Source: Streptomyces sp. 840.1
GTDB lineage: Bacteria > Actinomycetota > Actinomycetes > Streptomycetales > Streptomycetaceae
Length of the DNA: 64,000 bases
Direction of reading: 5' to 3'
Assembly (NCBI RefSeq): GCF_003751445.1
Contig: NZ_RJUU01000001.1
Location: 5,508,001 to 5,572,000 of the forward strand
The translations under genes and the position numbers were made by a program. The notes beneath the pieces are model-generated. The model did no database searches and had not been told where the DNA came from. It was given only the letters and a program-made list of their open reading frames with translations. Numbering within the stretch: position 1 is the stretch's first letter; each line of letters opens with the position of its first letter. Positions 1 to 64,000 of the stretch are shown in pieces.

Positions 1-363
1 CCCGGTGCCGCCGGTCGGCGTCTTCTCGTCGAGCAGCGGCGGCCAGGCCTTGGCGCAGGCCCCTTCGCACATGGACTTGTCCTTGGTGTCCTTGTCGAAC
101 ACGTAGAGCGTCATCTTCTTCTCGTTCACCAGCGACTTGCCGTACGTGCCCTTCTTGAGGGAGACCGTCGCGGGGGGCTTGGACGCGCTGGGGGACGCGG
201 AGGCGGCGGCGGGCGCGTCGACGGGGCGGCCGCTGTTCACGCTGCCCGTGTCCGTACCGGTCGAGCTCTGGCCGCTCGATCCGCTGTCGGAGCATCCGGC
301 CGCCGCGGCGGCCAGCAGGGTCACGGAGGCCAGCACTGCGGCCGTCCTGGTGTGGCGCTTCAT
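1..363 (-). CDS. Secreted-repeat lipoprotein, 3' end cut off
   Basis: The visible 121 codons start at ATG 363 and run off the window at base 1. The N-terminus is a lipoprotein signal peptide (MKRHTRTAAVL..., lipobox AAGC with Cys about residue 24), followed by a Ser/Thr/Pro-rich linker. The mature part contains LYVFDKD, the Yx(F/W/Y)xxD motif of the COG4315 / Lipoprotein_15 'secreted repeat' family, and CEGACAKAWPPLL, also usual in that family. The biochemical role of the family is not known; members are cell-surface proteins. It is transcribed away from the neighbouring lipoprotein gene at 685. Family assignment is fairly sure, function is not. Confidence 0.8.
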   Translation of the reverse strand, partial: MKRHTRTAAVLASVTLLAAAAAGCSDSGSSGQSSTGTDTGSVNSGRPVDAPAAASASPSASKPPATVSLKKGTYGKSLVNEKKMTLYVFDKDTKDKSMCEGACAKAWPPLLDEKTPTGGTG

Positions 364-684
364 CGGGGCTCCTCGGTCATGTCATCCGGCCGCCCGCACG
401 GGCGGCGCGCGGCCGCATGAGTGGGCCGTCGGCCCCAGTGGACCGCAGGCCCCCGGGGCGGGCCATCCGGACGGGGCTGTTCAGGTAGTGGCCCGCAGAC
501 CGGTCCGGGGGCGTCACCCGATCGGCGGACCGGACGATATCCCCGTCGCCCCTACGCGGTGCGGACGGGTAAGTGAGCTGCTACGAAAGCGTCCTGATGG
601 GGCAACAGTTTCGAGTACCACTGCCCTGTACGGGCCCGCGATCATAGGATCGGGGTGGTCTTCGGGGAGACGGGGTGGCTGATC
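364..684. other. Divergent intergenic region between two lipoprotein genes
   Basis: About 320 bases without a convincing gene. It must hold the promoters of the two divergent lipoprotein genes. The last 100 bases (around 570-650) are less GC rich than the rest, as is usual for a promoter. I see no clear -35/-10 pair or perfect palindrome. Confidence 0.4.
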
Positions 685-1503
685 GTGGCGTACGACGGGC
701 CGATACGCAGATACGGAGTGCTGGCGCTGGTTCCACTGGTGCTGGTGGCGTGCTCCAGCGGCGGCGGGAGTCCGGGCGGTGAGGGCAGGAGCACCCGGGC
801 GACCGGCGCCTCCTCCTCCGACCCGGCCCCGGACACCACCTCGGGCATCGAGGACACCGGCGACATCGAGGCGGACCCGGCCAGGCTGCCCACCTCCCGA
901 GGCGAGGCGCTCGACTTCATCGACCGGATCATCGCGGACCCCGCCAGCTTCGGGCCCGATGTGACCAGGCGGACCCCGTATGAGAGCGATCCCGCCACCT
1001 GGCCGGTACTCGGCACCGACTGCGTCTGGCAGCAGCAGAAGCCGGCGGCCGGCGTCCTGGCCACCCGCAGCCGCTCCTTCGAGGTCCCCGCCGCCGACGG
1101 CAAGGGGCCCATACGGCTCTCCGCCGTCGTCACCGTGCACCGCAGCCGCGAGGGCGCCCAGTGGGAGATGGCGGAATCGGTGGAGGAGACGATGCGCTGC
1201 CCCACGCAGCAGTTGCGGAAGGGCGAACTGATCGGGTCGTTGGTCGCCGCCACCCTGCCGCAGGGCAAGGGCGGCCAGGTGAACGCCGCGGACGCGCTGA
1301 CCGAGATCGGGACGTACCAGAGCTCCACGCTCGGCGGCCCCTTCGCGTACGTCTGGCAGCAGGCCCAGTCCCTCCAGTTCACCGTGGCGGTGACCGGGAA
1401 AGGGGCGAAGGGGCGGACCAGCGAGGAACTCGACGAACTGACGAGCCAGGCCCAGGCCACCATGCTGGTGCGGCTCAAGTCAGCCGTCGAGAAGCAGAGT
1501 TGA
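685..1503 (+). CDS. Hypothetical lipoprotein upstream of the kinase pair
   Basis: I chose GTG 685 because the signal peptide then starts normally (VAYDGPIRRYGVLALVPLVLVAC, cut at the lipobox LVAC); an in-frame GTG at 655 is also possible. The mature protein of roughly 250 residues begins with a low-complexity Ser/Gly/Thr linker and has no motif I recognise. It ends 16 nt before the first kinase gene, so the two are probably co-transcribed. As kinase and lipoprotein would both face the outside, a role in the same sensing system is possible, but this rests only on position. Confidence 0.75.
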   Translation: MAYDGPIRRYGVLALVPLVLVACSSGGGSPGGEGRSTRATGASSSDPAPDTTSGIEDTGDIEADPARLPTSRGEALDFIDRIIADPASFGPDVTRRTPYESDPATWPVLGTDCVWQQQKPAAGVLATRSRSFEVPAADGKGPIRLSAVVTVHRSREGAQWEMAESVEETMRCPTQQLRKGELIGSLVAATLPQGKGGQVNAADALTEIGTYQSSTLGGPFAYVWQQAQSLQFTVAVTGKGAKGRTSEELDELTSQAQATMLVRLKSAVEKQS

Positions 1504-1519
1504 GAGAGCGGAGAGCGTG

Positions 1520-3670
1520 ATGGAACGGCTGCGTCCCGCAGACCCCTCGACGATCGGCGGACACCGGCTGCTCGGGCGCCTCGGCGCCGGCGGCATGGGC
1601 GTCGTCTACCTCGGCCGCACGGACGGCGGAGCCCTGGCCGCGATCAAGGTGATCCTCCCGGAATTCGCCGGAAGCGAGGACTTCCGGGCCCGCTTCCGCC
1701 GCGAGGTCGAGGCCGCGCGCCGGGTCGAGACCCCCTGGGCGGTCGCCGTCACCGGTGCCGAGACGGAGGGCGAACGCCCCTGGCTCGCCACGGCGTTCGT
1801 GCCGGGGCCCGCACTGTCGGAGGCCGTAGCACGGTGCGGGCCCCTGCCCGCCCGCAGCGTCCGGGTACTCGGCAGGCTCCTCTCCCGCGCCCTGACCGCC
1901 GTGCACGCGGCGGGGCTCGTCCACCGGGACGTCAAGCCGGGCAACGTACTGCTCACGGTCGACGGTCCGCGCCTGATCGACTTCGGGATCGCACGGGCCA
2001 CCGACGCCACCGCGCTCACCGTCGTCGGCCTCGTGGTCGGCACCCCCGGCTTCCTCTCGCCGGAACAGGCCTCGGGAGGCGGCACGGCCGCCGGGCCCGC
2101 GAGCGACGTCTTCTCGCTCGGCTGCCTCCTGGCCTACGCCGCGACCGGACGGCCACCGTTCGGCAGCGGAGCCGTCGATGCGCTGCTCTACCGGACCGTC
2201 CACGACGCACCCGACCTCGAAGGGATCGAGGACCCCGAACTCCGCTCGCTGCTCGGCGCACTGCTGGCCAAGGAACCGGGTGAACGGCCCACAGCGGCCG
2301 AACTCGACGCCCGGATCCCCGAGGACGCGCCGAACGGCTCCATCGACTGGCTGCCGGACGAGGTCGTGGCGCTGATCGCCGCCCGGTCCGCCGCCATGCT
2401 CGACCTGCCCGGCATCGAACCCACCGTCGCCGAACCGGGGACCCCGCAGCCCGCAGCCCGCCCCGGCCGGCGGAGACTGCTGCTCGCGGGCGCCGGTGTC
2501 GTGATCGCGGCGGGCGGCGGATTCGCCCTGCGGGAACGGCTGCGCGACGACCCCGGCCCCGCAGCGGCCGAGCCCGGCGAACGGGCCTGGATCATCGGCG
2601 TACAGGCGGACCTGTCCGGACCGCGCCGCGCCGCCGGACGGTCCCAGGAACGCGGGGTGCGGCTGGCCGTCAAGCAGTTCAACTCCCGCGCCGAAAAGCC
2701 CTTCACCCTGACCGTCAAGGCACTCGACGACGGCGGCGACCCCGCCCGCGCGGTCCGGGCGGCCGCCCAGTTCACCCGGGACCGCGACGTGCTCGCCGTG
2801 GTCGGCCCCACCGGTGACGACACCACCGAGGCCGTCCTCACCGCCTACGACGAGGCGATGCTGCCGGTCGTCACCGTCTCCTCGCTGCAGCTGTCCTACA
2901 AGGCCGCCTCCAGGAAGTCGTTCTTCCAGGCGGCCCCGACCGACGCCGCGCTGTGCGCGCCCGTCATCCGACGGCTGGTGCTCCGGCCGGACGTCGAACG
3001 GCTCGGGGTGCTGCTGGACCGGGCGGGCGGCCAGTCCGCCTACCAGGTCGGCTATCTCACCAACATGCAGACGAGCGTGATCACCACCGGCACCACCTAC
3101 CCACGCGTGGTTCCCGCCGGGACCAAGGACCTGGCCCCGGTCATCGAGGACATGCTCCGGCACGACAGCGACGCCCTCTTCTACGCGGGCGACGCGGCCG
3201 GCGCCGCCCGCACCGCACGCGCACTCGGCGGCACCCCCTTCAAGGGACCCAGGATGGCCATGCACACCGCCATGGAACCGCGCTTCATCGAGGACGCCGG
3301 ACAGGCCGCCGAGGGCTGGGAGTTCACCGCGCCCTACACCGACGCCACGACCCCGGGCGCCGAGAAGTTCGCCGCGGCCCACCGCTCGGAGTACGGCTCC
3401 GCCCCCGCCTACTGGGCCGCCGAGGCCTACGACGCGGCCGGGCTCGTGACCGCAGCCGTCACCGCACTCGCCGGCGGCGGCCCCAAGCCGGTCCGGCCGA
3501 CCCGGACCGCGCTCGTCGCGAAGATCGCGGCGTCCTCGTACAAGGGAGTCTCCCGGACGTACGCCTTCGACGAACTGCACCGGCTCAAGGGGGCGGACGC
3601 CTTTCTCTACGGGGTGCGCGGCGGGCGCTTCGTCCACCTCGGCGCCGCGCCGAAGGGCGAGAAGGCCTGA
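1520..3670 (+). CDS. Receptor-like Ser/Thr protein kinase fused to a periplasmic-binding domain (copy 1)
   Basis: The 716-residue protein starts with a Hanks-type kinase domain: glycine loop LGAGGMG (21-27), AAIK lysine, HRDVKPGN (from 135), DFG (154), and SPEQ in the activation segment. A membrane helix follows at about 316-338 (LLLAGAGVVIAAGGGFAL). The remainder, from about residue 354, resembles branched-chain amino-acid type substrate-binding proteins (Peripla_BP_6; IIGVQADLSGP, LAVVGPTGDD, WAAEAYDAAG). This suggests an extracellular ligand sensor joined to a cytoplasmic kinase. ATG 1520 is preferred over GTG 1517 because GGAG lies 6 nt before it. The next gene, 5 nt downstream, is a paralogue with the same layout. 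Ligand and targets are unknown. Confidence 0.93.
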   Translation: MERLRPADPSTIGGHRLLGRLGAGGMGVVYLGRTDGGALAAIKVILPEFAGSEDFRARFRREVEAARRVETPWAVAVTGAETEGERPWLATAFVPGPALSEAVARCGPLPARSVRVLGRLLSRALTAVHAAGLVHRDVKPGNVLLTVDGPRLIDFGIARATDATALTVVGLVVGTPGFLSPEQASGGGTAAGPASDVFSLGCLLAYAATGRPPFGSGAVDALLYRTVHDAPDLEGIEDPELRSLLGALLAKEPGERPTAAELDARIPEDAPNGSIDWLPDEVVALIAARSAAMLDLPGIEPTVAEPGTPQPAARPGRRRLLLAGAGVVIAAGGGFALRERLRDDPGPAAAEPGERAWIIGVQADLSGPRRAAGRSQERGVRLAVKQFNSRAEKPFTLTVKALDDGGDPARAVRAAAQFTRDRDVLAVVGPTGDDTTEAVLTAYDEAMLPVVTVSSLQLSYKAASRKSFFQAAPTDAALCAPVIRRLVLRPDVERLGVLLDRAGGQSAYQVGYLTNMQTSVITTGTTYPRVVPAGTKDLAPVIEDMLRHDSDALFYAGDAAGAARTARALGGTPFKGPRMAMHTAMEPRFIEDAGQAAEGWEFTAPYTDATTPGAEKFAAAHRSEYGSAPAYWAAEAYDAAGLVTAAVTALAGGGPKPVRPTRTALVAKIAASSYKGVSRTYAFDELHRLKGADAFLYGVRGGRFVHLGAAPKGEKA

Positions 3671-3675
3671 CCGGC

Positions 3676-5796
3676 ATGCGCCCCCTCACCTCGGACGACC
3701 CGCGCACCATCGGTGAGTACCGCACCCTGGTCCGGCTCGGCGCGGGCGGCATGGGCGTGGTCTACCTGGCCCGTTCGGCGGGCGGGGCGCTCGCCGCCGT
3801 GAAGGTGATCCGTGCCGAGCACGCCGCCGACCCCGGATTCCGGGCCCGCTTCCGCCGCGAGGCGGAGGCCGCCGCCCGGATCACCGGCCCGTGGCTGGTC
3901 CCGGTCACCGGGGCCGACACCGAGGCCCGCGAGCCCTGGCTGGCCACCGCGTTCGTGCCCGGCCCCTCGCTGGCCGAGGCAGTCGACGAGCGCGGCCCCC
4001 TGCCGGTGGCGACGGTCCGGGCACTCGGCGCCCGCCTCGCCGGGGCCCTCGCCGCAGTCCATGCGGCGGGCCTCCTGCACCGCGACGTCAAACCCGGCAA
4101 CGTGCTCCTCGCCCTGGACGGGCCCCGCCTCATCGACTTCGGCATCGCCCGCCACGAGGGCGCCACCGCTCTCACCGCGACCGGCGCGGTGCTCGGCACG
4201 CCCGGTTACCTGGCGCCCGAACAGGCCTCGGCGGGGCCGGTCGGACCGGCCTGCGACGTGTTCTCGCTGGGGTGCGTCCTGGTGTACGCGGCGACGGGGC
4301 AGCGGCCGTTCGGCCACGGCGAGGCGGCCGGGGTCCTCTTCAGGACCGTCCACGGCGAAGCGGACCTGGCGGGCCTGCCGTCCGCGTTGCTGCCGGTGGT
4401 GACGGCCTGCCTGGCCAAGGACCCGGCGGACCGCCCGACGGCGGCGGAGACCGAGCGGCTGCTCAGGGGCGACGGCACCGGCTGGGAGGTGCCCGGCCTC
4501 GCCGCCGTCGCCGCCGAACGCGCCGCCGCCGCCCTCGCCCTGCCCGACCCGGAACCCCTGCCCCTCGCGCGCGAGCCGGCGCCGGACCCGGCCCGCCCGA
4601 CCCGCCGGCGCGTCCTCACCGCCGGAGCCGCCGCCGCGGTCCTGCTCACCGGCACCACCACCGCCTGGCTGGCCGCCCGGGGCGGCGGCAGCGGCAGCGG
4701 TGCCGGAGCGGCGGCCCGCAAGCTCCGCACGTACACGATCGGCCTGCACACGGACAGCACAGGGCCGGGCAGGGCCGTCGGGCTCGCCCACGAAAGAGGC
4801 GCCCGGCTCGCCGTCGACGACCACAACTCCCGTACGGACAAAGCCTTCCGTCTCGGCCTTCGGGTCGAGGACGACGCCGGGGACGCCACCCGCGCGCTCG
4901 CCGCGGCGGACCGGCTGGCGGCCGACCCCGCAGTGCTCGCCGTGATCGGCCCCACCGCCGACGTCGCGGCCGCGGCGGTGGCCGGCCGCTACGCGAAGGC
5001 CCGCCTCCTCCAGGTCGTCGTCGCCGCCGGGCACACGCCCCCCGACTCGGTGGACGCCGGGTACCAGTGCGTACTGCGCCCGTACGACTCCTCGCTCGTC
5101 TCCGGGCTGATCGACCACCTGGCGAACGTCCAGCACGTGAAGAAAGCCGTCGTCATCGAGGACCGGGAGGATCCGCCGGGCAGCTGGGAGATCGCCCGCC
5201 CCCTCCGGGACATGCGGACGGGCCGCATCACCGTCACCGCGCGCACCGTCGCGGCGGACACCGACAGCTTCGCCCCGGCCGCCCGTGCCGCGATCACCGC
5301 CGGTGCCGGAGCGGTGATCTACGCGGGCACGTCCCCCGCCCGGGGCGCCCGCTGCGCCACCGACCTCGCGGCCGCCGGATTCACCGGCGCCGTCCTGTCC
5401 ACCGGCCCCGTCCTGGCACCCGCCTTCCTCCGGGACGCGGGCAGGGCCGCCGAGGGCTGGATCTTCGCGGAGGCGTACACCGACCCCACGGCGCTGCCCG
5501 CCGCCAAGGCCTTCACCGCCGCGCACCGCAAGAGGTTCGGCGCACCGCCCGCCACCTGGGCCGCCGAGGCCTACGACGCGGTGGGCCTGATCGCACGGGC
5601 CGCCGCCACCACCAGCGCCACCGACGCCCTGCGCGGCGGAATCCCCCAGCGCGTCTTCCGCACCGAGTACCGGGGCATCACCAGGCGCCTGGCCTTCGAC
5701 AGCAGCCACCTGGTCCCGCGCGAGGAGGGCATCTTCCTCTACCGGATCGACCACGGACGGGCCCGCTTCCTCGGCCTGTACGGATCGGTACGGTGA
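3676..5796 (+). CDS. Receptor-like Ser/Thr protein kinase fused to a periplasmic-binding domain (copy 2)
   Basis: This 706-residue paralogue of the preceding kinase has the same order of parts: kinase domain (LGAGGMG, AAVK, HRDVKPGN, DFGIAR, APEQ), one membrane helix at about 309-335, and a Peripla_BP_6-like region (IGLHTDSTGPG, LAVIGPTADV, TWAAEAYDAVG). All usual catalytic kinase residues are present. It starts 5 nt after the stop of copy 1, so translation is likely coupled and the pair arose by tandem duplication. The kinase halves are closely alike while the sensor halves have diverged more, which fits recognition of different ligands; that last point is inference. Confidence 0.93.
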   Translation: MRPLTSDDPRTIGEYRTLVRLGAGGMGVVYLARSAGGALAAVKVIRAEHAADPGFRARFRREAEAAARITGPWLVPVTGADTEAREPWLATAFVPGPSLAEAVDERGPLPVATVRALGARLAGALAAVHAAGLLHRDVKPGNVLLALDGPRLIDFGIARHEGATALTATGAVLGTPGYLAPEQASAGPVGPACDVFSLGCVLVYAATGQRPFGHGEAAGVLFRTVHGEADLAGLPSALLPVVTACLAKDPADRPTAAETERLLRGDGTGWEVPGLAAVAAERAAAALALPDPEPLPLAREPAPDPARPTRRRVLTAGAAAAVLLTGTTTAWLAARGGGSGSGAGAAARKLRTYTIGLHTDSTGPGRAVGLAHERGARLAVDDHNSRTDKAFRLGLRVEDDAGDATRALAAADRLAADPAVLAVIGPTADVAAAAVAGRYAKARLLQVVVAAGHTPPDSVDAGYQCVLRPYDSSLVSGLIDHLANVQHVKKAVVIEDREDPPGSWEIARPLRDMRTGRITVTARTVAADTDSFAPAARAAITAGAGAVIYAGTSPARGARCATDLAAAGFTGAVLSTGPVLAPAFLRDAGRAAEGWIFAEAYTDPTALPAAKAFTAAHRKRFGAPPATWAAEAYDAVGLIARAAATTSATDALRGGIPQRVFRTEYRGITRRLAFDSSHLVPREEGIFLYRIDHGRARFLGLYGSVR

Positions 5797-5836
5797 CCGT
5801 GCGCAGCTGTCCCGTGAAACGTGAAAGGTGTGCCAG

Positions 5837-6694
5837 ATGACCGAACCGGAGCTTTCCACAGGCGTGTTGGAGCTGTCCGCCGGAGTCGTGGAGTACGAGG
5901 ACACCGGCGGCGACGGGCCGGTGGTGGTCCTGCTGCACGGCGTCGCCATGGACGGCACGCTCTGGCGCCACGTGGTCCAGGACCTGCGGGCCGGTCACCG
6001 CTGCGTCGTCCCGACCCTGCCGCTCGGCGGCCACCGCCGTCCGATGCGCCCCGACGCGGACCTGTCGGTCCTGGGCGTCGCACGGCTGGTCGCCGAGTTC
6101 CTGGAGGCGCTCGACCTCACCGACGTCACCCTGGTGATGAACGACTGGGGCGGGGCGCAGGCGCTGGTGGCGGACGGCCGGGACGAGCGGATCGGGAAGC
6201 TCGTCATCACCTCGTGCGAGGCCTTCGACAACTTCCCGCCCGGCCTGCCCGGCAAGAACCTGTACGCCTCCGCCAGGATGCCGGGCGGCCTGCGGGCGGC
6301 CTTCGCGCTGCTCAGGCTGAAGCCGATGCGGCGGCTGCCGATGACCTGGGGCCGGATGACCAGGAGGCCGGTGCCGGACGAGGTGATGGACGGCTGGTTC
6401 CGGCCGCTGTGGACCTCGAAGGAGATCCGCCGGGACCTGCGGAAGTACGTCCTGGGGGTGCCGCCCAGGGCCGAGCTGCTCGGCTGGGCGGAAGCGCTGC
6501 GCACCTTCGACCGCCCGGCACTGGTCGCCTGGGCGGCGCAGGACCGGGTGATGCCGCCGGAGCACGGCCGCCGGCTGGCCGAGCTGCTGCCCAAGGGCGA
6601 GCTGGTCGAGATCGAGGACAGCTACACCCTGATCCCGGAGGACCAGCCGGCCCGGCTCGCCCGTCACATCAGGGATTTCCTCCTGAAGGGCTGA
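5837..6694 (+). CDS. Alpha/beta hydrolase, haloalkane-dehalogenase-like
   Basis: ATG 5837 has AAAGG 8 nt upstream. The 285-residue protein shows the alpha/beta hydrolase fold: oxyanion-loop HG ([12 protein letters not shown]) and a nucleophile elbow NDWGG with Asp103, the aspartate nucleophile type seen in haloalkane dehalogenases and epoxide hydrolases rather than the serine of esterases. Near the C-terminus, where the family normally has the catalytic His (xxHxxxEDxP), this protein reads [10 protein letters not shown], so the histidine seems replaced by Thr or Tyr. It lies 40 nt after the kinase pair and may be in the same transcript. Substrate unknown. Confidence 0.85.
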
Positions 6695-6980
6695 CCCGGC
6701 CCCGGGGCGGCGCCGCGCGCGAACCCCCGGATGGAGCAGGCCTGCCCCGCCCGTGCGGCCGGGGTGTGAAGCGGAGCTGCGGCCGCGCTTAAGAAAACCT
6801 CGATGGACCTGGGGCGCGCGGTACGGCAGATTTCTCCGGGACGGCGCAGGATGGTGCGCGGCAGCCGGTCGTAGCGCGCTGCCGAGCCGTCCCCTCATTC
6901 CTCCCCGGGCCGCAGGCTTCCTCAGGCATGCCCCCTGCCCGGGGAGCTCAACGCCGTACCAGGTACAGGGAGCCGCAGCC
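6695..6980. other. Leader region of the threonine degradation operon
   Basis: Some 286 bases without a supported gene. A conspicuous A-rich patch (CTTAAGAAAACC, 6787-6798) stands out from the GC-rich surroundings and may be part of the promoter or an operator for tdh-kbl. Inverted-repeat material around 6905-6955 could fold, but I could not define a riboswitch or attenuator. Confidence 0.3.
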
Positions 6981-8009
6981 GTGAAGGCACTCGTGAAGCA
7001 GAAGGCCGAGCCGGGACTCTGGCTGATGGACGTTCCCGAGCCGGAGACCGGCCCCTCGGACGTGCTCATCAAGGTCCTCCGTACCGGCATCTGCGGTACC
7101 GACCTGCACATCCGCAACTACGACGGCTGGGCCCAGCAGGCCGTGAAGACGCCGCTCGTCCTCGGCCACGAGTTCGTCGGAGAGGTCGCCGCGATCGGCG
7201 CGGACGTCGTCGACATCGCGGTGGGCGACCTGGTCAGCGGCGAGGGACACCTCGTCTGCGGCAAGTGCCGCAACTGCCTGGCCGGCCGCCGCCACCTCTG
7301 CCGCTCCACCGTCGGGCTCGGCGTCGGACGCGACGGGGCGTTCGCGGAGTACGTCGCGCTGCCCGCGTCCAACGTGTGGGTGCATCGGGTCTCGGTCGAC
7401 CTCGACGTCGCGGCGATCTTCGACCCGTTCGGCAACGCCGTGCACACCGCGCTCTCGTTCCCGCTCGTCGGTGAGGACGTCCTGATCACCGGCGCGGGAC
7501 CGATCGGCATCATGGCCGCGGCCGTCGCCAAGCACGCCGGTGCCCGTAACGTCGTCATCACCGACGTCAGTGAGGCCCGCCTGGAGCTCGCCCGCAAGGT
7601 CGGCGTCAGCCTCGCCCTCAACGTCGGTCAGCAGACCATCGCGGACGGCCAGCGGGAGCTGGGACTGCGCGAGGGCTTCGACATCGGCCTGGAGATGTCC
7701 GGCCGCCCCGAGGCGATGCGCGAGATGATCGCGAACATGACGCACGGCGGCCGCATCGCGATGCTCGGACTGCCCTCCGAGGAGTTCGCCGTCGACTGGT
7801 CCCGGATCGTCACCTCCATGATCACCGTCAAGGGCATCTACGGCCGCGAGATGTACGAGACCTGGTACGCCATGTCCGTCCTGCTGGAGGGCGGCCTCGA
7901 CCTCGCCCCCGTGATCACCGGCCGCTACGGCTACCGCGACTTCGAGGCGGCCTTCGACGACGCCGCGAGCGGACTCGGCGGCAAGGTCATCCTCGACTGG
8001 ACCGCCTGA
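6981..8009 (+). CDS. tdh: L-threonine 3-dehydrogenase
   Basis: Zinc-dependent medium-chain dehydrogenase that oxidises L-threonine to 2-amino-3-ketobutyrate with NAD+. Starting at GTG 6981 (AGGGAG 8 nt before) gives 342 residues, the usual Tdh length. Catalytic zinc ligands are visible in GICGTDLH (Cys38) and GHEFVGEV; the structural zinc site is [15 protein letters not shown]. The Rossmann motif is [15 protein letters not shown]. The product is unstable and is handed to Kbl, encoded next; the two genes form the classical threonine-to-glycine operon. An in-frame upstream start at 6753 would add 76 untypical residues and is rejected. Confidence 0.97.
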
Positions 8010-8017
8010 CCGCCCCC

Positions 8018-8065
8018 GTCCAGCTGACCACCCCCGCTGTCCAGCTGACCACCCCGTATCCAGCT
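8018..8065 (+). repeat. Short tandem repeat between tdh and kbl
   Basis: The 17-bp unit GTCCAGCTGACCACCCC occurs at 8018-8034 and 8039-8055, followed by a partial copy (ATCCAGCT) at 8058-8065. It fills the gap between tdh and kbl. No function is evident; it contains CAGCTG, a short palindrome. Replication slippage is the simplest explanation. Confidence 0.75.
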
Positions 8066-8087
8066 ACCGAGCCGGGAGACACCCCTC

Positions 8088-9281
<1,194 letters not shown>

Positions 9282-9286
9282 GCCCC

Positions 9287-9319
9287 GTCGTGGAGGGCGT
9301 CCCGGACGCCCTCCACGAC
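9287..9319 (+). terminator. Terminator hairpin after kbl
   Basis: A perfect 16-bp inverted repeat, GTCGTGGAGGGCGTCC / GGACGCCCTCCACGAC, with one base between the arms, begins 5 nt after the kbl stop. There is no T-run, which is common for streptomycete terminators. It separates tdh-kbl from the LysR gene. Confidence 0.85.
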
Positions 9320-9336
9320 CTGGGACAATAGGTCAC

Positions 9337-10263
9337 ATGATCGACGCTCGGCGGCTGCGCATTCTGCGTGCGGTGGCGGACCACCGCACGGTGACGGCCG
9401 CGGCCGCCGCGCTCTACCTGACCCCCTCCGCCGTCTCCCAGCAGCTGGCCGCGCTGGAGCAGGAGACCGGGCACCGGCTGGTCGAGCGCAACGCCAGGGG
9501 AGCCAGGCTCACCTCGGCCGGTGAGATCCTGCTGACCCACACCAACGCGGTGCTGGCCCAGCTGGAGCGGGCCGAGGCGGAGCTCGCCGCCTACGGCGCG
9601 GGCGACGCCGGGACGGTCACGGTCGCCGCGTTCGCCACCGGCATCGGCCTCGTTCTCGCCCCCGCGATCGCCGCCCTCAGCGAATCCGCCCCCGGCATCC
9701 GGGTCCGGGTCCAGGACGCGGAGGGCGACGCGAGCGTCCCGATGGTCCTCGACCGCCAGGCCGATGTGGCGGTCGCCGTCGAGTACCGGGGCGCACCGGG
9801 GGAGGACGACCGCCGGCTGACCCGGGTGCCGCTGTACTCGGAACCGTTCGACGCGGTGCTCCCGGTGCGGCACCGGCTGGCGGACCGGGAGCAGGTGGCG
9901 ATCGCCGACCTGGCGAAGGACACCTGGATCGGCCCCTACCCGGGCAACCCCTGCCACGACGTGGTGGTCCTGGCCTGCCAGTACGCGGGCTTCGAGCCGG
10001 GGCTCGAACACTCCTCGGACGACTTCCACGCGGTGGTCGCCCTGGCCGGCGCGGACGCCGGAGTGGCCCTGGTCCCCAGATCCGCGCTGCGCGGCATGGC
10101 CCTGACCGGTGTGGTGGTCCGCCCGGTGCACGGCAGCGCCCCGACGCGCCGGGTGTTCGCGGCGGTACGCCGGGGCGCGGAGGCGCATCCGCTGATCGCC
10201 CCGGTGCTGGACGCGCTGGCGGGGGCGGCGGGCGGGGTCGGGCTCGGCGCCGGCAAGGGCTGA
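9337..10263 (+). CDS. LysR-family transcriptional regulator
   Basis: The 308-residue protein has the LysR N-terminal winged helix (LRILRAVADHRTVTAAAAAL, then PSAVSQQLAALEQETGHRLVER) and a C-terminal effector domain of periplasmic-binding type. It follows the kbl terminator and so has its own promoter: GACAAT at 9324-9329 lies 7 nt before ATG 9337, a spacing suggesting a leaderless transcript. Control of the threonine operon is possible by position, but no LysR box was identified and the usual divergent layout is absent. It ends at a bidirectional hairpin. Confidence 0.9.
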   Translation: MIDARRLRILRAVADHRTVTAAAAALYLTPSAVSQQLAALEQETGHRLVERNARGARLTSAGEILLTHTNAVLAQLERAEAELAAYGAGDAGTVTVAAFATGIGLVLAPAIAALSESAPGIRVRVQDAEGDASVPMVLDRQADVAVAVEYRGAPGEDDRRLTRVPLYSEPFDAVLPVRHRLADREQVAIADLAKDTWIGPYPGNPCHDVVVLACQYAGFEPGLEHSSDDFHAVVALAGADAGVALVPRSALRGMALTGVVVRPVHGSAPTRRVFAAVRRGAEAHPLIAPVLDALAGAAGGVGLGAGKG

Positions 10264-10307
10264 GGCGCCGGTGCGGCGGGGGCCGTCGCCCCCGCCGCAC
10301 CGGCGCC
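10264..10307. terminator. Bidirectional terminator between LysR gene and glycoside hydrolase
   Basis: A perfect 20-bp stem, GGCGCCGGTGCGGCGGGGGC paired with its exact complement at 10288-10307, with a 4-nt loop (CGTC). It starts at the LysR stop codon and lies 9 nt from the stop of the convergent glycoside hydrolase gene, so it can serve both. Confidence 0.9.
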
Positions 10308-10316
10308 GGACAGCGG

Positions 10317-12485
10317 TCAGCTGTAGATGCCGAACTCCCAGAGGGAGTAGCCCCAGGCGGTACCCCGCTGGGTGGCGTTGAGCTTCACGTAGCGGGCGGT
10401 CTGGGCGATGTCGAGGTCGTCGGCGTCACCGTTGCCGCTGGTGGTGGAGTACACCGAGCGCCAGTTGCTGCCGTCGTCCGAGACCAGTACCTCGTACGCC
10501 TTGGCGTACGCCGGGTCCCACACCAGCTGGAGGTGGCGGAAGGACTTCCGCTCGCCCAGGTCGACCTGGACCGACTGGGGGTCGCTCCAGTCGCTGGCCC
10601 AGCGGGTGTCGAGCTTCCCGTCGAAGGCCATCGCCGCGGTGCACGGGCAGCCGCTGCTGCCGGCCTGTGCGGAGGAGGCGGTGGCGGGCCGGCCGAGTGC
10701 CAGGTTGGTGCCGGTGACCGGAGGCACCACCACCTTGACGGACTTGGTCTCGATACCGGCGTTGCCGTGTCCGTCCTCGGCCTGGATGTAGACCTTCCAC
10801 ACCCCGAGCCGCTCCGGCGCCTTCACCGCGAAGGTGCCGTTGCCGGTGGACCGCCACTCCGCCTCGACCAGGGCCTTGTCCCCGGTGGCGTAGTTCCCGC
10901 TGAGGTAGATCTTGTACGTCAGGGCGTCGTTGTCCGGGTCGCGGACGTCGGCGCGGACGGTGAACTCCTTGCCGCCGGGCGCCCCGTTGGCGTTCTGCAC
11001 GGTCATGTTGCTGATGACCGGCGGAGTGTTGTCGCCCGCGGTGGAGCCGGCGTACGCCTTCTTCAGGGCGTAGTACGAGAGCCGCTTCTTGCCGTCGGGC
11101 ACCAGGTTGAACCAGACGCCGCCGAAGTCGTGCTCCGTGCCGTAGTGGAAGAGCGTGGCACCGAGTGCGACGCCCTGGTGGCCGGTGATGCAGTTCCAGG
11201 CCTTGGTGTAGCCCTCGGCCTTCTGCACGTCGGTGGGCTCGTCCGGTACGCCGTTGGCGTCGTCGGGCACCTCCCACTCACCGGCCGGGCCGCCCTCGGT
11301 GATGATGTAGGGCTTGTTGTAGCCGCCGGACTCCCAGGCGGTGCGGACGCCGCAGATGTCGCCGTAGGAGTTCACCGAGTACAGGTCCAGGTCGGGCGCG
11401 TTGCGCTTGTAGTACGGCCAGGCGCCGGTCCACGCGTCGGTGGAGGTCACCGGGTGGTTCGGGTCGATGGTGTGGATCTTCTTCGCCACGTCGTTGACGA
11501 AGGTGGTGTAGGCGTTGCGCTGCTTCTCCAGCTCGTCACCGCTGTAGCAGTTCTGGAGACCGAGCACCGATTCGTTCCCGACGTTCCACATCAGCACGCC
11601 CGGGTGGTTCTTGTACGTGTCGACCCACTTGGCGAACTCGGTGAGCGAGGACGACTTGTACGCGTCGTCGGTGAGGTAGTTGACGCACCCTCCGCTGCCC
11701 GGACCGCCGCCCGGCTGGAGCCAGAAGCCGCTGACGACCCGGATCCCGTTGGCAGCCGCCGCGTCCAGCAGCGGCTTGGAGGAGCCGTCGGTGCCCCAGG
11801 TGCGGATGGTGTTGACGCCCATCGACTTCAGGTCCGGCAGGTAGCGCCCCGCGTCGGCGACGGACGGCCCCCAGGTCAGGCCCTTCACCTGGTACGGCTT
11901 GCCGTCGACGCTCAGCTGCCAGTTGCCCTGCGAACCGGTGACCCGCACCGCTCCGCCGGTGGCCGGGGGCGGGCCGGTGGTGCCGTACACCTGGAACTCC
12001 CAGAGGGAGTAGCCGTATCCGCCCGGCCGGGCGGTGCCGTACATCCTGACGTACCGTCCGGAGCCGGAGACGGCCAGCTCGTCCGTGCCGCCGTCGCCGT
12101 TGGTCACGGTCTTCAGCGTGCGCCAGTCGGACCCGTTGTCCGAGGCCTGGATCTCGTACGCCTTGCCGTAGGCGGCCTCCCAGGTCAGGACGACCCTGCT
12201 CAGGTCCGCGGTGGCCCCCAGGTCGACCTGGATCCACTGCGGGTCGCGCCATTCGCTGGCCCAGCGGGTGCCGGTCAGATTTCCGTCCACGGCGGCCGAG
12301 GCCGCGAAGGCGGCGCCCTCGTGGGAGGAGTCGGTCGCCGTCTTCCCCTGTGACAGCAGGGTTTCGGCGGCTCGCGCGGAGGTCGCGGTCAGCAGTACCA
12401 ACGACGAAGCGAGCAGGGCGAGAAGCGTGATCAGCAACGTGCCCGTGCGAGGTCTCACGGGCATGGCTGCGCTAGGTCTGTGCAC
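10317..12485 (-). CDS. Secreted glycoside hydrolase with two CBM32 (F5/8 type C) domains
   Basis: About 722 residues with a Sec signal peptide (LLITLLALLASSLVLLTATSARA). Domain order: F5/8 type C / CBM32 (about 40-165), a clan-A TIM-barrel catalytic domain related to GH2/GH5 (about 185-470), an Ig-like domain (NTPPVISNMTVQNANG), and a second CBM32 at the C-terminus. The likely acid/base is the Glu in MWNVGNES and the likely nucleophile the Glu in ITEGGPAGEW. The sugar target is not clear. GTG 12485 is preferred (GGAG 5 nt before); GTG 12491 is the alternative. A LacI-type operator lies 46 nt upstream of the start, which fits induction by a sugar. Confidence 0.88.
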   Translation of the reverse strand: MHRPSAAMPVRPRTGTLLITLLALLASSLVLLTATSARAAETLLSQGKTATDSSHEGAAFAASAAVDGNLTGTRWASEWRDPQWIQVDLGATADLSRVVLTWEAAYGKAYEIQASDNGSDWRTLKTVTNGDGGTDELAVSGSGRYVRMYGTARPGGYGYSLWEFQVYGTTGPPPATGGAVRVTGSQGNWQLSVDGKPYQVKGLTWGPSVADAGRYLPDLKSMGVNTIRTWGTDGSSKPLLDAAAANGIRVVSGFWLQPGGGPGSGGCVNYLTDDAYKSSSLTEFAKWVDTYKNHPGVLMWNVGNESVLGLQNCYSGDELEKQRNAYTTFVNDVAKKIHTIDPNHPVTSTDAWTGAWPYYKRNAPDLDLYSVNSYGDICGVRTAWESGGYNKPYIITEGGPAGEWEVPDDANGVPDEPTDVQKAEGYTKAWNCITGHQGVALGATLFHYGTEHDFGGVWFNLVPDGKKRLSYYALKKAYAGSTAGDNTPPVISNMTVQNANGAPGGKEFTVRADVRDPDNDALTYKIYLSGNYATGDKALVEAEWRSTGNGTFAVKAPERLGVWKVYIQAEDGHGNAGIETKSVKVVVPPVTGTNLALGRPATASSAQAGSSGCPCTAAMAFDGKLDTRWASDWSDPQSVQVDLGERKSFRHLQLVWDPAYAKAYEVLVSDDGSNWRSVYSTTSGNGDADDLDIAQTARYVKLNATQRGTAWGYSLWEFGIYS

Positions 12486-12530
12486 ATTCACTCCAGGCGG
12501 AAGAGTGCGGGACCGGGGTCCCGAAATAGA

Positions 12531-12548
12531 TGGGAGAGCGCTCTCCCA
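12531..12548. promoter_or_regulatory. LacI-family (CebR-like) operator
   Basis: TGGGAGAGCGCTCTCCCA is a perfect 18-bp palindrome. It is an extended form of the 14-bp TGGGAGCGCTCCCA box bound by CebR/CelR regulators of cellulose use in actinobacteria, with the central AGCGCT typical of LacI-family sites. Its position just upstream of the secreted glycoside hydrolase suggests repression released by a sugar. No LacI-family gene lies in this window. Confidence 0.8.
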
Positions 12549-12714
12549 GGAGACTGACGTCTCGCTGTTCCGGTGTCAACGAGCGTGACGCGTTCGGTTT
12601 TACGGGTTCGGTGCGGCACGCGGCTTGCGGTACTCGCGCCGAACGCGGCCTGGCGCGTCGGGCGTTCAGCGGACGGGACGGGGGCCACCGCCGGGGACGG
12701 CGCCCCCGGCCGCC

Positions 12715-15405
12715 TCAGCCCCGGCCGCCGCGCCGGCCCGCGCCGCCCGCCCCCGGGAGCAGCGTGCCCGCCGCCGCGGCCACCGTCACGGTCAGCGCCA
12801 GTACGCCGTACCGCTCGGGCGGGAGGGAGGGCAGGGAGCCCGTCGCGCTCAGCGCGAACGCGGTCAGCGGGACCGCCGCGACCAGGGTCCCGATGGCCAG
12901 CCCGGCCACCGATATCAGGCCCGTCTCCAGGACCCGCATCCGCAGCAGCTGGCCGCGTCCCGCGCCGACCAGCCGCAGCAGGCGGAACTCGGGGCGGCGG
13001 CCGACCGTGATCAGGGCGAGGGTGCTGACCACCGCCAGCAGCGCGAAGCCGCCGATCACGCCCACACCGATGACGACCAGCGCGTCGTCCTGCGCCGATG
13101 ACGACGGGCTGATCCGTACGTCGTCGGCCGTCGCCGCCCGGACCCGCAGCCCTTCGTACGGTGCGAGCGCGCGCCGTAGCGCCGACGCGGCGTCCCGGCC
13201 CTTCGAGCGCACCAGGATCTGCCGGTCGCGCGGCGCCGATACGTGGGCGGCGAGCGCCTCGCGCGGCAGCATGAACTCGCCCAGGCCCAGTGAGCGTTCG
13301 TAGACCGCGACCACCCGCAGCCGTACCCGCGTACCGTCGCCCAGGCGCAGTCGCACCAGGTCGCCGACGCCCGCGCCGAGTTCGCCGGCCCGGTCCCTGC
13401 CGACCGCTACCGTGTCCCGGCCGGTGAGGTCGGCCGGATCGCCCGAGGTGACCCGGGCGTCGAGCGTGCCGGACAGCTGGTCCGCCGTGACGCCCAGGAC
13501 CGGGTAGCGGTCCAGCTTCGGATCGCCGGTCTCGCGGTGGGCGAGGACCACCGCGGACCGCAGCAGGCCCGTCGCGGCGGCCACCCCGGGGGTCCCGCGC
13601 GCCGCATCGGCCGCGTCCGAGGGGATACCGGCGGCGGGGCCGGTCACCACCAGGTCCGCCCGCAGGGCGTCCGATGCCTGGCGGCCGGCGGCCCGCTCCA
13701 GCGTGCTGCCCGCCGCCAGCTGCACGCAGACGAACGCGACGACCAGCACGATGGGGGTGAGCGCCGCACCCAGCCGCCGGCTGTGCGCGGCGGCGGACCG
13801 GGCGGCCAGGAACCCGGCGGCTCCGCCCGCCCGCCGGGCCGGCGCGCCGAGCACCCGCATCGAGATCCGCGCGACCCACGGGCCGAGCAGCGCCACCGCG
13901 ATGATCAGCGAGGTCGCGGCGGCCGACGCGGCGAGCGCCGCCGCCTGGCCGCCCTGCGCGGTCGCCGCACCGGCCGAGCCGAGCCCCGCGACCGCCAGCA
14001 GCACCCCGGCGACCGTACGCGCCCGGCCCGGCTCGTCCGGCTCCGGCGCCCGCGCCGCGCCCAGGGCCGAGGCGGGCCGCAGCCGGGTGATGGAGCGGGC
14101 CGCGAGCAGCGCCACCGGCCGGGCCGCGAGCGTGACGATCACCGCGCCCACCGCGCCCGCCGCGAGCGGCAGCCACACCGGGACCGGCAGCGGCAGCGGA
14201 TCCGTGGCCAGCAGCGACCGCATCAGCAGCCCCAGCGGCACGGACCCGGCCGCGCCCAGCAGCGCGGCGGCGCCCGCCACCCGGCTCGCCTCGCGGCCGA
14301 CGGCCGACCGGAGCTGCCGGGGGGTCGCCCCGACCGCCCGGAGCAGCGCCAGTTCGCCGGACCGCTGGTGGACGGCCTGGGAGAGCGTGGTGGCGATCAC
14401 GAGCAGCGCGATCATGACCACCGTCGCGGCGACCGACGCCAGCATCGCCAGCAGATCCCCGCGCGCGCCCGGCGCGTCGAGCTGCTCGGCCTCGCCGCGC
14501 TCCGCCCCGGTCAGCACCCGGGCCCCGCGCTCACCCCCGCCGTGGTCCTCTCCGCCGTGGCCCTTCCCGCCGTGCCCAGCCACGGCGTCGCCCAGGGCGG
14601 CCCGCAGCGCGCCGTCGGAGACGCCCCGCCCGGCCACCACGCCGATCGCGTCCACCGTGCCGGGATGACCGGCCAGTTGGATGAGGTGGGCCTCGGTGAA
14701 GAAGACGGCGGGCGACCCGCCGCGCTGCCGGGCGCCGGCCACCCCGCTGACGGTGTACCGCCGGGCCGCCCCGTCGACCTGGAGCGTCACCCGGCCACCG
14801 GGCCCGCCGCTCGTGGCCGCGAGCGAGGAGTCCACGACCACCTCGGACGCGGAACGCGGCGCGCGTCCGCCGGTCAGCTCGTACGGAGTGAGCGCAGCGG
14901 CGTCCCAGGAGCGCCCGACGGCCGAGATACCGCGGCCCGCCACCACCGGGACCGAGTCGTCCGCGACCGCCCGTGCCACGCCGTCGGCCGCCGCCGCCCG
15001 CGCCACCACCGAGCGGTCCAGGCGGACCCGTTCCGGCAGGTGCGCGGTCGCCGTCTGCGGCTCGCTGCCCCACGGCTTCGCCGTGTACGTGACCCGCTGG
15101 TCGGCCACCACCACCGCGTCGGCCCCGGCGTACCGTTCCACCGGCGGCCCCGTCAGCAGCAGTGAGCCGAGCACCAGGGCGAACGCCCCGAGCAGCGCCG
15201 AGGCGGCGGCCGCCGCCGCGAACACCGCGGCCCAGGAACGCCGGTGGGTCCTCAGCGAGCGCCGGGCCAGGAACGCCGAGGCCCGCCGCATCCCCGCCCG
15301 TGCGCCCGCGCCGCCACGCCCGCCGCCCGCCCCGGCCCGCGGGCCGTCGCCGGTGCGGGGCCCGCTGCCGCGCCTCTTGCCGTCACGCGCCTTCGTGTCA
15401 CTCAT
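12715..15405 (-). CDS. ABC transporter permease, FtsX/MacB type
   Basis: A large 896-residue membrane protein. One membrane helix near the N-terminus (AAAAASALLGAFALVLGSLLL) precedes a large extracellular region, then come blocks of helices with FtsX-domain features (QAVHQRSGELALLRAVGATPRQL; GRRPEFRLLRLVGAGRGQL), i.e. two FtsX repeats. The start ATG overlaps the stop of the ATPase gene by 4 nt, so the two form one exporter of the MacB/LolCDE class. The divergent two-component system next door may control it, as for antibiotic or envelope-stress responsive exporters. Substrate unknown. Confidence 0.9.
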   Translation of the reverse strand: MSDTKARDGKRRGSGPRTGDGPRAGAGGGRGGAGARAGMRRASAFLARRSLRTHRRSWAAVFAAAAAASALLGAFALVLGSLLLTGPPVERYAGADAVVVADQRVTYTAKPWGSEPQTATAHLPERVRLDRSVVARAAAADGVARAVADDSVPVVAGRGISAVGRSWDAAALTPYELTGGRAPRSASEVVVDSSLAATSGGPGGRVTLQVDGAARRYTVSGVAGARQRGGSPAVFFTEAHLIQLAGHPGTVDAIGVVAGRGVSDGALRAALGDAVAGHGGKGHGGEDHGGGERGARVLTGAERGEAEQLDAPGARGDLLAMLASVAATVVMIALLVIATTLSQAVHQRSGELALLRAVGATPRQLRSAVGREASRVAGAAALLGAAGSVPLGLLMRSLLATDPLPLPVPVWLPLAAGAVGAVIVTLAARPVALLAARSITRLRPASALGAARAPEPDEPGRARTVAGVLLAVAGLGSAGAATAQGGQAAALAASAAATSLIIAVALLGPWVARISMRVLGAPARRAGGAAGFLAARSAAAHSRRLGAALTPIVLVVAFVCVQLAAGSTLERAAGRQASDALRADLVVTGPAAGIPSDAADAARGTPGVAAATGLLRSAVVLAHRETGDPKLDRYPVLGVTADQLSGTLDARVTSGDPADLTGRDTVAVGRDRAGELGAGVGDLVRLRLGDGTRVRLRVVAVYERSLGLGEFMLPREALAAHVSAPRDRQILVRSKGRDAASALRRALAPYEGLRVRAATADDVRISPSSSAQDDALVVIGVGVIGGFALLAVVSTLALITVGRRPEFRLLRLVGAGRGQLLRMRVLETGLISVAGLAIGTLVAAVPLTAFALSATGSLPSLPPERYGVLALTVTVAAAAGTLLPGAGGAGRRGGRG

Positions 15406-16112
15406 CGCAGCCGGCCGCCGTCCATCGTCAGTACCGTGTCGGCCCAGCCCGCCGCCACCGGATCATGGGTGACCATCACGACCGTCCGGCCGTCGAGCCG
15501 TACCGCGTCCCGCAGCAGCCCGAGGACCAGCGCCCCGGACTCCGGGTCGAGCGAAGCGGTCGGCTCGTCCGCGAAGACCACCTCGGGCTCTGTCACCAGC
15601 GCCCGTGCCACCGCGACCCGTTGCTGCTCACCGCCGGACAGGGTCGTCGGTCCGCCGCTGCCGCGCCCGGACAGCCCGACCCGGTCCAGCAGCCGCCGCC
15701 CCCGGTCCAGGAGGCGCGCCGCGCCGGGGTCGGCGCCGGCCAGCACCAGCGGCAGCACGACGTTCTCCTCGATGCTCAGCGAGGGCACCAGATTCAGTGC
15801 GTGCGACTGGAAGACGAAGCCGATCCGGTCCCGGCGCAGCCGCGTCAGCGCGGCCTCGGAGAGCCGGCCGAGATCGGTGCCGGCGATCCGTACCGTCCCC
15901 GACGACGGGCGGTCGAGGCCGGCCGCGCACTGCAGGAACGTGCTCTTGCCCGAACCGGAGGGGCCGACCACGGCGGTGAAGCTCCCGGCCGGGACCGTAC
16001 AGCTCACCGTGTCCAGGGCGGCCACCTCCCGGCCGCTGCCGCGCCGCCCGTGGTGCCGGCTCACCGACTCCAGCTCGAGCGCCGCCGTGTGCACCGCCGT
16101 GAATGTGTCCAC
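15402..16112 (-). CDS. ABC transporter ATP-binding protein, MacB/LolD type
   Basis: A 236-residue ATPase with Walker A GPSGSGKS, Q-loop, signature LSGGEQQRVA and Walker B VVFADEPTASLDPESG followed by the switch His in VTHD. The sequence is of the MacB/LolD subfamily that pairs with FtsX-type permeases. It starts at GTG 16112 with GAGGGG 7 nt upstream, and its stop overlaps the start of the permease gene, so the two subunits are translationally coupled. It is divergent from the sensor kinase gene across 172 nt that should hold both promoters. Confidence 0.95.
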   Translation of the reverse strand: MDTFTAVHTAALELESVSRHHGRRGSGREVAALDTVSCTVPAGSFTAVVGPSGSGKSTFLQCAAGLDRPSSGTVRIAGTDLGRLSEAALTRLRRDRIGFVFQSHALNLVPSLSIEENVVLPLVLAGADPGAARLLDRGRRLLDRVGLSGRGSGGPTTLSGGEQQRVAVARALVTEPEVVFADEPTASLDPESGALVLGLLRDAVRLDGRTVVMVTHDPVAAGWADTVLTMDGGRLR

Positions 16113-16284
16113 CCTGGTCCCCTCGCTTCTGCCATACGTACTTGCTGACCTGCGTAAACGCTATGAGCAGGGGCGTGCGGGGAACAGGGTGCGGGCTCCC
16201 GGGCGGGGGTGCAGCCGGCTACACCACGGACCGTGGGGGACACGCCACTCCGGTGCCGGGCCGGCCCCCGTAACGTGGTGTGTC

Positions 16285-17514
16285 ATGAGCACCACTCCCA
16301 CCCCGCTGGTGGCCGCCGTCCGGAATTCGTGGCGTGCTTCGCGCTACCTCCTCATCGGCATCCCCGTCGCGCTGCTCGCCTATGTCGGAACGTTCCTGGT
16401 GGTGGCGGTCCTGCTGTTCGGCGCCGTGATCATCGGGCTGCCCGCCCTGCCGGAGGCGGCCAAGGTGCTGCACCGCTGCGCGGAGTCCGAGCGGCGCAGG
16501 GCGGCCGCGTACCTCGGTGTGCCGTTCCGCCCGACGCGGTACCTGCCGCTGGACCGGGGCGAGCTGTCCGAGCGGGTCAAGCGGGTGCTCACCGACCCCA
16601 CGAACCGGCGCGAGGCCCTCTGGCTGCCGGCCCAGGCCCTCATCGGCAACGGCCTCGGCTACCTCACGATGGTGCTGTGGCCGGTCGGGCTGCTGGTGGA
16701 CGGGGCCGCCCTCTGTGTCGTGCACCTGCTGGACCGGCGCACCTCGGACGAGTACGGCACACCACCGCCCGTGCGCCGCGGCTGGGTGCTGCGCTGGCAC
16801 CCCGTGCTCGCGGAGCTCTCCGCGAGCTGGACCCGGTCCCTGCTCACCGCGTCGCCGTCCGCCGAGCTCGCCGAGCGCATCGACCAGCTGACGGAGAGCC
16901 GGGCCGGCGCGGTCGAGGCGCACGGCGCCGAACTCCGGCGCATCGAACGGGATCTGCATGACGGCGCCCAGGCCAGGATCGTCGCCCTGTCGATGCGGGT
17001 CGGCCTCGCCAAGCAGCTCCTGGACCGCGACCCGACCGCCGCCCGCCAACGCCTGGACGAGGCCCAGGACGGCGCCGAGGCGGCACTGGCCGAACTGCGG
17101 CACGTCGTGCGCGGCATCCATCCGCCGGTGCTGACCGACCGCGGACTGGAGGGTGCCGTGCGGGCGTTGGCCGCCGGGGCGGGCATTCCCGTCACGGTCG
17201 GACTCGACGGCGTCCAGGACGGGCGCCGGCTCCCCGCCGCGATCGAGGCCGCCGCGTACTTCGTGGTCGCCGAGGCGCTCACCAACATCAGCAAGCACAG
17301 CGCCGCGACGGCCGCGAGCGTGCGGATCGGCCGGGCCCCCGGCGTACTGCTCGTGTCCATCGGGGACGATGGCCGTGGCGGCGCCGACGAGGGCGCCGGC
17401 AGCGGGCTGGTCGGGATCAGGCGGCGGATCGCCGCCCTGGACGGCACCACCCGCATCAGCAGCCCCATCGGCGGGCCGACCGACATCGAAGTGGAGCTGC
17501 CGTGCGGATCGTGA
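16285..17514 (+). CDS. Two-component sensor histidine kinase (NarL-type partner)
   Basis: A 409-residue kinase with four membrane helices in a 'Sensor'-type N-terminal domain (YLLIGIPVALLAYVGTFLVV; ALIGNGLGYLTMVLWPVGLL), a HisKA_3 dimerisation domain with phospho-acceptor His225 in ERDLHDGAQ, and an HATPase_c domain (N-box EALTNISKHS, G-boxes DDGRGG and GSGLVGIRRR). The stimulus is unknown and is probably sensed in or at the membrane. ATG 16285 gives a normal membrane N-terminus; much longer in-frame starts are not credible. Its 3' end overlaps the regulator gene by 13 nt. Confidence 0.95.
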   Translation: MSTTPTPLVAAVRNSWRASRYLLIGIPVALLAYVGTFLVVAVLLFGAVIIGLPALPEAAKVLHRCAESERRRAAAYLGVPFRPTRYLPLDRGELSERVKRVLTDPTNRREALWLPAQALIGNGLGYLTMVLWPVGLLVDGAALCVVHLLDRRTSDEYGTPPPVRRGWVLRWHPVLAELSASWTRSLLTASPSAELAERIDQLTESRAGAVEAHGAELRRIERDLHDGAQARIVALSMRVGLAKQLLDRDPTAARQRLDEAQDGAEAALAELRHVVRGIHPPVLTDRGLEGAVRALAAGAGIPVTVGLDGVQDGRRLPAAIEAAAYFVVAEALTNISKHSAATAASVRIGRAPGVLLVSIGDDGRGGADEGAGSGLVGIRRRIAALDGTTRISSPIGGPTDIEVELPCGS

Positions 17515-18161
17515 TCGCGGAGGACAACGCCCTGTTGCGCGAGGGCCTGATCCTGCTGCTCACCAGCTCGGGCCACGAGGTGGTGGCCGACGTCGCGGCC
17601 GGGCCCGAGGTGCTGCCCGCCCTGCTGGAGCACCGCCCGGACGCCGCCGTGCTCGACGTCCGGCTGCCGCCCACCTTCCGCGACGAGGGGCTGCGCGCCG
17701 CCGTCCCCGCCCGCGAGGAACTCCCCGGCCTGCCGATCCTGGTCCTCTCGCAGTACGTCGAGGAGACCTACGCCGCCGAGCTGCTCGCCCGGGGCGCGCG
17801 GGGCATCGGCTATCTGCTCAAGGACCGGGTCGGCCGGGTCGACGAGTTCCTCCAGGCGCCCGACCGGGTGGTGGACGGCGGCACTGCGCTCGACCCGGAG
17901 GTGGTGAGCCAGCTGATGACCCGCAAGGCGTCCGCGAAGCCCCTGCTGAGCCTCACGCCCCGCGAGCGGGAGGTCCTGGAGCTGATGGCCCAGGGCAAGG
18001 CGAACGGCACCATCGCCGCCGAACTCGTCGTCACGGAACGGGCGGTGAGCAAACACATCGGGTCGATCTTCGCCAAGCTGGGTCTCGGAGCGGACGACGG
18101 TACGGTCCACCGCCGGGTCCTCGCGGTGCTGGCCTACCTGGAGGGCAACGGGCCGCGCTGA
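17502..18161 (+). CDS. Two-component response regulator, NarL/LuxR family
   Basis: A 219-residue regulator with a receiver domain (acidic pair in IAEDN, phospho-acceptor Asp52 in VLDVRLPP, Lys in YLLKDRV) and a C-terminal LuxR helix-turn-helix (LTPREREVLELMAQGKANGTIAAEL, with RAVSKHIGSIFAKLGL). The GTG start lies inside the kinase gene, giving coupled translation. It probably regulates the divergent ABC exporter at 12715-16112, which is inference from position. Confidence 0.95.
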   Translation: MRIVIAEDNALLREGLILLLTSSGHEVVADVAAGPEVLPALLEHRPDAAVLDVRLPPTFRDEGLRAAVPAREELPGLPILVLSQYVEETYAAELLARGARGIGYLLKDRVGRVDEFLQAPDRVVDGGTALDPEVVSQLMTRKASAKPLLSLTPREREVLELMAQGKANGTIAAELVVTERAVSKHIGSIFAKLGLGADDGTVHRRVLAVLAYLEGNGPR

Positions 18162-18186
18162 GCGCTGTCCGCAGCGCCCTCGGTTC

Positions 18187-18573
18187 TCACGCGGGCTGGA
18201 GCAGGTCCCAGCGGTTGCCGTACAGGTCCTCGAAGACCGCGACCGAACCGTAGACCTCGTGCCGGGGCTCCTCCAGGAACCGCACCCCGGCCGCGAGCAT
18301 GCGGGCGTGGTCGGCCGCGAAGTCCTCCGTGTGCAGGAAGAAGCCGACCCGGCCACCGGTCTGCGCCCCGACGCTCGCCGCCTGCTCCTCGTCCTTGGCG
18401 CGGGCCAGCAGCAACCCGATCCCTCGCGTACCGCGCGGCCGGACGACCACCCAGCGGGAGCCGTCGCCCCGGTCGGTGTCCTCCACCAGCTCGAAGCCGA
18501 GGGCGTCGGTGTAGAAGGCGAGTGCCTCGTCGTAGTCGCGGACGACCAGGGTGACCAGGGCGATGTGCGGCAT
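18187..18573 (-). CDS. Glyoxalase/bleomycin-resistance (VOC) family protein
   Basis: A 128-residue single VOC domain (TLVVRDYDEALAFYTDALGFELVEDT at the start, YGSVAVFEDLYGNRWDLLQP at the end). The metal-site pattern is preserved in part: an N-terminal His (PHIALV) and a C-terminal Glu (VFED). Such small proteins act as metal-dependent lyases, dioxygenases or binding proteins; the substrate cannot be told. It is convergent with the response regulator and divergent (75 nt) from the kinase gene at 18649. Confidence 0.88.
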   Translation of the reverse strand: MPHIALVTLVVRDYDEALAFYTDALGFELVEDTDRGDGSRWVVVRPRGTRGIGLLLARAKDEEQAASVGAQTGGRVGFFLHTEDFAADHARMLAAGVRFLEEPRHEVYGSVAVFEDLYGNRWDLLQPA

Positions 18574-18648
18574 GGGGGTCCTCGGTGCTCGGCGCGGTGG
18601 ATGGGGTACGGGCCGGAGCCGCCGGGCCGTAGCGGGACAATATCCGCC

Positions 18649-19335
18649 ATGGACACCAGTGACCTCACCGGGCTGACCGCCCGCGCGCGCCGCCTCGCCC
18701 TGGCCGGGAACCGCCGTGTGCTCGGCATCGCCGGGCCGCCGGGAGCCGGGAAGTCCACGCTGGCCGGGCAGCTCGCCGACGCCCTCGGGCCGCTCGCCGT
18801 GCTCGTGCCCATGGACGGTTTCCACCTCGCCCAGGCCGAACTGGAACGGCTCGGCCGGGCGGACCGCAAGGGCGCCCCCGACACCTTCGACGCCGCCGGG
18901 TACGCCGCACTGCTGAGGCGGCTGCGCGACCCCGAGCCGGACACCGTCGTGTACGCGCCCGCCTTCGACCGGGCCCTGGAGGAGCCCGTCGCCGGCTCCG
19001 TCCCGGTCGCCCCGGACGTCCCGCTCGTCATCACCGAGGGGAACTACCTGCTGTACGCGGAGGGCGGCTGGGCGCCGGTGCGCGGGCTGCTCGACAAGGC
19101 CTGGTACCTGGAGCTCGACAGGGACGTCCGGATCCGCCGACTCGTCGACCGGCACGTGCGGTTCGGGAAGCCGCGCCCGTACGCGGAGCGCTGGGCCGCC
19201 GGTTCCGACGAGGACAACGCCCGGCTCGTCGCCCGGGACCGGGACCGGGCCGACCTCGTCGTGCGGCCGGGACGGGCCACGGGGCCGCTACCGGCCCCCG
19301 GGGCGGATCAGGAACCGCACCGGCACCGCCCCTGA
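18649..19335 (+). CDS. P-loop nucleoside/sugar kinase family protein
   Basis: A 228-residue kinase with Walker A GPPGAGKST near residue 26 and a uridine kinase/phosphoribulokinase-like fold (PMDGFHLAQAELERLGRADRKGAPDTFDA, ITEGNYLL, RIRRLVDRHVRFGKP). This group contains the so-called nucleoside/nucleotide kinase or fructose-transport-system kinase family; the true substrate is uncertain. GACAAT at 18636-18641 lies 7 nt before the ATG, so the message may be leaderless. The C-terminus (about 20 residues, Pro/His rich) looks like an unstructured tail. Confidence 0.85.
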   Translation: MDTSDLTGLTARARRLALAGNRRVLGIAGPPGAGKSTLAGQLADALGPLAVLVPMDGFHLAQAELERLGRADRKGAPDTFDAAGYAALLRRLRDPEPDTVVYAPAFDRALEEPVAGSVPVAPDVPLVITEGNYLLYAEGGWAPVRGLLDKAWYLELDRDVRIRRLVDRHVRFGKPRPYAERWAAGSDEDNARLVARDRDRADLVVRPGRATGPLPAPGADQEPHRHRP

Positions 19336-19403
19336 CCGCTCGCGTCCGGCGCCCCGCACCGGCAGGATGCAGGGAGCCGTTCCGCGCCGCCAGGAGGTCC
19401 CGC

Positions 19404-20534
19404 ATGTCCAGCCCGAACCAGCCCGTGCCGTTCACCGCAGACGACTACCGGGCCCGGATGGCGCGGGCCGCGGAGAGCGCGGCCGCCGCCGGACTCGCGG
19501 GCGTGCTGGTCGCGCCCGGACCCGACATGGTCCACCTGACCGGGTACCGGCCCACCGCCGACACCGAACGCCTCACCCTCCTGGTAATCGCGGCAGGGCA
19601 GGACCCCGTCCTGGTCGTGCCGACCCTGGAGGCGCCGGACGCCGAGAAGTGCGCCGGAGCGCCCGCCCTGACCCTGCGGGACTGGACGGACGGCAAGGAC
19701 CCCTACGCCGTCACCGCGCCGCTGCTCGGCACGGAGGGCCGGTTCGGGATCAGCGACAACGCCTGGGCGATGCATCTGCTCGGCCTCCAGCAGCGGCTGC
19801 CCGGGACCTCCTACGCCTCCCTCACCGAGGCGCTGCCGATGCTGCGCGCCGTGAAGGACGCCGCCGAGCTGGAGCGGATCGCCGCGGCCGGGGCCGCCGC
19901 CGACGCCACGTACGAGCACATCCTCAAGGTCCGCTTCGCCGGCCGCAGGGAGACCGAGGTCGCCGCCGATCTGGCCCGGCTGCTCACCGAGTACGGCCAC
20001 TCCCAGGTCGACTTCACGGTGGTGGGCTCCGGGCCGAACGGCGCCAACCCGCACCACGAGGCGGGCGACCGGGCCATCGAACACGGCGACATGGTCGTCC
20101 TCGACTTCGGCGGCCTCAAGCACGGCTACGGCTCCGACACCTCCCGCACCGTCCACGTCGGTGAACCCACCGCCGAGGAGCAGCGGGTCCACGACATCGT
20201 GCGGGAGGCCCAGGAGGCGGGCTGCAACGCGGTCCGGCCCGGCGCCGCCTGCCAGGACATCGACCGGGCGGCCCGCGCCGTCATCACCGGGTTCGGCTAC
20301 GGCGACCGCTTCATCCACCGCACCGGCCACGGCATCGGGGTCACCACCCACGAGCCCCCGTACATGATCGAGGGCGAGGAGCAGCGGCTCGTCCCCGGCA
20401 TGTGCTTCTCCGTGGAGCCCGGCATCTACCTGCCGGGCCGCTTCGGCGTCCGGATCGAGGACATCGTCACGGTCACCGAGGACGGCGGCCGCCGCCTCAA
20501 CGCCACCGCCCGCGAGCTGGCGATCGTCGAGTAG
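19404..20534 (+). CDS. M24-family metallopeptidase (Xaa-Pro aminopeptidase)
   Basis: A 376-residue cytoplasmic peptidase with a creatinase-like N-terminal domain and a pita-bread catalytic domain. Metal ligands are seen in order: DFGGLKHGYGSD (two Asp), HRTGHGIG (His), SVEPGIYLPG (Glu) and GVRIEDI (Glu). The family removes N-terminal residues before proline. AGGAGGT 7 nt upstream fixes ATG 19404. It is convergent with the aldo/keto reductase across 21 nt. Confidence 0.94.
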   Translation: MSSPNQPVPFTADDYRARMARAAESAAAAGLAGVLVAPGPDMVHLTGYRPTADTERLTLLVIAAGQDPVLVVPTLEAPDAEKCAGAPALTLRDWTDGKDPYAVTAPLLGTEGRFGISDNAWAMHLLGLQQRLPGTSYASLTEALPMLRAVKDAAELERIAAAGAAADATYEHILKVRFAGRRETEVAADLARLLTEYGHSQVDFTVVGSGPNGANPHHEAGDRAIEHGDMVVLDFGGLKHGYGSDTSRTVHVGEPTAEEQRVHDIVREAQEAGCNAVRPGAACQDIDRAARAVITGFGYGDRFIHRTGHGIGVTTHEPPYMIEGEEQRLVPGMCFSVEPGIYLPGRFGVRIEDIVTVTEDGGRRLNATARELAIVE

Positions 20535-20555
20535 CGGCCGCCGGTCCGCCGCCGG

Positions 20556-21572
20556 TCAGCCCTGCGGCTCGCGGTCGCGGAACCGGTGCAGCACGTCGTA
20601 CGGGTACGGCAGCGGACGGGCACTCGCCTCGTCCAGCCGTGCCGTCTGCTCCGGCGTCAGTTCCCAGCCCACCGCGCCCAGGTTGTCGGCGAGCTGCCCG
20701 ACCGTCCGCACCCCCACGATGGGCGCGGCCACGGCCGGCCGGCCGAGCAGCCAGCGCAGGGACACCTGAGCCGGGGTGTGCCCGGTCTCCTCGGCGACGG
20801 CGACGACGGCCTCGACGACCCGCCAGGTCTCGTCGTTGTCCCGCTCCCGCCAGGCCTCGCGCCCCAGCTCCCGCTGGTAGCGGGCCTCGCGGGTGTCCGG
20901 CGCGGCCTCGCTCATGCCGCGCCGGTACTTGCCGGTCAGCCAGCCGCCCTGGAGCGGGCTCCACGGGATGATGCCGACGCCCTCCGCCTCGCTCACCGGC
21001 GCCAGCTCCCATTCCACCTCGCGGGCGAGGAGGTTGTAGAGCGGCTGGAGGCTGATGTAGCGCTCCCAGCCGTTGCGGGCGGCCAGGTCCTGGGCGCGCT
21101 GGAGCTGCGAGGCGGAGAGGTTGCTCGCACCGAGGTAGCGCACCTTGCCGGATTTCACCAGGGTGTCGAGCGTGGACAGGGTCTCCTCGACCGGTGTCGT
21201 CGCGTCCCACACATGCGTCTGGTAGAGGTCGATGTGGTCGGTGCCGAGCCGCCGCAGGCTCGCCTCGACCGCCGAGAGGATGTGCTTGCGGCTGAGTCCG
21301 CCCGCGTTGGGCGCCTCGCCCGTCGTGCCGAACACCTTGGTGGCGACGACCAGGTCGTCGCGGGTGCGGCCCTTCAGCCAGCGGCCCACGATCTCCTCGG
21401 AGACGCCCTGATGGTAGACGTCCGCCGTGTCGATGAAGGTGCCGCCGGCCTCCGTGAAGGCGTCGAGCACCCGGTGCGCGCCCGCCTCGTCGGTGTCCTG
21501 GCCGAAGGTCATGGTGCCCAGGCAGAGTTCGCTGACGCGTAGCCCGGACCGGCCGAGAAATCGCTGCTTCAT
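20556..21572 (-). CDS. Aldo/keto reductase
   Basis: A 338-residue NADPH-dependent reductase of the AKR fold. The catalytic tetrad can be read: Asp and Tyr in [11 protein letters not shown], Lys in VVATKVFG, and His in DLYQTHVWD. The start [19 protein letters not shown] is typical of the YajO/AKR11-like group acting on aldehydes. A MerR-type promoter sits 28-58 nt upstream of the start, so expression is probably induced by a reactive or electrophilic compound (inference). Confidence 0.93.
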
Positions 21573-21599
21573 GGTGTCCCCTCGTTCGTTTCCATCAGG

Positions 21600-21630
21600 A
21601 GGCTACGAGTTGAAGTGCACTTCAAAGCAA
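21600..21630 (-). promoter_or_regulatory. MerR-type promoter of the aldo/keto reductase gene
   Basis: Read on the minus strand: -35 TTGCTT (21630-21625), a 19-nt spacer, then -10 TAGCCT (21605-21600). The spacer carries the perfect palindrome TTGAAGTGCACTTCAA (21610-21625). An overlong 19-nt spacer with a dyad inside is the hallmark of promoters untwisted by MerR-family activators. No merR gene lies nearby, so the regulator is encoded elsewhere. Confidence 0.75.
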
Positions 21631-21685
21631 GTGAGTTACGGCCGCGGCCCGAGGCATCCCAGCCGTCAGCCGGCACGCCTGCGGC

Positions 21686-23446
21686 TCAGCCGTCGGCCAG
21701 TACCACGCAGGACTCCGCCGGAAGGTGCAGCAGGCCGTCGGCGCCGGGCGCCTCCACCGGCTGCCAGGCGGCCAGCACCCGGCCCCCGCCGCTGCGGTGC
21801 CGGCCGCCGCCGAGCGGGATCGTGGCGGGCTTCTCGTCCAGGTTGACCGCGATCCGCAGATCGCCCCTGCGGAAGGCGAACCAGCGCGCCTGGTCGTCGT
21901 ACGCCGGTTTCACCGTCGCCAGATCCGGGTCGCAGAGGTCGGGCATGGCGCGGCGCAGCGCGATCAGCTCGCGGTACCAGGCGTGCAGCCGGGCGTGCGG
22001 CTCCCGCCCCGGTTCGCTCCAGTCCAGACAGGAGCGGTCCCGGGTGGCCGGGTCCTGCGGGTCCGGGATGTCCTCCTCGGCCCAGCCGTGCGCGCCGAAC
22101 TCCCGCCGCCTGCCGGTGCGCACCGCCTCGGCCAGCTCCGGATCGGTGTGGTCGGTGAAGAACTGCCAGGGCGTACGGGCGCCCCACTCCTCGCCCATGA
22201 AGAGCATCGGTGTGAACGGGCCGGTGAGCACGAGAGCCGCCGCACAGGCCAGCTGACCGGGGGAGAGGGAGGCGGCGAGCCGGTCCCCGAGCGCCCGGTT
22301 GCCGATCTGGTCGTGGGTCTGGGCGTAGCCGACGAAGCGGTGGGCGGCGGTGCGGGTGACGTCGACGGGACGGCCGTGCGTACGCCCGCGGAAGCCGGAG
22401 TACGTGCCGTTGTGGAAGAAGGCGCCCGACACGGTCCTGGCCAGCGCGGCGAGCGGGGCGACGGCGAAGTCCGCGTAGTAGCCCTGGGCCTCACCGGTGA
22501 GGGCGGTGTGCAGGCAGTGGTGGAAGTCGTCGTTCCACTGCGCGTGCAGACCGGTGCCGCCCGAATCCCGGGGCGTCGTCGTGCGCGGGTCGCAGAGGTC
22601 GGACTCCGCGATCAGGGAGAGCGGCCGGCCCAGTTCGGCGGCGAGCGCGTCCGTCGCCGCCGACAGTTCCTCCAGGAACGTCAGCGCCCGGTTGTCGGCC
22701 AGCGCGTGCACCGCGTCGAGCCGCAGGCCGTCCAGCCGGTAGTCGCGCAGCCAGGCGAGCGCGCTGCCGAGCAGGAACGCCCGCACCTCGTCGGAGCCCG
22801 GCGCGTCCAGATTGACCGCCGCGCCCCACGGCGTGTGGTGCGTCTCGGTGAAGTACGGGCCGAAGAGCGGCAGGTAGTTGCCCGAGGGGCCCAGGTGGTT
22901 GTGGACCACGTCCAGAACGACGGCGAGCCCGAGCCCGTGCGCCGTGTCGACAAAGCGCTTCAGTCCCTCCGGGCCGCCGTACGGCTCGTGCACGGCCCAC
23001 AGCGACACCCCCTCGTACCCCCAGCCGTGCACACCGGGGAAGGGGCAGACCGGCATCAGGGACACATGGGTGACGCCCAGTTCGGCCAGGTGCCCCAGCC
23101 GCGCGGCCGCCGCGTCGAAGGTGCCCTCGCCGGTGTACGTGCCGATGTGCAGCTCGTACAGGACGGCGCCCGGCAGCCCGCGCCCCGCCCAGTCGGAGCG
23201 CCATGCGTACGCGCGGTGGTCGACGACCGCGCTCTCGCCGTCCGGCCCGTCCGGCTGGCGGCGCGAGCGCGGGTCGGGGAGCACCGGCCCGCCGTCGAGC
23301 ACGAAGCCGTAGCGGTCGCCGTCCCCGGCCGCCGCCTCCGCCGTCCACCAGCCGGCCCGTCCGGGATCGCGTTCCATGGGCCGCAGCTCACCGGCCAGCC
23401 GCAGACCGGCCGACTCCGCATCCGGTGCCCATACGTCGAACAGCAT
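21686..23446 (-). CDS. treZ: Malto-oligosyltrehalose trehalohydrolase
   Basis: GH13 enzyme that releases trehalose from maltooligosyl-trehalose. The 586-residue protein has an N-terminal carbohydrate-binding domain (MLFDVWAPDAESAGLRL) and a GH13 barrel with the three acidic residues in GLRLDAVHAL (Asp), LIAESDL (Glu) and YAQTHDQIG (Asp). TreZ completes the route started by TreY (gene at 31296-33689) and helped by the debranching enzyme GlgX (33767-35938). Unlike in many genomes, treZ here is about 8 kb from treY. It is divergent from the beta-glucosidase gene across 196 nt. Confidence 0.95.
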   Translation of the reverse strand: MLFDVWAPDAESAGLRLAGELRPMERDPGRAGWWTAEAAAGDGDRYGFVLDGGPVLPDPRSRRQPDGPDGESAVVDHRAYAWRSDWAGRGLPGAVLYELHIGTYTGEGTFDAAAARLGHLAELGVTHVSLMPVCPFPGVHGWGYEGVSLWAVHEPYGGPEGLKRFVDTAHGLGLAVVLDVVHNHLGPSGNYLPLFGPYFTETHHTPWGAAVNLDAPGSDEVRAFLLGSALAWLRDYRLDGLRLDAVHALADNRALTFLEELSAATDALAAELGRPLSLIAESDLCDPRTTTPRDSGGTGLHAQWNDDFHHCLHTALTGEAQGYYADFAVAPLAALARTVSGAFFHNGTYSGFRGRTHGRPVDVTRTAAHRFVGYAQTHDQIGNRALGDRLAASLSPGQLACAAALVLTGPFTPMLFMGEEWGARTPWQFFTDHTDPELAEAVRTGRRREFGAHGWAEEDIPDPQDPATRDRSCLDWSEPGREPHARLHAWYRELIALRRAMPDLCDPDLATVKPAYDDQARWFAFRRGDLRIAVNLDEKPATIPLGGGRHRSGGGRVLAAWQPVEAPGADGLLHLPAESCVVLADG

Positions 23447-23642
23447 GCGACGCTCCTCGTCTCCTCGTCCCGGCCCACGGCCGGCAGCAGCCGCGATCGC
23501 CGGTCAACAGCACTGGATCGAGCGCGTTACTGCCGATTAAGGTCTGGTTCTGATCACTGCCCTGCCGACTTCTGCCATACGCACTCCCTCATGGACCGCC
23601 CCCGATTGCCGGTCGGTCTCACCTACGGCTGTGGAGGCCGAG

Positions 23643-25010
23643 ATGACTGTGCCGACGTTCCCGCCCGGTTTCCTCTGGGGGGCCTCCGCCTCCGCCTTCC
23701 AGACCGAGGGGGCCGCCGACACCGACGGCAAGGGGCCGTCCGGCTGGGACGCCTTCGCCGCGCAGCCCGGCCGGATCAAGGACGGCGCCGACACCGGGCG
23801 GGGCACCGGTTTCCACCGCCACTACCGCGAGGACGTCGCCCTGCTGGCCGGTCTCGGCGCCGACGCCTTCCGCTTCTCCGTGAGCTGGCCGCGCGTCGTC
23901 CCCGGCGGCAGCGGGCCGGTCAACGCCAAGGGGCTCGACTTCTACGACCGTCTCGTCGACGAGCTCTGCGCACACGGGATCACCCCGGCCCCGACCCTCT
24001 ACCACTGGGACACCCCGCTCCCGCTGGACGAGGCGGGCGGCTGGCTCAACCGGGACACGGCCCACCGCTTCGCCGAGTACGCCGGCATCGTCGCCGAACG
24101 CCTCGCGGACCGCGTGCCCATGTGGATCACCATCAACGAACCCGCCGAAGTGACCATGCTCGGCTACGCACTCGGCGAGCACGCTCCCGGCCGCGCCCTC
24201 CTCTTCGACGCGCTGCCCGCCGCCCACCACCAGCTCCTCGCCCACGGCCTGGCCGTGGGCGCCCTGCGGGCCGCGGGCGCCGGGAACATCGGCATCGCCG
24301 TCTCGCACTCCCCGGTCTGGACCGCGGGCGAGAGCGAGGAGGACCGCTTCGCCGCCGGCCTGTACGACACCCTCACCAACCGGCTGTTCTCCGACCCGCT
24401 CCTCACCGGCCGCTACCCCGACGAGAACTTCGCCGCCCTGATGCCCGGCCCGGTCGAGGACGATCTGCGGACCATCTCCACACCGCTCGACTGGTACGGG
24501 GTCAACTACTACAACCCCACGCTCGTCGGCGCGCCCAGGGCGGACGCCCTCGACACCTTCGCCGGCTTCGGCATGCCCGACGAACTCCCCTTCGGGATAA
24601 GGGAGATCGAGGGATACGAGACGACCGACTTCGGCTGGCCCGTCGTCCCCGACGGGCTGCGCGAGACCCTCGTCCAGCTGAGTGCCCACTACGGCGACCG
24701 GCTCCCGCCGCTCTACATCACCGAGAACGGCTGCGCCTTCGACGAACCGGCCGAGGACACCCGCCGGATCGCCTTCCTCGACGCCCACCTGAACTCGCTG
24801 CGGTCGGCCATCGACGAGGGCGTCGACGTACGCGGCTACTTCACCTGGTCGCTCACCGACAACATCGAATGGATCGAGGGGGCGAGCAAGCGCTTCGGTC
24901 TGGTCCACATCGACTACGAGACGCTGCGCCGCACCCCGAAGGACTCGTACGCCTGGTACCGCGACATGATCCGCGAACAGAAGCGGCAGGGCGCCGGTCC
25001 GGCGGCCTGA
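23643..25010 (+). CDS. GH1 beta-glucosidase
   Basis: A 455-residue intracellular GH1 enzyme (no signal peptide). The N-terminal FPPGFLWGASASAFQTEG is the GH1 signature; the acid/base is Glu166 in TINEP and the nucleophile Glu361 in ITENG. It hydrolyses beta-glucosides such as cellobiose or aryl-glucosides; exact preference unknown. ATG 23643 has GGAGG 5 nt before it. The divergent region shared with treZ contains no perfect CebR palindrome, so regulation is unclear. Confidence 0.95.
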   Translation: MTVPTFPPGFLWGASASAFQTEGAADTDGKGPSGWDAFAAQPGRIKDGADTGRGTGFHRHYREDVALLAGLGADAFRFSVSWPRVVPGGSGPVNAKGLDFYDRLVDELCAHGITPAPTLYHWDTPLPLDEAGGWLNRDTAHRFAEYAGIVAERLADRVPMWITINEPAEVTMLGYALGEHAPGRALLFDALPAAHHQLLAHGLAVGALRAAGAGNIGIAVSHSPVWTAGESEEDRFAAGLYDTLTNRLFSDPLLTGRYPDENFAALMPGPVEDDLRTISTPLDWYGVNYYNPTLVGAPRADALDTFAGFGMPDELPFGIREIEGYETTDFGWPVVPDGLRETLVQLSAHYGDRLPPLYITENGCAFDEPAEDTRRIAFLDAHLNSLRSAIDEGVDVRGYFTWSLTDNIEWIEGASKRFGLVHIDYETLRRTPKDSYAWYRDMIREQKRQGAGPAA

Positions 25011-25053
25011 CCGGCGGCGGGCGCCGGCCGGGGCCGGCCCCTGCGGGCAGCCC

Positions 25054-25947
25054 TCAGACGGCGGAGGCGAAGACCCGCTCCAGGATCCGGTGGCCGGCCC
25101 TGCCCCAGGTCGGCTGGCCGCCGGGAAGGCCCCGGTCCCACGCCCGGCCCACCGAGACGAGCGCGAGTGCCTTCAGCACGGCCCGGCCCCGGGCCCGGCA
25201 CACCGTCGCCTCGTCGGTCTCTCCGTACGCGTCGAAGAAGTCCGCGTCCGAGCCCTGCGGCAGCAGCTTCCACGCGGCGGCGAGGTCGACGGCCGGATCT
25301 CCGGCGCACAGGTCACCGAAGTCGACGATGCCGCAGACCGCGCCGTCGGCGACCACCACGTTGGCGGGGTGCAGATCGGCGTGCAGCCAGACCGCGGGCC
25401 CCGTCCACCGGGGCGCCGCGACCGCCTCGTCCCACACCCGGCGCACGCGGGGCACGTCGACCGCCTCGGTCACCGCGGCGAGCAGGCCCTCGAAGTCGCC
25501 GGTGGCCGTGGCGATCGGGCCGCCGCGCCCCTCGTCCCTCGGGGCGTCCGCCGGAGCCGGCCGGTGCAGGGCACGGAGGAACCCCGCGAGGTTCGCCACC
25601 GACCGGGCGGCGTCGGTCACCTCGGCGCCGTCCGCCGGCTCGCCCGGAACCCAGTTCGCCAGGGTCCACGGCCGGGGGAACCGCGCGTCCGGCTCGTTGA
25701 GGTACCTCGGCGTCGGTACGGGCAGCGGCAGGCGCCCGGCGAGTTCGGGGAGCCATCGGAACTCCTTGCGCAGCAGACCGGGCGCGCGCTCGGTCATCGG
25801 CAGCCGGACGACCAGCTCGTCCCCGAGCCGCCAGAGCTGGTTGTCCCAGCCCGACGGAACCCGCCGGATCTCCAGGCCGGCCAGATCCGGGTACCGGTCC
25901 CCGACCAGCTCCCGGACGAAGCCCTCGTCCACGCTGTCCCGTTCCAT
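25054..25947 (-). CDS. Aminoglycoside phosphotransferase-family kinase
   Basis: A 297-residue protein of the APH/choline kinase fold. The catalytic loop WLHADLHPANVVV (Asp and Asn) and the metal-binding IVDFGDL are intact, as is the nucleotide-binding start (SGWDNQLWRLGDELVVRLP). These phosphorylate small molecules, sometimes antibiotics, but most members in streptomycetes have unknown substrates. ATG 25947 (GGAGGAG 5 nt before) is chosen over TTG 25959. Resistance cannot be claimed from sequence. Confidence 0.87.
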   Translation of the reverse strand: MERDSVDEGFVRELVGDRYPDLAGLEIRRVPSGWDNQLWRLGDELVVRLPMTERAPGLLRKEFRWLPELAGRLPLPVPTPRYLNEPDARFPRPWTLANWVPGEPADGAEVTDAARSVANLAGFLRALHRPAPADAPRDEGRGGPIATATGDFEGLLAAVTEAVDVPRVRRVWDEAVAAPRWTGPAVWLHADLHPANVVVADGAVCGIVDFGDLCAGDPAVDLAAAWKLLPQGSDADFFDAYGETDEATVCRARGRAVLKALALVSVGRAWDRGLPGGQPTWGRAGHRILERVFASAV

Positions 25948-26016
25948 GTGCTCCTCCAAGCGGTCACCGCCAGCCTAAGGGCGGTCGTCGGGCTGCCGTC
26001 TGCCGCGCGGGGTCCG

Positions 26017-26970
26017 TCAGTCCCACACCATGTCGAAGGCGCGCTCGAAGTTGACGTACCCCAGCCGCTCGAAGGACTTCGCCATCGGTACGTTGCCGAG
26101 GTCCGTCGCGGCCCTGATCCGCTCCACCCCGTCCTGGCCGGCGAGCACCCGGGTCCCCTCGGTGAGGAGGTCGTCGATGTAGCCGCGGCCCCGGTGCGCG
26201 GGCAGCACACCGATGTACGCGATGATCGGGTTGTAGCTGTTGCGGGCCGGGATCACGAAGCCCACCGGTTCGCCGTCGGGCAGCTCCGCGATGCGCCACC
26301 ACTCGCGCGGAGTGGTGTAGCGGGCCAGCTCCTCGTCGTACTGCTTCTCCGCCGCATCGAGGGCCGTCAGCCCCGAGGCCAGGTCCTGCTGTCCGTGCGC
26401 GTCGAGGGTGCCCTCCATGACCGGCGCCATCAGCGCGAGGAGGTCCGCGCGCCCGGCGACCGGGCGGAAGCGCAGCCGGCCGCTGTCCGCGGGCACCGGG
26501 GTACCCGCGCGCCACTCCAGGCGCAGCCGCTCGACCAGCATGCGGGCACCGCTGCGCTCCATGACCCGGATGCGGGCCTCGACCACGTCACGGGCCGCCG
26601 GGTCCTCGCGCCAGTCGGGCGGTATGTACCGCCCGTACTCGGGACGCGGGCCGCCGGCCGGCAGGACCGCCGCGCTCGCCGTCTCCAGCAGCCGCAGGCC
26701 CACCTCACCGCGCTCGGGCTCGGGCAGGGTGTCGTCGAGGTCGAAGAAGTCGAGGAGGAGCGGCACCTCCCCGTCCTGGCTCCACCACGCGATCCGCGCC
26801 ACCACCCGCTCGCCCCGCAGCGCCACCCACATCCACTCCGGGCGGCGGCGGCCGGAGCCGAGGTCGTCCGCCAGTTCGTGGTCCAGCACGTACGACAGGC
26901 GGCGGAACAGGTCCAGCTCCTCGGGGCCGGCGAGCGGACGGATGTTCAGTTCGAGTGGTGCAGCGGGCAC
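26017..26970 (-). CDS. GNAT-family N-acetyltransferase
   Basis: About 317 residues from GTG 26970 (TGGAG 5 nt upstream). The C-terminal GNAT domain holds the acetyl-CoA loop in YIGVLPAHRGRGYIDDLL (QxxGxG/A-type RGRGY) and DLGNVPMAKSFERLGYVNF. The N-terminal half has a second, degenerate GNAT-like fold, as in two-domain mycothiol-synthase-like acetyltransferases. The acceptor is unknown. It lies back to back with the FHA protein gene across 194 nt. Confidence 0.85.
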   Translation of the reverse strand: MPAAPLELNIRPLAGPEELDLFRRLSYVLDHELADDLGSGRRRPEWMWVALRGERVVARIAWWSQDGEVPLLLDFFDLDDTLPEPERGEVGLRLLETASAAVLPAGGPRPEYGRYIPPDWREDPAARDVVEARIRVMERSGARMLVERLRLEWRAGTPVPADSGRLRFRPVAGRADLLALMAPVMEGTLDAHGQQDLASGLTALDAAEKQYDEELARYTTPREWWRIAELPDGEPVGFVIPARNSYNPIIAYIGVLPAHRGRGYIDDLLTEGTRVLAGQDGVERIRAATDLGNVPMAKSFERLGYVNFERAFDMVWD

Positions 26971-27164
26971 AGAGTCTCCAGGACTACGCGGGAGCCCCCC
27001 GGCGGTCGTCGGGGCGGCACGGCGGCAGACGGTAGCAATGTGCCGCTCCGGGCGCTCGGAATTATTCCGGTGAGAGGCCCGCCCGGTCCGCCCGCGCAGG
27101 TCAGCGGCGAGGAAGGAGCGGCCGTTCTGGACACGTTGGGGCGGTCGGCCCGACAATTGGCCCC

Positions 27165-27731
<567 letters not shown>

Positions 27732-27753
27732 GCCGTGTCCCGGAGCGGCGCCC

Positions 27754-29175
27754 TCATGCCCGCTGGTGCAGTCCTCGGCCCGCCAGCGTGAGGAAGGCCT
27801 CGCCGACCGCCTCCGAGAGCGTCGGATGAGGGTGCACATGACGGGCGACGTCGGACGGTTCGGCGTCCCAGCCGACGATCAGCTGGCTCTCCGCGATCAT
27901 CTCCGAGACGTGCGGCCCGACCAGATGGACGCCCAGGACCCGCCCGTTCCGCTCGGCGACCACCTTCACCATCCCGCCCTGCCCGTGCACCATGCCCTTG
28001 GCGACCGCCGTCAGCGGCATCGTGCCGACCACCACGTCGTGCCCGGCGTCACGGGCCCCGGCCTCGGACAGCCCCACCGACGCCGTCTGCGGGGCTGAGT
28101 ACGTCACCCGGGGCACCGCCGCGTAGTCCACCGGCGCCGGACGCAGCCCGGCCAGCGTCTCGGCCACCAACAGGCCCTCCGCGAAAGACGCGTGGGCCAG
28201 CCCGAGCGACGGCGGCGGCAGCAGGTCGCCCACCACGTGGATCCCCGGCACCGAGGTCTCCAGCCGGTCCCAGTCCGCCGGGACCACATGCCCGCGCTCA
28301 TCGGTGCCCAGTCCGGCCGCGGCCAGCCCCAGACCGTCCGTCACCGGGACCCGGCCCACCGCCACCAGCAGCCGCTGCGCCCGAACCGTGCGGGTCTCAC
28401 CGCGCGGGGTCCGGACAGCGGCCCGCACCCCGTCGTCGAGCACGGCCGCCTCCAGCAACCTCGCACCCGTGCGCACATCGATCCCGCGCTTCTTCAGGCC
28501 CCGCGTCAGGTGCCGGGACACATCGGCGTCCTCCAGGGGCACGAGCCGGTCGGCGGCCTCCACCAGGGTGACCCGGGCCCCCATCGACCGGTGCAGGGAC
28601 GCGTACTCCACACCGATCGCCCCGCCGCCCAGCACCAGCACCGACTCCGGCAGACCGGCGGCGAACAGCGCGTCGTCGCTGGTCACCACCCGCCGCCCGT
28701 CGGCCACCAGGCCCGGCAGCGTGCGCGGCCGCGACCCGGTGGCCAGCACGATGCCGCGCCGGGCGGTGACCTCCCCGTACCCGGCGATCCGGGCCCCGCG
28801 CGGGCTGGTCAACTCTGCGCTTCCGCGCACCACTTCTACCCCGGCGTGCGCCAGGTGGCCGGTCACCCCGCGGTGGTTGCGGTCCACGATGTCGTCACGG
28901 GTCGCGACGAGTGCCGGCCAGTCCACCGACTCCAGCGTCGCCTTCACCCCCCACCGCTCACGGGCCTCCGCGATGCCGTCCACCAGCTCCGCCGCGTGCA
29001 GCATCGCCTTGCTCGGGACACAGCCCCGGTGCAGACACGTGCCGCCCACCTTGTCGCGCTCCACGAGCACCACCCGCAGACCGAGCGCCGCGGCCCGCAG
29101 AGCGGTCGAGTAGCCGCCCGTCCCCCCGCCGATCACCAGCACATCGGTCTCGGTCACCTTCGCCGTCTGTGTCAT
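27754..29175 (-). CDS. lpdA: Dihydrolipoamide dehydrogenase
   Basis: A 473-residue flavoprotein disulfide oxidoreductase. FAD-binding VIGGGTGGYSTALRAA, the redox disulfide GGTCLHRGCVPSK, NAD-binding LGGGAIGVEYA, and the C-terminal active-site His-Glu motif in HPHPTLSEAVGEA are all present. It reoxidises lipoamide in 2-oxo acid dehydrogenase complexes. ATG 29175 is preferred; an in-frame ATG at 29205 lacks a ribosome binding site. It stands alone, without E1/E2 genes, but faces a LysR regulator with a clear operator between them, so it may serve a special pathway rather than the main complexes. Confidence 0.94.
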   Translation of the reverse strand: MTQTAKVTETDVLVIGGGTGGYSTALRAAALGLRVVLVERDKVGGTCLHRGCVPSKAMLHAAELVDGIAEARERWGVKATLESVDWPALVATRDDIVDRNHRGVTGHLAHAGVEVVRGSAELTSPRGARIAGYGEVTARRGIVLATGSRPRTLPGLVADGRRVVTSDDALFAAGLPESVLVLGGGAIGVEYASLHRSMGARVTLVEAADRLVPLEDADVSRHLTRGLKKRGIDVRTGARLLEAAVLDDGVRAAVRTPRGETRTVRAQRLLVAVGRVPVTDGLGLAAAGLGTDERGHVVPADWDRLETSVPGIHVVGDLLPPPSLGLAHASFAEGLLVAETLAGLRPAPVDYAAVPRVTYSAPQTASVGLSEAGARDAGHDVVVGTMPLTAVAKGMVHGQGGMVKVVAERNGRVLGVHLVGPHVSEMIAESQLIVGWDAEPSDVARHVHPHPTLSEAVGEAFLTLAGRGLHQRA

Positions 29176-29221
29176 GGCTCCCACCCTCCGCCCGTCCGTT
29201 GCCATGAGTCCAAGGCAATGT

Positions 29222-29242
29222 TTGTGTGGGACCGATGCACAA
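29222..29242. promoter_or_regulatory. LysR box (T-N11-A) between lpdA and lysR-type gene
   Basis: TTGTG (29222-29226), exactly 11 bases, then CACAA (29238-29242) make a perfect dyad of the T-N11-A type recognised by LysR-family proteins. It lies in the 97-nt gap between lpdA and the divergent LysR gene, the classical place for autoregulation plus control of the target. Confidence 0.75.
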
Positions 29243-29272
29243 CGTCTATGGCCGAGGACGAGGGGCGATCCG

Positions 29273-30172
29273 GTGAGTCTGCGTCAGATGGAGTACTTCC
29301 TCACGGTCGTCGAGGAGAGCTCCTTCACCCGGGCCGCCGAACTGCTCCACGTCACCCAGCCGGCGCTCTCCCACCAGATCAAGGCCCTGGAGCGGACCAT
29401 CGGCGGCGCCCTGCTCGAACGGCTGCCGCGCGGCGTGCGCCTGACCCCGATGGGCCGCGCCTTCCTGCCGCACGCCGAACGGTCCGTGCGCAGCGCCGCC
29501 CAGGCCCGGCGCGCGGCGCGGGCGGCGGCCGGCGCCGAGGGCGGCGAGCTGCACATCGCCACCGTGCACGCGATCGCCGTCGGCATCCTTCCCGAGGTCT
29601 TCGCCCGCTGGCGCTCCACGCACCCCGGCGTCGGCCTGGTGCTCCACGAGTACGCCACCACGGAGGCCCTGGAGGAACAGATCGAGCGCGGCACCGCCGA
29701 CCTCGCCGTCGGCCCGCCGCCCGCCGGCTGGCCGGGCCCGGTCGTCCCCATAGGTGAGGAGAGCATCGTCCTGGTCGTCCCGTTCGACGACCGGCTCGCC
29801 GGACGTGCCTCCGTCCGCCTCCAGGAGCTCGCGGACCGCCCCTGGGTGCGCTGCGCGATGGAGGCCGTCGTGCACGGCCGGCCGTTCCTGGACTGGGTCT
29901 GCGCCGAGGCCGGCTTCGTACCGCGCACAGCGGTACGGACCGAGCACACCTCGACCGCGGTACGGATGGCGGCCGCAGGCGTCGGGATCGCGACCGCCCC
30001 CGCGCACGTGGTGCGCGGAGCGGTCGGCGAGGACTGCGCGGTACTCACCGTCGACCCGCCGTGGTCCCGCCCGCTCGCGGTCTTCTCCCGCGTCGAACTG
30101 ACCGGTGCCGCAGCCGCGTTCACCGAGCTGCTGGCCGCGTCCCGGCCGCCGGGCCCGCGCCCCGCCCCGTGA
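29273..30172 (+). CDS. LysR-family transcriptional regulator
   Basis: A 299-residue regulator with N-terminal helix-turn-helix (LRQMEYFLTVVEESSFTRAA, PALSHQIKALERTIGG) and an effector domain (LHIATVHAIAVGILPEVF...). GTG 29273 has GAGGGG 7 nt upstream; earlier in-frame ATGs add unrelated sequence. It is divergent from lpdA with a T-N11-A operator between, so lpdA is the likely target. A strong terminator follows. Confidence 0.92.
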   Translation: MSLRQMEYFLTVVEESSFTRAAELLHVTQPALSHQIKALERTIGGALLERLPRGVRLTPMGRAFLPHAERSVRSAAQARRAARAAAGAEGGELHIATVHAIAVGILPEVFARWRSTHPGVGLVLHEYATTEALEEQIERGTADLAVGPPPAGWPGPVVPIGEESIVLVVPFDDRLAGRASVRLQELADRPWVRCAMEAVVHGRPFLDWVCAEAGFVPRTAVRTEHTSTAVRMAAAGVGIATAPAHVVRGAVGEDCAVLTVDPPWSRPLAVFSRVELTGAAAAFTELLAASRPPGPRPAP

Positions 30173-30185
30173 CGACAGGCCCAAG

Positions 30186-30233
30186 GGCCGTCCGGGTGAC
30201 GGGCCGCACGCGCGCCCCGTCACCCGGACGGCC
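30186..30233 (+). terminator. Terminator after the LysR gene
   Basis: A perfect 18-bp stem (GGCCGTCCGGGTGACGGG at 30186-30203 with its complement at 30216-30233) and a 12-nt loop, 13 nt after the stop codon. No T-run. Confidence 0.88.
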
Positions 30234-30319
30234 GCGCGCCGACTGCGGCGGGCCCGTCCGGGTGGTCCCCTGAGGGGGACCGCGCCGCACACCGGCGCAC
30301 CGACCGACCGGGGGTACGG

Positions 30320-31336
30320 ATGCAGGCCGACGCCCCCGGAGGCATACCCGCCCCGACGCCCTCGCCCGACCGCCGCCCGGCCGCGCCGTCGCGCCCCGGC
30401 CGCCCCGGAGCCGGCCCGAGCCTCCTCGCCCCCGGCGCGGCCCGCGACCCGTACCGGCTCTACCGGGTGCTGCGCGAGGAGTACCCGCTCTGCTACGACG
30501 CCCCGCTGGGCGCCTGGCTGATCAGCCGGTACGACGACGTGATCGCCGCGCTCACCGGCCCGGCGTTCACCGGATTCCCGCACGACGGGGCGCCGCGCGG
30601 GGGCCCCGCACCCCTCGGCCTCTGCCACGGCAGCGCCCGCTGCCTGCCCCGCGAGCGCTACACCGTGGTCACCGGCTCCGTGCCCCGGCACCTGGCCGAA
30701 CGCGTCGAGCGGACCGCGTACGTGCTGGCGCGGCGCATCGCCGGGCGCGGGCAGGCCGACCTCGTCGAGGAGTTCTGCCGCTGGCTGCCCGCCGGCAGCG
30801 GCCCCTTCCGGACCCGTACCGGCGAGCCGGTCGACGCGGTGGAGGGGCCCTGCACCCGGCACACCGGACTGCGCGAGACGGCGCTCGCCTCGCTCCTGGC
30901 CAACCTGCTGGACGATCCCGACCTGATGGCCGCCCTGCGCGTCGAACCCGCGCTCGCCGGCCGCGCCTGGACGGAGACGATGCGCCGGGACCCGCCCGTC
31001 CAGGTCGTCCTGCGGCGCACCCTCACCGAGGTCACCCTCAGCGGTGGCACCCTCCCTGCGCGGGCCCCCGTCGCCTGTCTGATCGGCGCGGCGGGCCGCG
31101 ATCCGGAACGGTTCGCCGCACCGGACCTGTTCGACCCCTTCCGCCGGGACCAGGGGCGCACCACCGGCGGACCTGCCGGCTGCCCGGCCGTGGTGCTGGG
31201 GCGGCTGGAGGCCGAACAGGGGATGCGCGCCCTGCTGGACGCCATGCCGCGGCTCCGCTGGGCGGACGGATTCCGGCCGTCCGCCACCGGCCTGCTCACC
31301 CGGGGCCCCAGGTCCCTGCTGGTGCGACCCGGCTGA
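30320..31336 (+). CDS. Degenerate cytochrome P450-like protein
   Basis: A 338-residue protein, about 60 shorter than normal bacterial P450s. The N-terminal part (DPYRLYRVLREEYPLCYDAPLGAWLISRYDDV) and the K-helix ETMRRDPP (Glu219, Arg222) are clearly P450. The heme loop is broken: Cys288 in GGPAGCPAVVLGRLEAEQGM aligns with the heme Cys but the usual FGxGxH before it is gone. The I-helix AGxxT and the C-helix HxxxR region are also absent. It may be a decayed P450 or a non-catalytic family member. Its 3' end overlaps the convergent treY by 41 nt. Confidence 0.75.
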   Translation: MQADAPGGIPAPTPSPDRRPAAPSRPGRPGAGPSLLAPGAARDPYRLYRVLREEYPLCYDAPLGAWLISRYDDVIAALTGPAFTGFPHDGAPRGGPAPLGLCHGSARCLPRERYTVVTGSVPRHLAERVERTAYVLARRIAGRGQADLVEEFCRWLPAGSGPFRTRTGEPVDAVEGPCTRHTGLRETALASLLANLLDDPDLMAALRVEPALAGRAWTETMRRDPPVQVVLRRTLTEVTLSGGTLPARAPVACLIGAAGRDPERFAAPDLFDPFRRDQGRTTGGPAGCPAVVLGRLEAEQGMRALLDAMPRLRWADGFRPSATGLLTRGPRSLLVRPG

Positions 31337-33689
31337 GCAGCGCCACCGGCCGCCCGTCGAACAGCTCGGCCACGGCGACCGCCGGGCCGGAGAACTCCCG
31401 GCCCGGCGTCAGCAGGTCCCGCCACACCCCGTCGTCCGGCAGCGCCAGCTCCGTACCGCGCCAGCCGCCCGCCTCCGCCAGCCGGCGCGAGAGCCGGGTC
31501 ACCGCGGTGACGACCTCGCCCGAGCGGCTGAAGGCCAGACAGTGCGCGGCCGCCGGGCCGGAGGCGCTCAGCGGGGCGTACGTACCCGATTCGCCGAACA
31601 CCCCGGGCCGCTCCCGCCGCAGCCGCAGCGCCGCCACCGTGAGCGCCTCTTTCTCGGAGGCGGGCGCGTCCGGGGAAGGCGGAGCGAACGGCCGCCGGTT
31701 GTCCGGGTCCACCAGCGCCAGGTACTCGCGCTCGGTGCCCTGGTAGAGGTCCGGCACCCCGGGCATCGTCAGGTGCACCAGCGCCGCGCCGAGCACGTTG
31801 GCCCGGACATGCGGGGCGAGCGTGGCCGCGAACTCCCTCAGCTTCTCGCGGACCGGGCCGGTCGCGGCGGCCGGACCGGCGGCCACGAAGTCCGACATCA
31901 CCCGCTCGTACACCGGATCGGGCTCGGTCCAGCTGGTGAAGAGACCGGACTCCCGCACCGCCTTGAGCAGCGCGGGCGTCAGCCGTGCGGCCAGCTCACC
32001 GTCCGGGAACCCCACGCAGCCGAACGCGGTCTGCCACGCCTGCCAGGCCAGCTGCGGATCGGGGGCCGCCGGGCCCGTCCGGGTCAGCTCCGCCACCAGC
32101 CGCGACCACTGCTCCGGACACTCCGACAGCACCGCGACGGCGGCCCGGACATCGGCACTGCGCTTGGTGTCGTGCGTGGTCAGCGCGGTGCCGGTGGCGG
32201 GCCAGTCCCGGGCGAGGCGGGTGCAGAAGGCGTGGAAGTCCTGCGGGGCCACCGCCGGCCTGCCCGGATCACCGCCCACCTCGTTGGCCGAGATCAGCGG
32301 CACGTACCGGTAGTACGCGGTGTCCTCGACCGACTTGGCCCGCAGCGCGGACGCCGTCTGCGCGAACCGGTCACAGAACGCCGCCCGGTCGCCGCCGGGA
32401 CCCAGCCGCCCCAGCGCCAGCTCCCGCACCACGTCGACGGCCGACGCCTCCTCCCGCACCGCGAACACCGCCTTCGCGTCGCTCACCGCCGTGTCGTCCA
32501 GCGCCGCCCCGGCCGACTCCGTGCACGGCCCGCCGGCCGTCACGTACGGGCGGTAGACCGGCACCCGGACCAGCAGCTCACGCACCGCGGTGCGCAGCGC
32601 CCACGGGGCGTGGTCGCGCAGTGCGGGGTCCTCGGCGCAGACGCGCGAGGCCAGCCGGGTCAGCAGCGCGGTCTCGGCGGCCAGCTCGTGGGTGACCACG
32701 CGGTACGCGGCCCGGCGCACGGTCGCCTGCCAGTAGCCGCCCCGGTCACCGGCCGGGGCGGCGGACTCCCGGTAGTGGCCGAGCAGTTCCGCCGCGCCCT
32801 GCGGGTCGACGAAGAGGCCGTCGATCCGGTGCAGCGCGTCGTACCCGGTCGTGCCGGCCACGGCCCAGCCGGCCGGCAGCGGCTCGGAGCCGGTGAGGAT
32901 CTTCTCCACCACGGTCCACGCGCCGCCGCTCGCGTCCGAGAGCCGCTCCAGATAGCCGGCCGGGTCCGCGAGTCCGTCCGGGTGGTCGATCCGCAGACCG
33001 TCGACGGTCCCGTCCCGGACCAGCGCGAGGACCTTGGCGTGGGTGGCGGCGAAGACCTCCGGGTCCTCCACCCGTACCCCGATGAGCTCCGAGATGGTGA
33101 AGAACCGCCGGTAGTTCAGCTCGGTGCGGGCCAGCCGCCACCAGCCGAGCCGGTAGTGCTGGGCGTCCAGCAGCTCGGGCAGGCCGAGGTCCGCGGTGCC
33201 GGCCCGGAGCGGGAACTCCTGCTCGCCGTAGCGCAGCACCTCCCCGTCGACCCGCAGTCCGCCGATCTCGTCGCCGAGCCGCCCGCCGAGCACGGGCAGC
33301 AGGATCTTCCCGTCCCCCGCCGCCCAGTCGATGTCGAACCAGCGGGCGTACGGGGAGCCGGGCCCCTCGCGCAGGACCTCCCGCAGGGCGTGGTTGTGCC
33401 GGGGGTCGGCCGCCATGTGGTTCGGCACGAGGTCCAGGACGATGCCGAGCCCGTGCTCCCGGGCGGTCCGGGAGAGCCGCCGCAGACCCTCCTCGCCGCC
33501 CAGCTCGGCGCGTACCCGGCCGTGGTCGGTGACGTCGTAGCCGTGCCGGGAGCCGGGCACCGCTTCGAGGACCGGCGACAGGTGCAGATGGGAGACGCCG
33601 AGCGTGGCGAGGTACGGAACGGCGTCCTCGGCGGCCGAGAACGGGAACTCCGGCTGGAGCTGGAGCCGGTACGTGGCGGAAGGCGTCAT
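31296..33689 (-). CDS. treY: Malto-oligosyltrehalose synthase
   Basis: A 797-residue GH13 isomerase that turns the reducing-end alpha-1,4 bond of maltodextrins into the alpha-1,1 bond of trehalose. The start (TPSATYRLQLQPEFPFSAAEDAVPYLATLG) and the length match TreY; catalytic residues lie in GLRIDHPDGL (Asp), VVEKIL (Glu) and LTTHDTKRSADVRA (Asp). ATG 33689 is chosen from this conserved N-terminus. It is downstream of glgX on the same strand with a 77-nt gap, so co-transcription is likely. TreZ, encoded at 21686-23446, acts next. Confidence 0.95.
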   Translation of the reverse strand: MTPSATYRLQLQPEFPFSAAEDAVPYLATLGVSHLHLSPVLEAVPGSRHGYDVTDHGRVRAELGGEEGLRRLSRTAREHGLGIVLDLVPNHMAADPRHNHALREVLREGPGSPYARWFDIDWAAGDGKILLPVLGGRLGDEIGGLRVDGEVLRYGEQEFPLRAGTADLGLPELLDAQHYRLGWWRLARTELNYRRFFTISELIGVRVEDPEVFAATHAKVLALVRDGTVDGLRIDHPDGLADPAGYLERLSDASGGAWTVVEKILTGSEPLPAGWAVAGTTGYDALHRIDGLFVDPQGAAELLGHYRESAAPAGDRGGYWQATVRRAAYRVVTHELAAETALLTRLASRVCAEDPALRDHAPWALRTAVRELLVRVPVYRPYVTAGGPCTESAGAALDDTAVSDAKAVFAVREEASAVDVVRELALGRLGPGGDRAAFCDRFAQTASALRAKSVEDTAYYRYVPLISANEVGGDPGRPAVAPQDFHAFCTRLARDWPATGTALTTHDTKRSADVRAAVAVLSECPEQWSRLVAELTRTGPAAPDPQLAWQAWQTAFGCVGFPDGELAARLTPALLKAVRESGLFTSWTEPDPVYERVMSDFVAAGPAAATGPVREKLREFAATLAPHVRANVLGAALVHLTMPGVPDLYQGTEREYLALVDPDNRRPFAPPSPDAPASEKEALTVAALRLRRERPGVFGESGTYAPLSASGPAAAHCLAFSRSGEVVTAVTRLSRRLAEAGGWRGTELALPDDGVWRDLLTPGREFSGPAVAVAELFDGRPVALLSRVAPAGTWGPG

Positions 33690-33766
33690 GGAGACGTTCG
33701 TACCCAGATCCGGGCCGCCTGTGTCACCTCTTCGCGCACAAGGGCCCGGCCGGACGCCCCGTACCC

Positions 33767-35938
33767 CTACGCGGGCCGCTGGAGCACCGCCATGCTCCGT
33801 CCGACCAGCGTCACCCGATCGCCCCCCGTCACCTTCGGCCCGGCGCCCGTCAGCACCCCCGCCGGGCGCGCGGTGTCGACGACCACGTGCCACTGCCGGC
33901 CGTGGTTCAGCGGGACGGCGAACTCCAGCGTCTCGGCGCTCGCGTTGAACATCAGCAGGAAGGAGTCGTCGGAGATCCGCTCGCCGCGCGGGCCCGGCTC
34001 CGAGATGGCGTGGCCGTTCAGGAAGACCGTCAGGGCCTTGGCGTGCGCCGCCTGCCAGTCCCGCTGGGTCATCTCCTCGCCCTCCGGCGTGAACCAGGCG
34101 ATGTCCGAGAGCTCGTCGTGCGTGCCCTCCACCGGGCGCCCGTGGAAGAACCGGCGGCGCCGGAAGACCGGATGGTCGCGGCGCAGCCACACCATGGCCC
34201 GGGTGAACTCCAGCAGGCTGCTGGCGAGCCCGTCGCCGCCCTGCCGGTCCGCCGCCTCCTCGCCGTCGTCGTCCGCCGCCGCCTCGGCGGGGTCCGGCCA
34301 GTGCACCCAGGACAGCTCGCTGTCCTGGCAGTAGCCGTTGTTGTTGCCCTGCTGGGTGCGGCCGAACTCGTCGCCGTGGCTGAGCATCGGCACGCCCTGG
34401 GACAGCATGAGCGTGGCGATGAAGTTGCGCATCTGCCGCTCCCGCAGCTCCAGCACATCGGGCCGGTCGGTCTCGCCCTCCACACCGCAGTTCCAGGACC
34501 GGTTGTGGCTCTCGCCGTCCCGGTTGCCCTCGCCGTTGGCGTCGTTGTGCTTGTCGTTGTACGAGACCAGGTCGTGCAGGGTGAACCCGTCGTGGCAGGT
34601 GGCGAAGTTGATGGAGGCGAGCGGGCGGCGGCCGTCGTCCTGGTACAGGTCCGAGGAGCCGGTCAGCCGCCCGGCGAACTCGGCCAGCGTCCTCGGCTCA
34701 CCGCGCCACAGGTCCCGGACCGTGTCCCGGTACTTGCCGTTCCACTCGGTCCACAGCGGCGGGAAGTTCCCCACCTGGTAGCCGCCCTCGCCCACGTCCC
34801 ACGGTTCCGCGATCAGCTTCACCTGGCTGACCACCGGGTCCTGCTGCACCAGGTCGAAGAACGACGACAGCCGGTCCACCTCGTGGAACTGACGGGCCAG
34901 GGTGGCCGCCAGATCGAAGCGGAAGCCGTCCACATGCATCTCGGTCACCCAGTAGCGCAGCGAGTCCATGATCAGCTGGAGCACGTGCGGGGACCGCATC
35001 AGCAGCGAGTTCCCGGTGCCCGTGGTGTCCATGTAGTAGCGCTGGTCCTCGGCGAGCCGGTAGTACGAGGCGTTGTCCAGACCCCGGAAGGAGAGCGTGG
35101 GACCCAGGTGGTTGCCCTCCGCCGTGTGGTTGTAGACCACGTCGAGGATCACCTCGATGCCCGCCTGGTGCAGTGCCCGCACGGCCTGCTTGAACTCGAG
35201 CACCTGCTCGCCCCGGTCGCCCCAGGAGGCGTAGGCGTTGTGCGGGGCGAAGAAGCCGATGGTGTTGTAACCCCAGTAGTTGGCGAGCCCCGCGTCCGCC
35301 AGCCGGTGGTCCTGCACGAACTGGTGCACCGGCATTAATTCGATCGCCGTGACGCCCAGCTCCGTCAGATGGGCGATGACCTCCGGATGCGCCAGCCCGG
35401 CATACGTGCCGCGCAGCTCCTTCGGCAGCCCCGGGTGAAGCATCGTCAGGCCCTTCACATGGGCCTCGTAGATCACCGTGCGGTGGTAGTCCGTACGGGG
35501 GCGCCGGTCGTCGCCCCAGTCGAAGTACGGATTGACCACGACGGACGTCATGGTGTGCGGCGCCGAGTCGAGGTCGTTGCGCGCGTCGGGCCGGCCGAAC
35601 GGATAGCCGTACACCGCCTCGCCCCACTGGATCTGACCGGCGACCGCCCGCGCGTACGGGTCGAGGAGCAGCTTCGCGGAGTTGCAGCGGGCGCCGCGCT
35701 GCGGCTCGTACGGCCCGTGCACCCGGAATCCGTACCGCTGACCCGGCATCACCCCGGGCAGATAGGCGTGCCGGACGAACGCGTCGGTCTCCCGCAGCTC
35801 CACCGCCGTCTCGGAGCCGTCGTCGTGCAGCAGGCACAGTTCGATTCGGTGGGCGGCCTCCGAGAAGACCGCGAAGTTGGTCCCGGCGCCGTCGTACGTG
35901 GCGCCGAGGGGGTACGCCTGTCCCGGCCAGACCTGCAT
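33767..35938 (-). CDS. glgX: Glycogen debranching enzyme (isoamylase type)
   Basis: A 723-residue GH13_11 enzyme (GlgX/TreX) that cuts alpha-1,6 branches of glycogen. It has an N-terminal CBM48 domain (WPGQAYPLGATYDGAGTNFAVFS) and a barrel with DVVYNHTAEGN, the nucleophile Asp in DGFRFDLAA, the acid/base Glu in KLIAEPWD and the third acid in FATCHDGF. It feeds linear maltodextrins to TreY, encoded downstream. Codon 201 (Leu, bases 35338-35336) is TTA, the rare codon read by the bldA tRNA, so translation may depend on developmental stage. Confidence 0.96.
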   Translation of the reverse strand: MQVWPGQAYPLGATYDGAGTNFAVFSEAAHRIELCLLHDDGSETAVELRETDAFVRHAYLPGVMPGQRYGFRVHGPYEPQRGARCNSAKLLLDPYARAVAGQIQWGEAVYGYPFGRPDARNDLDSAPHTMTSVVVNPYFDWGDDRRPRTDYHRTVIYEAHVKGLTMLHPGLPKELRGTYAGLAHPEVIAHLTELGVTAIELMPVHQFVQDHRLADAGLANYWGYNTIGFFAPHNAYASWGDRGEQVLEFKQAVRALHQAGIEVILDVVYNHTAEGNHLGPTLSFRGLDNASYYRLAEDQRYYMDTTGTGNSLLMRSPHVLQLIMDSLRYWVTEMHVDGFRFDLAATLARQFHEVDRLSSFFDLVQQDPVVSQVKLIAEPWDVGEGGYQVGNFPPLWTEWNGKYRDTVRDLWRGEPRTLAEFAGRLTGSSDLYQDDGRRPLASINFATCHDGFTLHDLVSYNDKHNDANGEGNRDGESHNRSWNCGVEGETDRPDVLELRERQMRNFIATLMLSQGVPMLSHGDEFGRTQQGNNNGYCQDSELSWVHWPDPAEAAADDDGEEAADRQGGDGLASSLLEFTRAMVWLRRDHPVFRRRRFFHGRPVEGTHDELSDIAWFTPEGEEMTQRDWQAAHAKALTVFLNGHAISEPGPRGERISDDSFLLMFNASAETLEFAVPLNHGRQWHVVVDTARPAGVLTGAGPKVTGGDRVTLVGRSMAVLQRPA

Positions 35939-36314
35939 AGATTCGACTCTTCCACTCTGATGCGGTTGCCTGGGGAATGCGGGCTCCCTGCCAGATCTTC
36001 CCCGAAAGGGCGTCCCTTACCTAGGACCGACCGGCAATCGGGGGACTGCGTCGCGCCGACCGGTCAACATCGGGCCTCTCCTTGTCGCCCGGAACCCGAA
36101 TCCGGCGGCCCCCGTCCGCCCGCTGCCCGGTATGCGGCTTGCCGTGGGGTGTTTAATCACTATGAATCCGCTCACTACGGCAGATCTCGTCCAAGGGAAC
36201 AGGCCTGATCCATAGGGGAGTTGAAGAAGGAGCCTGCTCATCCGGCTGCACCGGCTCCCGCTACCGGAGTACCCTTCCTTGATCGTTGGTGGGGGAGTGG
36301 AAGGCGGTGTGCGG
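35939..36314. other. Divergent intergenic region, glgX / HEPN-protein gene
   Basis: About 375 bases without a supported gene. A relatively AT-rich stretch at 36150-36175 (GTTTAATCACTATGAATCC) is the best candidate for a promoter. AAGAAGGAG at 36225-36233 resembles a ribosome binding site but no good start codon follows it. No perfect long palindrome was noticed. Confidence 0.35.
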
Positions 36315-37547
36315 GTGAGCTCGGGAGGCTTCGAGCTGCCCCCAGGTGACGCTGGTCACGAGGGGGACGCCACCGATGTGCCGCCCGGGGCGGTATCGCT
36401 CGCCCGGCCCCTGGAGATCGGCGCCGAGCTGGACTGGGGAGCGGACGCCTGGAGCGAGGTGCGCACCCGTGCGCAGCGGGCCGGGCGCGCCTACATCTGG
36501 CTGAATCTCGTCGAACAGCGGCTGCGCGCCGTGGTCGCCGCGGTCCTCCAGCCGATCTACGAGCCGGTCCACGGCGAGGACTGGGTGGTGGCCGCGGCCG
36601 GGCCCGCCGGACAGGAGTGGGTGCAGCGCGCCGTCGCCGTGCGCGAGGTGTCCCGCCGCAAGGGCTATCTGCTCGACCCGGCCGACGACAACGTCCTGAG
36701 CTTCCTCACGCTGCCTCAGCTGCGTGAGCTGATGGTCCAGCACTGGCCCTGCTTCGAGCCCTACTTCGACGACCGCCGCGATGTGGAGCTGGCCCTGGAC
36801 GAGCTGGAGGTCGCCCGCAACGTGGTCTCCCGCAACCGCGCGCTCAACGAGGCGGTGCTCGCCCAGGCCGAGCGCGCCTCCGCCCGGCTGCTGGAGATCC
36901 TCGGCAGCGGCGCCTCGGTCCCGTCCGCCGACCGGCTTCCCGTCGACGCCGTCGAGGAGCTGGTGGGCGACCGGTACGCGGACGTCGTCTCCGTCCACCC
37001 CGACCGGGTCCGCCTCCAGCGCCAGCTGCCCGCCGAGGACCTCTTCGGCGGAGCGCGCCGGCTGGACGCGATCGGCATAGGGCTCAACCTGCTGGTCCAG
37101 AACTTCTCCGGCCGCCGGCTCATCCGGCTCGCCGAGTCGGGCTGCCGGGTCAGGCTGCTCTTCATCAACCCGGCGAGCAGCGCGGTCAAGCGCCGGGAGC
37201 GGGAGCTGGGGCTCAAGAAGGGGGAGCTGAGCCGGACGGTGGAGATGAACATCCTCCACATGCGCCGGGTCCGCTCCAAGCTCCGCGACCCGGGCGCCTT
37301 CGAGATCCATGTCTTCGACGAGACCCCGCGCTTCACCGCCTACCTGGTGGACGGCGACGGCGCCGACGCGGTGGGGGTCGTCCAGACCTATCTGCGCCGG
37401 GCCCGCGGCATGGAGGCCCCCGTGCTGGTGCTCCGGGGCGGCGGACGGGCGGTGGTCCGGGCCGGGCAGGACAGCGAGCACGGGCTGTTCGAGACGTACC
37501 GCGAGGAGTTCGAGTCCGTGTGGACGGACTCCCGGCCGGTCTCCTGA
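36315..37547 (+). CDS. SAV2148-like HEPN domain protein
   Basis: About 410 residues, cytoplasmic, highly alpha-helical. I recognise it as the conserved streptomycete 'SAV2148 family HEPN domain-containing' protein (ELPPGDAGHEG at the N-terminus; RTRAQRAGRAYIWLNLVEQRLR; VLSFLTLPQLRELMVQHW). HEPN proteins often bind or cut RNA, but no activity is established for this one and I cannot point to a sure catalytic pair. The C-terminal third (RRLIRLAESGCRVRLLFINP) looks like a phospholipase-D-type or nucleotide-binding fold. The start is uncertain: GTG 36315 fits the family N-terminus, while GTG 36297 or 36309 are possible. Confidence 0.75.
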   Translation: MSSGGFELPPGDAGHEGDATDVPPGAVSLARPLEIGAELDWGADAWSEVRTRAQRAGRAYIWLNLVEQRLRAVVAAVLQPIYEPVHGEDWVVAAAGPAGQEWVQRAVAVREVSRRKGYLLDPADDNVLSFLTLPQLRELMVQHWPCFEPYFDDRRDVELALDELEVARNVVSRNRALNEAVLAQAERASARLLEILGSGASVPSADRLPVDAVEELVGDRYADVVSVHPDRVRLQRQLPAEDLFGGARRLDAIGIGLNLLVQNFSGRRLIRLAESGCRVRLLFINPASSAVKRRERELGLKKGELSRTVEMNILHMRRVRSKLRDPGAFEIHVFDETPRFTAYLVDGDGADAVGVVQTYLRRARGMEAPVLVLRGGGRAVVRAGQDSEHGLFETYREEFESVWTDSRPVS

Positions 37548-37623
37548 GGGGGCCCCTGGGCGTTGTCAGTGGCCCGTGCGAGGGTGGTCGTCATCCGGGG
37601 GAGCACCACGAAGGAGGTACGGG

Positions 37624-38352
37624 ATGAGCTGGCACCAGCACGCGCTGGTCGGCTTCGACCTGGAGACGACGGGTACGGAGCCGCTGGAGGCCAGGATCGT
37701 GACGGCGGCGGTCGTCGGTCTGCGCGACGGTGACGCGGAGCCGGCGCGACAGCGCACCTGGCTGGCAGATCCGGGGGTCCTGATCCCCGCACAGGCCTCG
37801 GCGATCCACGGCATCAGCAGCGAGCGGGCGGCGGCGGAGGGCCGGCCGGTGCGCGAGGTGGCCGACGAGATCGCCGAGACCCTGACCGGGTACTGGCGCC
37901 AAGGCGTGCCGGTCGTCGCGTACAACGCCGCCTTCGACCTGACGCTGCTGACGGCGGAGTTGCACCGGCACGGCCTGCCCTCGCTCAGCGAACGCCTCGG
38001 CGGCACGCGGATCGGCCCGGTCGTCGACCCGTACACGATCGACCGGGCGGTGGACCGCTACCGCAAGGGCAAGCGCAATCTGGAGGCGGTCTGCGTCGAG
38101 TACGGCGTCGTCCACGGGGGAGCGCACGACGCCGCGGCCGACGCGCTGGCCGCGGTGCGGGTCGCGTACGCGATAGCCGCCCGGCACGGCTCGGTGGCAT
38201 CGCTGTCGGCGCCCGAGCTGCATGAGCGGCAGATCGCCTGGTACGCGGAGTGGGCCGCCGACTTCCAGGACTTCCTGCGCCGCAAGGGCAAGACGGACGC
38301 GGTGATCGACAGCCGCTGGCCGATACGGGAGCCGGTGCCGGTCTCGGGCTGA
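37624..38352 (+). CDS. 3'-5' exonuclease, DnaQ/RNase T type
   Basis: A 242-residue DEDD exonuclease. Exo I is GFDLETTGT, Exo II is VAYNAAFDLTLL, Exo III is HDAAADALAAVRVA; together they give the four metal-binding acids and the His of the DEDDh class. It may proofread or degrade DNA or RNA ends; it is not joined to a polymerase. AAGGAGG (37611-37617) fixes ATG 37624. A 20-bp palindrome after the gene is a likely terminator. Confidence 0.93.
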   Translation: MSWHQHALVGFDLETTGTEPLEARIVTAAVVGLRDGDAEPARQRTWLADPGVLIPAQASAIHGISSERAAAEGRPVREVADEIAETLTGYWRQGVPVVAYNAAFDLTLLTAELHRHGLPSLSERLGGTRIGPVVDPYTIDRAVDRYRKGKRNLEAVCVEYGVVHGGAHDAAADALAAVRVAYAIAARHGSVASLSAPELHERQIAWYAEWAADFQDFLRRKGKTDAVIDSRWPIREPVPVSG

Positions 38353-38373
38353 GGGGCGCGGTCCGGTGCGGAG

Positions 38374-38393
38374 GTCACCCGCGCGCGGGTGAC
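38374..38393 (+). terminator. Terminator after the exonuclease gene
   Basis: GTCACCCGCGCGCGGGTGAC is a perfect 20-base palindrome, 21 nt after the stop codon. As RNA it forms a hairpin, though the centre leaves little loop. Confidence 0.65.
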
Positions 38394-38410
38394 AACCTGA
38401 GCCGGATGCA

Positions 38411-38506
38411 AGCCCGTCCGGCACGTGAGGACCGTCCTTGAGTCCGTCCGGTGAGTCCGTCGGCACGTGCGGACAGCCTTTGAACCCGTCCGGCGCCTGA
38501 GGAGAC
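38411..38506. repeat. Degenerate intergenic repeats (CCCGTCCGGC type)
   Basis: Three imperfect copies of a motif of the form (A)(G/A)(C/T)CCGTCCGG(C/T)...TGAGGAC/G start at 38411, 38441 and 38483. Motifs of this kind (AGCCCGTCCGGCG...TTGAGGAC) recur in intergenic DNA of streptomycetes in my memory of these genomes. They lie between two convergent genes. Confidence 0.55.
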
Positions 38507-38538
38507 CGCGCTCACCGCCGCGCCCGGCGAACCGTGCC

Positions 38539-39405
38539 TCAGAACGGGTACCACCGCACCGCCGCGTCACCGTCGCGCAGCGACGCCACGCGCCTGCGGA
38601 ACTCCGCCAGTGCCTTCGGGTTGGCCGGCGCGTGCTGTGCGACCCACGCGCAGCTCGCCGTCTCCCGCGCCCCGCGCAGCACCGCGCAGCCGTCCCACTC
38701 CCGGACGTCCCAGCCGTACGCCGAGGTGAACGCGTCATAGGCCTCGGCCGCCAGCCCGTACCGGTCGCGGGAAAGGGCCAGCACCACCAGATCGTGCTCG
38801 CGCAGATCCGTCGAGAAGGTCTCCAGGTCCACCAGGACCGGCCCGTCCGGACCGACATGGACATTGCGCGGGAGCGCGTCGCCGTGGATCGGGCCCGGCG
38901 GGAGATGCGGCACCAGCGCGGCGGCGGCCGCCGCGAAGCCGTCCCGGCGCTCACGCAGATACGCGGCGTCGGCCGGGTCGATCGCGTCGCCCGCCAGGGT
39001 CAGCCAGCGCTCCACCCCGCCCAGCAGCTCCCGGCGGGGCAGCGCCGGGCCCTCCGGGGCCGGCAGCGCGTGCACCGCGGTGAGCAGCGGTGCCAGGTCC
39101 CTCGGTTCGGCGGGCCGCACCGCGTCGGGCAGCCGGTGCCACAGCGTCACCGGGTGGCCCTCGACCAGCCGCGCCGAGGGCTCGGCGGCCCGTACCGAGG
39201 GGACGCCGGACGCGGCGAGCCACCGTGCGACGGCCACCTCGCGCTCGGCCCGTGCCCTCAGCTCCGGACTGCGCACGGCGTCCCGGCCGATCTTGACCAC
39301 CAGGTCGCCCACGGCGAACACCGCGTTCTCGCCCAGCGCGAGCAGCTTCGCGTTGCCGGGGTGTCCGGCAGCGGTCAGTACCTCGCGCGCTCGCATCTCG
39401 TTCAT
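38539..39405 (-). CDS. Aminoglycoside phosphotransferase-family kinase
   Basis: A 288-residue APH/choline-kinase fold protein. The catalytic loop is GPIHGDALPRNVHVG (Asp, Asn), and the metal site is LVDLETFS in place of the common DFE/DFG. The N-lobe start is GENAVFAVGDLVVKIGRD with the ATP lysine. The substrate is unknown. It is unlike the other APH-type gene at 25054-25947 in detail. It points away from the sugar importer, with which it shares a 125-nt divergent region. Confidence 0.85.
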   Translation of the reverse strand: MNEMRAREVLTAAGHPGNAKLLALGENAVFAVGDLVVKIGRDAVRSPELRARAEREVAVARWLAASGVPSVRAAEPSARLVEGHPVTLWHRLPDAVRPAEPRDLAPLLTAVHALPAPEGPALPRRELLGGVERWLTLAGDAIDPADAAYLRERRDGFAAAAAALVPHLPPGPIHGDALPRNVHVGPDGPVLVDLETFSTDLREHDLVVLALSRDRYGLAAEAYDAFTSAYGWDVREWDGCAVLRGARETASCAWVAQHAPANPKALAEFRRRVASLRDGDAAVRWYPF

Positions 39406-39530
39406 GGTCCGATTTTCGCATCCGTGCAGGTTGGCTTGACGAACCGGCGGACCGTCAGCACGATGACGGAGGCCACCTGAGCGGCCAGAACGGTATCAAG
39501 CCGGTCGAATGGCGCAAGGGGGACGCATCC

Positions 39531-40481
39531 ATGACATTGGCGAGTGCAACCGTGCAGTCCGGGCGGCACGGGCCGCCGGGCGGCCCGCACGGCAGGCGGC
39601 CCACACGGGTCAACCGGAACGCCGGAACCTGGTTCCTGGTGCTGCCGGCCCTCATCCCGATCCTGGTCCTCAGCGTCGGCCCGTTGCTCTACGGCATCGC
39701 CCTGGCGTTCACCGACGCCCAGTCGGGCCGTACCAGGTCCACGCAGTGGACCGGGGTGCTGAACTTCCAGGACCTGCTCCACGACGGGCTGTTCTGGGAG
39801 TCGTTCCGGATCGGTCTGGTGTGGGCGGTCGGCGTCACCGTCCCGCAGTTCGCGCTGGCGCTCGGCCTGGCGCTGCTGCTCAACCAGAACCTGCGGATGC
39901 GGTGGCTGGCACGGGCGCTGGCGATCATCCCGTGGGCGATGCCGGAGGTGGTCGTCGGCATCATGTGGCGGCTCGTCTACAACCCGGACGCCGGAATCCT
40001 CAACGAGAGCATCCGCGATCTCGGCCTCGGCGACGGCCGGGACTGGCTGACCGGCCTCGCCACCGCGCTGCCCGCGGTGATCCTGGTCGGGGTGTGGGCC
40101 GGTATGCCGCAGACCACGGTCGCCCTGCTGGCCGGGCTGCAGAACACCCCGCACGAACTCCATGAGGCGGCCGCCCTGGACGGCGCGGGCGCCTGGCGCC
40201 GCTTCCGTACCGTCACCTGGCCGGCGCTCAGGCCGGTCGCCCTCTCCATCACCGCGCTCAACTTCATCTGGAACTTCAACTCCTTCGCCCTGGTCTACGT
40301 GCTGACCAACGGCGGACCCGGCGGCCGTACCCGGCTGCCGATGCTCTTCGCGTACGAGGAGGCCTTCCGGTACGGACAGTTCGGCTACGCCGCGGCCATG
40401 GGCTGTGTGATGGTCGCGGTGATCTCCGTGATCCTCGCCGTGTACCTCGTGGGACGGCTCACAGGAGGTGAGGACCGATGA
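39531..40481 (+). CDS. Carbohydrate ABC transporter permease, MalF type
   Basis: A 316-residue inner-membrane subunit with six helices and the permease EAA loop (ELHEAAALDGAGAWRRFRTVTWPALRP). Helices include WFLVLPALIPILVLSVGPLLYGIALAF. It pairs with the MalG-type permease encoded next and the lipoprotein at 41317. No ATPase gene is present; streptomycete sugar importers of this class commonly share the ATPase MsiK. AAGGGGG 8 nt upstream supports ATG 39531. Confidence 0.94.
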   Translation: MTLASATVQSGRHGPPGGPHGRRPTRVNRNAGTWFLVLPALIPILVLSVGPLLYGIALAFTDAQSGRTRSTQWTGVLNFQDLLHDGLFWESFRIGLVWAVGVTVPQFALALGLALLLNQNLRMRWLARALAIIPWAMPEVVVGIMWRLVYNPDAGILNESIRDLGLGDGRDWLTGLATALPAVILVGVWAGMPQTTVALLAGLQNTPHELHEAAALDGAGAWRRFRTVTWPALRPVALSITALNFIWNFNSFALVYVLTNGGPGGRTRLPMLFAYEEAFRYGQFGYAAAMGCVMVAVISVILAVYLVGRLTGGEDR

Positions 40482-41317
40482 GTCTGCCCACCCGCAGGGC
40501 CGCGCGCGCCGGGCAGTACCTCGCGCTCCTGTGCTACCTGGTCTTCCTGGCGTTCCCGTTCGTCTGGCTGATCTCCACCGCCTTCAAACCGGCGCCCGAG
40601 CTCGGCTCCCTGCACCCCACCTGGATCCCCGAGCACCCGACGCTCGACAACTTCCGGGCCGCCTTCGACGAGCAGCCGCTGCTGCGGGCCGCCGCCAACT
40701 CGCTGATCGCCGCGCTCTCGGCCGGGATCATCGCCGTCGTCATCGCGACCCCGATGGCGTACGTGATGGCCCGCCACCGCTCGCGGCTCTCCACCGCCGC
40801 CACCGGCTGGGTCGTGGTCAGCCAGGCGTTCCCGTTCGTCCTGCTGATCATTCCGCTGTTCCTGGTGCTCAAGTACCTGCACCTGATCAACACGCTGTGG
40901 GGGCTGATCATGGTGTACGTCGTCTGGTCGCTGCCCTTCGCGCTGTGGATGCTCGTCGGATACGTACGGGCCGTCCCGCTTGAACTGGAGGAGGCGGCGG
41001 CGGTCGACGGCGCGAGCCGCCTGCGGACCCTCGTCTCGGTCACCGCGCCACTGCTCGCGCCCGGGATCGTCGCCACCGCGCTCTTCGCCTTCATCACCGC
41101 GTGGAACGAGTTCTTCTTCGCGCTCGTCCTGCTCAAGACCCCGGAGAAGCAGACCTTGCCGGTCGTACTGACCCACTTCCTCGGCGCGGAGGGCGCGAGC
41201 GACCTGGGACCGCTCGCCGCCGCCGCGTTCCTCGCCACCCTTCCCTCGCTCGTCCTGTTCGCGGTCATCCAGCGGCGGATCACGGGCGGCATGCTGGCCG
41301 GGGCGGTGAAGAGCTGA
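40478..41317 (+). CDS. Carbohydrate ABC transporter permease, MalG type
   Basis: A 279-residue permease with six helices and the EAA loop (LELEEAAAVDGASRLRTLVSVTAPLLAPG). Its start overlaps the MalF-type stop by 4 nt (ATGA), and its own stop overlaps the start of the binding-protein gene by one base (TGATG), so the three are translated together. The usual order (binding protein first) is reversed here. Confidence 0.94.
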   Translation: MSLPTRRAARAGQYLALLCYLVFLAFPFVWLISTAFKPAPELGSLHPTWIPEHPTLDNFRAAFDEQPLLRAAANSLIAALSAGIIAVVIATPMAYVMARHRSRLSTAATGWVVVSQAFPFVLLIIPLFLVLKYLHLINTLWGLIMVYVVWSLPFALWMLVGYVRAVPLELEEAAAVDGASRLRTLVSVTAPLLAPGIVATALFAFITAWNEFFFALVLLKTPEKQTLPVVLTHFLGAEGASDLGPLAAAAFLATLPSLVLFAVIQRRITGGMLAGAVKS

Positions 41318-42609
41318 TGCGCGCACTGGTACGCGACGCGGCCGTGGCCGCCACCGCACTGGCCCTGCTGCTCACCGGGTGCGGCGGGGGAGACGGTGGC
41401 CGGGACGACGGGCGGATCACGCTCCGCTTCCAGTCGCTGGCCTGGCAGAAGGAGTCCGTCGACGCCAACAGGCAATTGGTGAAGGAGTGGAACGCGAGCC
41501 ATCCCGAGGTCCGCGTCGAGTACGTCCAGGGCAGCTGGGACAGCGTCCACGACCAGCTCCTCACCTCGTTCGAGGGGGACGAGGCACCCGACGTCATCCA
41601 CGACGCGTCCGACGACCTCGCGGACTTCGCCTACGGCGGCTACCTCGCCGACCTGCGCACCCTGCTGCCCGACCGGCTCACCGCCGACATCCCGCAGCAG
41701 AGCTGGCGCACCAGCACGTTCGACGACGGCGTCTTCGGCGTGCCCTTCCTCCAGGAACCCCGTGTCCTGATCGCCAACACCAAGGTCCTCAAGGCCTCGG
41801 GCGTCCGCATCCCGACCCCGGCCAGGCCCTGGAGCTGGCCGGAGTTCGGACAGGTCACCAAGAAGCTCACCGGCAAGGGCCGTTACGGCGTCGCCTGGCC
41901 GCTCAAGGAACCGGTCTCCGTCACCCTGAACCTGGGCCTCTCGGCCGGCGGCGAGCTGTTCCACCGAGGCGCCGACGGAAAGGTCACCCTCGCGATGGAC
42001 GACGGCGACCTCGTCGTGCCGGGGACCATCCACGACCAGGTCAACACCGACCACAGCGCCGCCCGCACCGCGCTCGGCATGGGCGGCGGCGACGCGCTTC
42101 CGGGCCTGTTCGGCGGCAAGTACGCCATGGTCCCGCTCGGCTTCTCCTACCGCCAGCAGGTGGCCGAACAGGCCCCGAAGGGCTTCGAGTGGACGGTGCT
42201 GCCCGCACCGGCCGGCAGCGACGGCCTGGCCCAGGGGGTGAGCCCGCAGACCCTGTCCGTCGCCGAGGACAGCCCGCACAAGAAGGAGGCCGTGGAGTTC
42301 ATCGACTTCCTGCTGCGGCCCGCCAACATGGTGCGCCTGGCCAAGGGCGACTGGATGCTGCCGACCGGCAGGGCGGCGCTCGCGGACCCCTCGCTGCACA
42401 CCGCGGACCTGGGCTGGTCGACCGGCGCCGCCCTCGCGGGCGCGCTGCGCTCCGCGCCCGCCCAGTCCGTGCGCGGCTACCCCGAGTGGAAGGACAAGGT
42501 CGCCACGCCCGCCCTCCAGGAGTACTACAGCGGTGCGATCGACGCGGCCGAACTGAGGAAGCGTCTGGTCGAGGACGGGAACCGGGTGCTGGCCCGCTAT
42601 CAGCGATGA
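41317..42609 (+). CDS. Extracellular sugar-binding lipoprotein
   Basis: A 430-residue substrate-binding protein of the MalE class (SBP_bac_1). The signal peptide AAVAATALALLLTGC ends in a lipobox, so the protein is anchored outside the membrane. Typical stretches: WNASHPEVRVEYVQGSWDS, APDVIHDASDDLADFAYGGYL. It is the last gene of the importer operon. Which sugar is taken up cannot be read from sequence. The window's low-GC island begins after its stop codon. Confidence 0.93.
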   Translation: MRALVRDAAVAATALALLLTGCGGGDGGRDDGRITLRFQSLAWQKESVDANRQLVKEWNASHPEVRVEYVQGSWDSVHDQLLTSFEGDEAPDVIHDASDDLADFAYGGYLADLRTLLPDRLTADIPQQSWRTSTFDDGVFGVPFLQEPRVLIANTKVLKASGVRIPTPARPWSWPEFGQVTKKLTGKGRYGVAWPLKEPVSVTLNLGLSAGGELFHRGADGKVTLAMDDGDLVVPGTIHDQVNTDHSAARTALGMGGGDALPGLFGGKYAMVPLGFSYRQQVAEQAPKGFEWTVLPAPAGSDGLAQGVSPQTLSVAEDSPHKKEAVEFIDFLLRPANMVRLAKGDWMLPTGRAALADPSLHTADLGWSTGAALAGALRSAPAQSVRGYPEWKDKVATPALQEYYSGAIDAAELRKRLVEDGNRVLARYQR

Positions 42610-43024
42610 CTTCGCAGGAGAACGACAGACCATTACCGACCAGTACGTATCTTTCCCGCCGCGAGGCGGGGGTGATCCGGTCGCGGGACGCCGCCCGGAG
42701 CCGCGGCAAACATGCTGAACGGTTGTGATTCAGTCAATCATCGGCATGAATTGGCCTCTTCACGCTCTTGCCGGGGCCTGCGGCCACGGGTATCGCAGGG
42801 AAATTCTGCGTTTCTCTTCGGCTTATCTGGTTTCAACTGAAACGGAACGCGTTGCCGCTTTCTCCGGCGAGAAGATCATTGACAACTCCAATTGCTCTGG
42901 GCTGTACTCCTTTCGGCGGTCAGCGGTGGTGCGGATTCCCTGTCGAGATCGGGAGTCCGTATCGCAAGTGCGGCCATGCCATGTTCCGGGAAGTAAATTC
43001 AGAGCAACAGATGGAGGTGCTGTT
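42610..43024. other. Low-GC upstream region of the RiPP precursor gene
   Basis: From about 42715 on, GC content falls visibly below the surrounding DNA and codon third positions lose their GC bias in all frames, so no ordinary streptomycete gene is present. A promoter-like pair sits at 42879-42908. The frame of the precursor gene stays open upstream to 42725, but the composition does not support a longer protein. Confidence 0.6.
42879..42908 (+). promoter_or_regulatory. Putative promoter of the atropopeptide cluster
   Basis: TTGACA (42879-42884) is a full consensus -35 box; after 18 nt comes TGTACT (42903-42908), a fair -10. This would give a 5' leader of about 110 nt before the precursor start. 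Consensus TTGACA is rare in such GC-rich DNA, which adds weight. Confidence 0.5.
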
Positions 43025-43105
43025 ATGAAGTTCCTTTTTCAGCTGAAGGAAAAGATGACGCCGGAGAAGAGCCTGAAGGCGTACGCCTGGTACATCTGGT
43101 ACTGA
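43025..43105 (+). CDS. Atropopeptide (tryptorubin-type) RiPP precursor peptide
   Basis: A 26-residue peptide: a 20-residue leader beginning MKFLFQLKEKMTPEK and ending KAY, and a C-terminal core AWYIWY (bases 43085-43102) directly before TGA. The core equals the amino-acid sequence of tryptorubin A, a hexapeptide whose aromatic side chains are joined by C-C and C-N bonds. A cytochrome P450 gene follows 116 nt later, as in the known atropopeptide clusters (precursor plus one P450). GGAGG at 43013-43017 sits 7 nt before the ATG. The leader is charged and probably helical, serving for P450 recognition; how it is removed is unknown. The exact core match plus P450 neighbour makes this call strong. 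Confidence 0.93.
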   Translation: MKFLFQLKEKMTPEKSLKAYAWYIWY

Positions 43106-43155
43106 GCCGGCCTGTGAGTCCAGTCGGCTGAGGGGTGCGGCTCCTCGGCCGGAGT

Positions 43156-43194
43156 CCGTGCCCGGCGTGGCCCACACCGGCCCGCCGGGCACGG
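43156..43194 (+). promoter_or_regulatory. Intercistronic hairpin between precursor and P450 genes
   Basis: CCGTGCCCGGCG (43156-43167) pairs perfectly with CGCCGGGCACGG (43183-43194); inside, GGCC/GGCC can add four more pairs. It lies between the precursor stop and the P450 start. Such a hairpin can act as a partial terminator or protect the 3' end, giving more precursor mRNA than enzyme mRNA, as in other RiPP operons. Confidence 0.65.
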
Positions 43195-43221
43195 GCCGCC
43201 TCCCGCTTCTTGGAGAACACG

Positions 43222-44268
43222 ATGCAGATATCCGGTACCGGCAGCCGTGCCCGGGACGTCGTCTTCGCGCCGAGACTCCAGGCGCTTCTGCGAGACCACC
43301 TGGGCGAGGAGGTCTTCCGCCTCGACCCCGGAACCGTCGCCGTCGCCGGAGCCGGCCTGACCGACCGCGTCCTGGCCGCCAGGCCGGCCACCGAGGACGA
43401 GCGCCCGACGTTCAAGCCCCTGCAGGGGCGGTCCATTCCGCGGGCCGAGGCCGCCACCGTCATGCAGGCCATCGGCCGCGACGTGCGGGCCGCCCTGAAG
43501 AAGCCCGTTCCCGAACACGCCGACCTGCGCGGTGAGTGGCCGCGCGTGGGTCACGTATACCTGCGTGACCTGATCCTCGGCGCCGATCCCTACCGGCTCC
43601 GCGTCCTCATGGACCGGGCCCTGGAACTGACGCCCAAACTCACCTGGTCGGTCATCGTCGCCGGGGCGGCCCTGCCGGTTCGGCCCCGGCCGGGCGCCCC
43701 CGTCTCCGCCATCGCGGGCCTGACCGCCGAGGCGAAGAGCTACGGCGACCGCCGCTACGCCATGGGCCTGTACCGCAGGGCGGCGGCCCCGGTCTGCTTC
43801 ACCGTCTCGACGCTCGTCGCCAACGCGCTCTGGCTCGGATCGCCGTTCGGCGAAGAGACGTCGAACCGGAACATCCTCTACGAGTCCATGCGGTTGCTGC
43901 CGCCCTCCTGGAACATCCTGCGAAGGGCGTCCCCGGAGTACGCCGCGCTCGACCCCCGGATCGGCGCCGGTGACGACATCCTGCTCCTGCCCCTGCTGAG
44001 CCACCGGGACCCCGCGCTCTGGGAGGACCCCGATGTGTTCCGGCCCGAGCGCTGGGACAGCCTCGACCCGGACGATCAGCCCGGCTACCTGCCCTTCGGC
44101 CATGTGTCCGAGCGGTGCTGGGGGCGGCACATGGTGATGCCACTCGCCGAGATGCTGCTCGACATGGTGCGTGGCGGGGGACTGACGGTGGACCCCGCAC
44201 AGGTGTCCCGCGACGTCCCCCTCGCCGGGCTGATGGGTGTGACCGGAGTACGCATCGTCCGACGCTGA
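43222..44268 (+). CDS. Cytochrome P450 of the atropopeptide cluster
   Basis: A 348-residue P450, short for the family but with the essentials intact: K-helix ESMR (Glu221, Arg224) with PPSW, the PERF-like RPERWDS, and the heme loop LPFGHVSERCWG with Cys299 as ligand. By analogy with tryptorubin biosynthesis it should make all aryl-aryl and aryl-nitrogen crosslinks of the AWYIWY core, with electrons from host ferredoxins. ATG 43222 has GGAG 6 nt upstream; GTG 43135 is a weaker start. GC content returns to the genome level here, unlike the upstream region. The N-terminal part has little similarity to common biosynthetic P450s. Confidence 0.92.
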   Translation: MQISGTGSRARDVVFAPRLQALLRDHLGEEVFRLDPGTVAVAGAGLTDRVLAARPATEDERPTFKPLQGRSIPRAEAATVMQAIGRDVRAALKKPVPEHADLRGEWPRVGHVYLRDLILGADPYRLRVLMDRALELTPKLTWSVIVAGAALPVRPRPGAPVSAIAGLTAEAKSYGDRRYAMGLYRRAAAPVCFTVSTLVANALWLGSPFGEETSNRNILYESMRLLPPSWNILRRASPEYAALDPRIGAGDDILLLPLLSHRDPALWEDPDVFRPERWDSLDPDDQPGYLPFGHVSERCWGRHMVMPLAEMLLDMVRGGGLTVDPAQVSRDVPLAGLMGVTGVRIVRR

Positions 44269-44280
44269 ACCCGCCCGCCC

Positions 44281-44325
44281 CACTCCGCCCCGCTCGTGAT
44301 GAATCATCGCGAGCGGGGCGGAGTG
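44281..44325 (+). terminator. Terminator after the atropopeptide P450 gene
   Basis: CACTCCGCCCCGCTCG (44281-44296) pairs perfectly over 16 bp with 44310-44325; the 13-nt loop can itself fold (GATGA/TCATC). It begins 12 nt after the P450 stop and marks the end of the two-gene cluster. Confidence 0.92.
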
Positions 44326-44556
44326 CTGTGCGCGGAAGCGGGACCGGTGGCGTGTCCGCCGGTAACGGGCAGTGCGTGTGTCGGACTTGGGTGCGGCTGG
44401 TCGACTTCTTGTGACGAAACCTTGCTCAGGCGGGCACAGGCGCAGGAAGGGTCTTGATCTGAGCGCGTCAATCGGCGAGGGTTTCGAGCCAGCCCCCGGA
44501 GATCTTCCGGCCGAGGGCCAATCCCCCCACAAAGAATGACGAGGAGACCCCTCTTC

Positions 44557-45759
<1,203 letters not shown>

Positions 45760-45781
45760 CAGCACCGCTCCCCGGACCGGC

Positions 45782-45816
45782 GGCCACCGCGCCCTCCCCC
45801 ACGGGGCGCGGCGGCC
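45782..45816 (+). terminator. Terminator after the protease gene
   Basis: GGCCACCGCGCCC (45782-45794) pairs with GGGCGCGGCGGCC (45804-45816) over 13 positions with one mismatch and a 9-nt loop, 22 nt after the stop codon. Confidence 0.75.
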
Positions 45817-45850
45817 GCACGGCTCGGGCTGATCGTCCTATGGTGTGCCC

Positions 45851-46402
45851 ATGACGATGTACGCGGCGCTGCTGCGCGGGATCAATGTGAGCGGCCACCG
45901 CAAGGTCCCGATGGCCGAACTCCGCACGCTGCTCACCGGACTGGGCCACGGCGGCGTAGGCACCTACCTGCAGAGCGGCAACGCGGTCTTCAGCAGCGAC
46001 TCGGGTGACGAGGACACGCTCGCGGCCGGGCTGGAGCGGGCCATCGAGGAGCGGTTCGGCTTCGAGGTCCGGTGTCTGGTCCGGGACGGCGGCTATCTCG
46101 CGGCCGTGGCCGACGCCTGCCCGTTCCCCGCCGCCGAGCTCCAGCCCAAGGAGCTCCACGTCACCTACTTCGACCGGCCGGTCGACGCCGCGCGCTTCGC
46201 CCCGCTGGACGCCCCGGCCTTCCTCCCCGAGGAGTTCCGGCTCGGCGAGCGCGCCCTCTACCTCCACGCCCCCGGCGGACTGGGCGGCTCCAAGCTCGCC
46301 GCCGCGCTCTCCCGGCCCTCCCTCGTCAAGGGCCTCGTCGCGACCTCGCGCAACTGGAACACCGTCACCAGACTCGTCGAGATGACCGGAGGCGACGCGT
46401 GA
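45851..46402 (+). CDS. DUF1697 family protein
   Basis: A 183-residue protein of the DUF1697 family (YAALLRGINVSGHRKVPMAELR at the start, TYLQSGNAVFSS, TSRNWNTVTRLVEM at the end). The fold is ferredoxin-like; no function is known. TATGGT at 45839-45844 lies 6 nt before ATG 45851, fitting a leaderless transcript. Its stop overlaps the next start by 4 nt. Confidence 0.9.
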   Translation: MTMYAALLRGINVSGHRKVPMAELRTLLTGLGHGGVGTYLQSGNAVFSSDSGDEDTLAAGLERAIEERFGFEVRCLVRDGGYLAAVADACPFPAAELQPKELHVTYFDRPVDAARFAPLDAPAFLPEEFRLGERALYLHAPGGLGGSKLAAALSRPSLVKGLVATSRNWNTVTRLVEMTGGDA

Positions 46403-46785
46403 GCGAGCCGTCGCCCGGCGTGGCCGCGGCGGTCGAGGGCGAACTCCGCCTCCTCGACCCGCTGGTGCGGGCCTCCACCGAACTCCTCGTCCAGGTCCTG
46501 CACCCCGACTTCCACGAGGTCGACACCACCGGCCGGCACTGGGACCGGGACACGGTCATCACCTCGCTCATCACCGGCACCGGCGCCCGCCCCGGGCAGC
46601 TCACCGCCTCCCGGATGCGCGGGGTCCAGCTCTCGGACGAACTCGTCCACGTCACCTTCGACACCGAGGCCAAGGGCGAGCGCGCCCACCGCAGTTCGCT
46701 GTGGCGGCTCACCGGCACCGGATGGCTGCTCTACTACCACCAGGCCACCCCCTTCGTCACCGGACCGGCGGCAGCCGACGGCTGA
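46399..46785 (+). CDS. NTF2-like (DUF4440-type) protein
   Basis: A 128-residue protein with the SnoaL/NTF2-like pattern of DUF4440 (LLVQVLHPDFHEVDTTGRHWDRDTVI, SSLWRLTGTGWLLYYHQATPF). Such domains bind small molecules or act as enzymes; the role is unknown. It is coupled to the DUF1697 gene by a GTGA overlap (46399-46402), implying one operon. Confidence 0.85.
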   Translation: MSEPSPGVAAAVEGELRLLDPLVRASTELLVQVLHPDFHEVDTTGRHWDRDTVITSLITGTGARPGQLTASRMRGVQLSDELVHVTFDTEAKGERAHRSSLWRLTGTGWLLYYHQATPFVTGPAAADG

Positions 46786-46802
46786 GAGGCGGCGGGTTCA
46801 CG

Positions 46803-47645
46803 TCAGCGCCGGGGCGTCCGCCGGGCCCGCGCCGCCCAGCGGCCGTCCGTACGGGAGATCTCCACCGGATGACCGAAGCAGTCGCTGACCCGGTCCGTGG
46901 TCAGCACCTCGTCCGCCGCCCCCGAGGCCACACACCGCCCGCCGCGCAGCAGCATCGCATGGCTGGTGGAGGCGGGCAGCTCCTCCAGGTGATGGGTGAC
47001 CAGCACGGTCGCCAGCTCGGGGTGCTCCTCGCGCAGCGCGTCCAGGCTGTCGAGCAACTGCTCCCGGGCGGCCAGGTCGAGGCCGGTGGCCGGCTCGTCG
47101 AGCAGCAGCAGCCGGGGCTGCGGCATCAGCGCACGGGCGATGAGCGTACGGCCCCGCTCGCCCTGCGACAGCGCCGGCCAGCGCGAGCCCTCCTTGCCGC
47201 CCATGCCCAGCATCTTCAGCAGCCGCGCCGCCCGCTCCCGCTGTTCCGGGCTCGCCGACCAGCGCGGCACCGGCTCGACCGAGTTGGTCAGCCCGGTCAG
47301 CACCACGTCGTTCACCGAGAGCGGGGAGCGCAGCGGATGGCGCGGATCGACATGCCCCAGCAGCGTCCGCAGCTCCCGCAGGTCGACCCGTCCGATGGTG
47401 CGGCCGAGCACCTCCACCGTGCCCCGGGTGGGGTGCCTGAGCGCGCCGAGCAGCCCCAGCAGCGTGCTCTTGCCCGCGCCGTTGGCGCCGAGCAGGGCCC
47501 AGTGCTCCCCGCCCCGCACGGTCAGCGAGACCGAGTCGAGCAGCACCCTGCCCTCCCGTACGAGCGTGACGCCGTCGGCCCTGATCACCGGAACCGGAAC
47601 CGGGTCCGTGGCCGAGGAAGGGGGGCGGGGAGCGGTGGTGGTCAC
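46803..47645 (-). CDS. Stand-alone ABC transporter ATP-binding protein
   Basis: A 280-residue ATPase with Walker A GANGAGKST, an atypical signature LSQGERGRTL and Walker B LLLLDEPATGLD, then VTHHLEE. The variant signature and overall sequence resemble the ModF/YlmA-like group that often lacks a neighbouring permease. No membrane subunit is encoded nearby, so it may act with a distant permease or outside transport. It ends up 17 nt from the convergent NTF2-like gene. Confidence 0.9.
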   Translation of the reverse strand: MTTTAPRPPSSATDPVPVPVIRADGVTLVREGRVLLDSVSLTVRGGEHWALLGANGAGKSTLLGLLGALRHPTRGTVEVLGRTIGRVDLRELRTLLGHVDPRHPLRSPLSVNDVVLTGLTNSVEPVPRWSASPEQRERAARLLKMLGMGGKEGSRWPALSQGERGRTLIARALMPQPRLLLLDEPATGLDLAAREQLLDSLDALREEHPELATVLVTHHLEELPASTSHAMLLRGGRCVASGAADEVLTTDRVSDCFGHPVEISRTDGRWAARARRTPRR

Positions 47646-47658
47646 GTGCGGTACTCCT

Positions 47659-48528
47659 TCATGCGGATGCGAGGGCCTCCAGGAGGCTCATGTCGTCGGT
47701 CGACAGCCGGATCTCCCCGGCCCGGATGTTCTCCGCGAGATGAACGGGCGAACCCGTGCCCGGCGTCGGGCACAGCACGGGGGAGTGGTGCAGCAGCCAG
47801 GCGAGGGCGATCTGCCCCCGGGTGGCGTCGTGGCGTTCCGCGATCCCGGCGAGCGCCGCGGCGTCCTCGCCGGTCAGCGCGCCGTTCGCCAGCGGGAACC
47901 AGGGAAGGAAGGCCAGGCCGTGGGCCTCGCACACCTTCAGTACCGCGTCCGACGAACGGTCCAGCAGATTGAACCGGTTCTGCACCGAGGCGATCCCGGT
48001 CAGGGAGAGCGCCTGCTCCAGCTGGTCGGCGGTAAGGGTGTCCAGACCGATGTACCGGATCTTACCCTCCTGCCGCAGCTCATCCAGGGCGCCCAGCTGC
48101 TCGGTCATCGGCACCTGCGGATCGAACCGGTGCAGCTGGTAGAGGTCGATCCGGTCGGTCCGCAGCCGGCGCAGACTGGCCTCGCACATCGCCCGCAGAT
48201 CCTCGGGGCGTCCCGCGATGTGCCAGGCGCTGTCACTGGTCCGTACGACGCCGCCCTTGGTCGCGATCACCAGATCGTCGCGGTACGGGTGCAGCGCCCC
48301 GGCGACCAGTTCCTCCGCCACCCCTGGCCCGTAGTTGTCGGCGGTGTCGATCAGGTTCACGCCCTGGTCGACCGCCGCCCTGAGCACGTCGAGCGCATCC
48401 TGCCGCTCGCCGCGGGGGCCCCAGTACCCCGGCCCGGTCAGCTGGGCGGTGCCGTAGCCGAGACGGCGCACGGGCAGCTCGCCGCCGAGGAGAAAGGTGT
48501 CATCGGGGGAACGCAATGCGGAAGACAT
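47659..48528 (-). CDS. Aldo/keto reductase
   Basis: A 289-residue AKR. Tetrad residues: Asp and Tyr in LIDTADNYGPG, Lys in VIATKGGV, His in LYQLHRFDP. The N-terminal RRLGYGTAQLTGPGYWGPRGE marks the YdbC/YtbE-like 'oxidoreductase' group. It is unlike the AKR at 20556-21572. ATG 48528 is taken from the conserved start; no ribosome binding site is evident. Thirteen nt separate its stop from the downstream ABC ATPase gene, so they may be one transcript. Confidence 0.92.
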   Translation of the reverse strand: MSSALRSPDDTFLLGGELPVRRLGYGTAQLTGPGYWGPRGERQDALDVLRAAVDQGVNLIDTADNYGPGVAEELVAGALHPYRDDLVIATKGGVVRTSDSAWHIAGRPEDLRAMCEASLRRLRTDRIDLYQLHRFDPQVPMTEQLGALDELRQEGKIRYIGLDTLTADQLEQALSLTGIASVQNRFNLLDRSSDAVLKVCEAHGLAFLPWFPLANGALTGEDAAALAGIAERHDATRGQIALAWLLHHSPVLCPTPGTGSPVHLAENIRAGEIRLSTDDMSLLEALASA

Positions 48529-48604
48529 GGGGCAAACAGTAGTACGACGGTCGGTGTCGCCTTTCTTCAATACCCGGGGCGGGCGCCGTCCTAGCGTGGT
48601 GTTC

Positions 48605-49189
48605 ATGAAGACCGAGCACGCTCATATGACCGAATGCGCCGCCGAGGCGGCCCGAGTGGCCCGCGCCGTACGCGCCGGACAGCTCGACAGCGCCGCCACC
48701 CCCTGCGAAGGCTGGGACGTGCGCGGACTCATCAACCACTGGGTGCTCTACACCTCGTACGGCATGGAGCACCGCGCCCTGCGCACGGAGATCCCCGAGG
48801 AGCTCACCACCCGCGACTTCACGGCGGAGGCCGACTGGGCCGAGCGTTACGCGGCCCAGCTGGACCGCGCCGTCGCCGCGTGGTCCGACCCGGCCGTCTG
48901 GGAGGGCACCATCGGGGAGGGCGACTCCGCGTCCCCGGCCGCAGACACCGCCGAGATGCTCATCATGGAGACGGCGCTGCACGGCTGGGACGTCGCACGG
49001 GCCACCGGTCAGGAGTTCCGGCTGTCCGACGAGGCGGCCGGCTACGTGCTGAAGGCCGTGGAGAAGTCCGCCGAGCTCTACCGGCGCTACGACGGCTTCG
49101 CCGCCGAGGTCCCCGCCGGGAACCAGGTGTCCGGCTTCGAGCTGGCCATCGCCCTGAGCGGCCGCGATCCGCAGTGGACCGCCGCCTGA
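48605..49189 (+). CDS. TIGR03086-type (maleylpyruvate isomerase/DinB fold) protein
   Basis: A 194-residue protein of the mycothiol-maleylpyruvate isomerase N-terminal / DinB four-helix fold. The metal-site histidines appear in LINHWVLYTS and ETALHGWDVARATGQ. Members are thought to be mycothiol-dependent metalloenzymes. TAGCGT at 48592-48597 is 7 nt before ATG 48605, suggesting leaderless translation. The next gene is also of a mycothiol-linked family. Confidence 0.88.
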   Translation: MKTEHAHMTECAAEAARVARAVRAGQLDSAATPCEGWDVRGLINHWVLYTSYGMEHRALRTEIPEELTTRDFTAEADWAERYAAQLDRAVAAWSDPAVWEGTIGEGDSASPAADTAEMLIMETALHGWDVARATGQEFRLSDEAAGYVLKAVEKSAELYRRYDGFAAEVPAGNQVSGFELAIALSGRDPQWTAA

Positions 49190-49257
49190 AAGTGGCCCAG
49201 TGCGACGGCCTGCAAATGGCCCGTGGAGCTGCGCCACCGACTGGCTAGGCTCCTGCC

Positions 49258-49890
49258 ATGACCACTCACCGCAGCCCGGAACCGGGCAGGCCCGTCGTCG
49301 ACTTCTACTTCGACCCGGCCTGCCCGTTCGCCTGGATCACCTCGCGCTGGATGCTGGAGGTGGAGCGGCAGCGCGACATCGAGCTCCGCTTCCACGTGAT
49401 GAGCCTCTACCTGCACAACACCGGCAACGAACTCCCCGACTGGTACCGCACCCTGGTCGACAAGTCGATCGGCCCGGTGCGGGTCGCCGCAGCGGCGGCC
49501 GAACAGCACGGCGACGCCGTCCTGCGCGACCTCTACACGGCCTTCGGCACCCGGATCCACCAGCAGAAGAACGAGGACTTCGACGAGGTCGTCGCCCAGT
49601 CCCTCGACGAGCTGGGCCTGCCCGCCGAACTGGCCGCCGCCGCGCACACCGACGCTCATGACGCGGCGCTTCGGCGCAGCCACGACGCGGGCAGGGACCC
49701 GGCGGCGGACGCGTACGTGGGCACGCCCACCATCCATGTCGACGGGAACGTCTGGTTCGGCCCGGTGCTGCGGGCGGTGCCGCGCGGCGCGGCCGCGGTA
49801 CGGCTGTTCGACAGCTTCCGGGTACTCGCGGGCGAGGCCGACTTCTTCGAGCTCAAGCGCACCCGCACGGGCAGCCTCGACGTCGGCTGA
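49258..49890 (+). CDS. DsbA-family protein, mycothiol-dependent nitroreductase (Rv2466c) type
   Basis: A 210-residue thioredoxin-fold protein with an inserted helical domain. The active-site segment is [17 protein letters not shown], with one Cys (CPFAW), as in the mycothiol-dependent Rv2466c family; the cis-Pro region is [19 protein letters not shown]. It is cytoplasmic (no signal peptide) and probably reduces substrates using mycothiol. TAGGCT at 49246-49251 lies 6 nt before ATG 49258. Convergent with the sulfur operon. Confidence 0.88.
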
Positions 49891-49922
49891 CACGGAGACG
49901 GGGACGGGGACGGGGCAGGCGG

Positions 49923-50681
49923 CTACGCGCTGAGCGACGCCACCGCCGCGTCCGCCACCCGGGCCTCGTCGTACCGGTCGAGCAGCAGCCGCGCCAGCTC
50001 CGGCGAGGGGCCGAGCACTCCGGCCAGGACGTCCGTCCCGGCCTCCGCCGCCCCCGCCGCGATGCGGTCGGGAAGGCGGCCGGGCGCGATGACGTACGGG
50101 GCGACCGCGACGCGTCGCACACCGTCGGCCCGCAGGGCCCGCACCGCGTCCTCGGTGCGGGGGAGGGATGCGGAGGCGAACGCAGGCCGCACGGAACACC
50201 AACCGGTGTGCCGCAGCTCCCGCGCGATTTCAGCGATCACTGCGCTCGCCTCCGGGTCTGTGGAGCCCGCCGATGCCAGGACGAGCCCGGTCGAGCCTCT
50301 GTCACCGGGGCGGACCCCGGCCTCGTGCAGCCGCCGTTCCAGGGCGGAGTTCAGCAGCGGTGACGGACCGAGCACCCCGGCCTGGCGCACCCGCAGCCGG
50401 GGCAGCCTGCCGCGCGCCTCACGCAGCACCGCCGGGATGTCGGACTTGGCGTGGAAGGCCCGGGTGAGCAGCAGCGGAAGCGCCACCACCTCGCCCGCCC
50501 CCCGCGCCGCCAGCCGCTCCAGGACCTGCGGCACGGACGGCGCGTTGAACTCCAGGAACCCGGTCTCCACCCGAAGCCCAGGCCGCAGCGCCCGTACCCG
50601 CGCGGTGAGCGCGTGCACGGTCGCGGCGTGCCGGGGATCGCGGCTGCCGTGGGCGATGACGAGGAGGACCGGAGGAGTCAT
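49923..50681 (-). CDS. Sirohydrochlorin chelatase (CbiX/SirB type)
   Basis: A 252-residue chelatase. The N-terminal LLVIAHGSRDPRHA carries the metal-binding His; LPLLLTRAFHAKSDIP carries the second His, and the second half repeats the fold (LVLASAGSTDPEA). It inserts iron into sirohydrochlorin to give siroheme, the cofactor of the sulfite reductase encoded at 57525-59222. This makes sense as the last gene of the sulfur operon. ATG 50681 lies 8 nt after the permease stop. Confidence 0.9.
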   Translation of the reverse strand: MTPPVLLVIAHGSRDPRHAATVHALTARVRALRPGLRVETGFLEFNAPSVPQVLERLAARGAGEVVALPLLLTRAFHAKSDIPAVLREARGRLPRLRVRQAGVLGPSPLLNSALERRLHEAGVRPGDRGSTGLVLASAGSTDPEASAVIAEIARELRHTGWCSVRPAFASASLPRTEDAVRALRADGVRRVAVAPYVIAPGRLPDRIAAGAAEAGTDVLAGVLGPSPELARLLLDRYDEARVADAAVASLSA

Positions 50682-50689
50682 GCCGCCCC

Positions 50690-51610
50690 TCAGCTCTTGA
50701 CGAGGAGACCGCGGCTGCGCAGCACCCACCGCTCCAGCGGACTGAAGATGAGCAGGTCGATGGCGATGCCGACGATCAGGATCAGGAAGATGGCGAGGAA
50801 GACCATCGACATGCTGCTGGTCTCACGGCCCTGCTCCAGCAACTGGCCCAGGCCCACACCCAGATCGGGCGACGAGGCGATGATCTCGGCTGCCATCAGC
50901 GAGCGCCAGGAGAAGGCCCAGCCCTGCTTCAGCCCCGCCAGATAGCCAGGCAGCGAGGCCGGGAGCACGATGTGCCAAGTGCCCCGGAGCCCGGTGGCAC
51001 CCAGCGTCTGGCCGGCCCGCAGGTGCAGCGGCGGGATCTGGTCGACGCCGGCGACGAGCCCGTTGGCGATCGACGGCACGGCGCCCAGCAGGATCACGGC
51101 GTACATCATCCGGTCGTCCAGGCCCAGCCAGATGACCGCCGGCGGCACCCAGGCGACCGACGGCAGCGACTGCAGACCCGAGAGCACGGGACCGATCGCG
51201 GCGCGCACCACCTTCACCCGTGACACCAGCAGCCCGAGCGGGGTGCCGATGACGAGTGCGAGGAGGAAGCCGAGCAGGCCGCGCGAGACGCTGGTCCAGA
51301 TGTAGCCGAGCAGGGTGCCCTGGGCCCAGGCGTCGGACACCTCGCCCCAGACCTGGGAGGGCGAGGGCAGCTTGTAGTCGTCGGTGACCTTCGCCCAGAT
51401 CAGGATCTGCCAGACGAGGAGCACCAGCGCGACGGCCACCACCGGAGGCAGCACCTTCTGCGTGAGAACCTGGCGCACCGGGGTCCGGCTGACCCGCACG
51501 GCGTCGAGAGCGTCGAGCCCCGCTTCGAGGCCGGCCATGTCCTGGGCGGCGTCCTTCGGGGCGCCCGCCCCGGCGGCGCCGCTCTTGGCGGTGGTCTCAG
51601 TGCTGGCCAT
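50690..51610 (-). CDS. ABC transporter permease, SsuC/TauC type
   Basis: A 306-residue permease with about six helices (VVAVALVLLVWQILIW; LLGFLLALVIGTPLGLLVS) and a BPD_transp_1 loop (LGATGLRGTWHIVLPASLPGYLAGLKQGWAFSWRSLMAAE). The family imports sulfonates, taurine or nitrate; within an assimilatory sulfate operon, sulfonates or sulfate esters are most likely. ATG 51610 overlaps the ATPase gene by 14 nt. Confidence 0.92.
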   Translation of the reverse strand: MASTETTAKSGAAGAGAPKDAAQDMAGLEAGLDALDAVRVSRTPVRQVLTQKVLPPVVAVALVLLVWQILIWAKVTDDYKLPSPSQVWGEVSDAWAQGTLLGYIWTSVSRGLLGFLLALVIGTPLGLLVSRVKVVRAAIGPVLSGLQSLPSVAWVPPAVIWLGLDDRMMYAVILLGAVPSIANGLVAGVDQIPPLHLRAGQTLGATGLRGTWHIVLPASLPGYLAGLKQGWAFSWRSLMAAEIIASSPDLGVGLGQLLEQGRETSSMSMVFLAIFLILIVGIAIDLLIFSPLERWVLRSRGLLVKS

Positions 51611-52388
51611 GTCGGCGGATCTCCCCACGCAGTTGTTCGGTGATCTCGACGGAGAGCTCCGCCACGGCGGTGTCCTCGATACGGCGCGGCTGCTCGATGT
51701 CGACCGTCCACTCCCGGGCGATCCGGCCCGGCCGCGAGGAGAGCAGCACGACCCGCTCGGCGAGCCGGACGGCCTCCCGCACGTTGTGCGTGACGAAGAG
51801 GACCGAGACGTTCGTCTCCCGCCAGATCCGGGTCAGTTCGTCATGCAGCACATCCCGGGTGATGGCGTCGAGTGCGGCGAACGGCTCGTCCATCAGCAGG
51901 AGTTGGCTGTCCTGGGCGAGCGCGCGGGCCATCGCCACCCGCTGCCGCATGCCGCCCGACAGCTCGTGCACCCGCTTGCCGTGCGCCCCGCCCAGGCGCA
52001 CCAGCTCCAGCAGCCGTTCCGCCTCGCCGCGGCGGTCCGACTTCGGTACGCCGCGCAGCCGCAGCGCGAGTTCGATGTTCTTGCCCGCGGTCAGCCACGG
52101 GAAGAGGGCGTGCTCCTGGAACATCAGGGCCGGCCGCCCGCCGGGGGTCTCGATGGACCCCGCAGTCGGGCGGTCGAGCCCCGCCACCAGATTGAGCAGC
52201 GTCGACTTGCCGCACCCGGATGCCCCCAGGAGGGTGACGAACTCGCCGGGAGCGACATCGAGCGTGATGTCGTCCAGGACGAGCTGCTGCCCCTGCGGTC
52301 CGCCGAAGGACTTCGAGACGTGGTCGATACGGGCTGCGTGCCCGACCGCCGTACGGTCCTCGGCCGTGGTGAGCGTGGTCGTGGCCAT
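51597..52388 (-). CDS. ABC transporter ATP-binding protein, SsuB/TauB type
   Basis: A 263-residue ATPase with Walker A GASGCGKST, signature LSGGMRQRVAMARAL and Walker B LLLMDEPFAALD followed by VTHNVREA. The MFQEHALFPWLTAGKNI region marks the SsuB/TauB/NrtD branch. AGGAGG 8 nt upstream fixes ATG 52388. It works with the permease at 50690 and the lipoprotein at 52428. Confidence 0.94.
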   Translation of the reverse strand: MATTTLTTAEDRTAVGHAARIDHVSKSFGGPQGQQLVLDDITLDVAPGEFVTLLGASGCGKSTLLNLVAGLDRPTAGSIETPGGRPALMFQEHALFPWLTAGKNIELALRLRGVPKSDRRGEAERLLELVRLGGAHGKRVHELSGGMRQRVAMARALAQDSQLLLMDEPFAALDAITRDVLHDELTRIWRETNVSVLFVTHNVREAVRLAERVVLLSSRPGRIAREWTVDIEQPRRIEDTAVAELSVEITEQLRGEIRRHGQH

Positions 52389-52427
52389 GGTCGTCACCTC
52401 CTGGGAGATCCTGGAACGGTCGGGTGC

Positions 52428-53543
52428 TTACTTGACGCCGAGACCGGCGTCGGCGACCTCGGGCTTGCCCGCGGCCTTGAGGATCTTGTTCAGCGGCTTC
52501 AGGTCGTAGATGCCCGTCAGGTCCGTCCCGTCCAGCAGCCCGGCCTTCACCGCGTGCTTGGCCTCGGTGTCGAGCGTGGCGGCCAGCGGGTCATCGGTGA
52601 ACTGGATGGACTTCCACGCCGGATCGATGACGTCCGCCGGCAGCTCCTTGCCGGACAGCGTCTTGAGCGCGGCGTTGGCGGAGGCCTTCGCCTTGTCCGG
52701 GTTGGCGTTGATCCACGCGTTGGTGTTGACGGACCCGCGCAGTACCGCCTCGACGACGTCCGGGTGCTGGTCGAGGAACTTCTGCGACACGATGATGTTC
52801 GTGATGACGAACTTGTTGTCGGGCCACAGCTTCGACTCGTCCAGGAGCACCTTCGCGCCCTGTGCGACCAGCTTGGAGGCGGTCGGCTCGGGCGCCCACG
52901 CGCCGTCGATGGAACCGGACTTGTAGGCGTCCGGGGTCACCTTGTTGTCGGTGCGGACCACGGAGACGTCGCCCTTGCCGCTCTGGGCGTCGACCTTCCA
53001 GCCCTTCTCGGAGATCCAGTTGAGGAAGGCCACGTCCTGGGTGTTGCCGAGCTGCGGAGTGGCGATCTTCTTGCCCTTGAGGTCGTCCAGGGTCTTGATC
53101 TTCTTCGGGTTGACGACCAGCTTCACCCCGCCGGAGGCCGAACCGCCGATGATGCGCAGGCTCTTGCCCTTGGACTTCGTGAAGCCGTTGATCGAGGGGG
53201 AGGGGCCGATGAAGCCGATGTCGATCGAACCGGCGTTGAGCGCCTCTATCTCGGAGGGACCCGCGTTGAACGTCGAGGGCTTGACCTCGGTACCGCCCAA
53301 CTCCTTGGCGATGATGCCTTCCTGGATGCCGACCAGAGCGGTGGCGTGCGTGAGGTTCGGGAAGTAGCCGATCTTCACGGTGTCCGCGGAGAGCTTCTTT
53401 CCGCCGGCGGAGACGTTCGCCTTCTTGGCGTCGTCGTCCTTCGCGTCGGAACCGTAGCCGCAGGCGGTGAGCGCCACGGCGAGCAACGGCAGGGCGGCGG
53501 CAGCGGCGATGCTGCGGCGCAGCGTGGTACGTGGGGCAGACAC
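52428..53543 (-). CDS. Sulfonate-type ABC transporter substrate-binding lipoprotein
   Basis: A 371-residue lipoprotein: signal peptide LRRSIAAAAALPLLAVALTAC with lipobox, then a SsuA/NMT1-like binding domain (VKIGYFPNLTHATALVGIQEGI, IDIGFIGPSPSINGFTKSKG, GAWAPEPTASKLV). It captures an organosulfur compound outside the cell for the SsuBC-type transporter encoded downstream. GTG 53543 starts at the signal peptide; the longer open frame upstream has no such character. Product stop is TAA. Confidence 0.92.
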   Translation of the reverse strand: MSAPRTTLRRSIAAAAALPLLAVALTACGYGSDAKDDDAKKANVSAGGKKLSADTVKIGYFPNLTHATALVGIQEGIIAKELGGTEVKPSTFNAGPSEIEALNAGSIDIGFIGPSPSINGFTKSKGKSLRIIGGSASGGVKLVVNPKKIKTLDDLKGKKIATPQLGNTQDVAFLNWISEKGWKVDAQSGKGDVSVVRTDNKVTPDAYKSGSIDGAWAPEPTASKLVAQGAKVLLDESKLWPDNKFVITNIIVSQKFLDQHPDVVEAVLRGSVNTNAWINANPDKAKASANAALKTLSGKELPADVIDPAWKSIQFTDDPLAATLDTEAKHAVKAGLLDGTDLTGIYDLKPLNKILKAAGKPEVADAGLGVK

Positions 53544-53685
53544 GGGAGGATTTCCTCTCGGAGGCCCGGTGCTCACGTCCCCGGAAAGTCGGGGGGCGCG
53601 GCCGGGCGGTCGGCAGGTCTTCGTCTGAACTGGCTTTGCGGGCGGTGCGGTTGGTGCTGCCGGGCGCGCAGGCAGTGCGCGTACG

Positions 53686-53787
53686 TCATCGCGCACATCG
53701 CGCAACCCCGCCCTGGCCGCTGCCGAGGGCGCCGCTGCCGACGCGGCCGCCCTCCTTCGCGAAGGTCGAGAAGATGTCCCTGCTCAT
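53686..53787 (-). CDS. Possible small ORF coupled to cysN
   Basis: A 33-codon frame (MSRDIFSTFAKEGGRVG...) whose ATG overlaps the cysN stop (TGATG). The first 27 codons have almost only G or C in third position, but the last few do not (GTT, CGA, TGT, CGA). The peptide is Gly rich and ends RCAR with a single Cys. A second overlapping frame (ATG 53698 to TGA 53573, starting MCAMTYAHC) is equally open. Either could be a leader peptide for the sulfonate importer, or neither may be translated. Confidence 0.3.
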   Translation of the reverse strand: MSRDIFSTFAKEGGRVGSGALGSGQGGVARCAR

Positions 53788-55133
53788 CAGAAGTCCCACT
53801 CGGCGTCGTCGTCCGCCGGGGCCGCGACCCGGGCCGGGGCGGCGGCGAAGGAGGCGCCCGCCATGCCGGCCGACAGGGTGGTGCCGTCGGCGGGGTCGAT
53901 CAGCAGGAAGGAACCGGTGCGGCGGGAGTCGGCGTACGCGTCGAGCGCGAGCGGCTCGGCGGTGCGCACCACGACCCGGCCGATGTCGTTGGCGGCGAGC
54001 CGGCCCGGGGCCGGGTGCTGGGAGAGGTCGTCCAGCGTGAGGCGGGACGGGATGTCCTTGACTATCGCCTTGACCGTGCGGGTGGTGTGCTTGATGAGTA
54101 CCCGCTGGCCCACGGTGAGGGGCCGGTCCGCGACATGGCAGACGGTCGCCTCGACGTCCTGGGTGACCGCCGGTGCGTCGCCCGAGGGCGCGATCAGGTC
54201 ACCGCGCGAGACGTCGACGTCGTCCGTGAGCCTGACGGTGACGGACTGGGGGGCCCAGGCGGTGTCGACGCTGGTGCCGAGGAGGTCGATCGCGGCGATC
54301 GTCGAGGTACGGCCGGAGGGCAGTACGGTGACGGGCTCGCCGACCCGGAACGCCCCGGCGGCGATCTGGCCGGCGTAGCCCCGGTAGTCGCGGTGCTGCG
54401 GGGTCTGCGGCCGGATCACGTACTGGACGGGGAAGCGGGCGTGGCAGCCGGTGAGGTCGTGGCTGACCGGGACGGTCTCCAGGTGCTCCAGAACGGTCGG
54501 GCCGCCGTACCAGTCCATGTGGGAGGACGGCTCCACGACGTTGTCGCCGGCCAGCGCGGAGATCGGGATGGCGGTGATCTCCGGGACGCCGAGGGATGCC
54601 GCGTAGGCGGTGAACTCCTGCGCGATGGCGGCAAACACCGGTTCCGCGTAGTCGACCAGGTCCATCTTGTTCACGGCCAGCACCACGTGCGGGACGCGGA
54701 GCAGGGCGGCGACGGCGGCGTGCCTGCGGGTCTGCTCGACGACCCCGTTGCGGGCGTCGACCAGCACCACGGCCAGCTCGGCGGTGGAGGCACCCGTGAC
54801 CATGTTGCGGGTGTACTGCACATGGCCCGGGGTGTCGGCCAGGATGAACCGGCGCCGGGCGGTGGCGAAGTAGCGGTAGGCGACATCGATCGTGATGCCC
54901 TGCTCACGCTCGGCCCGCAGCCCGTCGGTCAGCAGCGCCAGGTCGGGCGCTTCCTGGCCGCGCTTGCGGGACGCGTCCTCGACCGCCTCCAGCTGGTCGG
55001 TCAGAACCGACTTGGAATCGTGCAGCAGCCGTCCCACGAGGGTGGACTTGCCGTCGTCCACGGACCCGGCGGTGGCGAACCGCAGCAGGGTGGTGGCCGA
55101 CAGCTGCTCGGCCAGCTGGATGGGTGTGGTCAT
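53787..55133 (-). CDS. cysN: Sulfate adenylyltransferase, GTPase subunit
   Basis: A 448-residue EF-Tu-like GTPase that drives APS formation by CysD. G1 is GSVDDGKST, the switch region has REQGITIDVAY, G3 is DTPGH and G4 is NKMD. Length is that of CysN alone; there is no fused APS kinase domain, in line with the separate cysC. It starts one base after the cysD stop. Confidence 0.96.
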   Translation of the reverse strand: MTTPIQLAEQLSATTLLRFATAGSVDDGKSTLVGRLLHDSKSVLTDQLEAVEDASRKRGQEAPDLALLTDGLRAEREQGITIDVAYRYFATARRRFILADTPGHVQYTRNMVTGASTAELAVVLVDARNGVVEQTRRHAAVAALLRVPHVVLAVNKMDLVDYAEPVFAAIAQEFTAYAASLGVPEITAIPISALAGDNVVEPSSHMDWYGGPTVLEHLETVPVSHDLTGCHARFPVQYVIRPQTPQHRDYRGYAGQIAAGAFRVGEPVTVLPSGRTSTIAAIDLLGTSVDTAWAPQSVTVRLTDDVDVSRGDLIAPSGDAPAVTQDVEATVCHVADRPLTVGQRVLIKHTTRTVKAIVKDIPSRLTLDDLSQHPAPGRLAANDIGRVVVRTAEPLALDAYADSRRTGSFLLIDPADGTTLSAGMAGASFAAAPARVAAPADDDAEWDF

Positions 55134-55134
55134 T

Positions 55135-56070
55135 TTAGAAGTACCCCTCGCGCTTGCGGTCTTCCATCGCGGCCTCGGACATCTTGTCGTCGGCGCGGGT
55201 CGCGCCCCGCTCGGTGAGCCGGGAGGCGGCGATCTCGGTGATCACGGCGGCCAGTGTGGTGGCGTCGGAGTCGACGGCGCCGGTGCAGGACATGTCGCCG
55301 ACGGTGCGGTAGCGGACCTGGCGGGTCTCGGTCCGCTCGTGCTCCTTGGGACCGCCCCAGTCGCCCGCGGTCAGCCACATGCCGGAGCGGCTGAAGACCT
55401 CGCGGTCGTGGGCGAAGTAGATCTGCGGGAGCTCGATGCCCTCGCGTTCGATGTACTGCCACACGTCGAGCTCGGTCCAGTTGGAGATCGGGAACACCCG
55501 GACGTGCTCGCCCGCGGCGTGCCGGCCGTTGTACAGCTGCCACAGCTCGGGGCGCTGGCGGCGCGGGTCCCACTGGGAGAACTCGTCGCGCAGCGAGAAG
55601 ACCCGCTCCTTGGCCCGTGCCTTCTCCTCGTCGCGGCGGCCACCGCCGAACACCGCGTCGAAGCGGTGCTGCTGGATCGCCTCGGTCAGCGGCACGGTCT
55701 GCAGCGGGTTGCGGGTGCCGTCGGGGCGCTCGCGGAGCTTCCCGGCGTCGATGTACTCCTGGACGGAGGCGACGTGCAGTCGCAGCCCGTGCTCGGCGAC
55801 CGTGCGGTCGCGGTACTCCAGGACCTCGGGGAAGTTGTGCCCGGTGTCCACGTGCAGCAGCGTGAACGGCACCGGCGCGGGCGCGAACGCCTTCAGCGCC
55901 AGATGCAGCATCAGGATCGAGTCCTTGCCGCCCGAGAAAAGGATCACCGGCCGCTCGAACTCCCCCGCCACCTCACGGAAGATGTGCACCGCCTCCGACT
56001 CCAGGGAGTCCAGATGGCTGAGTGCGTACGGATTGCCGGTGCCTTCCGACACAGTCGCGACGGTCGTCAT
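55135..56070 (-). CDS. cysD: Sulfate adenylyltransferase, catalytic subunit
   Basis: A 311-residue PP-loop ATP-sulfurylase that makes APS from sulfate and ATP. The PP-loop is FSGGKDS, followed by LLHVDTGHNFPEVLEYRD and the conserved GGGRRDEEKARAKER and PISNWTELDVWQYIE. It works as a complex with CysN, encoded next. GAGAGGGG lies upstream of ATG 56070, which overlaps the cysC stop by 4 nt. Confidence 0.97.
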   Translation of the reverse strand: MTTVATVSEGTGNPYALSHLDSLESEAVHIFREVAGEFERPVILFSGGKDSILMLHLALKAFAPAPVPFTLLHVDTGHNFPEVLEYRDRTVAEHGLRLHVASVQEYIDAGKLRERPDGTRNPLQTVPLTEAIQQHRFDAVFGGGRRDEEKARAKERVFSLRDEFSQWDPRRQRPELWQLYNGRHAAGEHVRVFPISNWTELDVWQYIEREGIELPQIYFAHDREVFSRSGMWLTAGDWGGPKEHERTETRQVRYRTVGDMSCTGAVDSDATTLAAVITEIAASRLTERGATRADDKMSEAAMEDRKREGYF

Positions 56071-56612
56071 GCTGCACCCCTCTCGCTCAGCAGCGCGTAC
56101 AGCTCCGCCGCGGACTCCTGCACGGTCTGCTGGTGCGACTCGATCCGCAGATCCGGCGACTCGGGAGCCTCGTAGGGGTCGTCCACCCCGGTCAGCCCGC
56201 TGATCTCGCCCGCCGCCTGCTTGGCGTAAAGCCCCTTCACGTCGCGCACCGAGCACACCTCGACCGGAGTCGCGACGTGCACCTCCAGGTACGCGGTGCC
56301 TTCGGCCTGGTGCCGCTTGCGGACCGCCTCCCGGCTGTCCGCGTACGGCGCGATGACCGGGACGAGCACCTTCACGCCGTTGGCCGCCAGCAGTCCGGCG
56401 ACGAAGCCGATCCGGGCCACGTTGGTGTGCCGGTCCTCGCGGGAGAAGCCGAGGCCCGCGGAGAGGAACTCCCGGATCTCGTCGCCGTCCAGGACCTCCA
56501 CGCGGTGGCCCTCGCCGCGCAGCCGCCCGGCGAGTTCACGGGCGATGGTGGTCTTGCCCGCGCTCGGCAGACCGGTCAGCCAGATGGTGGCTCCCGTCTC
56601 CGTCACGCTCAT
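56067..56612 (-). CDS. cysC: Adenylyl-sulfate (APS) kinase
   Basis: A 181-residue kinase that phosphorylates APS to PAPS. Walker A is GLPSAGKTT; other signatures are LDGDEIRE, FSREDRHTNVARIG, and the lid LYAKQAAGEISGLTGVDDPYEAP. ATG 56612 (AGGAG 6 nt before) is chosen; an in-frame ATG at 56636 overlaps the cysH stop. PAPS is needed for sulfation, and for reduction only if CysH prefers PAPS, which its cysteines argue against. Confidence 0.95.
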   Translation of the reverse strand: MSVTETGATIWLTGLPSAGKTTIARELAGRLRGEGHRVEVLDGDEIREFLSAGLGFSREDRHTNVARIGFVAGLLAANGVKVLVPVIAPYADSREAVRKRHQAEGTAYLEVHVATPVEVCSVRDVKGLYAKQAAGEISGLTGVDDPYEAPESPDLRIESHQQTVQESAAELYALLSERGAA

Positions 56613-56635
56613 CGAAGTCTCCTGATCAGTCGTCA

Positions 56636-57352
56636 TCAGCCGTGCAGCCCGCACTCGGTCTTGCCGCTCCCGGCCCAGCGGCCGGCGCGTGCGTCCTCGC
56701 CCTCCAGCACCCGGCGGGTGCAGGGCGCACAGCCGACCGAGGCGTAGCCGTCCATCAGCAGCGGGTTGGTGAGCACCCCGTGCTCCGCGACGTACGCGTC
56801 CACGTCGTCCTGGCTCCAGCGGGCGATCGGCGAGACCTTGACCTTCTGCCGCTTCTCGTCCCAGCCGACCACCGGGGTGTTCGCCCGGGTGGGGGACTCG
56901 TCGCGGCGCAGCCCGGTCGCCCAGGCCGTGTACGAGGCCAGGCCCTCCTCGAGGGGCTTGACCTTGCGCAGCTTGCAGCAGAGGTCGGGGTCGCGGTCGT
57001 GGAGCTTCGGCCCGTACGCGGCGTCCTGCTCGGCCACGCTCTGCCGCGGCGTCAGGGTGATGACGTTGACGTCCATCACCGCCTCCACCGCGTCGCGGGT
57101 GCCGATCGTCTCGGGGAAGTGGTAGCCGGTGTCGAGGAAGACCACATCCACGCCGGGCAGGGCCCGGGAGGCGAGGTGGGCGACGACCGCGTCCTCCATC
57201 GAGGAGGTGACGCAGAACCGGGGGCCGAAGGTGCGGGTGGCCCACTGCAGGATCTCCGGCGCGGAGGCGTCCTCCAGCTCGCGGCCCGCCCGCTCGGCCA
57301 GCTCCCTGAGCTCCTGCGACGTGAGCTCCTCGATTTGCAGGGTGTCCGTCAT
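56636..57352 (-). CDS. cysH: APS reductase (iron-sulfur type CysH)
   Basis: A 238-residue reductase that turns APS into sulfite with thioredoxin. The cysteine pattern CC (125, 126) and CAPC (208, 211) binds a 4Fe-4S cluster and marks APS reductases rather than the E. coli PAPS type; the C-terminal KTECGLHG carries the catalytic Cys234. Substrate-site stretches: SSMEDAVVAHL, FLDTGYHFPET. It overlaps the small zinc-ribbon gene upstream by 4 nt. Confidence 0.95.
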   Translation of the reverse strand: MTDTLQIEELTSQELRELAERAGRELEDASAPEILQWATRTFGPRFCVTSSMEDAVVAHLASRALPGVDVVFLDTGYHFPETIGTRDAVEAVMDVNVITLTPRQSVAEQDAAYGPKLHDRDPDLCCKLRKVKPLEEGLASYTAWATGLRRDESPTRANTPVVGWDEKRQKVKVSPIARWSQDDVDAYVAEHGVLTNPLLMDGYASVGCAPCTRRVLEGEDARAGRWAGSGKTECGLHG

Positions 57353-57528
57353 ATCCCGTCCCCTTCACCGTCGTTGCGCGCCAGTCCCCGGGTCAGCAGG
57401 CCCAGGAACTTCAGCTGGAACGCTCGGTTGCAGGAGGCGCATTCCCAGGCCCCGTGCCCCGCTTCGTGCGGGCGCAGGTCCTCGTCACCGCAGTAGGGGC
57501 AGTGGAACGGTGCGGCGCGCTCGCTCAT
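57349..57528 (-). CDS. Small zinc-ribbon protein of the sulfur operon
   Basis: A 59-residue protein with two CxxC knuckles: FHCPYCGDEDL (about 9-19) and WECASCNRAFQLK (about 28-40), a zinc-ribbon pattern. It overlaps both neighbours by 4 nt (ATGA at each end), so it is certainly translated with them. No function is known to me; it could be an assembly or electron-transfer partner for sulfite reductase or CysH. Its fixed place between these two genes in streptomycetes, as I recall, argues for a true role. Confidence 0.88.
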   Translation of the reverse strand: MSERAAPFHCPYCGDEDLRPHEAGHGAWECASCNRAFQLKFLGLLTRGLARNDGEGDGI

Positions 57529-59222
57529 GACAGCGACTCCGCACTGGCCCGCGCCGCCCAGGTCGCGAAGCGCTCGTCGCCCTCGCGCTCCTTCTGGAAG
57601 TTCCCGAGCACCCGCTCCACGTAGTCGGGCAGTTCGTCCGAAGTGACCTTCAGGCCGCGGACCTTGCGGCCGAAGCCGGCCTCCAGGCCGAGCGCGCCGC
57701 CCAGGTGCACCTGGTAGCCCTCCACCTGGTTGCCCGAGTCGTCCAGCATGAGCTGGCCCTTGAGGCCGATGTCGGCCGTCTGGATGCGGGCGCAGGCGTT
57801 GGGGCAGCCGTTGATGTTGATGGTGAGCGGCTCGTCGAACTCCGGCATGCGGCGCTCCAGTTCGTCGATGAGCGAGGCGCCGCGCGCCTTGGTCTCGACG
57901 ATCGCCAGCTTGCAGTACTCGATGCCGGTGCAGGCCATCGTGCCGCGGCGGAAGGGGGAGGGCTTCACCTGGAAGCCGAGCTCCTCCAGGCCGGCCACCA
58001 GGGAGTCGACCCGGTCCGGCTCCACGTCGAGGATGAGCATCTTCTGCTCGACGGTGGTGCGCAGCCGGTCCGAACCGTGTGCGGCGGCCAGGTCGGCGAT
58101 CCTGGCCAGGGTGGGGCCGTCCACGCGTCCGACCCGGGGGGCGAAGCCGACGTAGCGGCGGCCGTCCTGCTGCTCGTGGACGCCCACGTGGTCGCGCCAG
58201 CGGCTGCTGGGCTGCTCGGGGGCGGGGCCGTCGACCAGCGGCCGCTTCAGGTACTCGTCCTCCAGCACCTGGCGGAATTTGGCGGGTCCCCAGTCGGCCA
58301 TCAGGAACTTCAGCCGGGCGCGGGTGCGCAGCCGCCGGTACCCGTAGTCCCGGAAGATCCCGACGACTCCGGCCCAGACGTCGGAGACCTCGTCCAAGGG
58401 CACCCAGGCGCCCAGGCGTTCGGCGAGCCGGGGGTTGGTCGAGAGGCCGCCGCCGACCCAGAGGTCGAAGCCGGGGCCGTTCTCGGGGTGGACGACGCCG
58501 ACGAAGGCGATGTCGTTGATCTCGTGGACCACGTCCTGCACGGGCGAGCCGGAGATCGCGGTCTTGAACTTGCGCGGCAGGTTGGAGAACTCCTTGCTGC
58601 CGATGTACTTGTCGTGGATCTCGTCGACCGCCGGGGTGCCGTCGATGATCTCGTCGGCGGCGATCCCCGCCACCGGGGAGCCGATGATCACACGCGGGCA
58701 GTCGCCGCAGGCCTCCGTCGTGGACAGGCCGACGGCCTCCAGCTTCTCCCAGATGGCCGGGACGTCCTCGATGCGGATCCAGTGCAGCTGGATGTTCTGC
58801 CGGTCGGTGACGTCGGCGGTGCCCCGCGCGTAGTCCCGCGAGACCTCACCGATCGCCCGCAGCTGAGCTACCGTCAGGCGCCCGCCGTCGATGCGGACCC
58901 GGAGCATGAAGTACCGGTCGTCCAGCTCCTCCGGCTCCAGGACGGCGGTCTTGCCGCCGTCGATGCCGGGCTTGCGCTGCGTGTAGAGGCCCCACCAGCG
59001 CATGCGTCCGCGAAGGTCGTTGGGGTCGATCGAGTCGAAGCCGCGCTTGGCGTAGATCGTCTCGATGCGTGCCCGCACGTTGAGACTGTCGTCGTCCTTC
59101 TTGAACTGCTCATTGCCGTTGAGAGGGGTGTAGTGCCCCAGGGCCCACTGACCTTCGCCACGGTGGCGTCCCGCCTTGCGGCGAGGTGCGGCGGGCGCAG
59201 GCTGTTCCGGGGTAGCGGCCAT
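57525..59222 (-). CDS. sir: Ferredoxin-dependent assimilatory sulfite reductase
   Basis: A 565-residue siroheme/4Fe-4S reductase (SirA/NirA family) that makes sulfide from sulfite. The cofactor cysteines appear in ACTGIEYCKLA and NGCPNACAR; siroheme-binding stretches include TDRQNIQLHW and ACGDCPRVIIG. The family includes nitrite reductases, but the operon (cysH, cysC, cysD, cysN, siroheme chelatase) points to sulfite. ATG 59222 has AAGGA 9 nt upstream. It is the first large gene of the operon and follows a leader peptide gene. Confidence 0.95.
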   Translation of the reverse strand: MAATPEQPAPAAPRRKAGRHRGEGQWALGHYTPLNGNEQFKKDDDSLNVRARIETIYAKRGFDSIDPNDLRGRMRWWGLYTQRKPGIDGGKTAVLEPEELDDRYFMLRVRIDGGRLTVAQLRAIGEVSRDYARGTADVTDRQNIQLHWIRIEDVPAIWEKLEAVGLSTTEACGDCPRVIIGSPVAGIAADEIIDGTPAVDEIHDKYIGSKEFSNLPRKFKTAISGSPVQDVVHEINDIAFVGVVHPENGPGFDLWVGGGLSTNPRLAERLGAWVPLDEVSDVWAGVVGIFRDYGYRRLRTRARLKFLMADWGPAKFRQVLEDEYLKRPLVDGPAPEQPSSRWRDHVGVHEQQDGRRYVGFAPRVGRVDGPTLARIADLAAAHGSDRLRTTVEQKMLILDVEPDRVDSLVAGLEELGFQVKPSPFRRGTMACTGIEYCKLAIVETKARGASLIDELERRMPEFDEPLTININGCPNACARIQTADIGLKGQLMLDDSGNQVEGYQVHLGGALGLEAGFGRKVRGLKVTSDELPDYVERVLGNFQKEREGDERFATWAARASAESLS

Positions 59223-59337
59223 GACAGTACGTCCTTCGGGACTGCGGGAGGGCGGCTCTGAACTGCACACTCGCATCTGGGCGCGGCGGTGCGCAGGGTT
59301 TGCAGAGAAAAAGGGATCGCGGCGGTGCTGGAGACTC

Positions 59338-59421
59338 TCAGCTCGCCGGACAGATGGCGCTGGACATGCGGCCGAGGTCGACGTGGCGTCGACTCACCAA
59401 GGCAGTTCCAGTTCCAGACAT
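59338..59421 (-). CDS. Leader peptide upstream of the sulfite reductase operon
   Basis: A 27-codon gene (ATG 59421, or GTG 59397 giving 19 residues) encoding a peptide with RRHVDLGRMSSAICPAS at its end, followed by TGA. The RRHVDLxRxSSAxC pattern is that of the short 'putative leader peptides' found before sulfur genes in streptomycetes. It ends 115 nt before the sir start. The single Cys near the end suggests sensing of cysteinyl-tRNA supply, i.e. attenuation or translational control, but no clear terminator/antiterminator pair was found. Confidence 0.8.
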   Translation of the reverse strand: MSGTGTALVSRRHVDLGRMSSAICPAS

Positions 59422-59583
59422 GACGGAAGCGTGTCACGCGAATCTCGGAGCAGTCCACCACTATCCATGATGTGGACGAGACTGTCCCGTCAGGTGAGAC
59501 GCTGTGGCGCCCATCACTGCGGTGACGGGCGCCCTGCCGCCCGGATAACCGGACAACCACGTGCATTTCCTACGGGCGTCGGG

Positions 59584-60189
59584 CTACGGAAGCAGCTCCC
59601 GGCCGGAACCCGGCCACGGCCCCGGAGTCGCGACCTCGGGCTCCGTCTCGGTCCTGGTGTCGAACAGCCGGAAGCCGCGCCGCAGGTAGTTGTCCATGGC
59701 GTGCGGCCCGTCCTTCGAGCAGGTGTGCAGCCAGACCCGCTTCGTCGCCGGACGCTGCGGCCACCGCTGCGCCAGGTCCCAGGCGCGGGCCACCCCGTAC
59801 GAGAGCAGATGACCGCCGATCCGGCGCCCCCGGAACGCCGGGATGAGACCGAAGTACATGATCTCGACCGCGCCGTCGTCCTGCGGGTCCAGCTCGATGT
59901 ACCCGGCCGGCGTCCCGTCCGCGTACGCCACCCACGTCTCCGCGCCGGGCCGCTCCAGCGCCTCCTGCCACTGCGCGTACGTCATCGACAGCCGGTCCGT
60001 CCACCGGATGTCGCCGCCGACCGCCGTGTAGAGGAAGCGGCTGAACTCGGGCAGCGGTATCCCGGACCGGACGATCCGGACATCCCCCTCCGGCACGGCG
60101 GAGGGCCGCAGATCATCGGGGGAGGTCTGCTCCAGGGACCAGACGGTCACCTCGGCGGTCGGTTCGGCGGGGCGCGCGGGGTTGCTCAT
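59584..60189 (-). CDS. GNAT-family N-acetyltransferase
   Basis: A 201-residue single GNAT domain. The acetyl-CoA loop is GLIPAFRGRRIGGHLL, preceded by GYIELDPQDDGAVEIMYFG and followed by VWLHTCSKDGPHAMDNYLRRGFRLFD. The acceptor is unknown. ATG 60189 is preferred to an earlier in-frame codon at 60252 because the earlier part looks non-coding. Confidence 0.9.
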   Translation of the reverse strand: MSNPARPAEPTAEVTVWSLEQTSPDDLRPSAVPEGDVRIVRSGIPLPEFSRFLYTAVGGDIRWTDRLSMTYAQWQEALERPGAETWVAYADGTPAGYIELDPQDDGAVEIMYFGLIPAFRGRRIGGHLLSYGVARAWDLAQRWPQRPATKRVWLHTCSKDGPHAMDNYLRRGFRLFDTRTETEPEVATPGPWPGSGRELLP

Positions 60190-60270
60190 GACCGCCAGAA
60201 AACCATGCTCCGCGCCCCCGGCCCAAGCCGGTCCCGGCAGACGGACGCCCACGACCTGCGTGAACGCCGC

Positions 60271-61551
60271 TCACCGGTCGCTGCGCGCCGCCGTCACCAC
60301 CGGGGCGTTCGAGCGCGGCAGCAGATCGCCCGGGTGCTCCGGGTGGATCACCTCCACCTCGACCCCGTCACCGAAGCGGTACGGGCGGTGCGCCAGCACC
60401 TCCGCGAGATGGCGCCGCAGCCGGGAGATCTCGGCCCGCACCGTCACCGTCCTGGTCGGATCGCCGAAGATGTCCTGCGCCAGCTCGGAGGCGGTACGCC
60501 CCTCGCGGTGCAGCGCCAGCGCGAACAGCAGCTCGGCGTGGCGCGGGGAGAGCCGCTGCGTCCAGGTGCCCACCGGGCTCACCACGCTCACCGCGAGGCC
60601 GCGCGGCCGGCTCAGATCCAGCACCACCCGGCGCGGCGGGCTGTCCATCGCGCCGTCCGCCACCTGCACCAGCCAGCCGCCCGGCAGCGGCTCCACCCGG
60701 CACATCCCGAGCGAGTGCAGCCACACCCGGCCCGGCCGCAGCGACTTCGGCAGCGGCAGCCGGTCCACCGGCGGCATCCCGGTGACCGCCGCAAGCCAGC
60801 CGTTGGCGTCCACGGCCAGCGCCCGGCCGCCCAGCCGGCACAGCATGGGGGCCGCCACCGAGCGCAGCCGGTCGATCGACTCCAGATGCCGGGTCCGGAT
60901 CTCGCTCTCCGCCAGCCGGGCCACCGAACCGACCAGGGCGAGCGTGGTGGGATGGAAGGTGGTCGCGGGGCCGCTGATGTCGACGATCCCCATCAGCCGG
61001 CCGTCGCGCGGATCACGCACCGGGGCCGCCGCGCACGTCCACCCGTGCAGACTGCGCACGAAGTGCTCCGCGGAGTGGACCTGCACCGGGGCGCGCGAGG
61101 CGATCGCCGTGCCGATCGCGTTGGTGCCGGTGCTCGCCTCGGACCAGGCGGCGCCCTCGGCCAGGCAGATGTCGTCGGCCCGGCGCAGCACCCCCGTGTT
61201 GCCCTGGCGCCACAGCACCCGGCCCTCCACGTCGGTGACCACCATGATCTGCTGCGAGGCGTCCGCGATGGCCGTCAGGGCATCCCCGAGCAGCGGCATC
61301 ACCTCACCCAGCGTGGAGCTCCTGCGCCGGTGCTCGATCTCGTCCGGCTCCAGCAGGACGCTGTGGGTGGACTTCTCCGGGTCGACCCCGCTGCGCAGCA
61401 CCCGGTCCCACGAGTCCCCGATCTCGGCCCGGGGCGCCAGCGGGATGCGTTCACCGGCCAGCCGCGCCTCGCGGGCCCGGTGGATCAGGCGGGTGGCCCG
61501 GTCCGACTCCCGGACAGCCATCCGCATCACATCGACAGGACTTGCCTCCAT
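60271..61551 (-). CDS. GAF-domain transcriptional regulator (AcoR-like N-terminus, no AAA domain)
   Basis: A 426-residue protein. The N-terminal part is like AcoR/sigma54-activator sensor regions (SWDRVLRSGVDPE; GTNAIGTAIASRAPVQVHSAEHFV; CAAAPVRDPRDGRLMGIVDISG), i.e. a GAF domain. There is no ATPase domain; instead the C-terminus has a winged-helix domain (LSPRHAELLFALALHREGRTASELAQDIFGD, then VRAEISRLRRHL). Relatives in actinobacteria control alcohol or aldehyde dehydrogenase genes. Repeated GCAAC boxes lie 80-113 nt upstream and could be its own operator. Confidence 0.88.
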   Translation of the reverse strand: MEASPVDVMRMAVRESDRATRLIHRAREARLAGERIPLAPRAEIGDSWDRVLRSGVDPEKSTHSVLLEPDEIEHRRRSSTLGEVMPLLGDALTAIADASQQIMVVTDVEGRVLWRQGNTGVLRRADDICLAEGAAWSEASTGTNAIGTAIASRAPVQVHSAEHFVRSLHGWTCAAAPVRDPRDGRLMGIVDISGPATTFHPTTLALVGSVARLAESEIRTRHLESIDRLRSVAAPMLCRLGGRALAVDANGWLAAVTGMPPVDRLPLPKSLRPGRVWLHSLGMCRVEPLPGGWLVQVADGAMDSPPRRVVLDLSRPRGLAVSVVSPVGTWTQRLSPRHAELLFALALHREGRTASELAQDIFGDPTRTVTVRAEISRLRRHLAEVLAHRPYRFGDGVEVEVIHPEHPGDLLPRSNAPVVTAARSDR

Positions 61552-61630
61552 GCCGGATCCCCCCTGGAGCCTCTGTTTACCGTGTCAAGGCCGCGGGGCC
61601 CCATCCTGCCGCTGCCGGGGTCCCGATGTC

Positions 61631-61664
61631 GCAACTCCACACAATGGTTGCAACCCTCTGCAAC
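61631..61664. promoter_or_regulatory. Cluster of GCAAC boxes upstream of the GAF regulator
   Basis: GCAAC at 61631, the palindrome GGTTGCAACC at 61646-61655, and TGCAAC at 61659-61664 lie within 34 bp. The first copy and the GTTGC of the palindrome form an inverted repeat with 11 bases between. This looks like a multi-site operator; the binding protein may be the GAF regulator itself. Confidence 0.5.
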
Positions 61665-61827
61665 TCTGGCGAGGTTCCCCGGTCCGTACAAGAGTGGCGG
61701 TACACCGGACGACGCGGCCTCGGCCCCGGAACCCGGTGTGTACAGCATGGGGGGTGGTGCCGTGTCGGCGCAGCACCACCTCCCGTTGCTGCCCCGACGG
61801 CCCGTCCGCCGGGCCGGCTCCGTCCGG

Positions 61828-63465
61828 TCAACGCTCCACGGGCCGCGCCCGTTCCACCACCGAGGCCAGGTCCAGGGTGTGCGGCAGCGTCCCGAAGGCC
61901 GAGCCCCAGTCCCCGCCCAGCCGTGACGCGCAGAACGCGTCGGCGACCTCCGGCGGCGCCCAGCGCACCAGCAGCGAGCCCTGCAGCACCAGGGCCATCC
62001 GCTCCACCAGCCGCCTGCCCCGCGCCTCGATCCCCGCCAGATCCGCCAGCTCCGTCAGCAGGTCCTTGATCGCCCGGTCCAGCCGGTGATCGGCGCCGCG
62101 CGCCAGGCCGACCTCCGAGAGGAACGCGTTCAGCGCCAGTGGCTCACGCTGCAGCGCCCGCAGGACGTCCAGCGCCTGCACGTTCCCCGAGCCCTCCCAG
62201 ATCGAGTTGAGCGGTGCCTCGCGCAACAGCCGGGGCATCCCCGACTCCTCCACGTACCCGTTGCCGCCCAGGCACTCCAGCGCCTCGCCCACCATCGGCG
62301 CGCACCGCTTCGTCACCCAGTACTTGGCCGCCGGGACCGCGATCCGCAGGAACGCCGCCTCGCTCGGTGTCCCGGCGTCGTACGCGGCGGCCAGCCGCAT
62401 CGCCAGCACCGTGGCCGCCTCCGACTCCAGCGCCAGATCGGCCAGCACGTTGCGCATCAGCGGCTTGTCGGCCAGCAGGCCGCCGAACGCGCTCCGGTAC
62501 GAGGCGTGGTGGACCGCCTGCGCCACCGCCTGCCGCATCAGCGCGGCCGAGCCGGTCACACAGTCGAGGCGGGTCGCCGCCACCATGTCGATGATGGTGC
62601 GCACCCCGCGCCCCTCCTCACCGATCCGGCGCACCCACGTACCGTCGAACTCGACCTCGGCCGATGCGTTGGACCGGTTGCCCAACTTGTCCTTGAGCCG
62701 CTGGATCGCGAACGCGTTGCGGGTGCCGTCCGGCAGCACCCGGGGCAGCAGGAAGCACGTCGGACCGCCGGGTGCCTGCGCCAGGACCAGGAACCCGTCG
62801 GACATCGGCGCCGAGCAGAACCACTTGTGCCCGGTGAGCAGGTACTCGCCCTCGGCGGACAGCGGCTCGGCGCGCGTCGTGTTCGACCGGACGTCCGTGC
62901 CGCCCTGCTTCTCCGTCATGGCCATCCCCAGGAGCACCCCGCCCTTCTCCCCGGCCGGGCGGAGCCCCTCCTCGTACACGTGCGAGGTCAGCAGCGGCTC
63001 CCACTCGGCGGCCACCGCCGGATCGGTGCGCAGCGCGGGCACCGCCGCGTGCGTCATCGAGAGCGGGCAGCCGTGGCCCGCCTCGGCCTGCGTCCAGACG
63101 AGGAATCCGGCCGCCCGGCGCACGTGCCCGCCCGGCCGGTCCCAGGCGTCGGTCAGCCCGGCGGAGACCGCGTGGCCCAGGAGGCGGTGCCAGGCCGGAT
63201 GGAACTCCACCTCGTCCACGCGGTTCCCGTACCGGTCATGGGTACGGAGCCGGGGCGGGTTCTCGTTCGCCTGCGCACCCCACCGCTGCGCCTGCGCGGA
63301 ACCGGCGGAGAGGCCGAGCCGGACCAGCCCGGCCCGCGCCTCTTCGTGCAGTTCCGGCGGGAGGTGCCGGTCCACGGCCTCGGTGAGCGCGGGGTCCGCG
63401 GAGAAGACGTCGTAGCCGAGCAGGGGAGGGGGCTGGTTGGACACTGTGTGGGTGGTGGCTGCCAT
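61828..63465 (-). CDS. Acyl-CoA dehydrogenase family protein, AidB-like
   Basis: A 545-residue flavoprotein, the length of E. coli AidB rather than the 380-400 of ordinary acyl-CoA dehydrogenases. Motifs: GMAMTEKQGGTDVRSNTT (flavin region), HKWFCSAPMSDGFLVLAQ, and LNSIWEGSGNVQALDVLRAL, the AidB-type signature. AidB binds DNA and is linked to the alkylation response; metabolic activity is unclear. ATG 63465 has no ribosome binding site, but TACCGT (63477-63472) lies 6 nt before it, so translation may be leaderless. Confidence 0.9.
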   Translation of the reverse strand: MAATTHTVSNQPPPLLGYDVFSADPALTEAVDRHLPPELHEEARAGLVRLGLSAGSAQAQRWGAQANENPPRLRTHDRYGNRVDEVEFHPAWHRLLGHAVSAGLTDAWDRPGGHVRRAAGFLVWTQAEAGHGCPLSMTHAAVPALRTDPAVAAEWEPLLTSHVYEEGLRPAGEKGGVLLGMAMTEKQGGTDVRSNTTRAEPLSAEGEYLLTGHKWFCSAPMSDGFLVLAQAPGGPTCFLLPRVLPDGTRNAFAIQRLKDKLGNRSNASAEVEFDGTWVRRIGEEGRGVRTIIDMVAATRLDCVTGSAALMRQAVAQAVHHASYRSAFGGLLADKPLMRNVLADLALESEAATVLAMRLAAAYDAGTPSEAAFLRIAVPAAKYWVTKRCAPMVGEALECLGGNGYVEESGMPRLLREAPLNSIWEGSGNVQALDVLRALQREPLALNAFLSEVGLARGADHRLDRAIKDLLTELADLAGIEARGRRLVERMALVLQGSLLVRWAPPEVADAFCASRLGGDWGSAFGTLPHTLDLASVVERARPVER

Positions 63466-63470
63466 GCCGA

Positions 63471-63477
63471 TACGGTA
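63471..63477. promoter_or_regulatory. Shared near-palindromic -10 element for two divergent leaderless genes
   Basis: TACGGTA (63471-63477) reads as -10 TACGGT on the plus strand and TACCGT on the minus strand. Each lies exactly 6 nt before a start codon (GTG 63483 and ATG 63465). The whole gap between the genes is 17 nt, so the rest of each promoter must lie in the opposite gene's coding start. Confidence 0.55.
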
Positions 63478-63482
63478 AGGAC

Positions 63483-64000
63483 GTGCAGGCAGCAAATGAA
63501 ACACCCGAGCGGCCACCGGGCCGGCTCCACCGGGCGCGAGTCCTCTACCGCAACGTCTCCAAGCGGCAGATGGCCTGGCAATTGCTCAAGGACACCGTCA
63601 ACTCGTGCATGGAGTACCGCATTCTGGGGCTCGCGGCCGAGGCGGCGTTCTTCACCCTGCTCTCCCTGCCGCCGCTGCTGCTGGGCCTGATCGGCCTGCT
63701 CGGCTACGTCGACGAGTGGACCAGCACCACCACGGTCGCCTCGATCGAGAACAACATCCTCAGCGCGGCGCAGACCGTCCTCTCCCAGCGCGGCGTCAAC
63801 GACTTCGCCAAACCGCTGCTGGCGGACGTCACCACCGGGGCCCGGCCCGACGTCATCTCCATCGGTTTCGCGATCGCGCTCTGGTCCGGCTCCCGTGCGG
63901 TCAACGTCTTCATCGACACCATCACCGTGATGTACGGGCTCGACGGCCAGCGCGGCATCGTCAAGACCCGGATGCTCGCCTTCCTGCTGTACGTGGTGGC
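63483..64000 (+). CDS. YihY/BrkB-family inner-membrane protein, 3' end cut off
   Basis: The first 172 codons of a membrane protein, running off the window. Helices are visible (LAAEAAFFTLLSLPPLLLGLIGLLGYV; VISIGFAIALWSGSRAVNVFIDTITVMYG), and the whole matches the YihY/virulence factor BrkB (former RNase BN) family, which has about six helices and no proven function. GTG 63483 is the only reasonable start; it lacks a ribosome binding site but has a -10 box 6 nt upstream. Confidence 0.85.
   Translation, partial: MQAANETPERPPGRLHRARVLYRNVSKRQMAWQLLKDTVNSCMEYRILGLAAEAAFFTLLSLPPLLLGLIGLLGYVDEWTSTTTVASIENNILSAAQTVLSQRGVNDFAKPLLADVTTGARPDVISIGFAIALWSGSRAVNVFIDTITVMYGLDGQRGIVKTRMLAFLLYVV

Follow-up and report, generated by a model that had tools for sequence, protein, structure and literature searches.

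Atropopeptide clusters are described, in the consulted sections of a published account, by the combination of a P450 of this class, a leader peptide with a KSLK motif and a tryptophan at core position 2, and more than 650 such clusters have been published (PMC11450843). Cores of the form xWxxWx are assigned there to the Bitryptide subfamily. The same text gives varsorubin B1 as a product with three bonds (one C-C and two C-N) and four protons lost, and already suggests a repeated origin of the tryptorubin core (PMC11450843).

We analysed a stretch of 64,000 nucleotides from Streptomyces sp. 840.1 (the window; positions 5,508,001 to 5,572,000 of contig NZ_RJUU01000001.1) in which an earlier note had described a 26-codon gene with a good ribosome binding site, ending in AWYIWY just before the stop and followed by a single P450 gene, as an atropopeptide cluster. 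The coordinates and sequence of the small gene proved correct. The elements of the locus are listed below.

43013..43018, forward strand: GGAGGT, ribosome binding site of the precursor gene, six bases 5′ of its ATG
43025..43105, forward strand: precursor peptide gene, 26 codons, MKFLFQLKEKMTPEKSLKAYAWYIWY; assigned from its NF038372 match and its counterparts in relatives
43222..44268, forward strand: atropopeptide-modifying cytochrome P450, 348 amino acids; assigned from the Pfam p450 model (PF00067) and 58% identity to the sva (varsorubin) cluster P450
44281..44325, forward strand: hairpin of 21 pairs 3′ of the P450 gene, a predicted terminator; assigned from RNA folding

Precursor peptide, P450 and flanking signals

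The peptide carries KSLK at residues 15-18 of its leader and the core AWYIWY at residues 21-26, directly before the stop codon. It matches the NCBIfam model NF038372 (tryptorubin_fam, “tryptorubin family RiPP precursor”) with 64.2 bits and an E value of 9.6e-18, nearly twice the curated cut-off of 33, in agreement with the observation that AWYIWY is the residue order of tryptorubin A. Tryptophan occupies core position 2, and a second tryptophan at core position 5 fits the Bitryptide pattern. The stretch TGGAGGTG at the ribosome binding site is unchanged across four aligned relatives. Because all three published defining features are present, including a neighbouring P450 that resembles the characterised sva enzyme and whose kept relatives all have a precursor-like frame beside them, the interpretation as an atropopeptide cluster is supported by every sequence-level feature of the family. 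The expectation that standard annotation would probably miss so small a gene is dated, since NCBI has the above model and antiSMASH 8.0, in the portion of its description consulted, has a new atropopeptide rule (PMC12230676); either can catch it.

The P450 reading frame begins 116 bases past the precursor stop. A longer frame from GTG 43135 is also listed, but we set the start at ATG 43222 because GGAG precedes it and because it is kept in three aligned relatives (L002, L088 and L003). The Pfam p450 model covers residues 217-306 (51.2 bits). Searches of Pfam and NCBIfam yielded no curated model specific for atropopeptide P450s, and the top NCBIfam match, ApyO, scores 61.1 bits, far under its cut-off of 525. 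The 60 listed of 171 matches in a PDB sequence search cover mainly the C-terminal part. A structure model of moderate confidence (mean pLDDT 74.5) points to the P450 fold when compared with solved P450s by Foldseek (probability 1.00, TM ~0.5).

The textbook heme motif of P450s is FxxGxRxCxG. The enzyme has ESMR as its ExxR motif and FGHVSERCWG as its heme loop, in which the cysteine and the final glycine are present but the glycine and arginine of the textbook motif are absent. ERCW occurs in 95 of 98 distinct P450s compared, which indicates that this is the family's own form of the loop; the three others are L099 (EHCW), L083 (ARCW; the divergent second P450 of the same genome) and L037, a fragment. 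The loop can thus be called intact, as had been proposed, in the sense of the family motif but not of the textbook one.

A strong terminator had also been proposed to close the P450 gene. The hairpin is indeed very strong, with a folding energy of about -57 kcal/mol across 71 nt, and its counterpart in Streptomyces laculatispora (L002) has at least one pair altered on both sides. A T-run is absent, and for this reason the consensus terminator scan omits the hairpin. A sigma-70 promoter scan of positions 42600-44540, little informative for Streptomyces, found none, and no tRNA that could serve as an integration site was found between 38000 and 50000.

Conservation and boundaries of the two-gene unit

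Relatives of the P450 were collected from genome contigs and the best 80 of 113, with 58-95% identity, were compared. In all of these best 80, a frame ending in W-Y-x-W-x-stop lies at most 700 bases upstream of the P450, and 22 of them carry the exact AWYIWY core. Two of the outcomes that would have spoken against the reading of the earlier note, a P450 dissimilar to those of atropopeptides and a lack of conservation of the small gene in related genomes, are thus contradicted. A script that looks for a KSLK-type motif and an aromatic core upstream of the P450 recovers 78 of the 80 loci; it misses L022 and L065, where the leader motifs of the upstream frame are KNLK and SFKR, respectively. These two, together with L104 (also KNLK), have atropopeptide-type precursors outside the six leader variants searched in PMC11450843, as far as its consulted text lists them. 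Of 392 same-genus genomes, 42 (about one in nine) contain a match to NF038372 over the curated threshold, whereas none of 14 controls does.

Genes for a sugar ABC transporter (two permeases and a solute-binding protein, 39531-42609) lie directly upstream of the pair, and an S8 peptidase with an I9 propeptide domain is encoded downstream (44536-45759). When the neighbourhoods of the 80 loci were compared, mostly with 5 kb of flank and in some cases less, both flanking groups were found at only four (L002-L005), all of them close kin. S8 peptidase relatives (E <= 1e-150) are present in 71 of 150 same-genus genomes, 10 of which are among those with a precursor. Thirty of the peptidase loci were fetched, and the P450 is present at the window's own locus (L113) and at L117. 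At L114, with a peptidase 94% identical, about 230 bases separate the end of the solute-binding gene from the peptidase, and neither precursor nor P450 lies between them; the arrangement recurs at L139 and L142, where the gaps measure about 160 and 210 bases. With 1.5 kb of flank, the other 25 loci are uninformative on more distant genes.

The precursor and the P450 gene form a discrete two-gene unit, since their neighbours are common to only 4 of 80 loci and the flanking genes abut without the pair at L114. The difference from L114 may reflect a gain at the window or a loss in L114. Overall, the locus adds another member to a well-described family and opens no new question about it.

The nearest P450s, from the genome G166 (L088, 96% identical) and from S. 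laculatispora (95%), accompany precursors with an identical leader and the core AWYLWY. The next nearest are found with AWYLWY (L003) or AWYHWY (L091 and L004). Relative to S. laculatispora, 1 of 78 precursor bases is changed, in comparison with 29 of 220 fourfold sites in the P450 gene; the precursor offers just seven comparable fourfold sites, which makes its silent conservation suggestive at most. A quickly built tree of 97 P450s, of which 93 carry a core label, requires AWYIWY to have interchanged with other cores at least 15 times, a count that we take as an indication only because many branches are weak (33 of 94 inner ones). Removed before the tree was built were L037, as extracted a fragment of 105 amino acids, and 13 of 111 P450s identical to others; L022, L065 and L104, whose leader motifs fall outside the script pattern, and L083 carry no label.

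A second P450 locus in the same genome

Outside the window, on the reverse strand, a candidate P450/JmjC peptide cluster spans C1:4135577-4137924. Its P450 (C1:4136635-4137684, reverse strand) is divergent, with 38-39% identity to the P450 in the window. The upstream open reading frame, MKKIKALVRKFKKDEDLANHAWVLHVI, ends in HAWVLHVI, and the downstream gene encodes a JmjC-domain protein (PF08007, 69.5 bits). We do not class the peptide as an atropopeptide because neither a KSLK motif nor an NF038372 match was found in it.

The second P450 occurs in 5 of 392 same-genus genomes (E <= 1e-90), and all five also have both the HAWVLHVI-ending frame and the JmjC gene; loci L146-L148 and L152-L155 represent this cluster. 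The peptide itself was detected in 3 of 295 genomes of the genus. Among 396 genomes of the phylum, no other carries a P450 of this second type, the sole other match being G133 at 38%; a protein search lists 86 relatives. In the open-access literature searched for P450 and RiPP together with JmjC or cupin, the only papers on peptide biosynthesis were two on biphenomycins, and nothing related was found for WVLH with a P450. The crosslinks reported for the cyptides roseovertin, rubrin and lapparbin include one from Trp C7′ to His N-tau, as given in the consulted text of PMC12299652; by analogy, a Trp-x-x-His link would perhaps fit WVLH in the second peptide.

Predicted product and comparison with known systems

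Our preferred reading is that the downstream family P450 very probably crosslinks the AWYIWY precursor, yielding a polycyclic hexapeptide of rigid shape that is likely to be tryptorubin A. We infer expression, bond pattern, protease and product at this locus, and by analogy with characterised members the pathway would run as follows. The precursor would bind to the P450 through its leader helix and KSLK anchor. The enzyme would then link aromatic side chains by a C-C and a C-N bridge and form an additional C-N bond with the backbone, for a net loss of four hydrogens. A general cellular protease encoded outside the pair would remove the leader to release AWYIWY minus 4 H, with a calculated [M+H]+ of 897.393, and loss of the alanine would give the tryptorubin B form, WYIWY minus 4 H (calculated 826.356). 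Both values are predicted by applying the four-proton arithmetic of varsorubin B1 to the two sequences.

A cluster of the same family might instead place different or simpler bridges on AWYIWY and make an isomer of tryptorubin A or a related monocyclic compound. The product is not determined by the core sequence, since the single sva P450 installs two distinct bridge patterns on the same core, yielding both three-bond and one-bond products (PMC11450843, consulted sections). ScaB turns other precursors into monocyclic products, mostly tetrapeptides (PMC11450843 and PMC12352619, in the parts consulted). Moreover, the nearest relatives carry leucine or histidine at core position 4, so the P450 may not be tuned to isoleucine, and one base change could recently have presented it with AWYIWY as a new core. 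We nevertheless consider an altered bridge pattern, whether or not it arose in this way, unlikely. Two P450s only 59% alike make identical Amyxirubin B (PMC11450843, same sections), and lauA with lauB1 is reported, in the published text consulted, to give tryptorubin B, WYIWY; divergence of this size therefore need not change the product.

That the small frame is a chance match next to an ordinary P450 is next to inconceivable to us, even though short frames are plentiful (107 of at least 20 amino acids in about 11 kb). Its match to the curated model and the upstream W-Y-x-W-x-stop frames of the 80 relatives speak against chance, as does the single base changed relative to a locus whose flanks and P450 have diverged, and its conservation refutes this explanation. 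A dedicated leader protease would add a third gene to the cluster, and the S8 peptidase, 267 bases past the P450 on the same strand, could be cast in that role; proteases are often found beside atropopeptide P450s in Xanthomonas, as described in the consulted part of PMC11450843. However, the peptidase adjoins the P450 in so few loci, all from close kin, that we rejected it as such. The hairpin lies between the two genes, and the peptidase is found mostly in genomes outside the precursor-positive list, so that a dedicated role appears highly improbable. Because it is widespread in the genus, it is a possible general leader protease, as tryptorubin A formation by the two-gene unit would require.

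Several described systems can be set beside this locus. Biarylitides likewise arise from a tiny ribosomal peptide whose aromatic residues are crosslinked by a P450, and the model suggests that P450Blt (PDB 8u2m, rank 35 in the structure search) shares the P450 fold. However, their precursor has five residues (PMC13417212 and PMC12352619, consulted text) whereas the one described here has 26, and they are a different family. The varsorubin cluster of S. varsoviensis lies on contig NZ_JOBF01000044.1 (L078), the contig named for the characterised sva cluster in the consulted text of PMC11450843. As in the window, it consists of a precursor with a KSLK leader and a P450, the two P450s being 58% identical over 347 residues, but its core is SWYQWL instead of AWYIWY.

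The S. laculatispora locus has the same neighbourhood as the window, and the one differing precursor base (ATC here, CTC there) converts isoleucine to leucine at core position 4. The two strains thus provide a natural precursor pair, one base apart and with P450s about 95% identical, that would be useful for testing how this position steers bridging. Streptomyces sp. SPB074, which we take to be a tryptorubin-type strain, combines a KSLK-AH-AWYIWY precursor with a P450 that is 67% identical to that of the window; several leader residues are not the same (MRLLFSLKNKLSQQKSLKAH in SPB074) and its neighbourhood is different. With the tryptorubin A cluster (trp/try) itself, the locus has in common the AWYIWY residue order and the layout of a precursor gene and a P450 gene, and its two genes amount to a clean source of a highly rigid peptide scaffold that is difficult to obtain by synthesis.
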